A stretch of DNA of 64,000 nt from assembly GCA_001769125.1 (NCBI GenBank), contig MEOG01000090.1, positions 1-64,000 on the forward strand, read 5' to 3'. The notes beneath the pieces are model-generated. The model saw only the letters and a program-made list of their open reading frames with translations. It did not search any database and was not told the origin of the DNA. Position numbers and translations under genes: made by a program. This DNA comes from Bacteroidetes bacterium GWF2_35_48. GTDB lineage: Bacteria > Bacteroidota > Bacteroidia > Bacteroidales > GWF2-35-48. Positions 1 through 64,000 of this stretch are shown here, piece after piece (the stretch's first letter is position 1; each line of letters begins with the position of its first letter).

Positions 1-83
1 ATTAACTTTTTATTAACAATATCTGTTTGCTACATTTTTGAATTATTTCTACTGTATGTATTGATAATACTAAGATTTTTGAT

Positions 84-767
84 TTAAAATCCGTTATAAA
101 CTTTCATAAAAATCTTCACACTATCTGCTTTTATTCCTGAAAGAGGTTCACACTTGTCGTTCAGCAATCCGAATTTACCCCCCTGAACATACGGAAAAGT
201 TCTTTTTTCACGTATATATTTTGAAGACATTCCATCACTATATTTTACAAGAGTTGTATCGGTTTTCACAACTTTCATATATTGCCCGCCATTGTTAACA
301 ATATATAAAACACTATTGCCAAAAAAAGAATGCGTTGATTCAACCATATCCCGCGCAACCAAACGGCTGTCATTATCTTCAAATATTAAAATATTATCAT
401 ACTCCCCGATAGATTTACCAAGATAATTTACAAGCAAAGTCTTTGAATTCTGATAGCATAAAAAAATATTATTTTTAAGTATAAACAAAGAGTCAAATTT
501 TGTTTCCAGAATTGTTTCTCCTTTTTTATTTATCACGCCCCATTTGTTATTGACTTTTACTTTTGCAAATCTGCCGTAAAAAAAGCTGACACCATTATAA
601 ACAGGCATTATTCGGACTTTATTTGTAATTGAATCACGAAACCCAAAGTTAATTCCATTTGTAAAAGGAACAAGAGGAGACTCCTGCTCCGGCTCTTGCG
701 CTTGCAAATAATTTATTGCAGTTAATATGCAAAAAAAAGTGAGAAATATTTTTTGGAAATTACTCAT
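84..767 (-). CDS. Small secreted protein with WG-like repeats
   Basis: Predicted 227-residue exported protein. Residues 1-23 form a signal peptide (hydrophobic core FFCILTAINY, cleavage probably before QEPEQE). Three short segments, around residues 39-62, 71-95 and 195-222, resemble WG beta repeats: the clearest reads NNKWGVINKKGE followed by a hydrophobic strand. WG repeats occur in many secreted Bacteroidota proteins and do not define an enzyme activity. It lies 8 bp downstream of the acyltransferase gene on the same strand, so the two are probably co-transcribed. No catalytic motif is visible. The export and repeat calls are fairly safe; the function is unknown. Confidence 0.7.
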   Translation of the reverse strand: MSNFQKIFLTFFCILTAINYLQAQEPEQESPLVPFTNGINFGFRDSITNKVRIMPVYNGVSFFYGRFAKVKVNNKWGVINKKGETILETKFDSLFILKNNIFLCYQNSKTLLVNYLGKSIGEYDNILIFEDNDSRLVARDMVESTHSFFGNSVLYIVNNGGQYMKVVKTDTTLVKYSDGMSSKYIREKRTFPYVQGGKFGLLNDKCEPLSGIKADSVKIFMKVYNGF

Positions 768-774
768 TGTATTT

Positions 775-2127
775 TTATAATATAGATGAAAAAAAGCCGT
801 CCATGATTTTTATAATCTCATCACGAAGTTTCAAACATGATGCCAGCTTTGATTTTCTATACAGTAAAAATTTCCAGTCTGAAAGTAGCTTCCTGTACCA
901 TACTTTTCCATTTACAAACATAATAATGGCAGGAAAAAAACTTAAAAAGACAAGCAGCAGCAATAACCAGCTTTTAAAAACCAAGCCTGTCGTCAGCAAT
1001 AGTGTTCCATAAAAAATGGGAAACAAAATAAGTCCGAGTATAAATTTTACAGAGCTGTGAAATTGCGGATCCTCGAATTTTTTTTTCAGAAAAAAAGAAG
1101 GAAGCCAGGGAATAAAATTTACAAGCCAGCTATATAAATACACAGGAGTCAGAATAAGCATCAATAAAGAATTTCCAAAAACTTCCAATGCAGACATTGA
1201 TCCTTCGGCTGATATCTCAAGGATGCCTGCCCTGTTTCTCATACTGCAATATTCTTCTGTTTTATTCTTTAACCCTAAAAATTCTTTTTCATTATCCAAA
1301 AAAATCTTGTCTAAAATCTCAATGATTTTTTTATCAGCAACAAAACGGTCTGCCTGCTTATTTTTCAGATTTAATGTTTGCCGCATTTTATTATTATAAA
1401 TATAACGAAGCTCCTCGTAAAATTCATTGTACTCCTGATTTTGAATATCAATCATCAAGGGCTTTATAGAAGCCGCTATATCATTGCGAAGGGTAAGTAT
1501 AGCTTTAGGCTGATTTTCATTATACATGACTGCATAATCTGAAACTTTAATCGGAGCACCATAAATTACATGCAAAATGCCTCCGGAATTTGCATATTGA
1601 TCGTAATAAATACCTACAGGGACAATTTGTATTCCCAGCTTAAAATCATTTTTTTCTTCGGCAGAAAAAGCAATGCGGGGTATTCCTTTTTTTAATGGAA
1701 GAAGAAAACGCTTATTGTGGTGCTTTGCTTCCGGAAAAGTACAAAAGGTTTGTTTCCGTTCCAGAACTTCAATAGCAATATTAAAAATCTCATTGTTTTT
1801 CTGAAGAGAATCGGTTCCGTCACGCTCCCTGAAAATAGGCAGGATTTTAATAAGTTGTAATATCTTTGCCAGCAATGGTTTTGCAAAAATATCTGCTCGT
1901 GATAAAAATAATATCTGCCCTGCTGAGGCAGTAGCAACCAAAACATAAGGATCAATAGCGGCATTCTGATGATTTGGAGTGAACATTACAGGTGTTGATT
2001 TTGGAATATTTTCTTTCCCCTGAACAATAATTTTTCTGTAAAAAAAATAAAAAGCTATAGTTATTGGCCACCAAATTATGGCGTAGAACCAGGAATAATT
2101 AACAATATAATTTCGTAATATTTTCAT
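775..2127 (-). CDS. PlsC-type 1-acyl-glycerophosphate acyltransferase, membrane bound
   Basis: 450-residue membrane protein of the PlsC/LPLAT acyltransferase family, expected to move an acyl chain onto a glycerophospholipid or lipid precursor at the inner membrane. The catalytic block NHQNAAIDP lies at residues 52-60, with His53 and Asp59; the H-x5-D spacing is that of the branch with NHQN motifs rather than the classical H-x4-D. A second family block, FPEAKHHN at about 131-138 followed by a KKGIPRIAF segment, matches the substrate-binding region. There is one hydrophobic segment near residues 12-30 and two or three at about 315-340 and 365-410, which are additional to the minimal PlsC domain. 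It precedes a small secreted protein by 8 bp. The acyl acceptor cannot be read from sequence. Confidence 0.85.
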   Translation of the reverse strand: MKILRNYIVNYSWFYAIIWWPITIAFYFFYRKIIVQGKENIPKSTPVMFTPNHQNAAIDPYVLVATASAGQILFLSRADIFAKPLLAKILQLIKILPIFRERDGTDSLQKNNEIFNIAIEVLERKQTFCTFPEAKHHNKRFLLPLKKGIPRIAFSAEEKNDFKLGIQIVPVGIYYDQYANSGGILHVIYGAPIKVSDYAVMYNENQPKAILTLRNDIAASIKPLMIDIQNQEYNEFYEELRYIYNNKMRQTLNLKNKQADRFVADKKIIEILDKIFLDNEKEFLGLKNKTEEYCSMRNRAGILEISAEGSMSALEVFGNSLLMLILTPVYLYSWLVNFIPWLPSFFLKKKFEDPQFHSSVKFILGLILFPIFYGTLLLTTGLVFKSWLLLLLVFLSFFPAIIMFVNGKVWYRKLLSDWKFLLYRKSKLASCLKLRDEIIKIMDGFFSSIL

Positions 2128-2276
2128 GATGAATTATAATAATTTGTCAAAGGTAGGATTAATTTGATTATCCGGCAAAATGAGAAAAAATAAAAATAAA
2201 AAGAGGGATTAAAAATTTTCGATACATTTGCATAGGGATATATATCAAAATAAACTTGTTTTGGTATATTAAATGC

Positions 2277-2320
2277 CACAGATTTCACAGATTTCACAGA
2301 TTTCACAGATTTCACAGATT
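2277..2320. repeat. Tandem 9-bp repeat (CACAGATTT, about 4.9 copies)
   Basis: Five nearly complete head-to-tail copies of CACAGATTT lie in the divergent spacer between the acyltransferase and the flavoprotein. About 25 bp further on, 2345-2370 reads back as an imperfect inverse (CTGTGTGAATC then CAGTGGC), so the spacer could fold into a hairpin with GCCACAG at one base and CAGTGGC at the other. Translated, the array gives a KSV-repeat peptide that is not a credible gene. Confidence 0.85.
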
Positions 2321-2407
2321 ATAAAGTCAACATTAAAAAAACTATCTGTGTGAATCGGTGCAATCAGTGGCAAAAAAATCATTTTAAGAGATTAAAAATC
2401 AAAATCA

Positions 2408-3664
2408 ATGAAACAAAAAATTGCAGTAATAGGATTTGGAGCCGCAGCAATAGGCTTTATTGAAAAAAGTAAAGACAGCGGATTTGAAATACATGTTTTT
2501 GAAAAAAGTAAAGACATTTATTCTTCAAGCATATCTGGAATACGCGCTGACGGAAAATTATTTGTATCGAGGGAAATGGGCGGAGATATTGAAATTGATA
2601 TGGATTTGCAAAAAAAATTAGTGGATTATTATATTAATTTCACGAATGATAAAAATGTTGAAACCGGCCACTCGTTCACAAATGAAGTGTATTACAAAAA
2701 ATTCTATGAAAAAGGCTTCCAGCCTATCACATCAGACTTTTACCATATTGGGACAGATCAACTGAAAGAAGTACTTTACAATATTTACGAGCATTTTAAA
2801 AAAATTAAAAATATTCATTTTCACTTTGAACAGGAAATAACAGAAGTGGAAGTGCTTGAAAAATCTATACGACTATCCAATGGTGAAATTTTCGACAAGG
2901 TAATTGTTGGCGTTGGTCGCAGCGGTCATAAGCTTGTAACTAAAATTATATCAAAATACCCGCAACTAATTCTTGACAATTCAAAAGTTGATTTAGGAAT
3001 TCGCTATGAATTGCCCAACCATATTGTTGAAGAATTAAACAAGGAAATGTATGAATTTAAAATCCGGTATAAAAGTAAAACCGGGTATATGGTGCGCACT
3101 TTCTGCAACAATCCTTCGGGTTATGTGGTAACAGAAAACTACGATGACTTTACAACCGTGAATGGTCATGCCAAGATGAAAGAAAAAAGCACCAACACAA
3201 ATTTTGCAATTCTTGCTACGCTTAAATTAACACAACCATTCAACGACCCGATTGGTTATGGCTCTTACATTGCAAAATTGGCGAATCTTCTTGCAGGGGA
3301 TGGGAAAGTGCTTTTGCAGACCTACAGCCATTTTAAAAATTCAAAACGATCAAAAAACTGGTATCGGGTTTTCCCTACGCTTGATGAAAACAAATATATT
3401 CTGGGAGACATTAATCTGGCTTTTCCACGCAGAATTATTGAAAGCATCATTGACTTCATTGAAAACCTCGACATCGTTGTGCCCGGTGTGGCAAATCCCG
3501 ATAATCTTGTTTATGCGCCTGAAATAAAATTCTATTCAAATTATCTGAACAACAATACCTTTTCATCGCTTTATTTTATTGGAGATTGTTCAGGTGCTAC
3601 GCGCTCTATTATTTATGCCACAGCGCATGGTTATTTGGTTGCAGAAATGCTTGGGGCTAAGTGA
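2408..3664 (+). CDS. FAD-dependent oxidoreductase, function unassigned
   Basis: 418-residue soluble flavoprotein. A Rossmann dinucleotide-binding motif at the extreme N terminus (GFGAAAIGF, residues 8-16) is followed about 20 residues later by an acidic strand end (HVFEKS). A second nucleotide-binding signature, IGDCSGATRSI, lies near the C terminus and resembles the GD motif that contacts the FAD ribityl chain. The arrangement resembles the uncharacterised FAD-dependent dehydrogenases of the COG2509 kind. It stands alone between a repeat-bearing spacer and a toxin-antitoxin-like pair, so context gives no substrate. Flavin binding is well supported; the reaction is unknown. Confidence 0.75.
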   Translation: MKQKIAVIGFGAAAIGFIEKSKDSGFEIHVFEKSKDIYSSSISGIRADGKLFVSREMGGDIEIDMDLQKKLVDYYINFTNDKNVETGHSFTNEVYYKKFYEKGFQPITSDFYHIGTDQLKEVLYNIYEHFKKIKNIHFHFEQEITEVEVLEKSIRLSNGEIFDKVIVGVGRSGHKLVTKIISKYPQLILDNSKVDLGIRYELPNHIVEELNKEMYEFKIRYKSKTGYMVRTFCNNPSGYVVTENYDDFTTVNGHAKMKEKSTNTNFAILATLKLTQPFNDPIGYGSYIAKLANLLAGDGKVLLQTYSHFKNSKRSKNWYRVFPTLDENKYILGDINLAFPRRIIESIIDFIENLDIVVPGVANPDNLVYAPEIKFYSNYLNNNTFSSLYFIGDCSGATRSIIYATAHGYLVAEMLGAK

Positions 3665-3731
3665 GGGTGCAAAATGTTTCATAAGCAAGATATAATTTTA
3701 AAACATGTTTCTTTCTTTCAAAGATTTCCTG

Positions 3732-3739
3732 TACTTTTG
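3732..3739 (+). promoter_or_regulatory. Bacteroidota -7 element upstream of PIN-pair operon
   Basis: TACTTTTG matches the TAnnTTTG consensus of the Bacteroidota primary sigma factor, 19 bp before the ATG at 3759. The expected TTTG about 19 bp further upstream is only weakly present (TTTC). Confidence 0.5.
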
Positions 3740-3758
3740 TGTAAAAAAATAAATAATT

Positions 3759-3989
3759 ATGTACCGACAAGTTTTAATACCAGATAATAGCAGACTCGTG
3801 CTTCATCTTCCTGCAAATATGATTGGGAAAAAAGTAGAAGTACTTGCTTTTCCCATCGAAGAAGAAATAATTAAAACCAAATCTGCAAAAAAAACCAGCA
3901 GAGATAAAGAAATTGAAGAATTTTACCGGTCAATAATAATTGACACCAGTAATTTTAAGTTTAATCGGGATGAAGCAAATGAAAGATAA
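3759..3989 (+). CDS. Putative antitoxin of a PIN-domain pair
   Basis: 76-residue protein beginning MYRQVLIPDNSRLVLHLP, with a predicted short beta-rich N-terminal half and a charged, lysine-rich C-terminal half. No DNA-binding motif is obvious, but the size, its position directly upstream of a PIN-domain gene and the 20-bp overlap with that gene (3970-3989) are typical of a type II antitoxin. The C-terminal half (after about residue 45) would be the part expected to wrap the toxin. The role is inferred from context only; the family was not recognised. Confidence 0.55.
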   Translation: MYRQVLIPDNSRLVLHLPANMIGKKVEVLAFPIEEEIIKTKSAKKTSRDKEIEEFYRSIIIDTSNFKFNRDEANER

Positions 3990-4401
3990 ATTTTTTCCTG
4001 ATTCAAATATTTTATTATACCTGATAAGAGAATTTCAGGACAAAAAGGAAATTGCCATTACACTTCTTGAAAAAAGCCCGGTAATTAGTATTCAGGTTAT
4101 AAACGAAAATATCAATGTCTGCCATAAAAAATTCAAATTACCTGATGACACAATGAAAACTCATATTGAGGTATTATTTGAAAGATGCCATGTGTCACAA
4201 ATTCATAAAGAAACGATCGAGGATGCTATTTCGGTTATGGTTAAGTATAAATTTTCATACTATGACAGTCTGATCATTGCATCTGCATTAGAAACCAAAT
4301 GCAAGGTTCTTTACTCCGAAGATATGCAGCACAAACAAAATATTGAAATTGCAGGGAAAAACGGAATAAGAAAGCTAACTTTTATTAATCCGTTTTTATA
4401 A
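3970..4401 (+). CDS. PIN-domain ribonuclease (VapC-like toxin)
   Basis: About 143 residues starting at the ATG at 3970; a second in-frame ATG at 3979 is equally possible. A longer frame would need a TTG start inside the upstream gene and was not used. Acidic residues expected of a metal-dependent PIN nuclease are present in order: Asp in FFPDSNILLYL near the N terminus, Glu in VINENINV, Asp in YYDSLIIASALE and Asp in LYSEDMQH. The YDSLIIASA block is characteristic. PIN toxins of this type cleave RNA, often tRNA, when their antitoxin is lost. The overlap with the preceding gene implies translational coupling. It differs in subfamily from the PIN protein at 10045-10422. Confidence 0.8.
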   Translation: MKQMKDKFFPDSNILLYLIREFQDKKEIAITLLEKSPVISIQVINENINVCHKKFKLPDDTMKTHIEVLFERCHVSQIHKETIEDAISVMVKYKFSYYDSLIIASALETKCKVLYSEDMQHKQNIEIAGKNGIRKLTFINPFL

Positions 4402-4509
4402 TTTAATTCATTTAACACCCTGATTAAATAGAGCCTCTGCGCAAAAACGTATAACAACTTGTAATAAAAAAAATACCCTTTAATCCATAAATATTTAACA
4501 TAAAAAAAA

Positions 4510-4517
4510 TATTTTTG
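4510..4517 (+). promoter_or_regulatory. -7 promoter element for the C10 protease gene
   Basis: TATTTTTG fits TAnnTTTG and lies 26 bp before the ATG at 4544. No clear -33 partner at the usual 19-bp distance. Confidence 0.45.
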
Positions 4518-4543
4518 CACTCTTTTTTTAATTCAATAAAATT

Positions 4544-7006
4544 ATGAAAAACGTACTTCTTTTCTTATCGTTCATTTTTATTTTTAGCAATTGCTTTTCA
4601 CAGCTTGTAAGTATAGACAGAGCTAAATTAGTAGCAGAAAATCTGATTGCAGAACGCAATCGTTCTCTTGATAAAGCCGCATTAACTGTAGCGTTTCATG
4701 GAGAAACAACAATTTACCATAATGAGGTCCCTGTTTTTCATATTATGAAAACAAACGGAATCGGTTTTGTCATTGTCTCTGCTGATGAAAGAATTACTCC
4801 GGTTCTGGGATATTCCTTTAACAATTCATTTGATGAAAATGATGTGCCCGATTGCTTGCAATGGTTGTTAGAAAAATACAGCGAACAAATTTATTCCATT
4901 GTTAAAGATGATATTGAATGTGTGGATGCTAATATTAATGCGCTTTGGGAAAAATACGAGACAGGTGATATTACTAAATCAGACGAAGAACTACAGGACG
5001 TAGGACCACTGACAACAACGACCTGGTCTCAGGGCTGCTATTACAACACAATGTGTCCTGCTGATGCATCGCTTGGCACAACGCGGTGCGGAAGATGTCC
5101 TACAGGATGCGTGGCAACTGCTTTTGCGCAAATATTAAAATATTACAATTACCCTGCACAAGGTGCAAGTTCCAAATCATACAATCACGCGACTTATGGC
5201 GCTTTATCAGCTAATTTTGCCGGTACAACTTACAACTGGGCATCCATGCCAAATAAACTTCTGTCTGAAAACCAAGCCGCGGCACAACTGCTGTATCATT
5301 GCGGTATTGCAATTGCGATGGATTACGGACCTTCCGGTTCTTCTGCATACACAACAGAAGTTAGAAAAGCGCTTGTTACCTATTTCAAATATGCTTCTAC
5401 AGCTAAATATATTAATAAAACCTCATATACAGATCTTCAATGGGAAAGCACAATTAAAGCAGAACTGGATGCGCAAAGAATTGTTATGATTAATGGGCAC
5501 GATCCCAATGCCCATGCCGGTCATGGATTTATCTGCGATGGATATCAGGGAACGAATCATTTCCATATCAACTGGGGCTGGAACGGTAGCTCTGATGGTT
5601 ATTTTTACCTCAATGCACTCAGCCCTTCGAGTTATTCCTTTAATTCAAGCGTGGGAGCAATCATTGGCATTAAACCTTCTACTACTCCAGCATGCTGCTC
5701 AGGAACTACTACACTGACAGCGCAAAGCGGAACATTGAGTGATGGCAGCGGAAGCAGTGATTATGGAAATAATTTAGACTGTCAATGGATTCTCAAACCC
5801 ATCAATTCTGCAACAGTAAGTGTAAATTTTACTGCATTTGCAACAGAAGCCAATTACGATTTTGTAAAAATTTACGATGGAGAAACCACATCTTCTCCCC
5901 TGCTGGGTTCATACAGTGGATCATCCCTCCCTGCTTCAATAACTTCCACCGGAAATAAAGTATTAATACGCTTTACAAGCGATGGAAGTGCTACTGCAGC
6001 AGGATGGAGTCTTAACTATACAGGAAATCCCATTACAACTTATTGCAACGGAACTCAGACATTTACCGCAGCATCAGGAACAATTACAGACGGCAGCGGA
6101 AGTAAGGACTACAGCAATAATTCAGATTGCAAATGGCTGATAAGTCCTGCAAATGCCCAAACTGTTAAAGTTACATTTTCTTCTTTCAAAGTAGAATCTG
6201 TGAATGATAAATTATATATTTATAATGGTACAACAACAAATTCCCCACTGCTTGCAAGCTACAGCGGACTTTCCATTCCTGCATCTGTTTCAGCATCCAG
6301 TGGAAACATGTTACTGCATTTTGTCACAAATGGCTCCATTACTAAGGCTGGCTGGTCTGCAAAATATACTTCACAAACTGCTTATTGCTCGGGTATTAAA
6401 ACAATGACAGCCAACGCGGGCACAATTACAGATGGCAGCGGAACAAAATATTACAGTCATAATTCGAGTTGTAAATGGCTCATCAAACCAGCCAATGGCA
6501 ACCCGGTTACACTAACATTTTCTGCTTATAACACGGAAGCCAATGCAGATTATGTTACAATTTATAACGGAGAAACAACAAATGCGCCTTTGCTTGCAAG
6601 TTATAGCGGCGCAACAATCCCTGCATCTGTTACTGCTAGCTCCGGGAAAATGCTGGTACATTTTACATCAAATGCATCTGTAACAAAACCAGGCTGGACT
6701 GCTAATTATACAACGTCAAGTTTAAAAGAAACAATGTCTGAAGAATTAAATGAAACAAACAATATTTATTTTGAAGTTTTTCCAAATCCATCTAATGGTA
6801 ACATCACTGTGCTGTTATCTGAAAAAATGCAAACCGGAAATATTATAATATCTGATTTAATAGGAAAAATCGTATTCGAAAAAAGTTTTATAAATACAAA
6901 TGAATTTAAGCTTGAACCCTCTCTGGCAGACGGAGTATATTTTTTAACCATAGATGCTTCCGGTAACAGAATCAGTAAAAAAATAATTATTCAATCCAAC
7001 AAATAA
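4544..7006 (+). CDS. C10 (streptopain-like) cysteine protease with three CUB domains and a T9SS signal
   Basis: 820-residue secreted protease. Order of parts: signal peptide 1-20; an inhibitory Spi-like propeptide about 21-150; a C10 papain-fold domain about 155-378 with nucleophile Cys189 in PTGCVATAFAQIL and the catalytic His327 in HAGHGFICDGY, followed by INWGWNG at 342-348; three CUB domains at about 385-493, 500-607 and 615-722, each with the DGSG...W...YDG/YNG pattern; and a type A T9SS sorting domain about 740-820 starting FEVFPNPSNGN. It should be exported, carried across the outer membrane by the T9SS and activated by loss of the propeptide. The CUB domains probably bind carbohydrate or protein substrate. 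It ends 6 bp before the next T9SS cargo gene, so the two likely form an operon. Confidence 0.93.
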   Translation: MKNVLLFLSFIFIFSNCFSQLVSIDRAKLVAENLIAERNRSLDKAALTVAFHGETTIYHNEVPVFHIMKTNGIGFVIVSADERITPVLGYSFNNSFDENDVPDCLQWLLEKYSEQIYSIVKDDIECVDANINALWEKYETGDITKSDEELQDVGPLTTTTWSQGCYYNTMCPADASLGTTRCGRCPTGCVATAFAQILKYYNYPAQGASSKSYNHATYGALSANFAGTTYNWASMPNKLLSENQAAAQLLYHCGIAIAMDYGPSGSSAYTTEVRKALVTYFKYASTAKYINKTSYTDLQWESTIKAELDAQRIVMINGHDPNAHAGHGFICDGYQGTNHFHINWGWNGSSDGYFYLNALSPSSYSFNSSVGAIIGIKPSTTPACCSGTTTLTAQSGTLSDGSGSSDYGNNLDCQWILKPINSATVSVNFTAFATEANYDFVKIYDGETTSSPLLGSYSGSSLPASITSTGNKVLIRFTSDGSATAAGWSLNYTGNPITTYCNGTQTFTAASGTITDGSGSKDYSNNSDCKWLISPANAQTVKVTFSSFKVESVNDKLYIYNGTTTNSPLLASYSGLSIPASVSASSGNMLLHFVTNGSITKAGWSAKYTSQTAYCSGIKTMTANAGTITDGSGTKYYSHNSSCKWLIKPANGNPVTLTFSAYNTEANADYVTIYNGETTNAPLLASYSGATIPASVTASSGKMLVHFTSNASVTKPGWTANYTTSSLKETMSEELNETNNIYFEVFPNPSNGNITVLLSEKMQTGNIIISDLIGKIVFEKSFINTNEFKLEPSLADGVYFLTIDASGNRISKKIIIQSNK

Positions 7007-7012
7007 AAAAAA

Positions 7013-9583
7013 ATGAAATTAATAATAATTATTACAGCGCTTTTTTTATCTACGTTATCAGATATTTCTGCTATTGATAAAAAACCCGTGAAGCAGCAAA
7101 AAAAATCTGCAAAAAAAACAGAAATATCCGGAAGCTTTCGTTCAGAAAGAAAAACAGAAAAAACAAATAAAAAAATCAACGGAAAAAATGCACTTCAAAA
7201 AAACATCAACAGTGCATGGGAAGTCCAATTTGCCTATGATGTAACTATTGGAAGCGGAACAGAAACAGATGGAAATTATTTTTACGTTTCACAATGGAAT
7301 ATGGATTCCATTTATAAATTCAGTATGACAGGAGAACCGGCAGGAGCCTTTTCTATCAGCCCTGTAAGCGGGATACGCGATCTTGCTTATGACGGAATCT
7401 ATTTTTACGGATCGGATGCTTCCAATAAAATTTATAAGATGAATTTCACAACTGAGCAAATTGTAGATTCAATTACATGTCCCGCATACATAACCATTCG
7501 TCATATTGCTTACGACATTCAACAGAATGCTTTCTGGGTCGGCGACTGGGATACGGATATTTATTTGGTAAATCAAACCGGACAGGTAATTGATATGATA
7601 CCACAGGTAAATTTTGAATTGAATTCCATGTATGGTTCAGCTTATGATAACATAACATCTGGCGGTCCGTATCTGTGGATTTTCGATCAGGGAGGATATG
7701 GTTGTGATCTTGCTATGATTAAAATTTCAAGCGGAGAACTTACGGGAATTCTTCACGATTGCACTTCAGATGCAGGAGCCGATTTATTTGAACCTATAGC
7801 AGGAGGATTGTTTATTGCACCGAATCTTATACCCGGGACTGTTACTATTGGTGGGATAATGCAGGGACAAAAAATTTTCGGATACAATCTGCAAACATTA
7901 ATTTCAAACATTGATGTGGGTATCGAAAAAATTATTTCTCCCACGATGCAGGGAAGCTGCTCCCTTAGTAATCAGGAAGAGATTACTGTTCAGATAAGAA
8001 ATTTCGGACTTACAACAGCTGCTAATTTTTCTGTACATCTTAATTTAAATAATACAAATTATTCGATGGACGTTCCCGGACCACTGAACAGCTTTCAGCC
8101 TCTCACCCTCACATTTCCCGGCACATTTGATTTTTCTGCGCCCGATGTATATGACTTTACATTCAACACCCTGTATTCATCGGATCAAAACAGTACCAAT
8201 GATACGATATTTCACCGTCTGATAACAGGAAACGGAATTTTAACCGTAAATGTTCTTCCAGACAGTTTTCCGAATGAAACACACTGGGAAGTATTTAATA
8301 ATTTCAACTACAATTTGTATGGATATCCTCTTTATTACATGGAGCCGGGTGTTTTACAAAGCACAGAAGTTTGCGTAGACACAAATTTATGTTACGCTTT
8401 TTCTATTAATGACAGCTATGGAGACGGCATTTTTGTTCCGGGTTATTTTGAAGTTATTTTTAACAATGAACTAATTGAACATGTCAGTGATTTTTCATCC
8501 GATTATTATGAAATTCCTTACATCGGAAACTGTGATTATGCAGATATAGGAGTTACTGCATTAATGTCGCCTGTTTCATCCTGCTTTCTTGGATATGAGG
8601 AATTCATTACTGTAATCGTTAAAAATTTCGGTACACAAACTGTTACCAATCCTGAAATATCTTTCTCTTTAAATGGAACAATGGTTACTGAAGAAATCCC
8701 CTATACTTTGGATTCTCAAGAAGAAGTTGAATTCACATTTGTAAATCTCTGCGACATGTCTGCACTTGGAGACTACGAGCTGCTTTTATATACACAATAC
8801 TCTTCAGATGCGAATCCATTTAACGACACACTTCGTTATTCTATTCAGAATTATATCCCGGCAAGTATGCCTTATTCTGTAAATTTTGAAAACGATTCAG
8901 ACAACAATCAGCTTCTTGTTGAAAACGAAAATGGCGATGGTTTCACATGGTATCTTTCAAATACAGGTGGCATAAATAATAGCAGTTGCGCTTACTACGC
9001 ATTCAATCCGAATGAACCTGCAAACGACTGGCTTTTCACAAAATGTATTGAAATGGAAGCAGGCACAGACTATCAGCTTGAATTTTTCTATAAAGTACAA
9101 TCGGGTGCATATCCTGAAAATCTCAAAGTGCATTTGTGTGATGCGCCTTCTTCCTCTGCGGCAGCAACGGAGTCTTTAATTAATTTAACCACTGTTATAG
9201 ATGAAGAATATACAGCAGCGTCTGTTATTTTTTCAGTACCGGAAACAGGCAATTATTTTTTAGGATGGAATGTGTACAGCGATTTAAACAGTTGGAATTT
9301 ATTTATTGATAATCTTTCGGTTTCTATAAATACATTGAACCTGAAAAACACTACTGACAAGGTATCTGTTTATCCAAATCCAGCTAAAAACATTGTTACT
9401 ATTTCTGCAACATCAGAAATAAAACAAATTAAACTGTTCTCTGTTTACGGGCAATTGTTAAATACATTTCGTACTGATAATTCAAAAACAAGTTTAAATA
9501 TTTCAGATGTTCCGACAGGCATGTACTTCATTCAGATAGAAACAGCAAGTGGCTTATTTAATAAAAATATCATTATTGAATAA
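7013..9583 (+). CDS. T9SS-secreted propeller/CARDB-like surface protein
   Basis: 856-residue exported protein. A signal peptide (1-20) is followed by a lysine-rich linker to about residue 60, then a beta-propeller-like region (about 65-300) with repeats such as DLAYDGIYFYGSD and IAYDIQQNAFWVGD. Two related CARDB-like beta-sandwich domains follow, at about 305-405 and 515-615; both start DIGV and contain a VxNFG/IRNFG strand. Next is a jelly-roll module at about 625-770 resembling the cleaved-adhesin domain of gingipains (NDWLFTKCIEM...YQLEFFYKV). A type A T9SS sorting domain begins VSVYPNPAKN near residue 783. No catalytic residues were recognised, so an adhesive or ligand-binding role is inferred. 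It follows the C10 protease by 6 bp and may be exported with it. Confidence 0.85.
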   Translation: MKLIIIITALFLSTLSDISAIDKKPVKQQKKSAKKTEISGSFRSERKTEKTNKKINGKNALQKNINSAWEVQFAYDVTIGSGTETDGNYFYVSQWNMDSIYKFSMTGEPAGAFSISPVSGIRDLAYDGIYFYGSDASNKIYKMNFTTEQIVDSITCPAYITIRHIAYDIQQNAFWVGDWDTDIYLVNQTGQVIDMIPQVNFELNSMYGSAYDNITSGGPYLWIFDQGGYGCDLAMIKISSGELTGILHDCTSDAGADLFEPIAGGLFIAPNLIPGTVTIGGIMQGQKIFGYNLQTLISNIDVGIEKIISPTMQGSCSLSNQEEITVQIRNFGLTTAANFSVHLNLNNTNYSMDVPGPLNSFQPLTLTFPGTFDFSAPDVYDFTFNTLYSSDQNSTNDTIFHRLITGNGILTVNVLPDSFPNETHWEVFNNFNYNLYGYPLYYMEPGVLQSTEVCVDTNLCYAFSINDSYGDGIFVPGYFEVIFNNELIEHVSDFSSDYYEIPYIGNCDYADIGVTALMSPVSSCFLGYEEFITVIVKNFGTQTVTNPEISFSLNGTMVTEEIPYTLDSQEEVEFTFVNLCDMSALGDYELLLYTQYSSDANPFNDTLRYSIQNYIPASMPYSVNFENDSDNNQLLVENENGDGFTWYLSNTGGINNSSCAYYAFNPNEPANDWLFTKCIEMEAGTDYQLEFFYKVQSGAYPENLKVHLCDAPSSSAAATESLINLTTVIDEEYTAASVIFSVPETGNYFLGWNVYSDLNSWNLFIDNLSVSINTLNLKNTTDKVSVYPNPAKNIVTISATSEIKQIKLFSVYGQLLNTFRTDNSKTSLNISDVPTGMYFIQIETASGLFNKNIIIE

Positions 9584-10044
9584 AGAGTTGGATTTACTCT
9601 GAAAAGCATAATATAAACCTCCAGTTTGCGCTCGTCTACGAGTAATGCTTTGTGAGGAGGAGATGCGTGCGCTTGTTGGTTTGTTGGATATCGAATATTG
9701 AGCGTTGGATGTTGGATATTGAGCGTTAAAAAATAAATAATCAATAATCAACACCATGCCTACAGCAGGCAGGTCAAATAACCAATGATCAACAGGCTTT
9801 CTGTTGTTGAATATTGAATATTAAATGTTAAATGTTGAGCGTTAAGCGTTAAAAATCAACCTCAAATAATCAATAGGGTTTCTGTACTTGTTCGTTTAAA
9901 GGAAATGCGTTGTAGGGAGGCTACGAGTGCGTTTGTTTTTGTTTTTTTGGTTCAAAAATTGTCTATTCTCGTACTCGTCCGCTAGCTTGTTTGCCTGAGA
10001 TGACCACTATATTTAAGAATGAGTGCTGAAAAAATGAGTGCCCA
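9584..10044. repeat. Gene-free, repeat-rich spacer (461 bp)
   Basis: No gene. It holds several degenerate repeats of kinds that recur in this accessory stretch: GATATTGAGCGTTGGATGTT-type heptamer runs (9684-9730 and 9800-9860, also 12350-12400); an imperfect repeat pair around 9647-9690 and 9905-9945 sharing TTTGT and GGAGG blocks followed by GTGCG; an ACTCGTCCGC...TTTGCC block at about 9970-9996 that reappears near 12283-12312; and a TGCCT...AGGCA hairpin at 9758-9772. Repeats of this kind suggest past insertions or recombination. Confidence 0.7.
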
Positions 10045-10422
10045 CTATAGTATTAGTTCTAATCCTGAAATTCTTATGAAGTGTTTCTTATTAAGAGTAG
10101 CCAACCTCAAATTATAAGTTTTGGCTGTAGCTGCAATCCAAATATCTGCTATGTCTATAAGTTTGTTTTTCCCTTTCAAATCAATATATATTTCGATAGC
10201 AGTAGCAGAACAACTTTTATCAAAGGGTATAACAGTTATGTTATTATATAATTCGTTCCAAAATTGATTATATGACTTTTTGTTGCCTAAACCAATTTCA
10301 TAATGAGTAACAGATGATATGCAAAATTCAGACTCTATCTCAATTAACTTATGAAACATTGTTTTTTCTTTATTTTGCTTCCGAAAAAGATCAATCAAAA
10401 TTGAAGAATCCAGCAAAATCAT
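10045..10422 (-). CDS. VapC-family PIN-domain toxin
   Basis: 125-residue PIN-domain protein. It starts MILLDSSILIDLFR, giving the first catalytic Asp at position 5. Glu in THYEIGLG, Asp in DIADIWIAATA and the following ATLNKKHF strand supply the remaining active-site acids and the family pattern. As a VapC it would be an RNA endonuclease held in check by the product of the upstream gene, whose stop codon it overlaps by 4 bp (10419-10422). Full length for the family and apparently intact. It is downstream in a two-gene operon with its own consensus promoter, inside a repeat-rich region. Confidence 0.88.
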   Translation of the reverse strand: MILLDSSILIDLFRKQNKEKTMFHKLIEIESEFCISSVTHYEIGLGNKKSYNQFWNELYNNITVIPFDKSCSATAIEIYIDLKGKNKLIDIADIWIAATAKTYNLRLATLNKKHFIRISGLELIL

Positions 10423-10652
10423 ATAAGCCTTGTTTTATTTATATGGTTTCTTATTTCAATATATTCTGCATATTCTGCATTTGTCCAGGTGGGCGCAGAA
10501 AGTATTATTTCTTTTAATTTTTTTTTATTGTTTTTCTTTTTTAAAGATAATTGACTTTGTAGGGCAGAATATAATTTTTCAATCTCCTGCACCGGCAACT
10601 GATGTATCATATTGAGAATTTGATTGTACTCAACATTTATTTTTAGTTCCAT
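10419..10652 (-). CDS. Antitoxin partner of the VapC toxin
   Basis: 77-residue charged protein. The N-terminal half (ELKINVEYNQILNMIHQLP) is predicted helical. The C-terminal half has a KKKNNKKK stretch and then a KEIILSAPTWTNAEYAEYIEIR segment of the type often found in Bacteroidota proteins encoded directly before PIN toxins. No ribbon-helix-helix or AbrB-type DNA-binding fold is evident. The overlapping stop and start with the toxin and a consensus promoter 39-70 bp upstream support a toxin-antitoxin operon. The function is inferred from context. Confidence 0.75.
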   Translation of the reverse strand: MELKINVEYNQILNMIHQLPVQEIEKLYSALQSQLSLKKKNNKKKLKEIILSAPTWTNAEYAEYIEIRNHINKTRLI

Positions 10653-10690
10653 TGTTTAAAGTATTGTACCCGTTTCTGATTAATTTGAAA

Positions 10691-10722
10691 CAAAGATATT
10701 GAGATTTTTGAAAAACACAAAA
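10691..10722 (-). promoter_or_regulatory. Consensus promoter for the VapC operon
   Basis: On the minus strand TTTG (10721-10718) is followed after exactly 19 bp by TATCTTTG (10698-10691), a full match to TTTG-N19-TAnnTTTG. The antitoxin ATG is at 10652, giving a leader of roughly 30 nt. Confidence 0.7.
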
Positions 10723-10876
10723 CCACCCTCCATTCGCTCTCGTCCATTTGTAAAGTACCGCCCTCCCGTAATTGAATATTGAGATTGTCTGCGCTGATAA
10801 ACCCTGTTTGCCCTCTTTGATGCAACAACGAGAACGACCCCTGGGTAAATATGTAAAAAATTAATCGCCTCAAATT

Positions 10877-12094
10877 TTAATATAAAAATCCAAACAGCCA
10901 AAGAGGTAGCGTATTTACAAAGCCTGTTTCTATGTCATCCTGTACAATAAAAGAGTTTGGTAAATCTTTAATTTGCTTTTGTTTTTTATTTTTTCCTCCC
11001 ACTTCAAAAATATATTTTTTATCTACTAAAAAATCACCGGATTTTGGATATGAAACTTTATTCGTTTGTTTTACCTGATTGTAGAAAAAGGTTTCACGTA
11101 CAGTGCCAATCTCAGTTTCGTTGCTTCGCATGGCTTCCATAATATCGGGATTATTCAGATAAATTTTATCGGGTTTCTGCAATATTTTGTTACCATTACC
11201 GGCAGTACCGAGCATTTGAATAAGCTCTGCATTTTCAAGTAATATTAAATATTTATATAAAGTTCTGATATCTGCAATATTTAATAAACCGCCTATGCTT
11301 GTAAAATTTGGAGTGTAAGGAACCGTGCATGCAAGTACAGAAAAAAGTTTTTTGAGTTTGCCAATCGTTTCATAATTAATATCAGTAACAAAAGGAATAT
11401 CAACCTCAAGAATTACATTGATGATATTTTTTATCTTTTGAAAATACTGAGATGGGTCTTCATTGTAAAAAGGGTAGTGTCCATGATGAAGATAGCTTTT
11501 AAAATGGGGTAATACTTTTATTTTTTTTGATATATTTTTACTTACAGAAACAGGGTTACTGATTATTTCCTGAATTGTCAGCAGGGGAAACTTACTGATA
11601 TTATTGTATTCAAGATATTCTCTGAAGGAAAGACCATTTAAAAGGTAAGAGCTTTTTCTTCTGCTTAAATCTCCATTTCCTTTGTATAGCTGAATTACAG
11701 ATGAGCCTGAATAAATCACTTTCAACTCGGGAAGCCTGTCGTAAACATTTTTAAACTCAGAAGACCAGTCGTGTTGTTTTTGTTTTGCAGGATATTTGTG
11801 TGCCTCATCAAGAAATAAAAATAAACCACCGTATTTATAAAATGTTTCTGCGGTTTCTAAGATAGAATGATTGAAAAAATAGGGGTCGTCAAGTGATGCG
11901 TAAAGGACAGATTGCTGATTTTTTTCCCAAACAGCAAAAGCTCTTTGCAGCATTATTGTTGTTTTTCCTACACCTCTGGCGCCTTTGATTTCAATTAATC
12001 GCTGTTTCCAGTTTATCTTATGATAGAGGCTTCTGCTAAAATTTAAATTAACAGCATCAATAAGCCTGTTGCTGGTTTCAAAAAGAGTTTGCAT
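10877..12094 (-). CDS. AAA-type ATPase with DUF4143 C-terminal domain
   Basis: 405-residue protein of the ATP-binding/DUF4143 family common in bacterial accessory regions. A Walker A motif GARGVGKT occupies residues 38-45 and a Walker B motif LFLFLDEAHK about 91-100, followed by a sensor-like VIYSGSS at 127-132. The C-terminal half (about 215-345) contains the DUF4143 pattern, including ENAELIQML, and ends with a short VGGK-containing nuclease-like strand segment. The family is widespread and repeatedly linked with mobile or repetitive regions, but its biochemical role is not established. The gene stands alone, flanked by related direct repeats (10772-10799 and 12464-12491) and preceded by a striking array of four palindromes. 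It looks intact. Confidence 0.88.
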   Translation of the reverse strand: MQTLFETSNRLIDAVNLNFSRSLYHKINWKQRLIEIKGARGVGKTTIMLQRAFAVWEKNQQSVLYASLDDPYFFNHSILETAETFYKYGGLFLFLDEAHKYPAKQKQHDWSSEFKNVYDRLPELKVIYSGSSVIQLYKGNGDLSRRKSSYLLNGLSFREYLEYNNISKFPLLTIQEIISNPVSVSKNISKKIKVLPHFKSYLHHGHYPFYNEDPSQYFQKIKNIINVILEVDIPFVTDINYETIGKLKKLFSVLACTVPYTPNFTSIGGLLNIADIRTLYKYLILLENAELIQMLGTAGNGNKILQKPDKIYLNNPDIMEAMRSNETEIGTVRETFFYNQVKQTNKVSYPKSGDFLVDKKYIFEVGGKNKKQKQIKDLPNSFIVQDDIETGFVNTLPLWLFGFLY

Positions 12095-12109
12095 AAATCA
12101 AAATTTTTA

Positions 12110-12117
12110 CAAATATA
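12110..12117 (-). promoter_or_regulatory. -7 element of the DUF4143 ATPase gene
   Basis: On the minus strand this reads TATATTTG, a match to TAnnTTTG, 15 bp before the ATG at 12094. The -33 position (about 12137-12140) has no TTTG. Instead it falls within the first palindrome of the adjacent array, so promoter use is likely to depend on whatever binds there. Confidence 0.55.
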
Positions 12118-12126
12118 CATATTTTT

Positions 12127-12237
12127 TGTAATATATTACATGTTTAATTAAATTTTAATGTAATTGATTACGTATTATATTTAAAAATTATGTAATGCAT
12201 TACATGTTTTCTTTAAAATTTATGGAATTTATTACAT
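12127..12237. promoter_or_regulatory. Four palindromic sites at 32-bp spacing (probable operator array)
   Basis: Four copies of TGTAAT-NN-ATTACA begin at 12127, 12159, 12191 and 12223, so every step is exactly 32 bp, about three helical turns. Copy 1 (TGTAATATATTACA) and copy 3 (ATGTAATGCATTACAT, 12190-12205) are perfect palindromes; copies 2 and 4 have one or two mismatches. The intervening bases are AT-rich and only loosely similar. The array starts 33 bp upstream of the ATPase start codon and its first copy covers the -33 promoter position. In-phase spacing fits cooperative binding of a dimeric regulator on one face of the helix. The binding protein is not identifiable in the window. Confidence 0.75.
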
Positions 12238-12566
12238 TTTTTAGTAAGAATATAAATATAAAATAACCAACAGGATTTACTATTCCCACACTCGTCCGCC
12301 TACCTATTTGCCCGCCTTGAGACGAGCGCGAACCTTATGATTTTGCGATGAATGTTGAATATTGGATATTGAGCGTTGGATGTTGAAAGTTAAATATTGT
12401 TCGTTAAAAAATAAACAACCAGCCTGCATGCTTCGGCTGGCAGGTAATCAACAGGAGTAATTGTTGAATATTGAAATTACCTGTGCTGATATCCGGAAAA
12501 ATCTGTAATTTACATCATAATTTGCATGTATGACCGATTGCATTTTTTCATTTCTGTAAGTATGCT
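12238..12566. repeat. Repeat-rich remainder of the 501-bp gene-free spacer
   Basis: No gene was found. After the palindrome array come an ACTCGTCCGC...TTTGCC block shared with about 9970-9996, a run of GGATATTGAGCGTTGGATG-like repeats (about 12350-12400) shared with 9684-9730, a CCTGC...GCAGG hairpin (about 12422-12444) and the right-hand copy of a 28-bp direct repeat (12464-12491) whose partner is at 10772-10799. Confidence 0.65.
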
Positions 12567-12574
12567 TATATTTG
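12567..12574 (+). promoter_or_regulatory. -7 element for the tricorn-type protease gene
   Basis: TATATTTG, an exact TAnnTTTG match, 22 bp before the ATG at 12596. The -33 position reads TTTT rather than TTTG. Confidence 0.5.
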
Positions 12575-12595
12575 AAAAAAATAAATTTCAAAATT

Positions 12596-15500
12596 ATGAA
12601 ACAGATGCATGTATTGTTTTCAGCACTTTTAATTTTTACAGTAAGTTTTGTCTTTGCCCAACAGGAAACAAAGTTGTTGCGTTTTCCAGCGGTTCATGGA
12701 AGTCAGGTGGTTTTTACGTATGCAGGAGATTTATATACGGTTGCACGCACCGGAGGAGTTGCCCGAAAACTTACAAATGACGAGGGGTTTGAAATGTTCG
12801 CTAAATTCTCTCCCGATGGTAAACAAATTGCTTTCACCGGGCAGTATGACGGCAACACCGAGATTTACGTGATGCCATCTGAAGGCGGAGTTCCGAAACG
12901 CTTAACTATTACAGCAACACTGAATCGTGATGATATTTCCGATCGCATGGGCCCTAACAATATTGTTACAACATGGACTCCCGATGGTAAAAATATTCTG
13001 TACCGTTCACGCAAACAATCGTTCAATGATTTTGTTGGGCAACTTTTCAAAGTATCTGCTGATGGAGGAATGTCCGAAGAAGTACCCTTGTCTTCAGGAG
13101 GATTTTGTTCGTTCTCCCCAGATGGAAAAAAGCTTGCATTCAATCGTGTTTTCAGAGAATTCCGCACATGGAAATATTATAAAGGAGGAATGGCTGACGA
13201 TGTTCGCATCTACGATTATGAAACAAAAAAGATAGAAAACATTACGAATAACAATGCGCAGGATATTTTCCCTATGTGGGCAAGCGATGAAATTTATTTT
13301 CTATCTGACAGAGACAGAATCATGAATCTTTTTTGCTACAATGTGAAAATAAAAACTACAACAAAAGTTACAGATTTTAAAGAATACGACATTAAATTTC
13401 CTTCACTCGGAAACGATGCTATTGCATTTGAAAACGGCGGCAGCATTTATCTTTTTGATTTAAAAACAAAACAAAGCACAAAAATTTCAGTTCAGATTAT
13501 TGATGATTTTACAGGCAGCAGAAATGAGCTGAAAGATGCATCAAAAAATATTAATACCGCAACAATATCGCCTGACGGAAGCCGCCTTCTTTTTGGAGCA
13601 AGAGGAGATATCTTCACTGTTCCTGCAAAAACCGGAATTACCAGAAATTTAACTAAAAGCAGCAATGCGCACGAACGTAATCCTGTATGGTCGCCCGATG
13701 GAAAATGGATTGCCTTTATTTCAGATATGAATGGAGAATTTGAAATCTATATTCAGAAACAAGATGGCAGTGAGAAACCTATTCAGTTAACAAAAAATGC
13801 AGATACTTATAAATACACAATCCGCTGGTCGCCCGACTCAAAAAAAATTCTCTGGAACGATAAAATGCTTCGTCTGCAATATGTAGATATAGAGACAAAA
13901 GAAGTTGTTGTAGTTGACAAAAACGATGTTTGGGAATACAATCATTTCAACTGGTCGCCCGACAGTAAATGGATAACATTTGCAAGACCCGAAGAAAACG
14001 GAATGAACAGAATCTGGCTCTATAACGTAACTTCCAAAGATTTGTTTCCTGTAACAGATAATTGGTACGAATCTGAAAGCCCTTTATTTAGTGATGATGG
14101 CACGCTTCTTTTCTTTGTTTCTGCCCGTGACTTTGATCCGGTTTACAGTTCTACTGAATGGAATCATGCATATACAGATATGAGCCGAATCTATTTTGTT
14201 ACTTTATCAAAGAAAACAAAATCGCCCTTTGAGCCCGAAAACAATGAAGTAAAAATATCTGATCAGGAAGAGAAAAAAAATGAAGAAAAACAGGACAAGG
14301 GGAAAGCAAAAAATAAAGAAACAAAAGAAGAAAAAACCGATGAAAAGAAAATCAATGTAGTGGTAGATAAAGATGGAATTATTGACAGAATCGGTGTTTT
14401 GCCTGTGAAAACTTCCAATTACTTTTTCCTGAATGCTATCGGAACAAATCTTTATTATTATGAAAGACCGTTCAATGGTTCTATGAATATAAAAATGTAT
14501 AATCTGAAAGATAAAAAAGAAACGGTTCTCGGAGAATACATTTACAATATTTCAGCAGATAAGAAAAAAATGATGGTGCAGAAAGCCGGAAAATATTATA
14601 TTATAGATATTCCAAAAGATGAAATTAAAGTAAAAGAAGCTGTAGACCTAAGCGGCATGAAGGTATGGGTAAATTATAAAGAAGAATGGAAACAAATTTA
14701 TAATGAAAGTTGGAGGCAAATGAGAGATTTCTTTTATGTTTCAAACATGCACGGTCTCGATTGGAAAGCCATGCATAAAAAATACGATGCCCTCCTACCC
14801 TATGTTAACAACAGAAATGATTTGAATTATATAATTGGAGAATTAATCGGGGAGCTAAATGTAGGTCATGCTTATGTAGGTGGCGGAGATAAAATATCTC
14901 CCGAAAAAATATCATTAGGATTGCTTGGCGCAAAAGTCAGCAAACACGCTTCGGGATTTTTCAAAATTGAAAAAATTCAGAAAGGTCAAAACTGGGATAA
15001 TACACTGCGCTCTCCTCTTACAGAGATTGGAGTTTCAGTTAAAGAAGGAGATTATATTATTGCTGTAAACGGCGTATCTGCTAAAGACCTGAATGATGTA
15101 TCAGAAGCCTTTATTGGCATGGCAGACAAACAAACTGAATTAACAGTAAACAGCAGTCCTTCTGAAGCAGGAGCAGTGAAATCAATCATTATCCCGGTAA
15201 ATAATGAAGCAAATATTTATTATTACAACTGGGTTCAAAAAAATATTGAAAAAGTAGACAAAGCGACCAATGATCAGGTTGGATACATTCATATTCCAAA
15301 CATGATGCAGGAAGGATTGAATGAGTTTGCAAAATATTTTTATCCGCAACTAAAGAAAAAAGCATTGATTATTGATGACCGTGGTAATGGCGGAGGCAAT
15401 GTCTCTCCGATGATTATTGAACGACTTATGCGAGAAATTACACGCGCCAACATTTCACGCAATGTAAATACCGTAAGCCACACTCCGCGCCAGGCAATGC

Positions 15501-15880
15501 CAGGACCAAAAATACTGCTCATCAATCAGTATTCTGCTTCAGACGGAGATTTATTTCCTTTCGGATTTAAAAAACATCAAATAGGAAAAGTAATCGGAGT
15601 GCGCTCGTGGGGCGGTGTTGTGGGAATAAGAGGCAGTCTTCCCTTTATTGATGGTGGCTATCTGAATCGACCCGAATTTGCTTCCTATTCTTCTGAAAAA
15701 AGTGAATGGATTATTGAAGGTTATGGAGTAGACCCTGACATAATAATTGATAATGATCCTGCAAGAGAATTTGAAGGGGAAGATGCGCAGCTAAACAAAG
15801 CGATTGAAGTTATACTTGAAGAGTTGAAAAACTATAAGGAATTACCACCCGTACCGCCTGCTCCAGATAAAACGAAATAA
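12596..15880 (+). CDS. Tricorn-type S41 peptidase, exported
   Basis: About 1094 residues from the ATG at 12596. An upstream in-frame TTG at 12572 was rejected because it overlaps the promoter motif and would bury the signal peptide. Parts in order: signal peptide (to about residue 22); two WD40/PD40-like propellers (about 30-540) with repeated SPDGK/SPDSK strands; a lysine/glutamate-rich insert (about 550-590); a helical cap region; a PDZ domain (about 780-880); and an S41 serine protease domain. NVGHAYV (about residue 760) supplies the His of the active site and NQYSASDGD (about 978-986) the nucleophilic Ser, as in tricorn. Such enzymes degrade peptides, here probably in the periplasm. The gene converges on a giant surface-protein gene, separated by a shared terminator. 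Confidence 0.92.
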   Translation: MKQMHVLFSALLIFTVSFVFAQQETKLLRFPAVHGSQVVFTYAGDLYTVARTGGVARKLTNDEGFEMFAKFSPDGKQIAFTGQYDGNTEIYVMPSEGGVPKRLTITATLNRDDISDRMGPNNIVTTWTPDGKNILYRSRKQSFNDFVGQLFKVSADGGMSEEVPLSSGGFCSFSPDGKKLAFNRVFREFRTWKYYKGGMADDVRIYDYETKKIENITNNNAQDIFPMWASDEIYFLSDRDRIMNLFCYNVKIKTTTKVTDFKEYDIKFPSLGNDAIAFENGGSIYLFDLKTKQSTKISVQIIDDFTGSRNELKDASKNINTATISPDGSRLLFGARGDIFTVPAKTGITRNLTKSSNAHERNPVWSPDGKWIAFISDMNGEFEIYIQKQDGSEKPIQLTKNADTYKYTIRWSPDSKKILWNDKMLRLQYVDIETKEVVVVDKNDVWEYNHFNWSPDSKWITFARPEENGMNRIWLYNVTSKDLFPVTDNWYESESPLFSDDGTLLFFVSARDFDPVYSSTEWNHAYTDMSRIYFVTLSKKTKSPFEPENNEVKISDQEEKKNEEKQDKGKAKNKETKEEKTDEKKINVVVDKDGIIDRIGVLPVKTSNYFFLNAIGTNLYYYERPFNGSMNIKMYNLKDKKETVLGEYIYNISADKKKMMVQKAGKYYIIDIPKDEIKVKEAVDLSGMKVWVNYKEEWKQIYNESWRQMRDFFYVSNMHGLDWKAMHKKYDALLPYVNNRNDLNYIIGELIGELNVGHAYVGGGDKISPEKISLGLLGAKVSKHASGFFKIEKIQKGQNWDNTLRSPLTEIGVSVKEGDYIIAVNGVSAKDLNDVSEAFIGMADKQTELTVNSSPSEAGAVKSIIIPVNNEANIYYYNWVQKNIEKVDKATNDQVGYIHIPNMMQEGLNEFAKYFYPQLKKKALIIDDRGNGGGNVSPMIIERLMREITRANISRNVNTVSHTPRQAMPGPKILLINQYSASDGDLFPFGFKKHQIGKVIGVRSWGGVVGIRGSLPFIDGGYLNRPEFASYSSEKSEWIIEGYGVDPDIIIDNDPAREFEGEDAQLNKAIEVILEELKNYKELPPVPPAPDKTK

Positions 15881-15886
15881 TAAAAA

Positions 15887-15914
15887 AAAGCCTTTCATTG
15901 AAAGGCTTTTTTTA
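15887..15914. terminator. Bidirectional intrinsic terminator
   Basis: AGCCTTTCATTGAAAGGCT (15889-15907) forms a stem flanked by a run of A on the left and T on the right. It therefore works for both the protease gene ending at 15880 and the converging gene ending at 15912. Confidence 0.9.
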
Positions 15915-18900
15915 TCGCAGAAGTGTTACTGTTCCTGCGGAAGTTTTTCCGTTTCCAATAAGGTCTTTGTAGAACAGAACCCAGGTATAAATTCCTGTTT
16001 TAGCCTTTTCTCCGGATGTTTTTCCATCCCATGTCTGATTATAATCTTTGGTTTCAAAAACCTTCATGCCCCATCGGTCGAAAACAATAAAATAGTAATT
16101 AGTTTCTGCGATTCCGGAACCATAAGGTTTAAAAAATTCATTAGATCCATCACCATCAGGAGAGAAAGCAGTAGGAACATATAATGAAAATTCATCTATA
16201 ATATTTACAGGAACGATTAAGGTATCAAGACAACCATGATTACTTATAACTACAAGTGCCACATTGTAGACGCCTTTTCCCGGAAACGTATGAATGGGAT
16301 TCCCAGTATATATTGAAGAATCGCCATCTCCAAAAATCCAGTAAGAAGATACATAATTATCAGAGATATTAAAAAACTGAAACTCCGGTCTTATTTCAGT
16401 AGTTACATCAGGTTGCGGGTAGAAGCGCGCATCAGGAAGCGGATATGCTTCAACCGGCGTTAAAAAAGCGATCGTTTTTCTGCAACCGAGAATAGATGTA
16501 ACCGTAAGCTGGACATAATAATTGCCCGGGTTTGTGTATGTATAAACCGGATTTTTTGCTTCAGAATAACCACCATCACCAAAGTTCCACTGATATCTCT
16601 GACCCTCGTTCAGGCTTTGTTCCGAAAAACTTATCGTATGCGGAACACATCCTGTAAAATTATCAAGAACCGGATTATTGGGCGGTTCCGGAAGCACATA
16701 AATCATAACAGAATCTGAAACAGATTGCGTTCCACAGCGGTCACTCAACGTAACTACATACATTTGGCTGTTTTCAGGAAAAACATCAAAAGGAGGCGCA
16801 ACCATTACGCCATTGCAAAGCAATTCATAAGGACCTCCATCCCCTCCCATTATTGTTGCTCTGATAACAGCCGCTTCTCCTTTACAAACAGTGTCTTTTA
16901 TGGTATAAACATCAAGAAATAAATCAGGATAAACAAAAACAGTAACACTATGTATTCCGCTTGTACAGCCAAAATTATCCGTTGCCGAAACCTGATAAAC
17001 AGTAGTAACAAGAGGAGAAACATTAATTGATTGTCCTGTTTGCGCAGTACCATCAGCTCCCTGCCAGAAATATGTATATGGATATGTACCGCCCAAAGCC
17101 TGTCCACTGATATCTGCCGAATCTCCTTTACAAATCCACTGATCACTTCCGGGAACCAAATGTATCGCTTCTGGCTGTGTTACAATAGCAGAAGCAGAAA
17201 CAATGCACAGGTTTTGATCAACAATAGTAACATGATAAACTCCCGCTGCAATATTTTCATTCTGTGCCTGAGTGCAACCATTTGACCAAGCAAAAGTATA
17301 AGCAGGAACACCACCCGAAATCGTAACACTTGCAAAACCATCAATCATTCCATGACATGATGCCGGAGTTGAAGATGCAGAAAGTGTTATCAGTGGTGGT
17401 TCCTGAATGGTAACAGTGCTTGATACCGTGCAATTATTTATATCGGTAATAATTACAGAATACGAACCTGCCGATAAGTTGAATGCTGTAGGTGTCGTCT
17501 GCCCGTTTATATCATTCCATTGATAAGAATATGGATAAGTTCCCCCTGTAACATGTGTTACAGCTTTACCGTCTCCTCCGCCAAAACAAGAAATATCATA
17601 AGGATCAAACACACAACTAATGCCTTGCGAAGGCTGTGTAAGCGTGATGGAATCAATTATAAAACAATCGTTGGCGTCTGTAACAGTAACAGAATAAAAA
17701 CCTGCAGGAAGGCTGCTCAAATCTTCTGTTGTTGCGCCATTTGACCACAAAAATGTATAAGTAGGCGTACCATTTCCAACAGTTAAATCTATCGCGCCAT
17801 TACTTCCGTTGTAACATAAAATATTTGTTCCCTGTAAATATCCAAGCATGGCAGAAGGTTCAGATATATTAACTGTGCTAGAAGAGGAACATCCACCGGT
17901 ATTCGTAAATGTAACATTATACATCCCGGGACACAGACCTGTTGCCGTAATTGTTGTCTGGAATGCGGGATCACTCCAGATGCACGACAAAGGCAAATGC
18001 GAAGTAGTAACGCCGGGAACAACTGTTGCTGTTCCATCACAGGCTTCGTTGCAAATAACATTTGTAAAAATAACTGCTGCCTGTGGAATGGGATTTACAT
18101 GAACCGTTTCGTTCCATGAATGAACACAGGCAATATCAGAAATCTGAAGGCTTATAATTTTATCTCCCTCAGAACCCCAGAAAAGCTCATACGGACCGGA
18201 ATCAGAACCGGAAACAATCGTTGCGCCGGAAAAATTCCAGACATAAGTAGCAGCAGGTCCTGAAAAACCATCAAATGTTACAATAACATGCTCATTGAAA
18301 CACGCGCTGTCTTTATTTGCATGAAATTGCGGATTAATAGCCGGAACAACCGTTATTATCATACTCATTACCGTATCCTGAAGACAGGGGTCGTTTACAG
18401 AAACAGAATATGTTGTTGTTGCATTTGGAGACACAACAATATTTGCAGTCGTGTCGCCAGTATTCCACAAATAACTAATCATTGTTGGATTATCAGCAAA
18501 CCCGGGATGCACCTGCGCATGCAGTGTAATACTGTCTCCCATACAAATTGTAGCATCATCATCAATATGACCGTTAAGCGTAAAATTATCATACAAAAAA
18601 ATTGTATCGCTAACCAAAGATTGATTACACTGGCAGCCATTAGCCACAGAAAAAATTATTGTTTCAACGCCCTCATCTAAATTATCAAACAAGCCATAAT
18701 AATACAATGTGTCATAAATCTGACCGGGTAAAATATTTATTGTTGTTGGTAACGGGGAATAATCAGTGCCTGATGCAGCCGTTCCTGTTATTATAAGATC
18801 AACCTGAACCGTATCAATTAAGCTTGTAGTATCGGCTCTTGCAAAAACATAGTAATTCATGCAGCCTTCATATAAATCGTGATCAGAACCAAGCATACTA

Positions 18901-20123
18901 TGATTCTGCATTGTAACAGAAACACCCGAAGAAAAACTACCTTCTCTTAAAAATACACCGGAATCAAAAGATGAATCGTAACAATCTGCAATTGCCAGTT
19001 TAATATGATAATGACTACAAGCCTGAACAAGCGCCCAGGCGGTTAATGTTACTGTCAATCCGTCGTACTGAATGTTTGCATTATTATCATTATTTATATA
19101 ATACTGTGTATTGTTAACATGGTTCACATTATTAATACTTACAGGAGTATTTGTTCCAGGCAACAGAGCGATGTTTTTGTTTACATAATTGTATCCATCA
19201 GCATCAAGGCTGGTAATAAAAAAACCGAAAACATCATTGTAGTTACTGTTTGCAAATTCCGGATATTCATCAGAACCAAAAACATATTGAAAAGAAATGG
19301 TATCAGAAGAAGGGATAAAATCAAATTCAAGCACCGTTGCATCATAAATATTACTGGCACTTGTACTGATTGAAGCAGCAAGCTGTGGGTCTGACTCCGG
19401 TCCGGAAAGCGTTCCGCTGATAGACCCTGAATTATTTGGGCCTACTGCATTTGTAACAGGACCCGAAGCCAATATCACACCACTGTTAAAACCAAGAGGG
19501 GGGTTTGCATTTGTAAAATAACCTATTCCCTGCAAATCGCCTGTAAATGTTACATTATAAGCTTGCAAGCAACCAGTAATAAGATAATTCTGCACTAATT
19601 GCTGCGGTGTGAGATTTGTCGTAACAGTTAATGCCATCACATCCTTAACCTCAGCCTCGGATTCTGAAACGCATAAACCGAAAGTACCTTCAATAACTTG
19701 CCCTAAAGGCCAAAAACGAATCCATACTCTTTTACCTGCTTGATGATGATTTTCGTTTAACTTTATAAAAGGCATCGAAATATAATCTGTTTCGCAAATT
19801 ATCTGGGATATTTCGATACACTCATCTCCCGAATAAACAGCAAGACCTGCAGATGTAATACTCCCTGCCTGCGTTGATATCTTGAGTAGGCCCGAAGATG
19901 GAACAATACATGAAAACCACAAATCTTTTCCCTGATAATGCCTTGTACAATTCAACAAAGGAATATCAGATGAAAAAGTACCGGCATTGCTATATTCAGC
20001 ATAAGCAATTGAATTCTGAACAGATAAATCAATTGCATGGCAAGGATTTTGCCCGGGTGAAATACTTTGAGAATAGACAAAACCTATCTGAAGAACAAAC
20101 AGAATTTTTAAAAAATATTTCAT
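15912..20123 (-). CDS. Giant T9SS surface protein: choice-of-anchor L, SprB and PKD repeats, CHU_C terminus
   Basis: 1403-residue exported protein. After a signal peptide (1-18) there is an N-terminal beta domain, then a choice-of-anchor L domain (about 185-400; LITGCLQAYNVTF and FGSDEYPEF are diagnostic), a Calx-beta-like stretch and a series of SprB-type repeats of about 75-80 residues. These show the GxYSVTVTDxxxC signature with a preceding W(S/N)xG. Two PKD domains near the end carry WNFGDGG and WIFGDGDS. The terminal about 85 residues (YVPTAFSPDGDGSNEFF...FDRWG...WDGK...GIYTWV) are the CHU_C/gliding-type T9SS sorting domain. SprB is a mobile gliding adhesin in flavobacteria; repeats of this family do not by themselves prove gliding. 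It lies 22 bp downstream of a paralogue and is probably co-transcribed. Confidence 0.9.
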   Translation of the reverse strand: MKYFLKILFVLQIGFVYSQSISPGQNPCHAIDLSVQNSIAYAEYSNAGTFSSDIPLLNCTRHYQGKDLWFSCIVPSSGLLKISTQAGSITSAGLAVYSGDECIEISQIICETDYISMPFIKLNENHHQAGKRVWIRFWPLGQVIEGTFGLCVSESEAEVKDVMALTVTTNLTPQQLVQNYLITGCLQAYNVTFTGDLQGIGYFTNANPPLGFNSGVILASGPVTNAVGPNNSGSISGTLSGPESDPQLAASISTSASNIYDATVLEFDFIPSSDTISFQYVFGSDEYPEFANSNYNDVFGFFITSLDADGYNYVNKNIALLPGTNTPVSINNVNHVNNTQYYINNDNNANIQYDGLTVTLTAWALVQACSHYHIKLAIADCYDSSFDSGVFLREGSFSSGVSVTMQNHSMLGSDHDLYEGCMNYYVFARADTTSLIDTVQVDLIITGTAASGTDYSPLPTTINILPGQIYDTLYYYGLFDNLDEGVETIIFSVANGCQCNQSLVSDTIFLYDNFTLNGHIDDDATICMGDSITLHAQVHPGFADNPTMISYLWNTGDTTANIVVSPNATTTYSVSVNDPCLQDTVMSMIITVVPAINPQFHANKDSACFNEHVIVTFDGFSGPAATYVWNFSGATIVSGSDSGPYELFWGSEGDKIISLQISDIACVHSWNETVHVNPIPQAAVIFTNVICNEACDGTATVVPGVTTSHLPLSCIWSDPAFQTTITATGLCPGMYNVTFTNTGGCSSSSTVNISEPSAMLGYLQGTNILCYNGSNGAIDLTVGNGTPTYTFLWSNGATTEDLSSLPAGFYSVTVTDANDCFIIDSITLTQPSQGISCVFDPYDISCFGGGDGKAVTHVTGGTYPYSYQWNDINGQTTPTAFNLSAGSYSVIITDINNCTVSSTVTIQEPPLITLSASSTPASCHGMIDGFASVTISGGVPAYTFAWSNGCTQAQNENIAAGVYHVTIVDQNLCIVSASAIVTQPEAIHLVPGSDQWICKGDSADISGQALGGTYPYTYFWQGADGTAQTGQSINVSPLVTTVYQVSATDNFGCTSGIHSVTVFVYPDLFLDVYTIKDTVCKGEAAVIRATIMGGDGGPYELLCNGVMVAPPFDVFPENSQMYVVTLSDRCGTQSVSDSVMIYVLPEPPNNPVLDNFTGCVPHTISFSEQSLNEGQRYQWNFGDGGYSEAKNPVYTYTNPGNYYVQLTVTSILGCRKTIAFLTPVEAYPLPDARFYPQPDVTTEIRPEFQFFNISDNYVSSYWIFGDGDSSIYTGNPIHTFPGKGVYNVALVVISNHGCLDTLIVPVNIIDEFSLYVPTAFSPDGDGSNEFFKPYGSGIAETNYYFIVFDRWGMKVFETKDYNQTWDGKTSGEKAKTGIYTWVLFYKDLIGNGKTSAGTVTLLR

Positions 20124-20145
20124 TGGTTTAGTTTGGATTGTTCTG

Positions 20146-23100
20146 TTAACGAATAACTGTTACGTGACCAGATCGCGTATAATCCATGCCGTTCAGATTA
20201 CGATAATACAAGACCCACGTGTAAACATCCGAAGAAACTATATCTCCCTTATATTTCCCATCCCACTTTTTATCTTTATCTTTTGTTTCAAAAACAATTT
20301 CCCCCCAGCGATTATAGATTAAAAGATGATATCCTTCGGGATGGATTCCATGATTATAAACTTCAAAGTAATCATTTTTAGAATCATTATTCGGAGAAAA
20401 TGCAGTAGGTGCGTAAACCGTGTATTCTTCCCTGACTAAAATTTTCTGAACAGAAGTATCGCGGCAATCAAACTCGGTGCGTGCAATAAGTTTTACTTCA
20501 TACGTACCAGCCTGTTTATAATAATGGGATGGATTAAAGATTAATGATGAATCGCCATCACCAAAAACCCAGAAACAAGTATCAGAGCCGGATGAGTAAT
20601 TATAAAAATCAACTTTTGGGTCAACAATTGATACAACATCTGGTTTCGGTACAAAACGAGCTTCCGGCAAGGGATGGACTTCAATAGGCATTTCCATTGT
20701 AACTATATTCGTACAACCATGTTGAGAAGTTACAGTTAATGAAACATAATAAGTTCCTGGATAATTAAAAGTATGTGTCGGATTTTTTGATACAGACCCC
20801 TCACTGTTAACGCCATCTCCAAACACCCACGCATAGACCTGTCCTTCATTGGGGCTTGTTTCAATAAATTGAAGCGTTAAAGGAACGCAGCCAGACATTT
20901 GGTCAACCAAAGGATTGTTCGGGGGCAAAGGTAACACTTCTATACGAACAGAATCAACAACAGTAGGCGTTTCGCAACGATCGTGCAATGTCAGCGTATA
21001 AGTTTGAGATTCCATTGGGAATACATCAACAGGAGGTGAAATCAGTGTTCCGTTATTAAGATAAATCATATACGGACCACCATTTCCGCCGGAAACATCA
21101 GCCCTTAAGCTGACAGGTTTGCCGGGACAAATAGTATCCACAAGAATAAAGGCATTTAAAGAAAGCGGTGGATATACATTCACAACTATTTCCTGTAAAT
21201 TTCCCACACAACCGTTTCTGTCTGTTACTGTAAGCGCATACGTTGAAGTAAGTATAGGATCTGCATTAACAACCGGTCCTGTGTATATACTGGAGTCGCC
21301 TACCCAATAGTAAGAATAAGGAGGTGTACCACCCATAACCTGAGCAGAAATATTTACAGAGCCTCCGATGCAAATCTGCTGATCATCGGAAGAAGAGACA
21401 TAAACTCTTGGAGGTTGTGTGATAGTAACATAAGGATTAACATTACATCCGTTTGCATCCGTTACAACACAATTATATGTTCCGGCAAATAAATTGGTGG
21501 CTGTTGCCATATTCGAACCATTTGACCAGAAATACCAGTAAGGTTGTGTGCCTCCCTGAACTGTAACAGTAGCACTTCCGTTATTATAACCATAACATGT
21601 AGCAGGAGTTGTTTCTGTCATATACGTTATAGGAGGAGGTTGTGTAATTACAAAAGATGTATCCACAAAGCATCCAATCTGGTCTGTTACTGTAACAGAA
21701 AATAAACCAGCGCAAAGCCCCTCCAGCAGAGGCTGACCACCCGGCCATGAGTACTCAAGAGGCAAAATACCTCCGCTTACCTGATACAAAGCACTACCAT
21801 CGCAGGAATTAAAACATTTGTTATTCTGAAGCGTTAAGGTACCATTCATCAATGGGCTGACAATAACTTCAATTGATTCCTGATTACTCAAACAGCCTCT
21901 CATATCCTGCAATTGCACCACATAAGTTGAAGTTACGGTTGGTGTAACAGTAATACTTTGCGTATTGGCACTGCCATTCCAGAGATATGTATAAGAAGGA
22001 GTTCCTCCGACACCATCCGCGGTCATGGTAATACTTACGCCAAAGCACAAGGCATCTCCATCTGAAACAGATAAAATCAATTGCGGTGGTTGCGAAAGAA
22101 TAAATGTAAACGTGGTATCACAGCCATTTGCATCAGATACCGTTACAGGATACGTTCCTGCCTGTAAATTATTCTGTAGTGGAGAATTTGACATTACAGG
22201 ATCATACGTGAACGTATAAGGAAGAGTAGCATCCTGTGCAGTAATACTAATAAAGCCATCATTACCACCAAAGCAGTCAATATTTTTATATGCAGTATCT
22301 ATAGATAAATAAGTTGGATGCGTAATAGTAATGCTTTCTGAAAAATTACAGGCATTGGCATCAGTAACCGTAACATCATAAGTTCCTGCTGCGAGATTAT
22401 TTAAAATACTTACACCGGAAGCCCAACTGTAATTGTAGGGTAATGTTCCACCATTGGTTGTAATTTCAATGCTTCCAAGACTTTCGCCATAACATAAATT
22501 ATGGACAATCGTATTTGAATGTTCTAACGCAGAAGGTAAAATAACGGGCACTGTTGTAATCGGAGAATAGCAACCATTTTGAATCACTTGTAAAGTAATG
22601 TCATAAGTAGCAGGTGTAGACCAGGTACCAGCAAAAGGACCCTGATTATTTCCGCTTTGTGAAATCCAGTTGTTTACTCCGCCAAAATCCCAAACATAAA
22701 TGGTATCTGATCCGGCAATAGCAGCATTACCGGTATATGTTACAGTGGTAGAGTCTCCGTAACAAGGAATTGATGAAACAGTAAAAGTAGAAGTGGGAGT
22801 TTCATTAAATGTAATAGCAACAGTATCTGTTTGTGTGCATATAGCTGAATTATATGTTTCAGACCACACAAAGTAATAAGTTCCCCATGTATTGACTGTA
22901 ACCAAAGAATTCTGGGATAAAGGATTTGCAATTGTTGCTGTACCGGGAGCGCCGGGAGCTACAGTCCATGAACCAGTATTGCCGGCAGCCAATGTTGCAT
23001 TTAATGTATACTGCATGCTACATACAGCAGAATCAATTCCTGCATTGGGAGTAGGCATCACACAGCAAGAGGGGTCAATAACAGGAAGAACAAAAACACT

Positions 23101-24657
23101 TCCAGTCGTATCGTATTCGCAATTATAATTATCTAGAACATGAAATGTATAAGAATGTGTTCCTGATGTTGTTGGTGTTGCATCCGCCAAACCATCAACC
23201 TGTGCCCCAAGACCACCATTAGAATCATTTTCAGTCCAACTAAATAAAGTAGAATCATTTGCTGTAGTAGTAAAAGAAAATTGAGGAGGAATTATGTTCG
23301 GATTAAAATGCAGTTGCCACCAGAATATATATCCATTATCTGAACCAAGATGATCTTCCACGTGAATAGTCCAGTCGCCATTTAACATACAACCAAGTAA
23401 GGTATTAAAATTACCTCCATTTGATGGTGAATAATTCCCGGGAGGAGCTGTTGATCCAGATGTAACAGGTAGCGAGCCCGTGGCAGTAGGTGTCCAACAA
23501 TAAGTAGCACCTACACCAGGAGCAGTATTGCTGTCATCATCAATCGGTGTTCCAAAATATGTACTTCCATAGCCATTCGAATAAGTAATAATACCTAATG
23601 TTTCTCCAGATGGGCAAATCAAAGAAATTGTTAAATCTCCCACATAAGAATGCTCAATATTCAAACAAACGGAAACGATGTCTGAAACGCTTGTCATTGT
23701 TTGCCCTGGTATGAAAAGAGTGTTTGTAATTGTAGTTTCATAGGGTGTTCCCTGCCCATCAGGCAGATATGTGAGACCAGCCACCATTGTGTCAATAGTA
23801 ACTGCCCATGGATTAATTACAGGAGCGCTTCCAACTAAATTAGTAGTTTCTCCAGGACAAATTGTATCAGGGGAAATATATGTTCCAGAAAAATCTGGTG
23901 TAAGAGAAACCAAAATCATTATTCGTGCAAGGTTGGAATTAGTACAGTTATTTATATCTGTACCATCTAAAGTTACATAATATGCTCCTTCTGACCATGT
24001 ATGTGTAACAGATGTTAAGCCAATACCTTCAGCAAAACCGGGAGTTGAACCATCGCCAAAAGTCCAATGGAATAAAGTAGTTGCATCCGATTGAGCATAA
24101 TTAGTCCCAGCTGTTGGATAAGAACCTGTAACGTTAAGTGTTAAAGGGGTATTCTGGCATATACGGATGGTGTCGCCATTATAGAAAGGAGTACTTGGGT
24201 TATCTATTGTAATATTGAAAGGCTGACAAGGAAAAGTACAACTGATCAGGGCTACCCAACCTGTATTTGTTACAGAGCCATCGGATGTCCATTTAATAGT
24301 TAAACATCCACCAGTAGATGATGTTATTACCTGACCTACTATAATTGCGGGACTTGTTCCTTCTGCCTGAGCCAGTAAAGCTCCACCTGTTGTAGGACCA
24401 TCGTAAATATAAAGGTGATCGCAGCATTGCTCGCTGGTAAAGCTGGTAAACGTCAATGAAATTTGTGACCCAGGCTGATCTGAGCAAAAAGTACGGGTAA
24501 AACTTTCATTATCACTATAACTTCCTGATGCGCCTCCGGAATCATAAAACGTACCACTGCAAGTATTTACAGTAGCTGCATTGGACATCGTATAAGTCTG
24601 GGCAAATATCTGACTTGTTATTAAGCTGAAAAACAGCAATATGTTAATAATTTTCAT
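20146..24657 (-). CDS. Giant T9SS surface protein: CUB, PKD, P-domain, SprB repeats, CHU_C terminus
   Basis: 1503-residue exported protein. Signal peptide 1-19; CUB domain about 33-140; PKD domain about 150-255; a proprotein-convertase P-domain-like jelly roll about 285-455 (CLNIEHSYVGDLTISLICP ... GDWTIHVEDHLGSD); a further PKD-like stretch; then SprB-type repeats with GTYDVTVTDANAC-like cores. Two PKD domains and a CHU_C sorting domain (APTAFSPNNDSKNDYFE...YNRWGE...WDGK) close the protein. The C-terminal about 450 residues align by eye with those of the neighbour ending at 15912, down to PPNNP and FPxxSQxYxxTLxDRC blocks, indicating duplication. The N-terminal binding modules differ, so the pair probably shares an export route and stalk but presents different heads. 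Confidence 0.9.
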   Translation of the reverse strand: MKIINILLFFSLITSQIFAQTYTMSNAATVNTCSGTFYDSGGASGSYSDNESFTRTFCSDQPGSQISLTFTSFTSEQCCDHLYIYDGPTTGGALLAQAEGTSPAIIVGQVITSSTGGCLTIKWTSDGSVTNTGWVALISCTFPCQPFNITIDNPSTPFYNGDTIRICQNTPLTLNVTGSYPTAGTNYAQSDATTLFHWTFGDGSTPGFAEGIGLTSVTHTWSEGAYYVTLDGTDINNCTNSNLARIMILVSLTPDFSGTYISPDTICPGETTNLVGSAPVINPWAVTIDTMVAGLTYLPDGQGTPYETTITNTLFIPGQTMTSVSDIVSVCLNIEHSYVGDLTISLICPSGETLGIITYSNGYGSTYFGTPIDDDSNTAPGVGATYCWTPTATGSLPVTSGSTAPPGNYSPSNGGNFNTLLGCMLNGDWTIHVEDHLGSDNGYIFWWQLHFNPNIIPPQFSFTTTANDSTLFSWTENDSNGGLGAQVDGLADATPTTSGTHSYTFHVLDNYNCEYDTTGSVFVLPVIDPSCCVMPTPNAGIDSAVCSMQYTLNATLAAGNTGSWTVAPGAPGTATIANPLSQNSLVTVNTWGTYYFVWSETYNSAICTQTDTVAITFNETPTSTFTVSSIPCYGDSTTVTYTGNAAIAGSDTIYVWDFGGVNNWISQSGNNQGPFAGTWSTPATYDITLQVIQNGCYSPITTVPVILPSALEHSNTIVHNLCYGESLGSIEITTNGGTLPYNYSWASGVSILNNLAAGTYDVTVTDANACNFSESITITHPTYLSIDTAYKNIDCFGGNDGFISITAQDATLPYTFTYDPVMSNSPLQNNLQAGTYPVTVSDANGCDTTFTFILSQPPQLILSVSDGDALCFGVSITMTADGVGGTPSYTYLWNGSANTQSITVTPTVTSTYVVQLQDMRGCLSNQESIEVIVSPLMNGTLTLQNNKCFNSCDGSALYQVSGGILPLEYSWPGGQPLLEGLCAGLFSVTVTDQIGCFVDTSFVITQPPPITYMTETTPATCYGYNNGSATVTVQGGTQPYWYFWSNGSNMATATNLFAGTYNCVVTDANGCNVNPYVTITQPPRVYVSSSDDQQICIGGSVNISAQVMGGTPPYSYYWVGDSSIYTGPVVNADPILTSTYALTVTDRNGCVGNLQEIVVNVYPPLSLNAFILVDTICPGKPVSLRADVSGGNGGPYMIYLNNGTLISPPVDVFPMESQTYTLTLHDRCETPTVVDSVRIEVLPLPPNNPLVDQMSGCVPLTLQFIETSPNEGQVYAWVFGDGVNSEGSVSKNPTHTFNYPGTYYVSLTVTSQHGCTNIVTMEMPIEVHPLPEARFVPKPDVVSIVDPKVDFYNYSSGSDTCFWVFGDGDSSLIFNPSHYYKQAGTYEVKLIARTEFDCRDTSVQKILVREEYTVYAPTAFSPNNDSKNDYFEVYNHGIHPEGYHLLIYNRWGEIVFETKDKDKKWDGKYKGDIVSSDVYTWVLYYRNLNGMDYTRSGHVTVIR

Positions 24658-24734
24658 GATGGGTAAATTTTGTGTTCAATTTAAAGACGCAAAAGTTCTT
24701 TTTTGGTTGTCTGATTGAAAGAAAAAGTTTGAGA

Positions 24735-24768
24735 AATGTAGATACGTTGCATGCAACGTATTTACATT
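24735..24768. repeat. Dispersed palindrome, copy 1
   Basis: A perfect inner palindrome ATACGTTGCATGCAACGTAT (24742-24761) is enclosed by the copy-specific arms AATGTA and TACATT. It lies just after the transketolase stop codon. Other members are at 25716-25777, 26606-26663, 38831-38868, 39520-39560 and 49684-49723. Confidence 0.85.
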
Positions 24769-24778
24769 GCCAAACATT

Positions 24779-25627
24779 TTAATAATCCCCGAGGGTTTCT
24801 TCTAATTGCGCCAATGCTTTTTCGAGCTGTTCGTCATTTGGCGCAGAACCGTGCCATTTATGAGTTCCCATCATAAAATCAACACCCATGCCCATTTCTG
24901 TTCGCATAAGAATAACAACAGGCTTACCTTTACCAGTATGGCGCTCAGCGTCTTTCAACACACTTAAAACTTCCTCCATATCGTTCCCATTCATTTCCAA
25001 AACTTCCCATCCGAAAGCTTCCCATTTCGCTTGAAGATTTCCGAGCGACAAAACCTCATCTACAGGTCCGTCAATTTGCTTGCCGTTATAATCTACTGTT
25101 GCAATAATATTATCAATTTTCTTAGCACCTGCAAACATAGCGGCTTCCCAAATCTGACCTTCCTGAAGTTCTCCATCTCCCATAAGCACATAAATCAGAT
25201 GATCGTCATTATTCAGTTTTTTTGCTTTCGCTGCGCCAATAGCAACAGAAAGACCCTGACCTAAAGAACCGGATGCAACCCTTACTCCCGGTAAATCCTC
25301 GGCAGTTGTAGGATGTCCCTGAAGTCTTGTATCAAGCGTACGGAATGTTGCCAGTTCTTCCACATCAAAGTACCCTGAACGTGCAAGCACACTGTACCAT
25401 ACTGCCGAAAGATGTCCGTTTGACAAAAAGAAAAGATCCTGATCTTTTCCATCCAAATCAAATTTATAGGGGTCGTGGTCTAATATTTCGAAATACAAAG
25501 CCGTTAAAAAATCAGCGCATCCTAAAGCACCACCCGGATGACCGGAGCTTTGAGCGTGAACCATTCTAACGATATCGCGTCTTACCTGTGTGGCAATTTT
25601 TTTCAATTCTGATATTGTATCAACCAT
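24779..25627 (-). CDS. Transketolase, N-terminal (ThDP-binding) subunit
   Basis: 282-residue split-type transketolase subunit. Family motifs in order: SSGHPGGALGCADFL (about 26-40), GHPTTAEDLPGVRVASGSLGQGLSVA, and the thiamine-diphosphate motif GDGELQEGQIWEA running to the Asn of DYNGKQ. It ends with a MGTHKWHGSAPN segment typical of the N-terminal half. Split transketolases need a second, C-terminal subunit (pyrimidine-binding and C-terminal domains) to be active in the pentose phosphate pathway. That gene normally follows directly, but here the next gene downstream is unrelated and no such subunit occurs anywhere in the window. The gene itself shows no damage. Palindromic repeats lie on both sides. 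Confidence 0.92.
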   Translation of the reverse strand: MVDTISELKKIATQVRRDIVRMVHAQSSGHPGGALGCADFLTALYFEILDHDPYKFDLDGKDQDLFFLSNGHLSAVWYSVLARSGYFDVEELATFRTLDTRLQGHPTTAEDLPGVRVASGSLGQGLSVAIGAAKAKKLNNDDHLIYVLMGDGELQEGQIWEAAMFAGAKKIDNIIATVDYNGKQIDGPVDEVLSLGNLQAKWEAFGWEVLEMNGNDMEEVLSVLKDAERHTGKGKPVVILMRTEMGMGVDFMMGTHKWHGSAPNDEQLEKALAQLEETLGDY

Positions 25628-25715
25628 AATTTATAAAAATTAATTTGTCCAAATTTATAAAAAATATTTTATTTCGTTTGATGAATGTGTGAAATTGTTG
25701 TTTTGGGATGGGGCA

Positions 25716-25777
25716 GGCATGTGGATACGTTGCATGCTTCGACTCCGCTCAGCACAAGTGCAACGTATGTACATGCC
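25716..25777. repeat. Dispersed palindrome, copy 2, with a second repeat core in its loop
   Basis: Outer arms GGCATGT (25716-25722) and ACATGCC (25771-25777) enclose GGATACGTTGCATGC on the left and TGCAACGTATGT on the right. The loop holds TTCGACTCCGCTCAGC, the reverse complement of the conserved-loop family seen at 29238, 56215 and 58464. This is one element nested within, or fused to, another. Confidence 0.85.
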
Positions 25778-25786
25778 AAAGCAATA

Positions 25787-26710
25787 TTATCTGATAAAGG
25801 GATTAAGAAATTTTTTATACCGAATCAGGGAATAGATGCTCAACGGGATATATGAGAGAAGAAAATTAAAAACAGACATAAAAACAGCAAAAATTAATAT
25901 GCCTGTTAGAACACCTGTTTTACTATTTATAAAGGCTATGCAGGGTAAAATATTTCCATTAAAAAAACTAACAAAAAAAGTTACAAGCAACAAGAGTAAA
26001 AAAATAATTAAAATTCCGAGCAATGAAGATTTAATATCTGCAAGGCTTAACTGCATGTGTGAAACAATGCAAAGAGAAAGGTATAAAAAGAGCCAGAACA
26101 AAGGCTCTTGTATATTATCACTGCTAACGACAGATAAAAAAATAATTTTCCCTGTTTTTAATATCTGACTTGCCTGACCTGAAAAATTATCAGACAAAAA
26201 TTCTACAGAGGGCTGCGATAAAATTGCATTAATAGCCTGTTTGTCGGGTAAAAGAAACCAAAGCAATGCAAACAAAACCAATGAGCCAAATATTATTGGA
26301 CCAATTCCAATAAAAAAATTTCCGGCAATTTGCATCGGATTTTTTTTATTATAACTATGCGTTACATAGCCCAGAGTACCTTCCATTGTGTTGGGTGCGA
26401 ATAATTTTATTTCGGTTATTTTATGAAAAAAAATCAGGCAGAAAAAAGCGTGTCCAAGCTCATGAACAGGAACACCAAGCCATCCAGTAAAAAAAATATC
26501 AAATTTCAAACCTGCTGTTTTAATAAAAATCCGCCTGGTTGAACGGGCAAAAAAATAAAGAATTATTCCGGATATAATCAGAGTTCCGAATAATGTGAGA
26601 AAAATTGCAATTGTTGGTTGTAGATACGTTGCATGCAACGTATCTACAACCAACAATTGCAACGTATTTACAAGACACAATTGCATCATATTTACAATCC
26701 CACAACACAC
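25787..26710 (-). CDS. M50-like membrane metalloprotease homologue
   Basis: 307-residue multi-pass membrane protein. A zinc-binding HELGH motif (residues 83-87) sits in VPVHELGHAFFCLIFF, immediately after a membrane segment, followed by hydrophobic segments near 125-150, 195-215, 230-250 and 265-295. This resembles site-2-protease/M50-like proteins. The distal Asp-Gly zinc ligand motif is not clearly present, so proteolysis is uncertain. The N terminus is suspect: codons for about residues 16-35 lie inside a perfect 58-bp palindrome and those before it in 24-bp tandem repeats, so the true start may be elsewhere or the repeat may have extended the protein. It lies 27 bp downstream of the barrel-like gene. 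Confidence 0.6.
   Translation of the reverse strand: MCCGIVNMMQLCLVNTLQLLVVDTLHATYLQPTIAIFLTLFGTLIISGIILYFFARSTRRIFIKTAGLKFDIFFTGWLGVPVHELGHAFFCLIFFHKITEIKLFAPNTMEGTLGYVTHSYNKKNPMQIAGNFFIGIGPIIFGSLVLFALLWFLLPDKQAINAILSQPSVEFLSDNFSGQASQILKTGKIIFLSVVSSDNIQEPLFWLFLYLSLCIVSHMQLSLADIKSSLLGILIIFLLLLLVTFFVSFFNGNILPCIAFINSKTGVLTGILIFAVFMSVFNFLLSYIPLSIYSLIRYKKFLNPFIR
26606..26663. repeat. Perfect 58-bp palindrome overlapping a gene start (copy 3)
   Basis: Left arm 26606-26634 and right arm 26635-26663 are exact reverse complements (29 bp each), centred on GTTGCATGCAAC. It shares its inner 20 bp with the copy at 24742-24761 but has much longer arms. It lies inside the coding region of the M50-like gene. 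Confidence 0.95.
26651..26698 (-). repeat. Two 24-bp tandem repeats abutting the palindrome
   Basis: Read on the minus strand, 26698-26675 and 26674-26651 both begin TTGTAAATA and contain GCAATTGT. A third partial unit starts at 26650 and runs into the palindrome centre. In the M50-like reading frame they encode an eight-residue repeat. Confidence 0.8.
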
Positions 26711-26737
26711 GAAATATACAGGGTATTTGATTTTCTA

Positions 26738-27700
26738 TCATTCATTTGTTCCAAACATTTGGGATTCAAAAAGAAATTTTCCAAGATTAAAACGAAAAGT
26801 TAGACCTGCATAAGGCGCCATAAAAGCATTGTATTTGCTGATCTTATTCTTCTCATTTGTTTCTGTCAGCGACAACTGAAAAAAGGGATATATGCCGCCT
26901 TCTGCATAAATCTGAAAATTCTTTGCAGGTTTATAAATAAACAACAGACACGCCTGAAGATTATAATTACTTAAAATTACCGGACCGTTCCAGTATTTAG
27001 AATGAATTTGTGCATTTGTCGAATCAACAACAAAGCCTGTTTTCAAACCGGTCACAGATGCTTTAAATTCTGTTTCGAACTTTGGTCCAAATTTGTAATT
27101 AAAGGTTGCTTCAACCGGCAAAACCACCGTCATAGTAAAATTTTCAGCTATTTGCCTGCGAAACCCAATTACAGGGAAAGGAATGATGCGACCGTCGTAA
27201 ATAACTCCAAAACCGAGTACATTTATTTTATTAATGCCTTTAATGTAAATTTTCGCACCTCCACCTAAAACATTAACAAACGAATTCCTGTCGCTTTTCA
27301 GATCATTATCAAAACTTACACGCGCATGATAAACCCAAATTCCGGATGCTAAACTAGCCCGAAACTGTGTAAATCCCAAAGCAAAATTATAAATCAGATT
27401 TGAAGAAGGGACAGGAGAAAATTTCGTTTCACGAACTCCGGCATTAAGTGTAAGAAAAGATTGACGCGCTCCGATATTTAATTTTCCTATATCTACATTA
27501 ACCTTACCATTCAGAGGGATTATGCCCGTTGTACGTATACGGTACATACTATAACTCACAGAGTCATTCACTTTATGAGAAGGCATAAACAGACCTCCAA
27601 CCCTTACCCCGGGTTGAAAAAGTGAAGATATATCAACCGACTGTGAAAAAACACAGAAAAAGAAAAACAGGTTAAAAAATAAAAATAGCAGTGCTTTCAT
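26738..27700 (-). CDS. Exported outer-membrane barrel-like protein
   Basis: 320-residue protein with a strongly hydrophobic signal peptide (LLFLFFNLFFFFCVFSQ, residues 4-20). The remainder shows alternating hydrophobic residues and aromatic strand ends, and the protein finishes with FRFNLGKFLFESQMF, in keeping with an outer-membrane beta barrel. It resembles the uncharacterised DUF6268-type proteins of Bacteroidota, though that call is from general pattern only. It is the first gene of a probable two-gene unit with the M50-like protein. Function unknown. Confidence 0.6.
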   Translation of the reverse strand: MKALLFLFFNLFFFFCVFSQSVDISSLFQPGVRVGGLFMPSHKVNDSVSYSMYRIRTTGIIPLNGKVNVDIGKLNIGARQSFLTLNAGVRETKFSPVPSSNLIYNFALGFTQFRASLASGIWVYHARVSFDNDLKSDRNSFVNVLGGGAKIYIKGINKINVLGFGVIYDGRIIPFPVIGFRRQIAENFTMTVVLPVEATFNYKFGPKFETEFKASVTGLKTGFVVDSTNAQIHSKYWNGPVILSNYNLQACLLFIYKPAKNFQIYAEGGIYPFFQLSLTETNEKNKISKYNAFMAPYAGLTFRFNLGKFLFESQMFGTNE

Positions 27701-27763
27701 AAAACTTTATTTCATGTAAAATTAAAAATATTGTTGGAAAATCTTTAAATTGCTAACGATTTT

Positions 27764-29086
27764 ATGGAAACAAAATTCAAAACTTTTATTGAAAAACAAA
27801 AACTCTGCCAGTTTGAGGATAAAATTCTTCTTACTGTCAGCGGAGGTATTGATTCTATTGTAATGCTTGATTTATTTGTAAAAGCAGGATATTCATGCAG
27901 TATCGCACATTGCAATTTTAAGCTTCGCGGAAAAGAATCAGACGAAGATGAAAAATTTGTTTGCCGACTTGCAGCTCAATATAAAATTCCTTTTTTCACA
28001 AAATCATTTCACACTTCTGAAATAAGTAAAGAAAAAAACATTTCCATTCAAATGGCAGCAAGGGAACTTCGTTACAAATGGTTCGAAATGTTAAGAAAAA
28101 AACATCATTTCAAGTACATTGCTGTTGCACATAATGCAAACGACTCTATTGAAACTTTTTTTATCAATCTTACAAGGGGAACAGGAATAACAGGCTTAAC
28201 CGGAATCGCTGCAAAATCAGATAAAATAATCAGACCTCTTCTTTTTGCTTTTAGAAAAGACATTGTAACATATTGTAAAAAAAACGAACTTCAATACAGA
28301 GAAGACAGCAGTAATAATACAACAAAATATGCGCGAAATTTGATTCGCCACGAGTTGATTCCTCTTCTAAAAAGGTTCAACCCTTCTTTTGAAAATACAA
28401 TGATAGAAAACATATCAAAACTTTATGAAACAGAACAAATTTTTTCAGATGTAATTGCAAAAACCAAGAATAATTTATTGAAACAAAAAGGCAAACAATG
28501 GCTGATTGAAGTTGAAAAAATCAAAATGCTAAACCCAATAAAAACGTATCTTTACGAAATATTTAAAGATTTTGAATTTAACAAAGATCAGGCTGAAGAC
28601 ATTCATAATTTGATTTCATCACAAACCGGAAAATATATCTGTTCTGATACGCATACAATACTTCGCAACCGGAATAATCTGATTGTTGAAAAAAATAAAA
28701 ATGAGAAAATCGTATCAAAAAAAATCACAATCAAAACAAAAAAAATTACGCTTCCTGTCTCGCTATGTTTTAAAATTTGTGATGCAGATAAATTTCAGTT
28801 AATAAAAGATAATCATACAGCCTGTCTTGATTTCAACAAAATAACATTTCCGCTCGAACTCAGAAAATGGAAACAGGGAGACTATTTTTATCCTTTGGGC
28901 ATGAAAGGGAAGAAGAAAATCAGTGATTTTTTTACTGATAAAAAATTATCTCTGTATGATAAAAATAATACTTGGTTATTAACATCGGGAGACTCCATTG
29001 TTTGGGTAACAGGAATGCAAATTGATGAAAGATTTAAAATTACGGACAGGACAAAAAAAGTTTGGGTTGTTCAATTAGGAATATGA
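27764..29086 (+). CDS. tilS: tRNA(Ile)-lysidine synthase TilS
   Basis: 440-residue cytosolic enzyme that attaches lysine to C34 of the CAU-anticodon isoleucine tRNA using ATP, so that the tRNA reads AUA. The PP-loop SGGIDS is at residues 26-31. The conserved HCNFKLRGKESDEDE, the central VAHNANDSIETFFINLTRGTG block (about 122-142) and EDSSNNTTKYARNLIRHELIP identify the family. A C-terminal TilS_C-like domain (about 360-440) contains KWKQGDYFYPLGMKGKKKISDFF. The length is normal. It is transcribed divergently from the barrel-like gene. Confidence 0.96.
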   Translation: METKFKTFIEKQKLCQFEDKILLTVSGGIDSIVMLDLFVKAGYSCSIAHCNFKLRGKESDEDEKFVCRLAAQYKIPFFTKSFHTSEISKEKNISIQMAARELRYKWFEMLRKKHHFKYIAVAHNANDSIETFFINLTRGTGITGLTGIAAKSDKIIRPLLFAFRKDIVTYCKKNELQYREDSSNNTTKYARNLIRHELIPLLKRFNPSFENTMIENISKLYETEQIFSDVIAKTKNNLLKQKGKQWLIEVEKIKMLNPIKTYLYEIFKDFEFNKDQAEDIHNLISSQTGKYICSDTHTILRNRNNLIVEKNKNEKIVSKKITIKTKKITLPVSLCFKICDADKFQLIKDNHTACLDFNKITFPLELRKWKQGDYFYPLGMKGKKKISDFFTDKKLSLYDKNNTWLLTSGDSIVWVTGMQIDERFKITDRTKKVWVVQLGI

Positions 29087-29226
29087 TAATTGGTGTTGCT
29101 GCACAATTAATAAGCATTAACCTGTTTGGCTCGCCGTTAAGGCAGACAGAATAGATCCATACAGGCTCAGCACAGGTGTACAGCACGGAGCAAGGCGTTA
29201 AAATAAAAAGAAAAGGGGTTATCGGT

Positions 29227-29260
29227 AATCGGTGTCTGAGCAGAGTCGAAGACACCGATT
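29227..29260. repeat. Conserved-loop hairpin, copy at 29.2 kb
   Basis: An 11-bp perfect stem, AATCGGTGTCT (29227-29237) and AGACACCGATT (29250-29260), closes the loop GAGCAGAGTCGA. The loop matches those at 58464-58475 and 56215-56225 while the stems differ. Confidence 0.85.
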
Positions 29261-29264
29261 TAAC

Positions 29265-29696
29265 CTATTTGCATTTTGAAGTTTTCTTCACTTCTATTTC
29301 TGTAAACTGAAGTTCTACTTTTCCATTAGACACATCATCCATAGAGATTTCATCAATAATAAAAGCCAATCCTTTTGCTTTTCCTTTAATTTTCTTTTTT
29401 GGTTTGATACATTTTTTAATTATACCGGTTTTTGATTTAACAACATGATCTACATGCATGGCTAATTCAAAATTAACATTTATCGGATAATCATTTGTAT
29501 TTTCAATCATCAGCATAAGCTGTAAACCTTTAGATGGCTTATCTTTTTTCCCTTTTATTTCGCTCCAGTTATAAAATAATTTTACACCTTCTGTATTTGA
29601 ATGCTCTTTAAAATCTATTTTTTTGAAACAAACAAAACCAAAAGAAAAATAAACAGCAGTAAACAATAAAGCAAAAAAAACAAAATTTCTTTTCAT
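29265..29696 (-). CDS. Small exported protein of unknown function
   Basis: 143-residue protein with a signal peptide (about 1-23, FFALLFTAVYFSFGFVCF). The mature part is lysine-rich and looks like a single beta-sandwich (LMLMIENTNDYPINVNFELAMHV), ending in VELQFTEIEVKKTSKCK. No family was recognised. It follows the TPR-PAS-phosphatase gene by 9 bp and is probably in the same transcript, which hints at a link to that signalling protein but does not show one. Confidence 0.65.
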   Translation of the reverse strand: MKRNFVFFALLFTAVYFSFGFVCFKKIDFKEHSNTEGVKLFYNWSEIKGKKDKPSKGLQLMLMIENTNDYPINVNFELAMHVDHVVKSKTGIIKKCIKPKKKIKGKAKGLAFIIDEISMDDVSNGKVELQFTEIEVKKTSKCK

Positions 29697-29705
29697 AAAA
29701 CAATT

Positions 29706-32700
29706 TTAAATTCTTAATCCAATAACAATAATATCGTCTATTTGTTCATAAATTCCCTTCCAGTTATCAAATTGCTGTTCTAACTTTTTCTTTTGTTCCG
29801 GCATTGAAAAATCCTGTAATTTAACTAACATTTCCTGAAAAGATTTTTTCTTAAATTTTGTTCCGCTTTCGCCACCGAACTGGTCAGCATAACCATCTGA
29901 AAAAATATAAACAGTATCATTTTTTTGTAAATCTATTATATTATTTGTAAAGGGTAACGTAGTATAATGTATTCCGATAGGCATTTTATCGGCCTTGAAT
30001 TCTGTTAATACATTATTGCGAATCAGATACAGTGGATTATTCGCGCCGGCATATTGCAATTGATTTGTATCTGTATCAATTATACACAATGCCATGTCCA
30101 TTCCATCCTGATTTTCTCCTAGTTTTCCGGTCTGGTGTAAAGAAGTTATAACTCTTTCACGAAGCTCATTTAAGATACCACAAGCTTTTAAATTATTACC
30201 ATGTTTTTCAAAAAGTCGGTTCACAATTTCGTTCAGAAAAGCTATTCCCAACATACTCATGAATGCTCCCGGAACCCCATGACCCGTACAATCTACGGCT
30301 GCAACAACCAATTTATTTTCTTTCGTGGTTGCCCAGTAAAAATCTCCGGAAACAATATCGCGCGGTTTAAAAAGAACAAAATAATCGGATACTTTTCCGG
30401 CAATAATTTCAGTTGAAGGGATAACAGCAGATTGAATCTGACATGCATAATTGATACTATCTGTAATTTCTTTTTTCTGTTCACCAATAAGATCCCTTTG
30501 TTTTAAAGCAATATCTCTTTGCTTTTCGACTTCCTGTTCAGCCAGTTTTATTTTTGTAATATCGGAATCAATAGTAATTATTTTCACGCAATTTCCTTCA
30601 TAATCCACGATAGGAGTAAGTGTTGTTTGTAACCAGATTTTTTCACCATCCCTTTTTGCCGAAAGAGAAGTATACACAACAGATTTCCCTTCTTTAATAC
30701 TTTGATTTAAGAGTTCTAAAAAATTAGGATTCGAGCTTACCGCTATAAGATTGTCTCCCTTTTTCTCAACAAATTCACTAAACTTATACCCAAATAAATG
30801 TGTAAACCCTTCGTTAACCCATTCAATCTTTCCGGTACCATCGGCAATAATAACAGCATTGTCTGTTTTGCTCGCAACAATAGAAAGTTTCTCCAATTCA
30901 TGATTCTGCAATTCTACAAGTTCAGCCTGTGCCTGTATTTCTTCTTTCTGCTGCTGAAGCTCCTCATTTTTTTCAAGAATTTCTGTTTTCTGTTGCGCTA
31001 AAATGATATTCGCTTTCTTCTTTTCATTAAACTGCCTGAATAATAATACAGAAAACACAATTATCAAAATAAATCCCACAACAAAAACCCAAAGTACAAG
31101 CTTTAGCTGGTTTTTCTGGTTTTCTTTAAGCTCGTTAGATGTATTTAATATCTTAATCTCTGCTTCTTTCTTTTCTGTTTGATATTTTGTTTCAACCTCT
31201 GTAATTAATTTAAGAGATTGTTCATTCATTAATGAATCTTTCAATTGGGAGAAAAGTTTGAAATATTCATAAGCGCCTTTATAATTTCCTGTTTTTTCAT
31301 AAAGTGTTGCAAAAGCTTCATAGATTTTCCCAAGATATTCCTTCGCTTGTATTTGCCTTACTAGCTCTAAACTATTTTGGAGGTTTTGTAATGCCAGATC
31401 ATATTTTTTTATTTTCGTGTACAATTGACCAAGGCTCATGTACATTTGAGTTATATAGGTTTTCATTTCCATTTCTTTCGCGTTATCAAGTGCTTGATGG
31501 AAATATTTCTCTGCTACTTCTGGTTTATTAATTTTAGAGTATGACTGTCCAATATTTGCAGCAATCTGCATAACCAACATTTTATCATTCAAATTCCGTG
31601 CAGTACTTAAAGCTGTATCAAAATAAGCAATAGCTGTTTTATGATCTTCTGCTTCCAGATATGTCTGACCAATGCTATTTAATGTATTACAAATGCCCTT
31701 TTTATCTTTAAGATCCTTCATAATTGCATGAGCATTCTTAAAATACTCAAGCGACTTTTCATTATTATATCTCCAGGTTTTATCGTTAAGTTTTAACTTT
31801 TTGCTTATCTCAACATTTGTGTTATCATTAAATTTAGTTTTATTCATACTAACATACACAAGACCAATATTAATAAAATTATTGGCCGTTCCCTGCCTGT
31901 GCTTTAATTTCTCAAAACAATCAAGAGATTTTTTGTAATATTCAATCGCTTCTTCGTATTTGCCCCACTCATGGTGCACGATTCCCATCATCTGGAAGGA
32001 TTTTCCGAGCATAACTGTATCTTTTAACAGTTCTGCAATTTGTAATGAATTCTGATAATATCCGACAGCTTTAAAATAATCGCCTTTATAAAAATAAATG
32101 TTTCCTATTTGAACCAGCACCCCAGCTTCTTCTTTCCTTTCATTGATTTTTTTATAATCTTCCAGAGATTGAGTGAAGTAGTTAATTGCTTCCTGATTGT
32201 TTCCCATTTTAACGAAAACATACCCAATATTATGACGCAGATCGCCACAGCCTTTTGTATCCCCAAGGGATTCTTTAATTAAAAGCGATTTGCGGAAGTA
32301 ATCAATCGCCTGATCAAAAATACTTTTTCCGACATAAAAACGCCCAATATTCAATAATGCTTCCGCTTCTTCCTTTTTATTATTTTGCCTGCGGGCACGT
32401 TCAATTACATTCATTGAAATTTCGTAGCATTTTTCAGGATTAGAAACTATAAGGAATTTAGCTTTCTGGTTTAAAATCATCAATAGTTCGTCTGAAAAGT
32501 TATTTTTTTGAGCGATAGATTCTGCCTCATCTAATAAATCGAAACTCCTGGGGTTTTTCAATGCAGAGTACTCCTCGGCAAGCTTAGATAAAATAATAAC
32601 TTTCTCCCGCTTATCTTTAACCTTTTTCAAGACAGCCTCAAGGCTATCTGTTTTTGATACAGGTGCGGCAAAAAATGCTTCTGAGAAAATCAGAATTAGA

Positions 32701-32726
32701 AACAATATTTGAATTAAAAATTTCAC
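29706..32726 (-). CDS. TPR sensor - PAS - SpoIIE/PP2C serine phosphatase
   Basis: 1006-residue signalling protein. A signal peptide (1-20) leads to a periplasmic array of about ten TPR motifs (30-520; repeats of the YFxxAIxYFxxSL type), a transmembrane helix near 540-562 (VLWVFVVGFILIIVFSVLLF), a coiled coil, a PAS domain (about 620-735, GKIEWVNEGFTHLFGY) and a SpoIIE-like PPM phosphatase domain (about 770-1006). The metal-binding acids are visible in SGDFYW, AVDCTGHGVPGAFMSMLG and YIFSDGYADQFGG. It would dephosphorylate a Ser/Thr protein, classically an anti-sigma-factor antagonist, in response to an envelope signal. No kinase or antagonist gene lies nearby. The catalytic half is closely similar to that of the protein at 44578-48552. 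Confidence 0.92.
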   Translation of the reverse strand: MKFLIQILFLILIFSEAFFAAPVSKTDSLEAVLKKVKDKREKVIILSKLAEEYSALKNPRSFDLLDEAESIAQKNNFSDELLMILNQKAKFLIVSNPEKCYEISMNVIERARRQNNKKEEAEALLNIGRFYVGKSIFDQAIDYFRKSLLIKESLGDTKGCGDLRHNIGYVFVKMGNNQEAINYFTQSLEDYKKINERKEEAGVLVQIGNIYFYKGDYFKAVGYYQNSLQIAELLKDTVMLGKSFQMMGIVHHEWGKYEEAIEYYKKSLDCFEKLKHRQGTANNFINIGLVYVSMNKTKFNDNTNVEISKKLKLNDKTWRYNNEKSLEYFKNAHAIMKDLKDKKGICNTLNSIGQTYLEAEDHKTAIAYFDTALSTARNLNDKMLVMQIAANIGQSYSKINKPEVAEKYFHQALDNAKEMEMKTYITQMYMSLGQLYTKIKKYDLALQNLQNSLELVRQIQAKEYLGKIYEAFATLYEKTGNYKGAYEYFKLFSQLKDSLMNEQSLKLITEVETKYQTEKKEAEIKILNTSNELKENQKNQLKLVLWVFVVGFILIIVFSVLLFRQFNEKKKANIILAQQKTEILEKNEELQQQKEEIQAQAELVELQNHELEKLSIVASKTDNAVIIADGTGKIEWVNEGFTHLFGYKFSEFVEKKGDNLIAVSSNPNFLELLNQSIKEGKSVVYTSLSAKRDGEKIWLQTTLTPIVDYEGNCVKIITIDSDITKIKLAEQEVEKQRDIALKQRDLIGEQKKEITDSINYACQIQSAVIPSTEIIAGKVSDYFVLFKPRDIVSGDFYWATTKENKLVVAAVDCTGHGVPGAFMSMLGIAFLNEIVNRLFEKHGNNLKACGILNELRERVITSLHQTGKLGENQDGMDMALCIIDTDTNQLQYAGANNPLYLIRNNVLTEFKADKMPIGIHYTTLPFTNNIIDLQKNDTVYIFSDGYADQFGGESGTKFKKKSFQEMLVKLQDFSMPEQKKKLEQQFDNWKGIYEQIDDIIVIGLRI

Positions 32727-32785
32727 GCCATTATTTTGGCATTAAAATTAACAATGCTTATGGAATTAACAAAATTATTATACTT

Positions 32786-32968
32786 AGTGTTTGCAAGAAA
32801 ACGTCAATCATCCGCACTAGCTGGCTCAAACACTCACAGGGTGTTTGCCCTGTTACTCTCGACCTGAAAAACAGTCATGTACATTAGTACACTCCTGATT
32901 TTCAGGTCTTCAAAAGCCCTGCCTACCGGACAGGCAGGCTTGAACTTGACGTTTTCTTATCAAGCACT
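32786..32968. repeat. Covarying structured repeat element, copy A (183 bp)
   Basis: Non-coding element bounded by the inverted termini AGTGTTTG (32786-32793) and CAAGCACT (32961-32968). An extended outer stem includes AAGAAAACGTCAA (32795-32807) with TTGACGTTTTCTT (32946-32958). Inside are helix 1 (CAAACAC 32827-32833 with GTGTTTG 32841-32847), a linker CCCTGTTACTCTC, helix 2 (GACCTGAAAA 32861-32870 with TTTTCAGGTC 32899-32908) and helix 3 (TGTAC 32878-32882 with GTACA 32887-32891). An extra hairpin CCTGCCT...AGGCAGG is present at 32918-32938. Copy B at 49173-49352 keeps every helix with compensatory changes. It could be a structured RNA, or a DNA hairpin element of the MITE type. Confidence 0.8.
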
Positions 32969-32992
32969 GACACTGTCAAACAAAAAACATGA

Positions 32993-33010
32993 GTTTTCTT
33001 GCTGACACTA
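32993..33010. repeat. Second inverted terminus of the copy A element
   Basis: GTTTTCTTGCTGACACTA is the near-exact inverse (16 of 18) of the left end of copy A at 32785-32802. The full element may therefore run 32785-33010. A collapsed copy of the two termini lies at 36633-36654. Confidence 0.6.
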
Positions 33011-33085
33011 CTTCGACTGATACAATATAAAACAATATATGAAATTTTTCCCACTTAAAACGTGCTAATACACAATTCATGGTAT

Positions 33086-33093
33086 TATATTTG
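33086..33093 (+). promoter_or_regulatory. -7 element for the porin-like gene
   Basis: TATATTTG, an exact TAnnTTTG match, 28 bp before the ATG at 33122; no clear -33 element. Confidence 0.5.
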
Positions 33094-33121
33094 CAAAGTG
33101 GAAATAAAAATCTATAAAATT

Positions 33122-33769
33122 ATGAAAACTATAAATTTTATCATTCTGCTTGTGATGGGATTTTCATATATAGCAGATGCACAACAACCCTTTCTGGGAG
33201 GAAGAGTTGGCTACGGTTACACACGCTTAAACAACAAGTATATTGCAGAACAACCCGATTCTGTTCAACAGTATGTATCGTCTTTTGGTACAAATTTCGG
33301 CGTTGGAGGTGGTTTTTATTTTACCGACAGATTTTGCCTGAAAACGGAACTTGTGTTCAATAATATTCAGCAAAGATATGAAGGAGATATTATGGGCGGA
33401 TACAAATCATTAACCGATGTTAAAACATTAGATATTCCCATACTATTTTCTTTTGGGAAATGGGTTTATATTGAAGCCGGACCGGTTTTCAACTTTGTAT
33501 TAAAAGCATCTTTTAATTCAACAATTGACTCATTAGATCAAAAAAATATTACAGATAAATATAACCGGATAAATTACGGCGCTATGCTTGGTGGAGGCTT
33601 TGCATTACATGCCGGTGATATTCTTGTGCTTTATGGCGGTCTTCGTGGCTTTGTAGGATTAAAAGATTATGGCAATGGGGTTGATGCGTTGGGAGAAGAA
33701 ATTCATGATTATAAAACAACAAGCTGGGGTATTGGTGCTGTTGCAGGGATTAATATTAAGATTCCGTAG
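33122..33769 (+). CDS. Outer-membrane beta-barrel protein (porin family)
   Basis: 215 residues from the ATG at 33122. An upstream in-frame start at 33062 was rejected because it precedes the promoter motif and would displace the signal peptide (MKTINFIILLVMGFSYIADA). Strand-like segments with alternating hydrophobic and aromatic residues (GGRVGYGYTRL, GVGGGFYFTDRFCLKTELVF, WVYIEAGPVFNFVLKA, GWGIGAVAGINIKIP) fit an eight-stranded outer-membrane barrel of the kind common in Bacteroidota. The transported substrate, if any, is unknown. It appears to be a single gene. Confidence 0.75.
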   Translation: MKTINFIILLVMGFSYIADAQQPFLGGRVGYGYTRLNNKYIAEQPDSVQQYVSSFGTNFGVGGGFYFTDRFCLKTELVFNNIQQRYEGDIMGGYKSLTDVKTLDIPILFSFGKWVYIEAGPVFNFVLKASFNSTIDSLDQKNITDKYNRINYGAMLGGGFALHAGDILVLYGGLRGFVGLKDYGNGVDALGEEIHDYKTTSWGIGAVAGINIKIP

Positions 33770-33820
33770 GTTGGGATTGAATTAGGAACTGATGTTACGC
33801 AAATTGTGGGAAATAATGTA

Positions 33821-33923
33821 GCAGTCGGCAGTCGGCAGTCGGCAGTCAAATAGTCGGCAGTCAGACAGACTGAGGACTGTAGACTTCAAAGCAAAGCATC
33901 TTCCGGCTTTGGACTTCGGACTG
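33821..33923. repeat. AGTCGGC / GACTG repeat array 1
   Basis: Inside a 301-bp gene-free spacer (33770-34070). Tandem AGTCGGC units (about five) are followed by GACAGACTGAGGACTGTAGACT. The same two-part order occurs at 35814-35950. The AGTC and GACT halves are inversely related, so the array can fold back on itself. A promoter element lies at 34039-34046; nothing else is seen in the spacer. Confidence 0.8.
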
Positions 33924-34038
33924 ATTAATAAAAAAAAACACTTTGCTTAACATGGGTTAAAAATTAGGAATTTTAATGTAAAAAGTAAGCATTAACTAAT
34001 TTTTAACAATTTCTTTTCAATAATAAGAAAGAAAAAAG

Positions 34039-34046
34039 TAATTTTG
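34039..34046 (+). promoter_or_regulatory. -7 element for the HMA-fold gene
   Basis: TAATTTTG, an exact TAnnTTTG match, 24 bp before the ATG at 34071. Confidence 0.5.
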
Positions 34047-34070
34047 GGAAAATTTAAATTCAAAAAAATT

Positions 34071-34445
34071 ATGAAAAAATTAAATTCAATTTTTGCAATT
34101 CTGTTAACTGCTATTCTCTTTTTGAGCATCAGCTTGCAAGCAAATGCAGTTACAGGAAAAGAAAAAGAAATTAAAATTAAAGTTTTCTTTCATTGCGGTA
34201 ATGGAAAAGCGCTTCTTGAAAAAGAACTCGGAAAAACAGAAGGGATTAAATCGGTTGTTGCAGATTTGCAAACAAAGGTCGTTACAATAAAATACGATCC
34301 GGCTAAACAGGATAAAGACAAACTGGTTGCTGCCATTGAAAAAATTGGTTACACGACAGAATTCACTAAAGATGGAACAAAAATTAAAAAAGCATGCTCA
34401 CATGGAGAAGAGGGCGAAGGGAGCAAAGAAGAACATAAACACTAA
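34071..34445 (+). CDS. Exported HMA-fold protein lacking the full CxxC motif
   Basis: 124 residues from the ATG at 34071, the start that places the signal peptide (about 1-26, ending LQANA) at the N terminus. Residues 33-98 follow the heavy-metal-associated ferredoxin-like fold (EIKIKVFFHCGNGKALLEKEL ... VVTIKYDPAKQDKDKLVAAIEKIGYT). The usual CxxC metal site is reduced to Cys42 with Gly at position 45. The tail (ACSHGEEGEGSKEEHKH) contains a Cys and several His residues that could bind metal instead. A metallochaperone-like role is possible but not shown. It ends with its own terminator. Confidence 0.75.
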   Translation: MKKLNSIFAILLTAILFLSISLQANAVTGKEKEIKIKVFFHCGNGKALLEKELGKTEGIKSVVADLQTKVVTIKYDPAKQDKDKLVAAIEKIGYTTEFTKDGTKIKKACSHGEEGEGSKEEHKH

Positions 34446-34455
34446 CAGATAGGAG

Positions 34456-34485
34456 ACGGGACTTACAATCCCGTTTTTTATTTTT
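34456..34485 (+). terminator. Intrinsic terminator after the HMA-fold gene
   Basis: Stem ACGGGA (34456-34461) with TCCCGT (34469-34474), loop CTTACAA, followed by a T-rich run. It overlaps the 3' end of the converging metallophosphoesterase gene. Confidence 0.85.
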
Positions 34486-35698
34486 GGTTTAAAGTGATTA
34501 CCGAAATTTCCGGAGGCATAAAAATTCGTGCCGGCAAACCGATAAAACCTACTCCAACATTGACATGAAGATATTTTTCCCCTTCATTGTAAATTCCTCT
34601 CCATTCCTTAAATCGCAATGAAGCCGGACTTTTCCTTTCTCCAAACCATGGAAATCCAATTTGCATGCCATGGGTATGACCAGAAAAAGTAATATCAATA
34701 TCAAAATCTAAAACTTCTGCTCTCCAATGATCAGGGTCATGTGTAAGTAATAATTTAAAATCCTTATTAACAGAATGTCTGTATGTTTTTTTTAAATCGC
34801 CATATTGTTTAAAGGGTGGCTTTCCCCAGTTTTCAACGCCCATAATACATAGGCAATTTCCCATATAACATATCCGATAAAAATCATTCCTCAAAACATA
34901 AAATTCGCATTTTTCCTCAAATTCAATAATTTTTTTAAAATTTTCTTTCTTTTCTGTAGAATCGTTCCATTTGTAATAATCACCATAATCATGATTTCCC
35001 AAAACAGAAAATTTTCCAAATTTAGCTTTCAATCCCTTTAAATATTTCTCATAACCATTTGTTTCTTCGGCAAAATTATTTACCAAATCTCCTGTAAAAA
35101 AAATCAAATCCGGCTTTTCTTCATTGACCTTGTCACAGATTTTTTTTACCATTATTGTATCTCCACCATAACTGCCAAAATGCCAATCAGAAATTTGAAC
35201 TATTTTCAGATTGTTAAATGATGCAGGCATTGAAGACAAGCTGATTTGAGATCTTTGTATCTGCAAGTCATTTTTCCCCCATAGCATGCCATACAAAATA
35301 AAAAAACCAAATATCATTGAAATCGGAAAAGCAATAAAAGAAATGTAGTTGAACCGATTCTTTGTTCTTTTAAAAATACGGAGCAACAAATTCAAAATAT
35401 CTTCTAAAATAAAAAATATTGAAAAAACGATTTTGGGTACATAAATTAAAAAAAAAACACCAAAAGCAGTAAAAATATACACATAATTTTGAGGCTCTCT
35501 TATTGATGCAACTTTAAAATTTACAATCAAGTAAATGATTATCGTCAATACGGGTATTAACCAATGGAAAATATAAATCCATTTTTTTAATTTTTCGTTT
35601 GATAGTTTTTTTACGAATATCTTAAGTGCTCTGAAAAGATATAAATCTATAAGACTTACAAACAGAATTATAAATATAACGGGTACAATGAGTCTCAT
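34478..35698 (-). CDS. Membrane-anchored calcineurin-like metallophosphoesterase
   Basis: 406 residues. Three or four hydrophobic segments occupy the first about 145 residues (VPVIFIILFVSLIDLYLF, IFHWLIPVLTIIIYLIV, VYIFTAFGVFFLIYV, FIAFPISMIFGFFILYG). The catalytic domain follows with the canonical metal-binding blocks in order: ISDWHFGS, FFTGDLVNN, LGNHDYGD, LTHDPDHW and FSGHTHGMQ. Family members of this architecture include the YkuE/YaeI-type enzymes that hydrolyse phosphodiester or lipid pyrophosphate bonds; the substrate here is not known. The active site should sit on one face of the inner membrane. It appears to be a single gene. Confidence 0.9.
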   Translation of the reverse strand: MRLIVPVIFIILFVSLIDLYLFRALKIFVKKLSNEKLKKWIYIFHWLIPVLTIIIYLIVNFKVASIREPQNYVYIFTAFGVFFLIYVPKIVFSIFFILEDILNLLLRIFKRTKNRFNYISFIAFPISMIFGFFILYGMLWGKNDLQIQRSQISLSSMPASFNNLKIVQISDWHFGSYGGDTIMVKKICDKVNEEKPDLIFFTGDLVNNFAEETNGYEKYLKGLKAKFGKFSVLGNHDYGDYYKWNDSTEKKENFKKIIEFEEKCEFYVLRNDFYRICYMGNCLCIMGVENWGKPPFKQYGDLKKTYRHSVNKDFKLLLTHDPDHWRAEVLDFDIDITFSGHTHGMQIGFPWFGERKSPASLRFKEWRGIYNEGEKYLHVNVGVGFIGLPARIFMPPEISVITLNQK

Positions 35699-35813
35699 TT
35701 TTCTTATTTTTTACAAAGATGCTAAAATTAAAAATGTTTACAAGTAAAAGCATAATAGAAACGGAAATGAATTACTAAATTTGCATCGTTGTGAGGTGTG
35801 GCTGTCTGGAGTC

Positions 35814-35950
35814 GGGATTCAGAAGTCGGAAAAGTCAACAGTCGGTAGTCGAGAAGTCGGCAGTCGAAAAAGTCGGCAGTCGGCAGTCTATAAGTCGGAC
35901 AGACTGTAGACTGTAGACTGTAGACTGAGGACTGAGGACTGAGGACTGAA
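35814..35950. repeat. AGTCGGC / GACTG repeat array 2
   Basis: Lies in the 312-bp divergent spacer 35699-36010. Several AGTCGG(C/A)-type units are followed by GGACAGACTGTAGACTGTAG and then three GGACTGA units. It has the same orientation and order as the array at 33821-33923. Nothing else is evident in the spacer. Confidence 0.85.
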
Positions 35951-36010
35951 AACGGCAGAAGAAAGGGGTTGTTTGGTCATTTAATAAAACAAAAAAATAA
36001 ATATTAAAAG

Positions 36011-36631
36011 ATGCAAGATATATTTGAAGGAGGGAACAAGCTTCCGGTAATAGAAGAATTTTACTCTTTGCAGGGTGAAGGATATAATACAGGCAAAGCG
36101 GCATATTTTATTCGTGTTGGTGGATGTGATATTTGCTGTTCGTGGTGTGATTCAAAAATATCATGGTCTCCGGATTTGCATTCTCTTACCTGCATAAAAG
36201 ATATCATAAATAATATTGCGACTACACCGGCTAAAGCTGTTGTTGTTACCGGCGGAGAGCCTCTCAGTTACAATCTTGACCCTTTGTGTTCCGGCTTGAA
36301 AGAAAAAAATATTCAGACATTTCTTGAAACATCAGGCGCTTATCCTTTATCAGGGGTTTGGGACTGGGTTTGCCTTTCTCCGAAAAAACATACTCCTCCC
36401 CTGCCATCTGTCTACAATATTGCTCATGAATTAAAGGTGGTTATTTTTGAAGACGATGATTTTAATTGGGCTGAAGAAGCATCGAAAAAAGTTAATTCAA
36501 AATGCAAATTATTTCTACAACCTGAGTGGAGTCGCTACAAACAAAATATTGCAAAAATAGTTGAATACATTAAGGCAAATCCAAAGTGGTGTATTTCGCT
36601 GCAGGCGCATAAATTTATGAGGATTCCGTAG
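36011..36631 (+). CDS. queE: 7-carboxy-7-deazaguanine synthase QueE (radical SAM)
   Basis: 206 residues. QueE converts 6-carboxy-tetrahydropterin to 7-carboxy-7-deazaguanine in queuosine synthesis. The substrate/fold signature EEFYSLQGEGYNTGKAAYFIR precedes the iron-sulfur motif Cys39-x3-Cys43-x2-Cys46 (GGCDICCSWCDSK). The SAM-contact motif GGEPLSYN lies at about residues 81-88, and CLSPKKHTPPLP matches the family C-terminal half. The length is typical. The other queuosine genes (queC, queD, queF) are not in this window, so it stands alone. Confidence 0.93.
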   Translation: MQDIFEGGNKLPVIEEFYSLQGEGYNTGKAAYFIRVGGCDICCSWCDSKISWSPDLHSLTCIKDIINNIATTPAKAVVVTGGEPLSYNLDPLCSGLKEKNIQTFLETSGAYPLSGVWDWVCLSPKKHTPPLPSVYNIAHELKVVIFEDDDFNWAEEASKKVNSKCKLFLQPEWSRYKQNIAKIVEYIKANPKWCISLQAHKFMRIP

Positions 36632-36632
36632 A

Positions 36633-36654
36633 TAGTGTTTTCTTGCTGACACTA
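36633..36654. repeat. Collapsed copy of the covarying element's termini
   Basis: TAGTGTTTTCTTGC joined to TGACACTA: this is the left terminus (TAGTGTTT) fused to the right terminus seen at 32993-33010, with no core between. A further TAGTGTTTTAG follows at 36657. Confidence 0.55.
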
Positions 36655-36753
36655 GATAGTGTTTTAGAGTAGGCAAATTCAGCGCATCACATCGTGGTAG
36701 AATAAAAACTGGGTTAAAACAGAAGTAATCACTAATTTATATCTCAATATATC

Positions 36754-38805
36754 TTAAATCTTCAGATAATCCTGATTAAGAATTACGAAAGAAAAGTCAT
36801 CATATAAAAAAGATTTTTTACCAGGATTCCATAGATATATTTTAATAATACAATCATCGGCATTTAGCAGATCAGGCAAATTTACCACAAAAGATACTCT
36901 CTTCCATTGATTATTCGTTGCCTGCATTTTTATTTCTTCATTAAAATAAAATAAATTTTCACTCCCCCTTTCAACAGAAACAACTAAATAAACTTCTCTG
37001 ATTTGATTATCTGAATGAATACTTACATCAGCCAGAATACGTTGTTTTTCTTTTACCTTAATATCCTTAACAGGTATAACACAGGTCGCACCAAACTCAA
37101 TATTATCTTTAAAAATTCCTGAATGCGAACCGGAAAAAGAAATTCCTGTATCAGACAAATGTGTATTAGACCAGCATTGTGAAGGCTCATTATTTTCAAA
37201 AGCGGTTTTAGCGAAAAAATTTATCTGGTAATTATTTTTTGCGAGAAATTCCGGAACATTATAAATATTATTATTATCACTCAATTTAAACAATGCAATC
37301 CTATCGTTTTCTGCAATTTTTGTAATCTTATTCATTATTTGAGGATAATATTTCAATACACCGTTAAGCAAGAAATAATGCTGTAGAACTACATAATCGG
37401 GCTTGTATGAAAGCAATCTGGGCAAGGTGTCGAATTCAGCTTCTGAATACACGATGGTATAGCCTTTTTGTTTCATTAGTAGCAAAGGATAATTTGCAGA
37501 ACACGCATCAATAACAAGTACGGAAGCATATTCTGAAACTCCCGCATTCTTAAGGAAAGAAGGAGCATCTGAAAAATTTGTTTTTATTATAAGCTGCAAG
37601 TCCCAGTTGTTGAGCCTGTATTTTTCTTTCACACTCCATGCTCCGGAAACAAGTAATAGTGGTATCAATACAAGCGGGAGAACAAAACGAAAAAATATTC
37701 CGGAATTAATTCTTTGCTTGTAAGCCTGTGAAAGAAGAATCATCATTAAAAGAATTACCGGAAAAAAAGTATCGAGAAAATAATAATCATGATCAATAAA
37801 TTGTCGGGACATAATTAAAAAAATAAAGCCCATACCCAAGAAAGAAAAAAATGTAAATACATTAAAAAATACGGCTTTCTCTTTTTTCAATCTGATAAAA
37901 AAAACGGCAATTACAAATACATAAATTAGCGCGTGAAAGGGAGGGAAAATTTTCCAAAAATTACGTTTTACAATTTCTTTCAAAACATAAAAAAAATCAG
38001 ATACACTATCAGGGGGCATTGGTTTAGATAAATATACTGATCCATAGTTTTTGTGCAGCCAGGCGTTATAAAAAAAATAAAAAATAATCACTGAAAAAGC
38101 AAGAAATAACGATATAAGTTCTTTCAAAATTATTTTTCTATTTTTAAGATAAATCAATAATCTCCACAAAGCAAAAGCGATAAGAAAAGTAGTGAAATGA
38201 AGTCGGGGCAAGGCTGCCAGCAAAAAAAACAAAACAGTAAAATGGAAATAGAAATATTTTTTCTCTTCGTAGAATTTGATATAAGTCCACACAGCAGCCA
38301 AAACAAATGTTATTGAAGGAACAGAAGGCAAAGTCCCCGAAAGATAATAAGTATAAGCGGGCATGCTTAGAGCAAAGACAACAGTAAATGCAGCCCAAGT
38401 ATCAGATTGCGATAATTTATAAACTATGAAATATAATAAAATCATTCCGGTAATTCCAAAAAGAAGAGTATAAAGCCTAAAGATTCCGAGACCGTGAGAG
38501 TTGAAAATTTTCATAACAAGTGCAGGGATATAGCTATGAAGAGGAAAATCAACACGCGTAATACCTTGTCTGTTTTCAACAGGTTTATCGGGGAGGTATT
38601 CGGGAGCGAGATTATGTGTTCGGGGAAGAAAAAAATTAAATCCGTTTTCCATAAAACCAAGAGAAAGCGCATATCTGTCTGCTTGCGCCCATATATGCGG
38701 ACCTTGTGGCAATTCTTTTATTCCTGAAAAGTAGTGAAAATAACTGAAGATGGACAGAAAAAGGAGAAGTACTGCTATTCGTATAAAATTGAATTTAGAT
38801 TTCAT
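36754..38805 (-). CDS. Integral-membrane glycosyltransferase-like protein (GT-C/ArnT-PMT type)
   Basis: 683-residue protein with about ten to twelve hydrophobic segments in residues 10-410. A short soluble region (about 420-510) and a C-terminal beta-rich extracytoplasmic domain (about 530-683) follow. The first loop after the initial membrane segment has PHIWAQADRYALSLGFMENG and later PRTHN, similar to the acidic substrate loop of GT39/GT83-type transferases that use polyprenyl-phosphate sugars. The donor and acceptor cannot be deduced. The C-terminal jelly-roll-like domain (WKRVSFVVNLPDLLNADDCIIKIYLWNPGK) resembles a carbohydrate-binding module. No other glycan genes are adjacent. Confidence 0.7.
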   Translation of the reverse strand: MKSKFNFIRIAVLLLFLSIFSYFHYFSGIKELPQGPHIWAQADRYALSLGFMENGFNFFLPRTHNLAPEYLPDKPVENRQGITRVDFPLHSYIPALVMKIFNSHGLGIFRLYTLLFGITGMILLYFIVYKLSQSDTWAAFTVVFALSMPAYTYYLSGTLPSVPSITFVLAAVWTYIKFYEEKKYFYFHFTVLFFLLAALPRLHFTTFLIAFALWRLLIYLKNRKIILKELISLFLAFSVIIFYFFYNAWLHKNYGSVYLSKPMPPDSVSDFFYVLKEIVKRNFWKIFPPFHALIYVFVIAVFFIRLKKEKAVFFNVFTFFSFLGMGFIFLIMSRQFIDHDYYFLDTFFPVILLMMILLSQAYKQRINSGIFFRFVLPLVLIPLLLVSGAWSVKEKYRLNNWDLQLIIKTNFSDAPSFLKNAGVSEYASVLVIDACSANYPLLLMKQKGYTIVYSEAEFDTLPRLLSYKPDYVVLQHYFLLNGVLKYYPQIMNKITKIAENDRIALFKLSDNNNIYNVPEFLAKNNYQINFFAKTAFENNEPSQCWSNTHLSDTGISFSGSHSGIFKDNIEFGATCVIPVKDIKVKEKQRILADVSIHSDNQIREVYLVVSVERGSENLFYFNEEIKMQATNNQWKRVSFVVNLPDLLNADDCIIKIYLWNPGKKSFLYDDFSFVILNQDYLKI

Positions 38806-38830
38806 TGCAAAATATTAATAAAAAAAGGAA

Positions 38831-38868
38831 TGCATTGAGACGTTGCAATGCAACGTCTGTACAATGCA
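38831..38868. repeat. Dispersed palindrome, copy 4
   Basis: Outer arms TGCATTG (38831-38837) and CAATGCA (38862-38868) enclose GACGTTGCAATGCAACGTC, a palindrome with a single central base. Confidence 0.85.
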
Positions 38869-38924
38869 TTAAAGAATTTGCATTTGATTTAGCTTGAATT
38901 GTGGAGCATTGCATAATCAAAAAA

Positions 38925-39497
38925 TTAAGATTTAAAAAATGCTATTAACTTTTCAACAGCTCTTCCTCTATGACTGATTTTATTTTTTTTGTCAAGAGGC
39001 ATTTCAGCAAAAGAACAATCATAACCATCGGGTTGAAAAATGGGGTCGTAGCCAAAACCTGCTTTGCCAGTTGGTTCGTTAAGCATTTCCCCATTTACAA
39101 TTCCTTCAAAAAAATATTCCTTCCCTTCTAAAATTAATGCAATGACACACCTGAAACGGGCTTTCCGGTTATTTGCATTTTGCATTTCTGAAAGCACTTT
39201 TTTAACATTATCCGCAGGATTTTTTTGTTCCCCTGCATAACGGGCAGAATACACACCCGGAGCACCATTCAGATAATCTATTTCCAAACCTGTATCATCG
39301 GCAAAACAATTGGTATTATATTTCTCGTAAATATACCTTGCTTTTTCAAGCGCGTTTGCTTCTAATGTATTACCTGTTTCGGGTACTTCTTCTGTACATC
39401 CTATATCTTCAAGTCCGGCAAGTTCAAAATTAATTCCTAGTATTGCCTGAACTTCTTCGAGTTTGTGTTTGTTGTTGGTGGCAAAGGTTAATTTCAT
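38925..39497 (-). CDS. rdgB: Non-canonical purine NTP pyrophosphatase (RdgB/HAM1)
   Basis: 190 residues. This enzyme hydrolyses dITP, ITP and XTP to monophosphates and so keeps deaminated purines out of DNA and RNA. Family motifs: [16 protein letters not shown] at the N terminus (residues 4-19), [25 protein letters not shown] (about 65-89) containing the catalytic acids, GFGYDPIF (about 147-154) and [10 protein letters not shown] near the C terminus. Standard length and all key motifs are present. It lies between two palindrome copies and has no evident operon partner. Confidence 0.96.
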
Positions 39498-39519
39498 GGT
39501 TTAAAATTTAAATTATTGG

Positions 39520-39560
39520 CACTGTAGAATCGTTCCATGGAACGATTGTACATTACAGTG
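39520..39560. repeat. Dispersed palindrome, copy 5
   Basis: Outer arms CACTGTA (39520-39526) and TACAGTG (39554-39560) enclose the perfect 20-bp palindrome AATCGTTCCATGGAACGATT (39528-39547). Confidence 0.85.
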
Positions 39561-39584
39561 CGAGAGAGATTATGTTGTGCATTA

Positions 39585-40637
39585 TTAAAATAAAAAATTT
39601 AAGGATACGCTTGCTGTAAAGCCTCTCATGTTTCTATTATATTTTTCGCTGATCGGAATAAAATATCCTACTTTGGAATCAAGGAGCAAATATTTATTTT
39701 TAAATAATTCCAATCCAATGTGTGGTGTTACTTCAAAAAAATGTTTTGAGCGGGTGTTGGAAGTTGCAAAAACACCACCGATATGATATCCGGTATAAAG
39801 GTTTAAAAATTTTCGGATACCACGACCAAAGTAGCGGGGATAAAAATCCTGACCAAAATTATATATAAACAATTCAGCAAATGCAGCAGTATCTTCTTTC
39901 AATGAAGAAAGGTTCTTTAAAACTCCAAACTCAAGAGCGCTTTTTCCTTTTGTAAACATATATTTTACAGTCCCGCCATGATATGTGTTTGCAGAAATTT
40001 CATTTTTCGGATTTTCTATCATCAGATAAATGTATTGCGCACCGGGCATATTTACAAACTGGACTTTACCTGAGGAGCTGCCGGGCGAACCAGAATCTTC
40101 ATTTAATAATACTGATATTGTATAGTGTGATGTGTGCATTTGCTTTTCTTCAATGCTTTGTTCCGTTTTGTGAATCTGGTCTTCAATATCTCTTATTTTG
40201 TCCCAGAAATTTGAATACTGCTGGTCTTCTTTTCTGTCCATTTTTTGCAATTCTTGCTCATACGCCTCCTTTTTCTTTTTTAAAAAAGCAAACTCATTTT
40301 TCAAACGATTAATATCATTTGTATTATTTGTTGTTTTAAGTGTTTTACTGCTTACATATCCAATCTTTGGGAAAAACTGATCGAAAATATCATAGTTTGC
40401 TTTATCACAGGCGAGTGAAATATCCGCATTTTTCAAGATACTGTAAGAAGTATTTCCTTCGGAATAAGAAATTAATTTAACTTTTGTACTGTCAATAAGC
40501 TTTCGCAAAGACTGGTTTGCAGCTTTAAAATCGCGGACATAAATCTGAACTTTGAGGTTCTGGCTGAAACCTTCTTCCTGCGAAAATAAAGAAGCTACAG
40601 AATTAAAAAATATTACAAACAAGATATATTTTTTCAT
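39585..40637 (-). CDS. Exported coiled-coil protein, DUF4349-like N-terminal half
   Basis: 350 residues from the ATG at 40637; a longer frame to 40715 would put 26 residues in front of the obvious signal peptide (KKYILFVIFFNSVASLFSQ). Residues 25-200 resemble DUF4349: an LKVQIYVRDFKAANQSLRKLI strand-helix segment followed by a coiled coil (LKNEFAFLKKKKEAYEQELQKM...IRDIEDQIHKTEQSIEEKQ) and a return strand TSHYTISVLLNE. The C-terminal 140 residues are beta-rich and end FTASVSLNFLF, a pattern typical of the last strand of an outer-membrane barrel. The function is unknown. It is divergent from the subtilase gene. Confidence 0.65.
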   Translation of the reverse strand: MKKYILFVIFFNSVASLFSQEEGFSQNLKVQIYVRDFKAANQSLRKLIDSTKVKLISYSEGNTSYSILKNADISLACDKANYDIFDQFFPKIGYVSSKTLKTTNNTNDINRLKNEFAFLKKKKEAYEQELQKMDRKEDQQYSNFWDKIRDIEDQIHKTEQSIEEKQMHTSHYTISVLLNEDSGSPGSSSGKVQFVNMPGAQYIYLMIENPKNEISANTYHGGTVKYMFTKGKSALEFGVLKNLSSLKEDTAAFAELFIYNFGQDFYPRYFGRGIRKFLNLYTGYHIGGVFATSNTRSKHFFEVTPHIGLELFKNKYLLLDSKVGYFIPISEKYNRNMRGFTASVSLNFLF

Positions 40638-40737
40638 AAAATCGTTTTTATATTTTTCAACAAAAATAACATAATATGAGCAATGAGCAATGATTTTTTG
40701 TATATTGCAATTCATTTTAAAACCAATTTCTTGTAGT

Positions 40738-43497
40738 ATGAAACGCTTAATTCTTTTTCTGATTATATTACTACCACTACCACTGGCAATGTCCGCTCAA
40801 AAAAATAATATCGTAACGGATCAGTATGGTAAATATCTTGCCAACACTATAATTTTAAAAATAAAGCCGGAATACAAACCCGTGTGTTCTAAAAAAACAA
40901 TTCAAAACACCCAACTTTTAAGCTTGTTTTCAAAAATCGGAATGTATAATTTACAACAAAAATTTCCTTTTTCAAATCCGGTTAAATCAGGTGTTACAAC
41001 CATTGATATTTCTACTATTTATGAGCTAAAATATACCAATTCAACTCCCATAGAAAAAATAATTTTTCAATTAAAACAAAATCCAATTGTTGAATATGCA
41101 GAAAAACATCGAATAGTTGAACCCCTTTATATTCCTGATGATTCATTGCTTAACAATCAATATTATCTATCAAAAATAAATGCTTATGATGCTTGGGATG
41201 TGTGTCAGGGAGACACATCTGTTGTAATGGCAATTTCAGACTGGGGTACAGACAACGGGCATGAAGATTTAATGTATAATGTCGCTTACAATTACAACGA
41301 CCCGATTGACGGCATAGACAATGACAATGATGGTTATACGGATAATTTCAGAGGATGGAACTGCGCGGCAGGAAGCAACAATCCTCAGGCAGGTTCAATG
41401 AAGCATGGTATCTGGGTAAGTGGAATCGCCGCTGCAAGCACAGATAATAATAAAGGAATTGCAGGTACAGGATTCAAATGCAGATTTGTTCACCTTCGAA
41501 TTGCTGATGCGCAGGGAATTGGAGTTGCGGGCTATGAATCTATTGTTTATGCGGCAGATCATGGATACGCTGTCATCAATTGCTCGTGGGGAGACACCAT
41601 CGGGACAGAGCATTACGCACAGGATATTGTCAATTATGCACATGCAAAAAATTTACTGATAGTAGCAGCAGCCGGTAACAGCGACAATACATCTTTGCAT
41701 TATCCTGCTTCTTTTGAGCATGTGTTTAGTGTTTCTGGAACCGATGCCAATGACAATAAAACAAACAATTCCACATTTAATACCCGTGTAGATATTTCTG
41801 CTCCCTCTCACATAATATTCACTACAGATTTGAATGGATATTTTCAGACTGGTGCAGGGACTTCATTTTCAGCTCCCATCGTAAGCGGATGCGCGGCAAT
41901 TTTAAAATCAAAGTATCCCAATTTCACGAATGATCAGATTAAAGAAGCGCTAAAAGTTACGGCAGATAACATTGATACAATTCCAGCAAATGCATCTTAT
42001 ATTGAAATGCTGGGCTCAGGAAGAGTCAATCTTTTCAGGGCAGTTTCAGATACATTGCCTCCTTCTGTTGTATTTCATTCGTATGATTTTCGTGATAACA
42101 ACGACCAGTGGATAAGCTCCGGAGATACGGTTTTTCTGAAAGGAAATTTTACAAACTATCTTACGGCTTCTTCAAATGTTGTTGTAACACTCGTAAGTCA
42201 ATCGCAATTTGCAATAGTTTTGAATGCGACTTTTAACACTACAGCAATAGGAATGATGGACACTGTTACAAACATTCAAAGTCCATTTTCTTTCAAACTT
42301 TCTCCCTCAACACCGTGGGACAGAACGATAAAATTTAAACTCACTTTTACAGATACAAGTCAGAATTATTCAGCCATACAATTCATTGAATTTATTGCAA
42401 AGAAAAGTTATACAGATACTGATACAAGCAATATTACAACAACAATCACAGCCAATGGAAATATTGCCTATAACTATTATATGCTGAAAAATGGTTCCGG
42501 ATTCAGATTTAAAAACGGATATCCTCTGATTTTTGATGCCGGATTGATGGTTGGAAACAGCGCGTCAAATGTATCAACCTGTATTCGCCAAAATAACAGT
42601 TTTAAAATTCTGGAACCCGCTCTAAAACAAATTCCATCAGTAGTTTCAGATCAGGATATTTTTTCTTCGTATAATGATGAATATGCAAGCAATACATTGA
42701 ACATTAAAATCAATCAAAGGTCGTTTGCATGGCATACAGACTCAATTGCAGATTTTATTATTCTCGAATACGACATCATTAATAATAACAACATTATGCT
42801 GGCAGAAATGTATGCCGGTATTTTTGCAGACTGGGATATTTCCATTGATACAACAAATTTTGCACGATACAATTCAGAGCATAATTTTTCATACAATTAT
42901 TCAGCAGAGTCCGATGGAATTTATGCAGGGATGAAAATTTTATCAGGTCAAAATAAATTGCATTATGCGATTGATCAGACAGAAAGCGGTGATGGAACGA
43001 TTAACATATCTGACGGGTTTAATACATTAGAGAAATTTCATGTACTTACAAATAATCGCCACGAAGCAGGTTTTGGCTTTGGCATTGATGTTTGTGATGT
43101 TGTAAGCGCCGGTCCCTTTTCAATTGCAGCGCAGGATACAGAGAAAGTGGTTATAGCGCTATTGGCTGGTGAAAATTATTATGTGTTGCAAAATGCAGCT
43201 ATTGCAGCGCAAAAAATGTATAACCATATTTACCTTACAGGTATTGAAGAAAATCTGAATAGTGATTTTATTATAGATATATATCCCAATCCGGCAAAAG
43301 AAGAACTCACGATTTACAGCAAATTTTTAAGAAATTCCAAAATTGAAATCCGTAATACTTTGGGACAAAGTCTTTATATTTCCAATTTAGAAAAGGAGAA
43401 GAAAATTGATGTTTCAGGATTCAATGCAGGGATTTATTTTTTAAGGATTAGCGATGGGAATACAATTTTAACCAAGAAAATAATTATAAGTAATTAG
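40738..43497 (+). CDS. Subtilisin-like (S8) protease with T9SS sorting domain
   Basis: 919 residues from the ATG at 40738, chosen because it starts the signal peptide (MKRLILFLIILLPLPLAMSA). A propeptide-like region (about 20-130) precedes the S8 domain (about 135-455) with the triad Asp168 (AISDWGTD), His223 (MKHGIWVSG) and Ser376 (GTSFSAP), and the oxyanion Asn314 (AAAGNSDN). A long beta-rich segment follows. The last about 80 residues are a type A T9SS sorting domain beginning IDIYPNPAKEEL and ending KKIIISN. The enzyme is expected to be secreted and surface-attached or released. The gene after it is another small T9SS cargo protein 66 bp downstream. Confidence 0.94.
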   Translation: MKRLILFLIILLPLPLAMSAQKNNIVTDQYGKYLANTIILKIKPEYKPVCSKKTIQNTQLLSLFSKIGMYNLQQKFPFSNPVKSGVTTIDISTIYELKYTNSTPIEKIIFQLKQNPIVEYAEKHRIVEPLYIPDDSLLNNQYYLSKINAYDAWDVCQGDTSVVMAISDWGTDNGHEDLMYNVAYNYNDPIDGIDNDNDGYTDNFRGWNCAAGSNNPQAGSMKHGIWVSGIAAASTDNNKGIAGTGFKCRFVHLRIADAQGIGVAGYESIVYAADHGYAVINCSWGDTIGTEHYAQDIVNYAHAKNLLIVAAAGNSDNTSLHYPASFEHVFSVSGTDANDNKTNNSTFNTRVDISAPSHIIFTTDLNGYFQTGAGTSFSAPIVSGCAAILKSKYPNFTNDQIKEALKVTADNIDTIPANASYIEMLGSGRVNLFRAVSDTLPPSVVFHSYDFRDNNDQWISSGDTVFLKGNFTNYLTASSNVVVTLVSQSQFAIVLNATFNTTAIGMMDTVTNIQSPFSFKLSPSTPWDRTIKFKLTFTDTSQNYSAIQFIEFIAKKSYTDTDTSNITTTITANGNIAYNYYMLKNGSGFRFKNGYPLIFDAGLMVGNSASNVSTCIRQNNSFKILEPALKQIPSVVSDQDIFSSYNDEYASNTLNIKINQRSFAWHTDSIADFIILEYDIINNNNIMLAEMYAGIFADWDISIDTTNFARYNSEHNFSYNYSAESDGIYAGMKILSGQNKLHYAIDQTESGDGTINISDGFNTLEKFHVLTNNRHEAGFGFGIDVCDVVSAGPFSIAAQDTEKVVIALLAGENYYVLQNAAIAAQKMYNHIYLTGIEENLNSDFIIDIYPNPAKEELTIYSKFLRNSKIEIRNTLGQSLYISNLEKEKKIDVSGFNAGIYFLRISDGNTILTKKIIISN

Positions 43498-43563
43498 CCT
43501 GGTATTTAAATAAGGGCATATTTCGCAATTTGCTATCATAATCTAAAACTTAACTTAAATAAC

Positions 43564-44424
43564 ATGAAAAAAATATTAAAGATTATTAAAAATACAATTC
43601 TGATGTATGTATTTTTAATTTCATGTTCTGAAAATGTTTTTTCACAGCAAAGTTTTATTTTAGCTGGAGATACGATTGGTGAAAATCAAAATATAATATA
43701 TAAAAATATAGAAGATCTTTTTATAATGGGATCATATTCTTTAGATATCAATAGTGATGGGATAAATGATTTTAATTTTTATGCTTCGTATTATTATGGT
43801 AATTCTTCAACAACAAAAAGCTGTTCAGTTTCAAGCTTAAATAATAATTCAATATCATTGACAAGCCCAGGAAGTGGCGACCCAAAAATACATGAAATAA
43901 ATGATCAAATAGGAACAACATGTTATTGGGGAAATAATAATTATACGTTAATATATTCCTATTCAAATAATGTTCCTCCATTGGGTTCAGGATCTTCAGG
44001 TATATGGTGGAATGTTTATGATAAATATCTTGGAGTTAGATTAGTTATTGGCTCTCAGATATTTTATGGCTGGATAAAATTGGGCATATATTCTGCTACA
44101 TCTTGTTTTATTATACTTCAAGAGTATGCTATTCAATCATCATCTCAAACAATTCAAAGTAATAAAAATAATAATACATTTGAAGTTTATTCAAACCCTT
44201 CAAATGAATTTATTATAGTTAATTTAAATGATTTAAGCTCGGATCCAAATGAATATATTATTCGTATAATAAACACAGAAGGTTTAATTGTTAAGCAAAA
44301 TCAAATTAAATCAGTAACGAGCTCAATTTTAATTGAGGATTTAAGTTCTGGTTTTTATATGATTCAATTGATTAATAAAAAAACACATGAGCTTTTTCAA
44401 AATAAAATCATTATTCAAAGATAA
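43564..44424 (+). CDS. Small T9SS cargo protein, N-terminal domain unknown
   Basis: 286 residues. A signal peptide (about 1-28, NTILMYVFLISCSENVFSQ) and a C-terminal type A T9SS sorting domain from about residue 205 (FEVYSNPSNEF ... FYMIQLINKKTHELFQNKIIIQ) are clear. The middle (about 30-200) is beta-rich, rich in Asn, Ser and Tyr, contains DINSDGINDFNF (a calcium-binding-like Asp/Asn loop) and matches no family I can name. Its codon use (many AAT, ATA and TTA) is more AT-rich than the protease gene next to it, which may indicate separate origin. Confidence 0.75.
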   Translation: MKKILKIIKNTILMYVFLISCSENVFSQQSFILAGDTIGENQNIIYKNIEDLFIMGSYSLDINSDGINDFNFYASYYYGNSSTTKSCSVSSLNNNSISLTSPGSGDPKIHEINDQIGTTCYWGNNNYTLIYSYSNNVPPLGSGSSGIWWNVYDKYLGVRLVIGSQIFYGWIKLGIYSATSCFIILQEYAIQSSSQTIQSNKNNNTFEVYSNPSNEFIIVNLNDLSSDPNEYIIRIINTEGLIVKQNQIKSVTSSILIEDLSSGFYMIQLINKKTHELFQNKIIIQR

Positions 44425-44577
44425 ATGAAACGAAAGATAATATCGCATTAAGAGACTATTAAGTGATATATTTACGGTAAAACGCTATAGTCTCCGAGCT
44501 ATAAGCCCTAAAAATCTAACATAAAAGCTTACGGGTACTAATACAAAATAAGTTTTGTCATCTTATAATTTTCCCCA

Positions 44578-47500
44578 TTAAATTCTAATTCCCATCAAAG
44601 TAATATCATCAGTTTGCTCATACTTTTCATCGTAAGCATTCATCCAGTCGGTAATGGTTTTATCAAGAAAAGCATGTTGTTCTTCCATAGGTTTATCTGA
44701 TATTTTCAGCAGAAGCTCTTTGAGTCGCTTTGACATAAATTTCTTGCCTTTAGGTCCGCCAAACTGGTCAGGGAAGCCATCTCCGGTAAGATAAATAATA
44801 TCGCCTTTTTTGAGTTGTATTTCATGCAGTGTAAACTTATCCATTTTCTCATAAATCGCAATCGGCATTTTGTCTGCTTTTATTTCATACATGAATTTAT
44901 TTTCAGACTTAAGATCTGCTTCACGATCGGGGAATTCTTCATCCCTCACAATAATACAAGGGTTATTTGCGCCAGCCCATTGCAGCTCTTTTGTCTTCAT
45001 GTTGATAGAACAAAGCGACATATCCATACCGTCTTTCTGCTCACCCGAAGCGCCTGTCTGCCCCAATGCTTTAATTACTTCTCTACGCAATTTTCGAAGA
45101 ATAACATCGGGTTGCGTAATATATTCTTTAACCACAATTTCTTTCAGCATACTCATGCCAAGCATACTCATAAATGCTCCCGGAACCCCATGACCCGTGC
45201 AATCTGCAACAGTAATAACCAATTGATCCTCCACGTCGGCAAACCAGTAAAAATCGCCTGATACAACATCTTTCGGCTTGAAGAGCACAAAAATCTCACT
45301 TACATGTAGCGCAATAAGTCTTAAATCAGGCAATGCAGAAGTTTGTATTCTTTTCGCATAATTGATACTATCTGTAATTTCCTTGTGCTGATGCAATATT
45401 TCCTTTTCTGCATCTTTAATTTTTGTAATATCCGATTCAATGGCCACTAACTTTTTCAGAGATCCTTCTTTATCTAATACAGGAGTTAATGTTGTTTGTG
45501 TCCATATTTTTTTACCTTCTTTAGTTGTTCCCGGCGATTCATAAATTATAGGCTTACTGCTTGCTATTCCACTATCAATAAGCTCACGTAATTCTGTATT
45601 TTCAGTAGCTTCAAAAATATTTGAACCTCTTACTTTTTTCAATTCCTTCAGCGTGTAGCCAAACATTTTTGTGAATCCATCGTTTACCCATTCAAAATTT
45701 CCGGCAGCATCCATTATCACAACAGCATTATCTGTTTCGCTTGCAACAATAGATAGCTTCTCAAGCTCTTCCGCCTGTTTAATCATCTCCTCTTTTTGAA
45801 GCAGCAAAACTTCATTTTTTACCATGATTTCATCACGCTGCGCTTCTATTTCTTCCTTGTTTTGCATTAAGACTTCATTATGCCCCATTATCTCATCACG
45901 CTGTGCCTCTATCTCCTCTTTCTGCTGATTTAGAATTTCATTCTGATCCATAATTTCATCGCGCTGGGCTTCAATTTCTTCTTTCTGGTGCATGATTTCA
46001 GCAGTTCGCTCTTTAACGGTTGCTTCTAATAGTTCTTTCTCCAGAATAAGCTTTCGTTCATGCCAGCGCATATAAAGAAAAATTATTACTACAGTTAAAA
46101 TTACAAGAATCGTGTAAAACCACCAGGTTTTCCAGAACGGAGGTTTTATAACAAAAGTAAAAGAAGCTATTTCCTCACTCCACACACCGTCCTCATTACA
46201 TGCTTTAACTTTAAAAGTATAGGTTCCGTCGGGTAAACCGGGATAATCGGCTTCATTTTTTGTCATCGGAGGAAGCCAGTCTGCATTTAATCCTTCAAGA
46301 TAATATTGATATTTTACTTTCTGTGGAACACTCAAACTTGTTGCAACAAAATCGAAGGTAAGATGATTCCTGTTATAGGGTAAAACTAAATTTTCAGGTA
46401 AAGCTGTTTTTTCATTAATGCCATCAGTACAGTCAGCAATAATAAGGGAATCCATATCTTTATATTCTAACTGTATTTTTAATATCATTGTTTTTGGAGA
46501 CACATTATTTTTGATAAAAAATTTCGGATTGTAAACAGTAACTCCGTTTACAGTTCCAAACCAGAGGCGGTTTTCATTATCTTTATACACAGCATTTCTA
46601 TAACATTCGAGCCCTAAAAATCCTTCTTGTTTACCATAAAAATCAAGAGAGATTTTTCCTTTTTCATTAAATTCACGAATATTTAAAACATCCAAACCTT
46701 TATTGGTAGCAATAAAAAGACGCTCATCATTTTCAATTTCCATCAGATAAATATTATTGGAAGACAATCCATTTTTATCGCTTATTTTAGCGAAAGCTTT
46801 ACCATTATATCTGAACACGCCCTCTTTGGTTCCAATCCAGAGATTCTGTTTTTTATCAAACAAAGCACAAACCACATCGCGACTTGTAAATCCCGCTTTC
46901 TCATCAAACAAAACAGCATTCCTTCCATCGAATTTTATCAGACCTTTGTTGGTGCAAAACCAGCGGTTATGTTTTTCATCTTCTAAAATAAATGATACAA
47001 TTGTGTTCTCAAATATCTTATAAGAACTATTAAAATTTATAAAAGCACCGTCAATAATTTGAGTAACGCCATTGTATGTGCCGAGCCAGATTACGCTTTT
47101 AGAATCTTCGAAAATATAATTAATACGTTCGTTGCTGAGACCCTCAGGATACTCATAGGTAATAACTTTATTCGATTTGTTTATCGGACAGGAATAATAA
47201 AAAAATTTCGTACCATCAAATTTTGTCAGACCAAGATTGGTAGCAATCCAGATATTTCCTTTGCTGTCTTCTTTAATATGATAAACAGAGGTCCCGGAAA
47301 TGTAAGCGTCGAATTTCATTTTGCTTTCTTTGCTGAGAATCCCAGTCGCTGCATTTGCTTTACCTGATTTTACCTTATCTTTTTTTTCAGACATATCGCT
47401 GTAAAAACCATAACGTTTTAAAGGTTTAAGCGCAAAGCTACTATCTATGCGGCAAGTAAGAATTCCATTCTTTGAAGCGCCAACCCAAAAATCGCCTTTT

Positions 47501-48552
47501 GAAGATTTCATTAAAGCTGTTACATTATTATAATGTAAAGAATCAGATTCATTGTAATTATAAAACCTCTTGTTCTGGGAAAACATTTTCAAACCGTTTT
47601 CTGTACCAATCCAAAGATTATTTTCCTTATCAATAATCATGGAGTAAATTCTGTCAATGCGGGTTTTGAAAAGATTAAAATTCAGATACGTTTCAGCAGG
47701 AATAGTAGGAGTAATTTTTTCTATTTTTCTGAAATTCGGAATAAGACCATTGTAATAAGCGACCCAAAAATCATCATTTGGCAACACTGCCAGAGCTCCA
47801 TTAGGAACTTCCACACCAAATTTTACAAATTTCTTTTTTGCTGCATCATAAATGTTAACACCTCGCCATGTCCCAATAAGCAAATTGCCATTACTGAATT
47901 CTTTAATGGCGCGGATACGATTATCAAAAAGGCTGTCTTTTACTGTAAATTTTTTCAGAATTTTATCAGGAGTCATTTGCACAAGACCTATCTTCATCGT
48001 GCCAAACCACATATTGGCAGATTTGTCTTTATGGATTATCCATACAGGAATCGTTTCTAATATTTTTAAATTATCGGGCTTGTTGATTTTTTCGTTTTCC
48101 ATTATAACGAGACCCTTCTGCGTACCTATCCATATTTTATCAGGGGTTTCAACAAATACACTGAAAACATAAGGGTCGGGCAATCCTTCGTTTACAGAAA
48201 AATTAGTAAAACCAGTTCCGTTAAAAACACTCAAGCCCTCGGTTGTTCCAAAATAAAGTTTTCCATTTGCATCTTCACTTATACAATAAATAACATCTGC
48301 GGCCAGACCGTTTCTTTGTGTAAGATTATAAAATTTTTTACCATTATAAATATTCAGCCCACCTCCATTTGTGCCAATCCAAATTTGTCCGTTTTTATCC
48401 TGATGCAAGCAAAGAATCTGTGTTTGGGAAAGACCGTCATCCAAAGAAAATTCTTTCACATTCCATGTTTGTGAAAAAACGGAATTGAAGGTAATTACGG
48501 CAACAAAAAGTATTAAATATTTATATAATGAATAAATGCTCATCCGAAACAA
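44578..48552 (-). CDS. Propeller-Y_Y_Y sensor with PAS and SpoIIE/PP2C phosphatase output
   Basis: 1324 residues (an in-frame ATG at 48543 is an equally good start). Signal peptide about 1-27; two seven-bladed propellers of the two-component-regulator type (about 40-690; repeats such as GLSQTQILCLHQDKNGQIWIG); a Y_Y_Y domain (about 735-800, YPGLPDGTYTFKVKACNEDG); one membrane helix (about 806-826); and a coiled coil built from a 21-residue repeat (EEIEAQRDEIM). Then come PAS (about 930-1045) and a SpoIIE-type phosphatase (about 1085-1324, with SGDFYW, VADCTGHGVPGAFMSMLG and YLTGDGFPDQFGG). This is the extracellular sensor usual in hybrid two-component systems, joined here to a phosphatase instead of a histidine kinase. 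It would report an external ligand, possibly a glycan, by dephosphorylating a cytosolic protein. Confidence 0.93.
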   Translation of the reverse strand: MFRMSIYSLYKYLILFVAVITFNSVFSQTWNVKEFSLDDGLSQTQILCLHQDKNGQIWIGTNGGGLNIYNGKKFYNLTQRNGLAADVIYCISEDANGKLYFGTTEGLSVFNGTGFTNFSVNEGLPDPYVFSVFVETPDKIWIGTQKGLVIMENEKINKPDNLKILETIPVWIIHKDKSANMWFGTMKIGLVQMTPDKILKKFTVKDSLFDNRIRAIKEFSNGNLLIGTWRGVNIYDAAKKKFVKFGVEVPNGALAVLPNDDFWVAYYNGLIPNFRKIEKITPTIPAETYLNFNLFKTRIDRIYSMIIDKENNLWIGTENGLKMFSQNKRFYNYNESDSLHYNNVTALMKSSKGDFWVGASKNGILTCRIDSSFALKPLKRYGFYSDMSEKKDKVKSGKANAATGILSKESKMKFDAYISGTSVYHIKEDSKGNIWIATNLGLTKFDGTKFFYYSCPINKSNKVITYEYPEGLSNERINYIFEDSKSVIWLGTYNGVTQIIDGAFINFNSSYKIFENTIVSFILEDEKHNRWFCTNKGLIKFDGRNAVLFDEKAGFTSRDVVCALFDKKQNLWIGTKEGVFRYNGKAFAKISDKNGLSSNNIYLMEIENDERLFIATNKGLDVLNIREFNEKGKISLDFYGKQEGFLGLECYRNAVYKDNENRLWFGTVNGVTVYNPKFFIKNNVSPKTMILKIQLEYKDMDSLIIADCTDGINEKTALPENLVLPYNRNHLTFDFVATSLSVPQKVKYQYYLEGLNADWLPPMTKNEADYPGLPDGTYTFKVKACNEDGVWSEEIASFTFVIKPPFWKTWWFYTILVILTVVIIFLYMRWHERKLILEKELLEATVKERTAEIMHQKEEIEAQRDEIMDQNEILNQQKEEIEAQRDEIMGHNEVLMQNKEEIEAQRDEIMVKNEVLLLQKEEMIKQAEELEKLSIVASETDNAVVIMDAAGNFEWVNDGFTKMFGYTLKELKKVRGSNIFEATENTELRELIDSGIASSKPIIYESPGTTKEGKKIWTQTTLTPVLDKEGSLKKLVAIESDITKIKDAEKEILHQHKEITDSINYAKRIQTSALPDLRLIALHVSEIFVLFKPKDVVSGDFYWFADVEDQLVITVADCTGHGVPGAFMSMLGMSMLKEIVVKEYITQPDVILRKLRREVIKALGQTGASGEQKDGMDMSLCSINMKTKELQWAGANNPCIIVRDEEFPDREADLKSENKFMYEIKADKMPIAIYEKMDKFTLHEIQLKKGDIIYLTGDGFPDQFGGPKGKKFMSKRLKELLLKISDKPMEEQHAFLDKTITDWMNAYDEKYEQTDDITLMGIRI

Positions 48553-48656
48553 AAATAAAACTCATAAAATTAAAAAAAAGACAATAAGAAGATGATTTTG
48601 TTAATAAAATTAATTTACGAAAATATTTATATTTGGTAAACCCAAATTAAAGAGTA

Positions 48657-48687
48657 TTTGAAAAAATCTAAAAAAATGTTATTCTTG
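48657..48687 (+). promoter_or_regulatory. Promoter of the DUF2147 gene
   Basis: TTTG (48657-48660), then 19 bp, then TATTCTTG (48680-48687), one mismatch from TAnnTTTG; the ATG is 26 bp further on. Confidence 0.6.
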
Positions 48688-48712
48688 CATTATTGATAAA
48701 TAAAAAAATTAT

Positions 48713-49174
48713 ATGAGGAAGATATTATTATTGCTGTTTTGCTCCATTCCAATTTTATCTTTTGCGCAGAACAAAAAAAATCCGGCAGATAATATAGTTG
48801 GGCTATGGCTATCGAGTGAAAAAAATGGTGTGATTGAAATTTATAAAAGAGGAGCTAAATTTTACGGAAAACTTGCATGGATAAAAGATTCTCTTGATAA
48901 AAAAACAAAACTACGGGTAAAAGACAAAGAAAACCCTGATCCTAAACTGCGGGATAGAAAAATTTGCGGGCTTGAAATATTAACTTCATTTTATTATGTA
49001 GGAGAGAATAATTACAAAGAAGGGAATATTTATGATCCCGAAAGCGGAAAAACCTACAGTTGTAAAATGAAACTTGCCAACGATGGGAAAACACTTGACC
49101 TAAGGGGATATTTGGGTGTTTCGCTGCTTGGCAGAACCGAGGTATGGACCCGCATTGAAAAATTACCAAAATAG
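48713..49174 (+). CDS. Exported DUF2147 protein
   Basis: 153 residues with signal peptide (about 1-18, ILLLLFCSIPILSFAQ). The mature part follows the DUF2147 lipocalin-like pattern: IVGLWLSSEKNGVIEIYKRG, FYGKLAWIKDS, then LRDRKICGLEIL, and the closing LRGYLGVSLLGRTEVWTRI. Family members are periplasmic or secreted single-domain proteins without an established reaction. The stop codon overlaps the first bases of structured repeat copy B. It has its own promoter, so it is probably monocistronic. Confidence 0.88.
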   Translation: MRKILLLLFCSIPILSFAQNKKNPADNIVGLWLSSEKNGVIEIYKRGAKFYGKLAWIKDSLDKKTKLRVKDKENPDPKLRDRKICGLEILTSFYYVGENNYKEGNIYDPESGKTYSCKMKLANDGKTLDLRGYLGVSLLGRTEVWTRIEKLPK

Positions 49175-49352
49175 TGTTTGTCCATAATGTCCGAGCATTG
49201 CACCAGCTGGCTCAAACAACCACCGGTTGTTTGCCCTGTTACTCTCGAATTGAAAACAGTCATTTACCAAAGTAAAATCCTTGGTTTTCAATTCTTCGAA
49301 AGTCTTGCTCTCGAACATTCTGAATCAAACACAGACTTTATAAACAAACACT
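49173..49352. repeat. Covarying structured repeat element, copy B (180 bp)
   Basis: Non-coding element with perfect 8-bp inverted termini AGTGTTTG (49173-49180) and CAAACACT (49345-49352). Helix 1 is CAAACAACC (49213-49221) with GGTTGTTTG (49225-49233); helix 2 GAATTGAAAA (49247-49256) with TTTTCAATTC (49285-49294); helix 3 TTTAC (49263-49267) with GTAAA (49272-49276). The linker CCCTGTTACTCTC and the preceding AGCTGGCTCAAACA are identical to copy A at 32786-32968. It begins within the stop codon of one gene and ends 5 bp before the ATG of the next. Confidence 0.8.
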
Positions 49353-49357
49353 AAATA

Positions 49358-49678
49358 ATGCTGCGCTTCATCATTCATTATTTTTTACACCTGATTGCTC
49401 CCGGAATTATTGCCCGTGTTTTTTTTAAAGAACAATGGATTAAGGCATGGCTCATAATGCTGCTTACACTGCTGATTGATCTCGACCATCTTTTTTCACA
49501 AACCCTTTATAATCCTTGCCGATGCAGCCTCGAAGTTCATCCATTACACTCAATAATTGCAATAGGACTTTATCTGGCGCTTTTTATAATTCCAAAAACC
49601 AGAGTAATAGGGTTAGGTCTGTTGTTTCATGTGTTTACCGATGCGCTGGATTGTTTATTTATTTTTCATTTCTGTTGA
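49358..49678 (+). CDS. Small membrane protein, DUF6122-like
   Basis: 106-residue protein that is mostly membrane-embedded. Segments IIHYFLHLIAPGIIARVFF, AWLIMLLTLLIDLDHLF, HSIIAIGLYLALFIIP and VIGLGLLFHVFTDALDCLFIF contain conserved-looking His and Asp residues within or at the ends of helices (HYFLH, LIDLDH, HPLHS, HVFTDALD). This arrangement matches DUF6122-type proteins of Bacteroidota and is distantly reminiscent of metal-dependent membrane hydrolases of the YdjM/LexA-regulated type. No activity is known. It follows structured repeat copy B by 5 bp. Confidence 0.75.
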   Translation: MLRFIIHYFLHLIAPGIIARVFFKEQWIKAWLIMLLTLLIDLDHLFSQTLYNPCRCSLEVHPLHSIIAIGLYLALFIIPKTRVIGLGLLFHVFTDALDCLFIFHFC

Positions 49679-49683
49679 GATAT

Positions 49684-49723
49684 GGTATTGAAGAATCGCC
49701 CCATGGGACGATTGTACAATACC
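49684..49723. repeat. Dispersed palindrome, copy 6
   Basis: Outer arms GGTATTG (49684-49690) and CAATACC (49717-49723) enclose AATCGCCCCATGGGACGATT (49694-49713), one mismatched pair. It lies directly after the DUF6122-like gene. Confidence 0.8.
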
Positions 49724-49836
49724 GAATTGTGGGAACAAAAATTCATCAAAACGTTTATTGTCAGCGCATTGCATATTATTTATTGATTATCAGTTTATTT
49801 GACTGAAATTTTATGAAAAATAATTTCAGGAATATC

Positions 49837-49866
49837 TTGTTTATTAAAATCAAAATAGTATTTTTG
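49837..49866 (+). promoter_or_regulatory. Promoter of the rplM-rpsI operon
   Basis: TTG (49837-49839), 19 bp, then TATTTTTG (49859-49866), an exact -7 match. Transcription should begin near CAGTCC just downstream. Confidence 0.75.
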
Positions 49867-49925
49867 CAGTCCGCTTTTAAAAAGTGAAATTATTTCTTAA
49901 TAAAAGAATTAAAAAAGATAAAAAA
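49865..49925 (+). promoter_or_regulatory. Leader of rplM, sharing a start-site motif with rplS
   Basis: TTGCAGTCC followed by CGCTTTT and AAAAGTG, which can pair as a short hairpin (one G-U). The rplS leader at 55783-55804 has TTGCAGTCC followed by CATTTTAAAAAGG in the same position. Autogenous ribosomal-protein leaders are known for L13 and L19 in Bacteroidota; whether this short form is one is uncertain. Confidence 0.45.
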
Positions 49926-50381
49926 GTGAATACATTAAGTTACAGAACCGTAAGTGCGAACAAAGCTACAGTTCAGAAAGAATGGGTCCTTATTGATGCA
50001 AAAGATCAGATTGTAGGACGTTTAGCAACAAAAGTTGCCAACCTTTTAAGAGGCAAACACAAAACAAATTTTACTCCCCATGTTGATTGTGGAGACAATG
50101 TTATTGTAATCAATGCCGATAAAATTGTTTTTACCGGAAAAAAATGGGATGATAAAAGATATTTTACGCATTCAGGATATCCGGGAAGTCAAAAACGTAT
50201 CAATCCTACGGAATTATTTGCAAAAAATAAACTTTCTATTGTTGAGTGGGCAGTAAAAGGGATGTTGCCAAGAAACAGGCTCGGCAATGAACTTTTCAGA
50301 AATCTGCATGTATACGCAGGAACAGAGCACAAACATGAGGCTCAACAACCAAAAGAACTTAATCTCGATACAATTAAATAG
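49926..50381 (+). CDS. rplM: Ribosomal protein L13
   Basis: 151 residues from a GTG start at 49926. The next upstream in-frame ATG (49884) would lie in the leader and add 14 basic residues not found in Bacteroidota L13, which normally begin MNTLSYKTVSANK; here the product begins NTLSYRTVSANKATVQKEW. The family blocks DAKDQIVGRLATKVANLLRGKHK and the central HSGYPGSQKRI and GMLPRNRLGNELFRNLHVYAG are intact. It is a component of the 50S subunit. It begins the operon with rpsI 12 bp downstream. Confidence 0.97.
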   Translation: MNTLSYRTVSANKATVQKEWVLIDAKDQIVGRLATKVANLLRGKHKTNFTPHVDCGDNVIVINADKIVFTGKKWDDKRYFTHSGYPGSQKRINPTELFAKNKLSIVEWAVKGMLPRNRLGNELFRNLHVYAGTEHKHEAQQPKELNLDTIK

Positions 50382-50393
50382 TATAAAATTTAT

Positions 50394-50780
50394 ATGGAAA
50401 TTATAAATACCATTGGTAGAAGAAAAAGTGCTGTTGCCCGCATTTATTTAAAAGAAGGTAAGGGCAACATTACCATTAACAACAGGGAGTTTAAAGAATA
50501 TTTCCCCACTGAAGTATTACAGTATGTAGTTGCACAGCCACTAAGCGTATTGAATGTTAAAGATAAATACGATATCAAAGTTAATCTTGAAGGTGGTGGA
50601 GTAACAGGACAGGCAGAAGCTGTAAGAATGGCTATCGCACGCGCTTTGGTTAAAATAAATGAAGAAGACAAACCTGCAATGAGATCTAATGGATTCCTCA
50701 CAAGAGATCCACGCGAAGTTGAAAGAAAGAAACCAGGTCGCAAAAAAGCCCGTAAAAGATTTCAATTCAGCAAACGTTAA
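50394..50780 (+). CDS. rpsI: Ribosomal protein S9
   Basis: 128 residues, 12 bp after rplM in the conserved L13-S9 pair. NTIGRRKSAVARIYLKEGKGNITIN opens the protein. GQAEAVRMAIARALVKI and the C-terminal KKPGRKKARKRFQFSKR, whose terminal Lys-Arg tail reaches the P-site tRNA in the 30S subunit, are all present. Confidence 0.98.
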   Translation: MEIINTIGRRKSAVARIYLKEGKGNITINNREFKEYFPTEVLQYVVAQPLSVLNVKDKYDIKVNLEGGGVTGQAEAVRMAIARALVKINEEDKPAMRSNGFLTRDPREVERKKPGRKKARKRFQFSKR

Positions 50781-50792
50781 TATTCCTGCGAG

Positions 50793-50860
50793 TTTAGTAT
50801 CTAAATCATTAAGACTTCCGGCTTACCGGGACTACTTGATGATTGCGTGAACCGTAAAAA
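50793..50860 (+). promoter_or_regulatory. Structured leader of rpsB (candidate S2 regulatory RNA)
   Basis: In the 110-bp gap between rpsI and rpsB, AATCATTAAG (50804-50813) pairs with CTTGATGATT (50835-50844), one G-U. TTCCGG (50816-50821) pairs with CCGGGA (50826-50831), also one G-U, around a CTTA loop, making one extended two-part hairpin. No T-run follows, so it is not a terminator. Its position fits autogenous control by S2, but that is an inference. Confidence 0.5.
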
Positions 50861-50890
50861 AGAAAGTAAACAATTTTAAAACACACACAC

Positions 50891-51685
50891 ATGCGTACAA
50901 CCGTTGAACAGTTATTAGATGCTGGTGTTCACTTCGGACACCTCAAAAGAAAATGGAATCCAGCTATGGCTCCTTATATTTTTATGGAGAAAAACGGAAT
51001 CCACATTATTGACCTGCACAAAACCGTAGTAAAAATTGAAGAAGCTGCTACTGCATTAAAACAAATTGCAAAATCAGGCAGAAAAATTTTATTTGTAGCT
51101 ACCAAAAAACAGGCGAAAGATATTGTTGCTGAAAAAATAAAAGCAATAGGTATGCCTTACGTTACAGAAAGATGGTCTGGAGGAATGTTAACAAATTTCC
51201 CCACAATCAGGAAAGCTGTGAAAAAAATGACCTCTATTGATAAAATGGCTACAGACGGTACATTTGACAATCTTTCAAAAAGAGAAAGATTACAGGTTTC
51301 TCGTCAACGTCAGAAACTTGAAAAAAATCTTGGCAGTATTTCCGACCTTACCAGGCTTCCTGCTGCTTTATTCATTATTGATGTTTCTAAAGAACATATT
51401 GCTGTTAAAGAAGCTAAAAGATTAAACATTCCGGTATTTGGAATTGTTGATACCAATTCAAATCCCAATCCGATTGATTTCCCAATACCAGGAAACGATG
51501 ACGCATCAAGATCTATTTCTTTCATTGTTGACATTATTTCAAATGCTATTCAGGAAGGACTGGATGACCGCAAAGTTGAAAAAGATAAAAATGTTGATGT
51601 GGTAGGCACGGAGAAAAAAGAAGAAAATTCTGAAAAATATGCTTCAAAAGATCGCAAAACACGTGCAAGAAAAACAAGAGAATAA
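50891..51685 (+). CDS. rpsB: Ribosomal protein S2
   Basis: 264 residues. Family blocks: LLDAGVHFGHLKRKWNPAMAPYIF, GRKILFVATKKQAKDIV, ERWSGGMLTNFPTIRK, and VFGIVDTNSNPNPIDFPIPGNDDASRSI. The C-terminal about 38 residues after DGLDDRKVEK are a charged extension, as often seen in Bacteroidota. It precedes tsf by 20 bp, the usual S2-EF-Ts arrangement, and has its own structured leader. Confidence 0.98.
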   Translation: MRTTVEQLLDAGVHFGHLKRKWNPAMAPYIFMEKNGIHIIDLHKTVVKIEEAATALKQIAKSGRKILFVATKKQAKDIVAEKIKAIGMPYVTERWSGGMLTNFPTIRKAVKKMTSIDKMATDGTFDNLSKRERLQVSRQRQKLEKNLGSISDLTRLPAALFIIDVSKEHIAVKEAKRLNIPVFGIVDTNSNPNPIDFPIPGNDDASRSISFIVDIISNAIQEGLDDRKVEKDKNVDVVGTEKKEENSEKYASKDRKTRARKTRE

Positions 51686-51705
51686 AAATTTAATACAATA
51701 TATAT

Positions 51706-52533
51706 ATGTATCAAGTATCAGCTACAGACGTTAGCAAATTAAGGAAAATTACCAGCGCAGGCATGATGGACTGCAAAAAAGCTTTGGAAGAAGCTAATGG
51801 AGATATTGAAGAAGCAGTTCAGATTGTCAGAAAAAAAGGTTTGGCAATTGCTAATAAACGTTCAGATAGAGAAGCCAGCGAAGGCGCAGTATTATCAAAA
51901 GTAACGCCTGATGCAAAAAGAGGCGCTGTTATTGTTTTAAATTGTGAAACAGATTTTGTTGCAAAAAACGAAAACTTTGTAGGTTTTGCATATAAAGTTC
52001 TTGATTTGGCTTTAGAAAACAATCCTGCCAATCTTGATGAACTCAAACAATTAAAATTAGATGGTCGCACGGTTGAAGAATTAGTTGTTGAACAAAGCGC
52101 AAATACAGGAGAAAAAGTTGATTTGTCGGGATACGAAAAAATTGAGGCTGCAATGGTAACTCCTTATATTCACCCCGGCAACAAAGTAGGAACACTTGTT
52201 GGGTTCTCTGTTACTGCCGATATTCAGGTAGGTAAAGATGTTGCAATGCAAATTGCAGCAATGGCTCCTGTGGCTTTAGATAAAGATGACGTTTCGCAGA
52301 AAATTCTCGATCAGGAAATGGAAATCGGAAGAGAACAGGCTACCAAAGAAGGCAAGCCTGCTGACATGATTGAAAAAATAGCTTTAGGAAAACTTAATAA
52401 ATTCTATAAAGAATCAACTTTGCTGAATCAGGAGTTTGTGAAAGACAACAAAAAAACAATCCGTGAATATCTGCAAAGTATTAACAAAGAGCTTACCGTT
52501 ACTGCATTTAAGCGGTTCTCACTTAAAGGTTAA
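51706..52533 (+). CDS. tsf: Translation elongation factor Ts
   Basis: 275 residues. EF-Ts catalyses GDP release from EF-Tu. The N-terminal UBA-like segment VSKLRKITSAGMMDCKKALEEANGDIEEAVQIVRKKG is canonical, followed by the core motif CETDFVAKNENF and the two-part dimer-contact domain (AAMVTPYIHPGNKVGTLVGF). The C-terminal VKDNKKTIREYL is also typical. Immediately followed by an intrinsic terminator. Confidence 0.98.
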   Translation: MYQVSATDVSKLRKITSAGMMDCKKALEEANGDIEEAVQIVRKKGLAIANKRSDREASEGAVLSKVTPDAKRGAVIVLNCETDFVAKNENFVGFAYKVLDLALENNPANLDELKQLKLDGRTVEELVVEQSANTGEKVDLSGYEKIEAAMVTPYIHPGNKVGTLVGFSVTADIQVGKDVAMQIAAMAPVALDKDDVSQKILDQEMEIGREQATKEGKPADMIEKIALGKLNKFYKESTLLNQEFVKDNKKTIREYLQSINKELTVTAFKRFSLKG

Positions 52534-52537
52534 TAAT

Positions 52538-52567
52538 AAAAAAAGAGAGTTTAACTCTCTTTTTTTA
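52538..52567 (+). terminator. Intrinsic terminator after tsf
   Basis: AGAGAGTT and AACTCTCT form the stem, preceded by an A-run and followed by seven T. Confidence 0.9.
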
Positions 52568-52635
52568 TTTACACATAATTCCTAAATTTACCTTTTTTTT
52601 ATTAATCCGATTACTAAATATTAATTTAAAACATT

Positions 52636-53343
52636 ATGAAATATAAAAGGGTATTACTAAAGCTTAGCGGAGAATCGCTGATGGGTAGCGATAATTATGG
52701 CATCAATACAACTATATTAAATGAATATGTTGAACAGATAAAAGAAATCTGTGAGATGGGTGTTGAAGTCGGGATTGTTATTGGCGGAGGAAATATTTTC
52801 AGAGGAATGTCCGGTACGAACAAAGGCTTTGACAGAGTAAAAGGAGATTACATGGGAATGCTCGCTACGGTTATCAATGGATTAGCAATTCAGTCGGCAT
52901 TTGAAAATATAGGCGTAGAAGCTGTTTTAATGACCGCTATCAGAATGGAGCCTGTAGGGATAGGTTACAGCAAACAGAAAGCACTGGAAGCGTTGAAAAG
53001 TAAAAAACCGGTTATTTTTTCAGCAGGAACCGGAAATCCTTTTTTCACAACAGATACAGCATCTGCATTGCGTGGCGTGGAAATAGAAGCAGATGTTTTA
53101 TTAAAAGGAACCCGTGTTGACGGAGTTTATACAGCCGATCCTGAAAAAGATAAAACAGCTACCCGCTTTGAAACGATTACTTTTGACGATGTGTATAAAA
53201 AGAACCTGAAAATTATGGATCTGACGGCTTTCACTCTTTGTAAAGAAAACAATTTACCTATTTTGGTATTTGATATGAATCAAAAAGGAAATCTTAAAAA
53301 AATAATTTTAGGCGAAAAAGTTGGAACTTTAGTAAGTAATTAA
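52636..53343 (+). CDS. pyrH: UMP kinase
   Basis: 235 residues. It phosphorylates UMP to UDP and is an essential hexameric bacterial enzyme of the amino-acid kinase fold. Motifs: LLKLSGESLMGSDNYGIN (phosphate binding), IVIGGGNIFRG, GDYMGMLATVINGLAI, GTGNPFFTTDTASALRGVEI, and the C-terminal TAFTLCKENNLPILVFDM. The full-length family pattern is intact. It precedes frr by 37 bp and is probably co-transcribed with it. Confidence 0.98.
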   Translation: MKYKRVLLKLSGESLMGSDNYGINTTILNEYVEQIKEICEMGVEVGIVIGGGNIFRGMSGTNKGFDRVKGDYMGMLATVINGLAIQSAFENIGVEAVLMTAIRMEPVGIGYSKQKALEALKSKKPVIFSAGTGNPFFTTDTASALRGVEIEADVLLKGTRVDGVYTADPEKDKTATRFETITFDDVYKKNLKIMDLTAFTLCKENNLPILVFDMNQKGNLKKIILGEKVGTLVSN

Positions 53344-53380
53344 ATATATTTACACTGTTTAATATTAAATTTTTGTAACG

Positions 53381-53944
53381 ATGAGCGAAGAAGTCCAGAT
53401 GTATCTTGATGATGCAAAGCAATCCATGAATAACGTTATTCAGCATCTAGAAAATGAACTTTTAAAAATAAGGGCAGGAAAAGCAAATCCCCGCATGCTT
53501 GATGGCGTTTCGGTGGATTACTACGGAGTGATTTCTCCTTTATCTCAAATTTCAAATGTAAGCGCTCCAGATCCAAAAACTATTTTTATTCAGCCATGGG
53601 ATAAGAGCATGATTGATTCTATTGAAAAAGCCATCTTAAAAGCTAATTTAGGATTTAACCCTGTTAATAACGGTGAAGTAATAAGGATTATGGTGCCTCC
53701 TCTTACTGAAGAACGCAGAAAGCAACTGGTAAAACAGGTAAGAGGCGAAGGAGAAACCACGAAAGTAAGTATTCGTAATATTCGCAGAGATAACAACGAA
53801 GGACTGAAACTGCTTAAAAAAGATGGAATTCCAGAGGATGAAATAAAAAGAGGCGAAGATGAAATTCAAAAAATTACAGATGCCTACATCAAAAAAATTG
53901 ATGAGATTTTGGATAAAAAAGAAAAGGAAATTATGACAATATAA
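53381..53944 (+). CDS. frr: Ribosome recycling factor
   Basis: 187 residues. With EF-G it splits post-termination ribosomes. The family blocks LLKIRAGKANPRMLDGVSVDYYG, PLSQISNVSAPDPKTIFIQPWDKS and RIMVPPLTEERRKQLVKQVRGEGE are complete, followed by the helical tail typical of the three-helix bundle. Normal length. Ends before an intrinsic terminator. Confidence 0.98.
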   Translation: MSEEVQMYLDDAKQSMNNVIQHLENELLKIRAGKANPRMLDGVSVDYYGVISPLSQISNVSAPDPKTIFIQPWDKSMIDSIEKAILKANLGFNPVNNGEVIRIMVPPLTEERRKQLVKQVRGEGETTKVSIRNIRRDNNEGLKLLKKDGIPEDEIKRGEDEIQKITDAYIKKIDEILDKKEKEIMTI

Positions 53945-53963
53945 AATTCTTTAAACTCAATAG

Positions 53964-53991
53964 AGAAGGCACTTTTTGCGCCTTTTTTTAT
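53964..53991 (+). terminator. Intrinsic terminator after frr
   Basis: AAGGC (53966-53970) pairs with GCCTT (53980-53984), the latter running into seven T. Confidence 0.8.
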
Positions 53992-54072
53992 TAAGCAATA
54001 AACTTTAATTCCATTATAATAATCCATAAAATAATAAAAATAATTCGCATTAAACGACTACAAAGTAGTCGA

Positions 54073-54138
54073 ATATTTGTAACCCCGAGTTTATTTCGAC
54101 TTCGCTCAACAACCATCACTCGGGGTGTAAACAAATAT
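54073..54138. repeat. Conserved-loop hairpin element, inverse orientation
   Basis: Lies in the 380-bp gene-free spacer 53945-54324. Arms ATATTTGT-A-ACCCCGAGT (54073-54090) and ACTCGGGGT-GTAA-ACAAATAT (54118-54138) enclose a loop containing TTTCGACTTCGCTCAAC, the inverse of the GAGC...GTCGA core seen at 29238, 56215 and 58464. A small CGACTAC/GTAGTCG hairpin directly precedes it (54055-54071). The spacer otherwise holds only the terminator of frr and the promoter at 54231-54238. Confidence 0.8.
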
Positions 54139-54230
54139 CAATAAATGATTTTGGCGAAAAATTTGCTCTGTATATAGAGCAAAATCTATGTTGTAATCAG
54201 TATGCAAATTTTATGACAAAATCGCATTAA

Positions 54231-54238
54231 TAGTTTTG
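54231..54238 (+). promoter_or_regulatory. -7 element for the Spy-like gene
   Basis: TAGTTTTG, an exact TAnnTTTG match. The ATG is at 54325, so the leader is about 80 nt; no consensus TTTG at -33, as might be expected of a regulated promoter. Confidence 0.5.
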
Positions 54239-54324
54239 CAAAAAGTAAATAACACACAAATTAAACCATTTAGTAAAACCCAAGTCAAAGCAATGTAAAC
54301 AGTAAAACCTTAAATATTTTTATT

Positions 54325-54915
54325 ATGAAAACGAAATTGAAATTATTCTTGTCCATGTTTCTGGTTATTATTCTTTCCGGAACAAGTATGACATTTGCCC
54401 AGGGCAAAAAAGAAAAAGTAAAAAAAGAAGAAATTAAAGAAGAAGTTGTAATTGAAAAAAGAGGTCCTGGAAATTATGGAATGCACGAGAAAAGAAACGG
54501 AATGATGGGGATTAAAGATTTATCAGATGAACAAAAACAAAAAATTGATAAAATAAAATTTGCAAACCAAAAAGAAAATCTTCAATTAAAAAATAAACTT
54601 GCAGAAAAAAAAGCGCAGCTTAAAACCCTTGAATCAGCAGATAATGCAGATATGAGCGCAATTAACAAAATCATTGATGAAATGTCAGCATTAAAAGCGG
54701 AGATGCATAAAAAAAGAGCAGCGCAGAAACAGGAAATCCGCAAAATACTTACAGAAGAACAAAGACTACAATTTGATATACATGGTGGGAAAAAAGGCTT
54801 AAAGCACAAGAAAATTAAAAAAGTAATGAAACACAGAGGCAATGATGATTGTGAGAAAGGAATGGATCAACACAGAAAAATGAAGTTTAAAAATGATGAT
54901 GATGATGATGAATAA
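54325..54915 (+). CDS. Spy/CpxP-like periplasmic stress protein
   Basis: 196 residues. A signal peptide (about 1-26, ending MTFAQ) is followed by a Lys/Glu-rich linker, a Met/His-containing segment (YGMHEKRNGMMG, about 52-63) and a long helical region. The helices carry two LTxxQ-like motifs, LSDEQKQKI and LTEEQRLQF, the signature of the Spy/CpxP/CnrX-type family of periplasmic chaperones and metal-stress proteins. The tail is strongly charged and ends in a run of Asp. The next gene encodes a regulator with a metal-binding-type domain, which suggests a metal (copper-like) stress response. A strong terminator separates the two. Confidence 0.75.
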   Translation: MKTKLKLFLSMFLVIILSGTSMTFAQGKKEKVKKEEIKEEVVIEKRGPGNYGMHEKRNGMMGIKDLSDEQKQKIDKIKFANQKENLQLKNKLAEKKAQLKTLESADNADMSAINKIIDEMSALKAEMHKKRAAQKQEIRKILTEEQRLQFDIHGGKKGLKHKKIKKVMKHRGNDDCEKGMDQHRKMKFKNDDDDDE

Positions 54916-54935
54916 TCATAAGTAACAAAAAAAAT

Positions 54936-54975
54936 AAAAAGGATTTATCTTGTACAGATAAATCCTTTTTTATTA
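54936..54975 (+). terminator. Strong intrinsic terminator after the Spy-like gene
   Basis: A perfect 15-bp stem: AAAAAGGATTTATCT (54936-54950), loop TGTAC, AGATAAATCCTTTTT (54956-54970). Confidence 0.92.
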
Positions 54976-55010
54976 ATTTTACAAATCAAAACTTATCACT
55001 AAAAATACGA

Positions 55011-55601
55011 ATGAGCTCCTCTCCCTTCATAAATGAAACACTGCATATCAAGAATATGGTTTGTAATTGCTGTAGTCGGATAATAAGGCAGGAACTGGAG
55101 AAGAATGAAGTTTTTGTAAATTCAATACGGCTTGGAGTTTTAAATATAACTTATGATGCTTCTCGAAAATCTCTCGATCAGGTTACAGCTATTCTTGAAG
55201 CTAATGGATTTGAAGTAATCTGGGAAAAAGAGAGCATTCTTGTAGAACAAATAAAACAAGCCGTAATAGAACTGGTACATCTGTCGAATAATGTGGACAG
55301 TATTATTCGTAAATCAGACTATCTTATAGAAAAATTAGGTTACTCCTACCAGCATCTTTCAAAAGTGTTTTCCAAAAACAACCACATAACTCTTGAAAAA
55401 TTTATCATTCTTCATAAAATTGAGCGCATTAAAGAACTTCTCGACGGAAATGAATTTACATTAAGCGAAATTTCCTATATGATGGACTACAGCAGCGTGC
55501 AGCATCTTTCCACACAATTTAAAAATATCACGGGACTTTCTGTAAGCGAATATAAAAAAAGTGATAAATCCATAAAAAAATCATTGGATTCGCTGTGTTG
55601 A
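55011..55601 (+). CDS. HMA-domain / AraC-type HTH fusion regulator
   Basis: 196 residues in two parts. Residues 8-75 follow the heavy-metal-associated fold (LHIKNMVCNCCSRIIRQEL ... ITYDASRKSLDQVTAILEANGFEV) and retain a CxxC metal site at Cys18 and Cys21, with an extra Cys20. Residues about 95-183 are an AraC/XylS-type double helix-turn-helix (YLIEKLGYSYQHLSKVFSK ... LSEISYMMDYSSVQHLSTQFKNITGLSVSEYKK). Metal binding to the N-terminal domain would therefore control DNA binding directly, without a sugar-binding cupin. The likely target is the Spy-like gene just upstream or an efflux system elsewhere. It has no co-directional partner downstream before rplS. Confidence 0.88.
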   Translation: MSSSPFINETLHIKNMVCNCCSRIIRQELEKNEVFVNSIRLGVLNITYDASRKSLDQVTAILEANGFEVIWEKESILVEQIKQAVIELVHLSNNVDSIIRKSDYLIEKLGYSYQHLSKVFSKNNHITLEKFIILHKIERIKELLDGNEFTLSEISYMMDYSSVQHLSTQFKNITGLSVSEYKKSDKSIKKSLDSLC

Positions 55602-55777
55602 TAAGAGATTTTTTTTATAGACAAAATAGAAATATTTAAATTATGTGAATATTAATGGCAATCAGGATACCTGCGAATAAAAACGAATAATACGAAAAAG
55701 AATAAGTACAAATAACTGATTTCAGTGTGTATGATATTTTTTTTTGTAAAAAATGAGGGATATAAAAAAAAATGTTG

Positions 55778-55827
55778 TAATATTGCAGTCCATTTTAAAA
55801 AGGTATAAACAAATAATATTTACAATA
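55778..55827 (+). promoter_or_regulatory. Promoter and leader of rplS
   Basis: TAATATTG (55778-55785) resembles a -7 element and is followed by CAGTCC and the CATTTT-AAAAAGG hairpin-like sequence shared with the rplM leader (49865-49888). The ATG is at 55828. Confidence 0.5.
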
Positions 55828-56175
55828 ATGGATTTGATGAAAGTTGTTGAGAGCAAATTAGCTTTAACAAAAGAATTTCCGAAATTTAAAAGCGGTGATA
55901 CAATTACTGTAAGCTATAAAATCAAAGAAGGTAACAAAGAACGTATTCAGGAATATCGTGGCGTAGTTATTCAAGTTAAAGGAAGCGGTCATACACGTAC
56001 CTTTACTGTGCGTAAAATGTCAGGAAGTGTTGGCGTTGAAAGGATTTTCCCATTTGCCTCTCCATTTATTGACGGAGTAAACGTAAACAAAATTGGACAG
56101 GTTCGCAGGGCAAGATTGTATTATCTTCGTGGCTTAACAGGTAAGAAAGCTAGAATTAAAGAAAAACGCGTGTAA
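55828..56175 (+). CDS. rplS: Ribosomal protein L19
   Basis: 115 residues from the ATG at 55828. An in-frame ATG at 55753 lies upstream of the promoter-like element and would add 25 residues with no counterpart in L19, so it was rejected. The family core is complete: [59 protein letters not shown] and the closing [22 protein letters not shown]. It is part of the 50S subunit near the 30S interface. Here it stands alone instead of in the rpsP-rimM-trmD-rplS operon known from many bacteria. Confidence 0.97.
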
Positions 56176-56202
56176 TTACGATTACAAAATAATTTTTATT
56201 TT

Positions 56203-56239
56203 AAACCGGTCGTTGAGCTTGTCGAAACGCCGGTTTTTT
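56203..56239. terminator. Bidirectional terminator built from the conserved-loop repeat
   Basis: AAACCGGTCGTT (56203-56214) pairs with AACGCCGGTTT (56226-56236) with one bulged base, closing the loop GAGCTTGTCGA. A T-run follows and an A-containing run precedes. It separates rplS from the converging PorE-like gene. Confidence 0.8.
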
Positions 56240-58323
56240 TATTTTGATACAATAACAAATTCTGTTCTTCTATTCAAAGCTTTCCCTTCTGTCGTATTAT
56301 TAGATGCAATTGGCTTTGTCTGACCAAAACCTTTAAAACTCATCCTTTTTGCATCAATGCCCATGATTAGCAAATAGTCATAAACCGCTTTTGCTCTCTC
56401 TTCAGATAATTTAAGATTGGTATGGGCAGTTCCGGTATTATCAGTATGCCCGTGAATTGCAATCTTTATCTTAAGATTATCTTCCAAAAATTCTGCAAAA
56501 TTATTCAGTACAATCTGGCTGGCTTCATCAAATTTTGCTGAAGCATGACCAAATTGAATATTGTTCAGTTTCACTGCTTCCCCTACTGCTATTCGTTTTA
56601 CATCAAAATTTACTGTTATGGCAGGCTTTTCAACCTTTTCATCTTCATAAGGTTTTATGTATTCTGAAGTAAAAGCATACCCGTCTTTTTTCACAACCAT
56701 CAAAAAATCTTCCTTTTTTTCATCTTCTACTTTAATAACAACGGCATATTTTCCTGATATTTTATCAACCATTGCTTCTGTAACTTTATTTGTTACGGTA
56801 TTTTTAATTTCAACTTTTGCATTTTTTAATTCTTTTCCTTTTTCATCTTTCAGTGTTCCTTTGATTAATGCAACTTTTACGGGTCTGGCTTCTTTATACA
56901 AATCGAAAGAAAAAATATCCCACCCTCCTACTCCTTTAAATCTGTTTGAAGAAAAGTAGGCTTTCTTACCATCAGTACTCACGATAAAACCGACATCATC
57001 ACCTGTAGTATTAATCGGATATCCGATATTTTTAGGCGTTTCCCATTCACCATCGTCTTTCAGTTTTGAATAAAAAATATCGTAGCCTCCCAGTCCAAAT
57101 AAACCGTCTGAAGAAAAATAAAGTGTCTGGCTGTCGGTATGAATGAAGGGCGATTTTTCATTTCCCGTAGTGTTAATTTTAGTTCCAAGATTTACTGCTT
57201 TTGCCCAGCGCCCGTCGCTTCCCATTTCAGTTTTCCAGATATCGCAGGTTGGATTATCGGGACTAAACCCAATATTTCCTTTGCGAATACTGCTGAAGTA
57301 AAGTGTTTTCCCGTCAGCTGACAATGTAGGCTGGCTCTCCCAGGTATCGGATCCATTTACATTTTGTCCCAGATTTTTTAGCTGCGACCATTTTCCATTT
57401 CCATAATCTGATGAATAAATATCACAATTATTATAGGGACCATAAGCACCCTGTGTCATTTCGCAAATAGTAATGTAAACATGATTATTGTCAATGGAAA
57501 TGGCAACACCGCCCTGATTTTTTCCCTGATTAAAAGGAGGGGGCATTGGGATTCCGGCTTTAAAAATTTCTTTCCCTTCTTCAATGCGCTCGCTCACGGT
57601 AAACTCTTCAATGAAGCTCTCACTGTTAGTTATCGTATTTTTTCTTGAAAATCTGTGGGTAAAAAATGCTAAATCGCCATCGGGAGAAATCAGGGGAAGA
57701 TACTCATCAGCTTTAGAACAGATACCCTCAACCGGCTTCGGGTCAAAAGGAACAGGATTGTTCATCAGGTATTCATATTCTTCGCAATTCCTGATATTGT
57801 TTTTTGCCCGCTGAATATCATCCTTGTTTTGAGTATGCCCCTTGACAAATTCTGTCATAAAAGATTTTGCTTTGGAATAATCTTCCACTGAATAATAAAA
57901 TTTACCAAGATTAAAATAGGCATAAAAATCCCCAAAAGAAGGGCACACTTCTATAACTTTCAGAAAATTTCTTTCAGCGCGCGCATAATAACTGGGTGCT
58001 TTTTGAATTTCATTCGTACTGAATTTTGCATTCAAAGCTTTATTATAAAATTCATCTCCAAGAAAAAATAATGCCTCTACATAAGTATCATCTTTATCGA
58101 GAACCTGCTGCAATAAATCCATGGCAATATCTTTTTTTCCCCTTTTATTATACGACAAAGCCTCTTCATATAATTTCGTGATTTTTTTATCATGAGTAAT
58201 ACCACAAGGAAGCTCTGCCTCCTCGGTTTCCTGCGCAACAATAATTACAGGCAACAAATTCAGGAAGACAAGAATCAGAATGCTTTTCAAAAATGAAATA
58301 TATATTTGTCTTTCGGGAATCAT
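56239..58323 (-). CDS. PorE-like OmpA-family protein (TPR, PD40 propeller, CRD-like, OmpA_C)
   Basis: 694-residue exported protein. A signal/anchor segment (about 10-30) is followed by TPR motifs (about 45-185), a PD40/WD40-like propeller (about 200-480; repeated YFSSD/YFSSNRF strands), a carboxypeptidase-regulatory-like beta sandwich (about 485-580, IKGTLKDEKGKELKNAKVEIKN) and an OmpA_C peptidoglycan-binding domain (about 590-694, AIHGHTDNTGTAHTNLKLSEERAKAV and ALNRRTEF). This domain order and length match PorE (PG1058) of the Porphyromonas T9SS, which anchors the secretion machinery to peptidoglycan. Bacteroidota carry several paralogues of this shape, so assignment as the T9SS component is probable, not certain. 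Confidence 0.75.
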   Translation of the reverse strand: MIPERQIYISFLKSILILVFLNLLPVIIVAQETEEAELPCGITHDKKITKLYEEALSYNKRGKKDIAMDLLQQVLDKDDTYVEALFFLGDEFYNKALNAKFSTNEIQKAPSYYARAERNFLKVIEVCPSFGDFYAYFNLGKFYYSVEDYSKAKSFMTEFVKGHTQNKDDIQRAKNNIRNCEEYEYLMNNPVPFDPKPVEGICSKADEYLPLISPDGDLAFFTHRFSRKNTITNSESFIEEFTVSERIEEGKEIFKAGIPMPPPFNQGKNQGGVAISIDNNHVYITICEMTQGAYGPYNNCDIYSSDYGNGKWSQLKNLGQNVNGSDTWESQPTLSADGKTLYFSSIRKGNIGFSPDNPTCDIWKTEMGSDGRWAKAVNLGTKINTTGNEKSPFIHTDSQTLYFSSDGLFGLGGYDIFYSKLKDDGEWETPKNIGYPINTTGDDVGFIVSTDGKKAYFSSNRFKGVGGWDIFSFDLYKEARPVKVALIKGTLKDEKGKELKNAKVEIKNTVTNKVTEAMVDKISGKYAVVIKVEDEKKEDFLMVVKKDGYAFTSEYIKPYEDEKVEKPAITVNFDVKRIAVGEAVKLNNIQFGHASAKFDEASQIVLNNFAEFLEDNLKIKIAIHGHTDNTGTAHTNLKLSEERAKAVYDYLLIMGIDAKRMSFKGFGQTKPIASNNTTEGKALNRRTEFVIVSK

Positions 58324-58447
58324 TTTTATGCTACAACTTATGCAATAATATACTTCAAGTTAAGAAAACAAAATTAATATAATTTACAGGATATGAAATT
58401 TGAAGCTTTTGATAATATCAACAATATTGGTCTTTGAGTTGTTAATA

Positions 58448-58490
58448 AATGTAACCGGTGGCTGAACGGAGTCGAAGCCACCATTTACAT
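58448..58490. repeat. Conserved-loop hairpin, copy at 58.4 kb
   Basis: The stem includes GGTGGCT (58457-58463) with AGCCACC (58476-58482), extended outward by AATGTAA and TTTACATT. The loop is GAACGGAGTCGA. It lies just downstream of the stop codon of the 369-residue protein. Confidence 0.85.
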
Positions 58491-59600
58491 TTATTTATCT
58501 CTTGTATTTCTCTCAAAATAATCCCTGCTAATATTAACAATAGGTTGTCCGGGTTCTTTTAAGAAATAAAATGTTGCTCCCCAATTATGTTCAACTTTTG
58601 AAAATACTGTTATTTTACCATTTTTATTAATTACAACCTGAGTAGTTGTCTTTGTTTTTTCTTTTATTGTTTCAACCGATTTTTCCTGGGGATATTTTGC
58701 TTTTAAAAGAGCTTCTTCATCTTCAGGTCGTGTTTCTGTATTTATCGAAGCTTCAGCCTGAATTCTTTTTATTTCTTCATCCTGACTCTTTTTAATAATC
58801 ACATCGCTGATTGTTGTAATTTCTTTTTCTTTTTTAATATTTGTTTCAACCGGCTTGTCCTTTTTTTCCTCCAGACGCTTTGCTTCAACTTGTTTCATTC
58901 TTATTTCAATTTCTTCTTTTGCCTGGACTTCTTCTTCTTTTTTTCGTTTTTCATCAGCCTCTTCTTTTGCTTTTAATTCTTCAATTGCTTTAAGTTGTGC
59001 ATTCGCATCCTGTTTTGTTTTTGCATCAACAACCGGCATTTTTTTCTCTTCCTGCTTCTCCTCTTTTTTTACTTCTTTTTTTTCATTTTCAACTTTAACT
59101 TCTGCTATGATTTTTTTCTCCTCTTTTTTCTCTTCTTTCTTCTCTTGAACAACTTCTTTTTTCTCTTCTTTCTTTTTATTTTCCGCTATCAAAACAGGGT
59201 CTTTTTTTATTTCAGGTTTCTTACCCTCCTTTTCAAGTTGTTTAGCTTGTTCTTTTTCAATTTTTTCACGATGTTTTTTTGAAAAACGATATTCCTGTGG
59301 TTGTACCTCTTTTACTTCATTTTTAACTATTTCATTCGGAAGATAAAGTGTTCTTATGTCCTCAGCTTTAAAGCGCGGATAAACTTCCCGGGGCTTTAAA
59401 GCATGCGCATCTTCATAAACATCTATTGCATTCTGAAACTTTCTTGATTTGAATAAGCTGTCAGCTTTAAATATCAAACGGATATATTCTTTACCTTTGG
59501 GAGTGGTATCTTTTAAAAACTCAAGTGAAAGCGGACTCTGGGCAAATGTTTTAAAGCCCCATAATAAAACGAATATCAAAAAAATTGTAACGATTCTCAT
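58491..59600 (-). CDS. Exported Glu/Lys-rich protein of unknown function
   Basis: 369 residues. Signal peptide about 1-20 (FLIFVLLWGFKTFAQ). A short helical segment (about 35-75, KADSLFKSRKFQNAIDVYEDAHALKP) looks like a single TPR unit. Residues about 110-300 are extremely rich in Glu and Lys (EEKKEEKKEEKK-type runs), presumably an extended charged helix or disordered spacer through the periplasm. The C-terminal about 60 residues (VINKNGKITVFSKVEHNWGATFYFLKEPGQPIVNISRDYF) are an ordered beta segment. The layout recalls proteins that span the periplasm, such as TonB-like or OmpA-linked spacers, but no family was recognised. It lies 167 bp upstream of the PorE-like gene on the same strand. Confidence 0.6.
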   Translation of the reverse strand: MRIVTIFLIFVLLWGFKTFAQSPLSLEFLKDTTPKGKEYIRLIFKADSLFKSRKFQNAIDVYEDAHALKPREVYPRFKAEDIRTLYLPNEIVKNEVKEVQPQEYRFSKKHREKIEKEQAKQLEKEGKKPEIKKDPVLIAENKKKEEKKEVVQEKKEEKKEEKKIIAEVKVENEKKEVKKEEKQEEKKMPVVDAKTKQDANAQLKAIEELKAKEEADEKRKKEEEVQAKEEIEIRMKQVEAKRLEEKKDKPVETNIKKEKEITTISDVIIKKSQDEEIKRIQAEASINTETRPEDEEALLKAKYPQEKSVETIKEKTKTTTQVVINKNGKITVFSKVEHNWGATFYFLKEPGQPIVNISRDYFERNTRDK

Positions 59601-59725
59601 GAAAATATTTTTTTCAAAATTAGCTAAAAAACGTAAATATTTAATTATTAGTATTAATTTTGGATTAGAAGAAGATTAAAAAGGAGATGATGTGTGAGAT
59701 GTTGCAGGTTGAAAGAGTTGCAGGT

Positions 59726-59791
59726 TTATCCGCTGGCTGAGCGGAGCGTTGCACTGAGTTTGCCGAAGTGTCAAAGCAAGCGGATAAACTT
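59726..59791. repeat. Compound conserved-loop hairpin
   Basis: Outer stem GTTTATCCGCT with AGCGGATAAAC (11 bp, perfect). The interior contains GCTGAGCGGAG and a second small hairpin CACT...AGTG around GAGTTTGCCGA. It is flanked by copies of TTGCAGGTT-like sequence on the left and the inverse on the right (about 59700-59830). Confidence 0.75.
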
Positions 59792-59848
59792 GCAACTTGC
59801 AACAACTATTAACCTGCAACCTGCAACCCTTTCTATAAAAAAAATACT

Positions 59849-60769
59849 ATGAAACCAAAAATATTCACAATCGGAGAAGTGCTTTATGATATCGTTTTCA
59901 AAAATGGGAAACCTGTTTCCGGCTGTCCGGGAGGCTCAATGCTTAATACATCTGTTTCACTCGGCAGATTAAATGCGCCTGTGTCTTTTGTCTCCGAATT
60001 AGGAAATGATGCTACGGGAAAAATAATAATTGACTTTCTAACATCTAACAATGTTCAAACAAAATCAATTCAAATTTATAAGGAAGGACAAACAAGCATT
60101 GCAATTGCTGTTCTTGATGATGAAAACAATGCAAGCTACTCCTTTTACAAAAACTATCCTGAAGCAAGATTGTTTTCAAAAAATATTTCTAAAATAAATA
60201 AAAATGACATAGTATTATTTGGCTCATCCTATTCATTACAAAAAGAAATTAGAAAACATTTTTATGATCTCTTACAAAAAGCAAAAAAAACCAGCACTGT
60301 TTTAATTTATGACCCAAATATCAGACCTTCATCTATTAAGTCAAATCCTAAATTTAAAACATTTTTTAAAGAAAATATTTCTGTTTCTGATATAATACGT
60401 TGCTCCGATGAAGATATAAAATACGCCTGTGGAATAAACGATATTCATTCTTTTTATTCATCATTTATGAATGAAAATCAAATTTTGATTTGTACTTCGG
60501 GAAAGGGTAAAATATCACTACATACAGAGAAAATAAATAAAAAATATTCTGTCCCTAAAATTGAATCGGTAAGCACAATTGGAGCAGGAGACAATTTTAA
60601 TGCAGGGTTGATTTATTCGTTATTTAAAATGAAAATAAGGAAGCAAGATATTGCATCTTTAGAAATAAAGCAATGGGATAAAATTATTAACATAGGTGTT
60701 GATTTTGCAATAGATGTTTGCAAGTCATATGATAATTTTATATCAAAAGAATTTGCGGAAAATGTTTAA
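59849..60769 (+). CDS. PfkB-family carbohydrate kinase (fructokinase-like)
   Basis: 306-residue cytosolic kinase of the ribokinase/PfkB family. Motifs: the N-terminal GEVLYDIVF strand, GCPGGSMLNTSVSLGRLNAPVSFVSELGNDATG (PfkB signature 1 region, residues about 28-60), DPNIRPSSI, and signature 2 with the catalytic Asp in STIGAGDNFNAGLIYSLF (about 242-259). The last feature is the anion-hole GAGD that activates the sugar hydroxyl. Fructose is the most likely substrate by resemblance to fructokinases, but the sugar specificity cannot be fixed. No sugar transporter or hydrolase gene adjoins it. Confidence 0.88.
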   Translation: MKPKIFTIGEVLYDIVFKNGKPVSGCPGGSMLNTSVSLGRLNAPVSFVSELGNDATGKIIIDFLTSNNVQTKSIQIYKEGQTSIAIAVLDDENNASYSFYKNYPEARLFSKNISKINKNDIVLFGSSYSLQKEIRKHFYDLLQKAKKTSTVLIYDPNIRPSSIKSNPKFKTFFKENISVSDIIRCSDEDIKYACGINDIHSFYSSFMNENQILICTSGKGKISLHTEKINKKYSVPKIESVSTIGAGDNFNAGLIYSLFKMKIRKQDIASLEIKQWDKIINIGVDFAIDVCKSYDNFISKEFAENV

Positions 60770-60913
60770 ATTCTCCACGCTATACTTCAAAAAACATCAA
60801 ACGTAAGAGCTAACATTAAGCTGGAATTTGTTGTATATTATCATAAAATAAATGTCAAAAAACAAGAACTTTTTTTTTATTTTTTCGTATAAAAAATTAG
60901 TGAAAAATAATTC

Positions 60914-63900
60914 GTGAAAAAAAACATTTACATATTATTTATTTTCCTTTCTTGTGCAATTACAACCATAGCTCAGAACGCTATAGTCGGTGCAGGATTC
61001 TCTACAGGTTGGGGTGGTGGAGGTTGCCCAACCGGAAATGGAGATTTTAAATTCTTTGGTGCTGGAGTAGGAACAAGTTATTTTGTTTCAACTACTGCTA
61101 ACGGCACAGGAAACCAATATTGGCGTTTTGGTGTAGATTGGGATGGAACAACTGGGCAATATACAGTATCAATTGGCTCTGATGTTCCTGTTTCTCCAAG
61201 CACTCAATATTCATTAAATACTACATGCACTACTTCTGGCGCACTTTTTTACAGTGTTCCAAGTACTTCGTATAATTATATTTTTAAAACTTTGAATGCA
61301 GGCTCCAATCCTACGGGTACTTTTGTGTTTTTTGAAGTGCAGGGAACAGTAAGAACTATTTCATCTGCATCTCAAAGCCCTACTTCTGCTAAATCATATT
61401 CCGGTTTGCCTGTTGCAGTTACTGCAAGTTTATCAGGAACATTATCTACAGGACAAAAAGCCTACCTCAGATACACAAACGATAACTTTACAACATCAAC
61501 AGTTGTTGAAATGACTGGAACAGGTCCATGCACAGCAACTATACCTGCGGATTTCAATACTCCCTCTGCATCTGTGAAATATTATATTTTTACTTCTGGT
61601 CCAAATAATGTATCCACAGATGGAGCCAATGCAGATTTATTTACTATTAACCGCAGTACCGATTACAGCTATTCTGTCCCGGGTGGCTGGATTACAACTA
61701 GCACTGGTTATTGGAGCACTGCATCAAATTGGGACGCTGGTGTTACTCCCCCCACTGACAAAAACCTTGGAAATATTATTATTGCTCATAATATTTCACG
61801 ATTTAATCAAAATGCTCTTGTATCTGGTATAACTATTAACAATGGGATTACGATGACTTCCTATACCGGAGGCTATGTCCTGACAATCTCTTCCGGTGGC
61901 ATATTCACAAATAATGGCACATTCATTGCAAACGATGGCAAAGTTGCTTTTGCTGGTGCCGGATCTGTGTCCGGTACTGTTGCTTTTAATAATGTAGATA
62001 TTTCAGGGGGAGTTGATTTTGGTGCTAATTCTACAATTAACGGAACACTTACCTTGAATAGCGGAGGATATGTTAATACAAACGCTCCGGTCTATGGTGT
62101 AAATTCAACATTAAAGTATGCTTCAAATTTTGAACTTGCATCTGAATGGTACACTACTAGCAGCTCAGGACAAGGAGTTCCCTATAATGTAATTATTGAT
62201 GGAGGAAATGTTTATTCAAAAGCAGATGTTATTGTATCAAGATATTTGCGTGGTTCCCTTACTATAAATCCAGGAAAAATGTTTTCACTTTCAGGGGCAG
62301 ATTTTGGTGATCTTTATATCGGAGGAGACTGGACCAACAACGGAACGTTTAATGCTAACAACCGAAAAGTAACATTCAATGGAACTTCTGCACAAAATAT
62401 TAATTCAGCAACAACTTTCGGATATGTTACTATTGATAATACAACTTCATTCAATGCAAATATTTCTGTATTGCATCTTCTGATTAATGAAGATAAAACT
62501 TTTATTTCGCAAGCTTCTTCTGAAAGAACGCTCACTATCTTATCCGGAGGATCAATTACAAATAACGGAACATTCACTCCAAATGATGGCTGGGTTGCTT
62601 TTCTTGGAAATAATTCAATCACAGGAACAATTGCATTTAATAATGCATCTGTAGCTAATGATGGGGTTAATTTCGGTACTGCTTCAACTATTAATACGAT
62701 TCTTTTAATAAATCAAAGCGGATATGTGAATATTAATGCTCCTACTTATGCAGAAGGCTCTACACTGAAATACTGGACCAACGGACATTACGACAGAAGA
62801 GTAGAATGGTCTGCGCAATCAGGCAGAGGATATCCATGGCATGTGCAACTTTCAAATAATACTACTTTAAATTTAGGTTACGAATCCCCAGCTGTTCAAA
62901 AGGGCTGTGCTGGAAATCTAACCATTGACGAAAACTCTGCTTTGTATATGGACTATGATCCATCTGACATGACAGAAGAGCTAATTGTTAAAGGCGATCT
63001 TTATCTGAACGGGACATTGTCTTTGTCTGATGTTGCCGGTGGGGATATGGAAATCTATGGAAACTGGAATCGTACAGGTACTTTTAATCCCAAAAACAGA
63101 TTGGTTACATTTAAAGGCACTTCTAATCAAACAATAAATAATACAACAGCTTTTGACTATCTAAAAATTGAAAATTCAGGGGGAGCAGTTGTTTCACTGG
63201 CAGACAATATTTCTGTTTCACAAGCTGCAACTGTTGAAAGCGGGGCAATTTTCAATCTGTCAACCTATGTTGTTTCAGGAGTAGGATCTTTTGATAATAA
63301 AACGGGTGGTACTATAAAAATTGGGGCTCCTGATGGAATTTCTATTGCGCCTGATGCTACAGGAAATGTACAAACAACAACGCGTTTCTATAGACAAGAT
63401 GCGATTTATCATTATTCAGGAGCTTCAAATCAGGCAACAGGTAATGGTTTGACTAGTCCTTTGTATTCTGGCGGAAAAATTATCGTGGAATTAAATGATA
63501 ACGCTACTACACTCACTCCTACTGCGCAGATAAACACAAATACAGGTGCAGAAATAAAAATTATTCAGGGGACTTTAATTGAAAATGGAAGTGCAACCCG
63601 ATTTTATGGAAACGGCAATTTAACGATGACCGGAGGGATTTATAAATTCTTAACCACAGAATCAAGTTACCCGGATGATGTTACCGAATACTGCCCAAAA
63701 CTTTACGGAACCTACAACTTAACTGGAGGAATCATAGAACTGGCAGCTAATACAGATGGAACATATCAGGTGTTGAAAGGAGGAAAAACTTATTATATTA
63801 TTAAAATATCCGGAGGTAGTGCAAATAATGGATATAAAAGCATAAGTACTGCTTTGAGTATATCTAACAGTTTAACGATAACTGATGCCACTACTATTTT

Positions 63901-64000
63901 TGATTCTAAAAATTTTGGCATAACCGGAGATGGAGGTTTAATTATGGATGGAGGCCGATTTAGAATTTCTAAATTGACAAACTCTCAACCTGAACTTACT
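60914..64000 (+). CDS. Very large secreted repeat protein, truncated by the window end
   Basis: Reading frame open from a GTG at 60914 to the last base (1029 codons, no stop), so the C terminus is missing. The GTG start gives a clean signal peptide (MKKNIYILFIFLSCAITTIAQ). An N-terminal beta domain (about 22-250) has GWGGGGCPTGNGDFKFFG and W-x-F-G-V-D-W-D-G blocks. From the GYWSTASNWDAG motif near residue 270 onward there are repeated beta-helix-like units (about 190-210 residues in the clearest cases) containing SGGxxTNNGTF and VAFxGxxSxxGTxAFNN, then GYVNxNAPxYxxxSTLKY. These resemble autotransporter-like or filamentous adhesin repeats of Bacteroidota T9SS cargo. A sorting domain is expected beyond the window but not seen. 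Confidence 0.85.
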   Translation, partial: MKKNIYILFIFLSCAITTIAQNAIVGAGFSTGWGGGGCPTGNGDFKFFGAGVGTSYFVSTTANGTGNQYWRFGVDWDGTTGQYTVSIGSDVPVSPSTQYSLNTTCTTSGALFYSVPSTSYNYIFKTLNAGSNPTGTFVFFEVQGTVRTISSASQSPTSAKSYSGLPVAVTASLSGTLSTGQKAYLRYTNDNFTTSTVVEMTGTGPCTATIPADFNTPSASVKYYIFTSGPNNVSTDGANADLFTINRSTDYSYSVPGGWITTSTGYWSTASNWDAGVTPPTDKNLGNIIIAHNISRFNQNALVSGITINNGITMTSYTGGYVLTISSGGIFTNNGTFIANDGKVAFAGAGSVSGTVAFNNVDISGGVDFGANSTINGTLTLNSGGYVNTNAPVYGVNSTLKYASNFELASEWYTTSSSGQGVPYNVIIDGGNVYSKADVIVSRYLRGSLTINPGKMFSLSGADFGDLYIGGDWTNNGTFNANNRKVTFNGTSAQNINSATTFGYVTIDNTTSFNANISVLHLLINEDKTFISQASSERTLTILSGGSITNNGTFTPNDGWVAFLGNNSITGTIAFNNASVANDGVNFGTASTINTILLINQSGYVNINAPTYAEGSTLKYWTNGHYDRRVEWSAQSGRGYPWHVQLSNNTTLNLGYESPAVQKGCAGNLTIDENSALYMDYDPSDMTEELIVKGDLYLNGTLSLSDVAGGDMEIYGNWNRTGTFNPKNRLVTFKGTSNQTINNTTAFDYLKIENSGGAVVSLADNISVSQAATVESGAIFNLSTYVVSGVGSFDNKTGGTIKIGAPDGISIAPDATGNVQTTTRFYRQDAIYHYSGASNQATGNGLTSPLYSGGKIIVELNDNATTLTPTAQINTNTGAEIKIIQGTLIENGSATRFYGNGNLTMTGGIYKFLTTESSYPDDVTEYCPKLYGTYNLTGGIIELAANTDGTYQVLKGGKTYYIIKISGGSANNGYKSISTALSISNSLTITDATTIFDSKNFGITGDGGLIMDGGRFRISKLTNSQPELT

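Follow-up and report, generated by a model that had tools for sequence, protein, structure and literature searches.

Repeats of the ERIC kind (enterobacterial repetitive intergenic consensus) have been in use for typing bacteria since the 1990s, and their target duplication is TA. Like the element described here, ERIC, also called IRU or RU-1, is a short multicopy palindromic element, 127 bp in length according to PMC2229807, and a review gives its host range as Enterobacteriaceae and Vibrionaceae (PMC10969869). In Yersinia, transcripts upstream of ERIC are reported to be less stable through an exposed RNase E site, an effect that depends on orientation (PMC2229807). Another related system is RUP of Streptococcus pneumoniae, a non-autonomous transposable element (MITE) that is paired by its ends with the insertion sequence IS630-Spn1 and named in the 2007 text as the exception among the bacterial repeats it treats (PMC2229807). 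RUP resembles our case in this pairing, whereas its transposase family and its TA target differ, and the parts of that text concerned with RUP mention no ERIC hairpin. Other bacterial MITEs have been paired with insertion sequences in later papers (PMC10969869, PMC4596501).

We analysed a stretch of 64,000 nucleotides (the window) from Bacteroidetes bacterium GWF2_35_48, whose genome comprises 5.98 Mb in 142 contigs. An earlier note on the window had described a non-coding element in two copies, A and B, which share core strings at offsets of 33 and 32 bp from the left end and in which three helices stay paired although their bases change. The core strings are present at these offsets, and the changes between the two copies can be read directly: A-T takes the place of a C-G pair in helix 1, GAATTG/CAATTC that of GACCTG/CAGGTC in helix 2, and TTTAC/GTAAA that of TGTAC/GTACA in helix 3. 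The extent proposed for copy B was right, whereas copy A had been ended at 32968 instead of 33009, because the reading went only as far as the inner repeat R1 and overlooked the outer one, R2. Both copies are real, but they are not a pair on their own: they belong to a large family with 55 two-ended copies in the genome. The parts of both copies are collected in Table 1.

Table 1 Positions of the parts of copies A and B, and of a related remnant, in the window.
Feature	Position	Strand	Description and basis
Copy A, left target-site duplication	32782..32785	.	ACTT, identical to 33010-33013
Copy A, complete element	32786..33009	+	224 bp, A-type ends, long form; from ends and duplication
Copy A, left terminal inverted repeat L	32786..32802	+	AGTGTTTGCAAGAAAAC; 0 mismatches to the A-type end pattern
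Copy A, extra hairpin of the long form	32819..32858	+	AGCTGGCTCAAACA...TGTTTGCCCTGTTACTC; read from the letters
Copy A, inner stem with ERIC-type hairpin	32861..32908	+	GACCTGAAAA / TTTTCAGGTC around CAG-TCA-TGTAC-ATTA-GTACA-CTC-CTG; from model R1 match and covariation
Copy A, nested small GC-rich palindrome, 3' side of core	32917..32939	+	CCCTGCCTACCGGACAGGCAGGC; read from the letters
Copy A, inner repeat R1	32946..32968	+	partner of L, with one extra base; closes the ERIC-like fold and is paired when the plus strand is folded
Copy A, right terminal inverted repeat R2	32993..33009	-	GTTTTCTTGCTGACACT; adjoins the right duplication
Copy A, right target-site duplication	33010..33013	.	ACTT, matches the left one
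A-type remnant	36634..36653	.	20 bp, AGTG + TTTTCTTGCTGACACT between two AGAT repeats; from letters and end-pattern search
Copy B, left target-site duplication	49169..49172	.	AAAT, identical to 49353..49356
Copy B, complete element	49173..49352	+	180 bp, B-type ends, long form; from ends and duplication
Copy B, left terminal inverted repeat	49173..49187	+	AGTGTTTGTCCATAA; 0 mismatches
Copy B, right terminal inverted repeat	49338..49352	-	TTATAAACAAACACT; 2 mismatches to the B-type end
Copy B, right target-site duplication	49353..49356	.	AAAT, matches the left one

By mechanical reading frames, copy A lies between two divergent frames and copy B between two frames of the same direction, and neither copy contains an open frame of at least 80 aa. 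The TAG stop of the frame upstream of copy B consists of the T of the left AAAT and the AG of the element; when copy B and one AAAT were removed in silico, the junction became a TAATG stop-start and the end of the upstream protein was unchanged. The A-type remnant lies at the end of a reading frame that stops at 36631. The extra hairpin of the long form, one arm of which (AGCTGGCTCAAACA) has 15 exact copies in the genome, is absent from the 144-bp copies among those listed, and the GC-rich palindrome CCCTGCCTACCGGACAGGCAGGC occurs in some copies in the genome and is missing from others.

Throughout the genome, where the element is dispersed, 72 stretches were aligned; 17 had no recognisable ends and were dropped, and both ends could be delimited in 55. 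These copies are 114-252 bp long (most often 144 bp, 15 of 55), and the element ends read AGTG...CACT. Both ends were of A-type in 31 copies and of B-type in 23, and one copy was mixed. Searches with the end patterns, allowing up to 2 mismatches, gave 110 places in the genome for the B-type (0 for the reversed-pattern control) and 176 for the A-type (4 for the control). Identical 4-bp flanks were found at 45 of the 55 copies, 44 of them ANNT, while permuting the right flanks among copies gave 9.3 matches on average and at most 20 in 10,000 trials; the other 10 copies had no matching duplication. The ANNT flanking repeats are target-site duplications. When the flanks (up to 500 bases per side) were joined, a frame of at least 150 codons ran across the junction at only 2 of the 55 sites, which indicates mostly intergenic placement as judged by open frames. 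The orientation of the copies relative to neighbouring frames was mixed, with no clear rule. No pair of empty and filled sites with both flanks conserved was found, including in one genome of the same genus (G001). There, no element follows the ortholog of the gene upstream of copy B, and the stop is also TAG; as evidence for an empty site this is weak, because synteny is lost on the downstream side.

Copies A and B thus have terminal inverted repeats and target-site duplications, and are short, multicopy and without a transposase gene. Together with an insertion sequence of matching ends in the same genome (see below), these features bear out the hairpin-based mobile element, which the earlier note had listed as one option. 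As far as sequence comparison can tell, copies A and B are very probably MITEs of the ERIC kind. We hold this a shade less firmly than we otherwise would, because the co-occurrence with the candidate transposase is weak and the partner for A-type copies was not found in this genome.

The predicted fold was compared with 200 dinucleotide shuffles for both strands of copy A and for the minus strand of copy B, and it was better than all of them (z = -8.2 for A plus, -8.0 for A minus and -6.6 for B minus). For covariation, at least 110 public loci carrying the core pattern yielded 100 complete windows and 57 non-redundant elements, from which 39 were aligned (alignment A1); the other 18 were excluded on visual inspection because they had insertions, truncated arms or an outer part laid out differently. 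Six loci titled neither Bacteroidota nor Chlorobiota (L115, L119, L120, L123, L158, L186) were kept out of A1, and one row (L125) is titled Chlorobiota. The elements came from other records, among which a record near the window's own genome may be included. All were chosen by the exact core pattern, so the invariance of the core in A1 arises by construction. RNAalifold on A1 alone returned only the outer helices; we placed the inner stem manually, following a single row (L169).

The resulting structure of 39 pairs was paired in 83.2% of cells in the 39 elements; shuffles reached 63.7% and slid versions no more than 44.1%. Its covariation score was 0.448, compared with 0.136 (sd 0.009) for shuffles and 0.151 or less for slides. 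By helix, 84.5 and 91.3% of cells were paired in the outer helices, 69.2% in the inner stem and 61.5% in helix 3; the two helices of the core were paired in 85.8 and 99.5%, values largely fixed by the choice of sequences. When 7274 column pairs were ranked by corrected mutual information, the 39 structure pairs supplied 8 of the first 10 and 19 of the first 30, and ranks 30-60 contained no further one. Stem halves from the 57 elements paired far better with their own partners than with those of other, dissimilar elements (-9.77 versus -4.33 kcal/mol for the inner stem, -17.18 versus -7.48 kcal/mol for the outer), ahead of random partners by about 18 and 19 standard deviations, respectively. 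The slide, swap and mutual-information controls weigh more than the percentage paired, because the hand-added inner stem favours the latter. Outside the patterned hairpin, CGTT was kept in 37-38 and CCT in 38-39 of the 39 rows, and the central hairpin, which has internal loops and almost invariant letters, reads CAG-TCA-TKTAC-NNNN-GTAMA-CTC-CTG, flanked 5' by CGTT and 3' by CCTTG/CCTCG.

These controls strongly support a predicted interior in the form of a long, imperfect hairpin, with helices that compensatory changes maintain in many different genomes. A mutation process could in principle give a similar picture: template switching during replication perfects imperfect palindromes and changes a whole stem per event. 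Whole-stem replacements between copies of one genome are what it would produce, and so is the far better fit of each stem half to its own partner. However, template switching should also erase loops and bulges, whereas the different genomes retain the TCA/CTC loop as well as the CGTT and CCT strands (the hairpin itself having been chosen by pattern), and the same loops and strands recur in E. coli ERIC and in elements that were not chosen by pattern. We therefore regard template switching as an improbable source of the compensatory changes, and selection on the fold as the better reading.

A covariance model built from the 39 elements of A1 (model R1), which come from other records and include no gammaproteobacteria, had only two matches in the window up to E 10. 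These are the cores of copy A (32843-32926, 64.7 bits, E 1.7e-13) and copy B (49228-49314, 59.6 bits, E 3.3e-12), the E-values of this model and of model R2 below being rough. In 50 kb of E. coli, again up to E 10, model R1 also gave two matches only, at 30.4 and 28.7 bits, both to ERIC repeats; much of the model score is due to the short fixed hairpin, worth 27-30 bits by itself (L115, L119). The first E. coli repeat aligned over the full R1, and the second over positions 24-101 only. Model R2, realigned with members of other groups (45 rows, of which two are from the gammaproteobacterium Legionella and none from enterobacteria), found the same two repeats in 100 kb of E. coli at 38.7 and 38.0 bits (E 2.1e-7 and 3.3e-7). 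Its next-best match there scored 12.9 bits (E 1.9), and blastn found no other full ERIC copy in that 100 kb. The ERIC consensus, covered to at least 80%, had a place in 5375 of 5426 E. coli genomes.

Judged by letters and predicted fold, the core of the element is the core of the ERIC repeats of E. coli. Both have the hairpin CAGTCA-YTTAC-NNNN-GTAAR-CTCCTG with CTGCGTT on one side, GCCTT on the other and a long closing helix, so that the central hairpin and the fixed strands beside it stand in the ERIC order, and both are placed between genes. The apparent kinship rests on this interior; the ends differ. ERIC ends in TATACTC...GAGTATA and targets TA, whereas the Bacteroidota element ends in AGTG...CACT with 4-bp ANNT duplications. 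Unlike ERIC, it also possesses the additional outer repeat R2 and further nested hairpins, its B-type ends are matched by those of an insertion sequence, and its host range is another one, the hosts being mostly Bacteroidota among the loci listed. The element may thus be described as an ERIC-type mobile hairpin beyond the reviewed host range of ERIC, with a candidate transposase. The earlier note had not recognised a known family, which agrees with Rfam but not with the known repeats. Release 15 of Rfam gave 0 matches in the window and none for copy A up to E 5, and a search for tRNA and tmRNA found none. Among the best matches in the open-access literature, we found neither ERIC-type elements in Bacteroidota nor an ISNCY partner of ERIC, a weak negative.

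Full-length matches of model R1 were also obtained in Legionella anisa, Bacillus sp. FJAT-22090 and a Thermoanaerobacterales MAG, the best at 43-61 bits, and weaker ones at 32-33 bits in a Lentisphaerae MAG; the loci of these four groups had first been found by the core pattern. In the Bacillus genome, one element (L267) sits between tRNA genes. An Alteromonadaceae contig (L115) was not counted as a member, as only the short hairpin was matched, at 27 bits. With stricter filters at E 1e-4, model R1 matched 16 of 198 genomes and 3 of 103 genera. The 15 positive genomes other than that of the window all belong to one family outside the class, presumably of Chlorobiota, and their elements were not chosen by pattern; no other genome of the window's class in this sample had a match at that threshold, so the distribution is patchy. 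By eye, 16 stretches from 7 of those 15 genomes have in common, apart from minor differences, CTGCGTT or a close form, a hairpin resembling TCATGTAC/GTACACTCC and a strand resembling CCTTG.

Since the terminal repeats differ between the members in Bacteroidota, E. coli, Legionella and other groups, the likeness to ERIC might be a convergence of unrelated MITEs under one constraint, such as recognition of the hairpin by a protein or nuclease. We consider this rather unlikely: the members share letters not only in the hairpin but also in strands apart from it, and the order of these is the same; moreover, the models match little else in 100 kb of E. coli. The same core on different ends outside enteric bacteria provides a comparative set of 57 divergent elements for the role of the conserved hairpin.

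The same genome contains an insertion sequence of 1.64 kb (L216) with B-type ends, AATT-AGTGTCTGTCCATAA...TTATGGACAGACACT-AATT. Its transposase of 443 aa (P0001) matches the NCBIfam model ISNCY_1 at 332 bits (cut-off 325) and Pfam DDE_Tnp_1. By blastn, the ends of copy B match those of L216 over 19 and 15 bases (E 2e-4 for the right end, about 0.03 for the left), whereas no end of copy A matches below E 0.5. Otherwise, copies A and B share with L216 one interior stretch of 19 bases (E 0.034) and weaker short matches only, and model R1 found nothing in four ISNCY elements up to E 10. The possibility that the copies are fragments of an insertion sequence end, raised earlier, was rejected: copy B does have its ends in common with the insertion sequence, but the folded interior is not part of it.

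In the assembly, the protein search with P0001 found a single intact insertion sequence. At two contig edges, however, a left end resembles that of L216 over 78 and 89 bases. A B-type end is also present at nine other edges, whose adjoining sequences resemble each other; one of these edges was compared with the right end of the insertion sequence. Two further edges (L239, L237) have A-type ends with no MITE interior. These contig-edge ends (L217-L227, L237, L239) probably represent collapsed long copies, and such repeats seem to break the assembly.

The P0001 search gave matches in 8 of 60 genomes, that of the window included. Because it yielded only these and the one intact copy here, a wider search with the family NF033593 was run, which had matches in 9 of 149 genomes at E 1e-40, the window's genome again included. 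Of these nine loci, four (L291, L292, L293, L298) have clear ends with an identical duplication and a fifth (L290) has clear ends at a contig edge; no paired ends were found at the remaining four (L294-L297), L297 having two single A-like ends far apart. Among the copies in relatives, inverted repeats with the same duplication on both sides are seen in G047 (ATAT-AGTGTCTGAAAGAAAAC), G038 (ATTT-AGTGTCTCTAAGAAAAC) and G054 (AAAT-AGGGTCTGCTGATTTTC), and in the first two the ends are A-like (loci L291 and L292). ISNCY ends therefore appear to come in forms like both MITE end types. These insertion sequences (NCBIfam NF033593) have AGTGTCTGTCCATAA or AGTGTCTGAAAGAAAAC ends and a 4-bp ANNT duplication in common with the MITE, and differ from it in their length of 1.6-1.9 kb and their DDE transposase gene. 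Within this genome, no A-type ends were found around a transposase gene.

Across relatives, the co-occurrence of element and ISNCY gene is weak, which speaks against a tight partnership. A DNA search found the element in 11 of 60 genomes, including the window's; a P0001-like match (E 1e-10) was present in 3 of the 10 other relatives with the element and in 4 of the 49 without it (one-sided Fisher p 0.09). The end-rich relatives G046 (291 end matches) and G052 (106) had no such match at E 1e-10.

We propose that the two outer repeats, L and R2, would be recognised by ISNCY transposases, which would mobilise the element in trans. The A-type copies would then require an ISNCY relative with A-type ends, as seen only in other genomes. 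The inner repeat R1 repeats the left end with a one-base difference; it would close the ERIC-like fold, and R1 and R2 may be competitors for pairing with L. Once co-transcribed with neighbouring genes, R1 and the core could serve the element or the host at the RNA level, a role that we propose by analogy, because ERIC in Yersinia is reviewed as altering mRNA stability. A transcript would be expected across copy B, and in transcripts of this kind mRNA processing may be influenced by the hairpin. With an ERIC-type family that shares its ends with a transposase-bearing element of the same genome, the movement of such repeats becomes directly testable.

The smallest copy seen is a 38-bp stretch (L240, G000:C27:31632-31669) that is reduced to a pair of inverted A-type ends with AAAT on either side, which suggests that insertion may need no core. 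We entertain, tentatively and at somewhat less than even chances, a wider reading in which the ERIC hairpin is an old mobile nucleic-acid fold that has crossed phyla and changed its transposon ends, using ISNCY-type ends in Bacteroidota and different ones elsewhere, as in E. coli and Legionella. Because the ends-only stretch also has a target duplication, the core would in this reading be a module, either selfish or of use to the host, on which selection acts as RNA or as a single strand, and the alternation of L-R1 pairing (closed ERIC fold) and L-R2 pairing (transposition ends) would act as a switch.

The same stretch bears on a different reading, in which a trans-acting structured RNA, or riboregulator, is carried by the mobile element and kept for its RNA function: if the core is dispensable for insertion, its upkeep wants another reason. 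The strong covariation agrees with such an RNA, and in the minus-strand loop GAG/UGA could, by reading, form tandem G.A pairs. In addition, an E. coli ERIC (L287:286-409, minus strand) matches RF02818, V_AS5 or Vibrio RNA AS5, an antisense RNA, over its full length at 48 bits, below the gathering score of 96; unlike ERIC, copy A has no match to it up to E 5. Rfam may thus hold an ERIC-type element under an antisense RNA name. Nevertheless, the many copies per genome stand at differing places with no single host locus, the letters of the stems vary freely, and a mobile element directly explains copy number, ends and duplications, so that a riboregulator seems doubtful to us and the MITE remains the preferred reading.

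A REP or REPIN-type element moved by a RAYT (Y1 HUH transposase) is highly unlikely: although the element is palindromic and the genome has 10 Y1_Tnp matches (L017-L026), an element end lies near only one of them (L020, within a flank of at most 1.5 kb), and target duplications with inverted ends point to a DDE transposase.

Some copies of the MITE family are arranged in unusual ways. The mixed copy (L087) has a B-type left end, an A-type right end and no target duplication, which suggests recombination between two copies, from which a hybrid of this kind would be expected. One locus (L166) has cores in tandem at 121-144 and 252-275, 131 bp apart, and another (L188) has two cores close together. 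At a further locus (L183, 865-1312), a row of ends is found, all with an ATTT flank.
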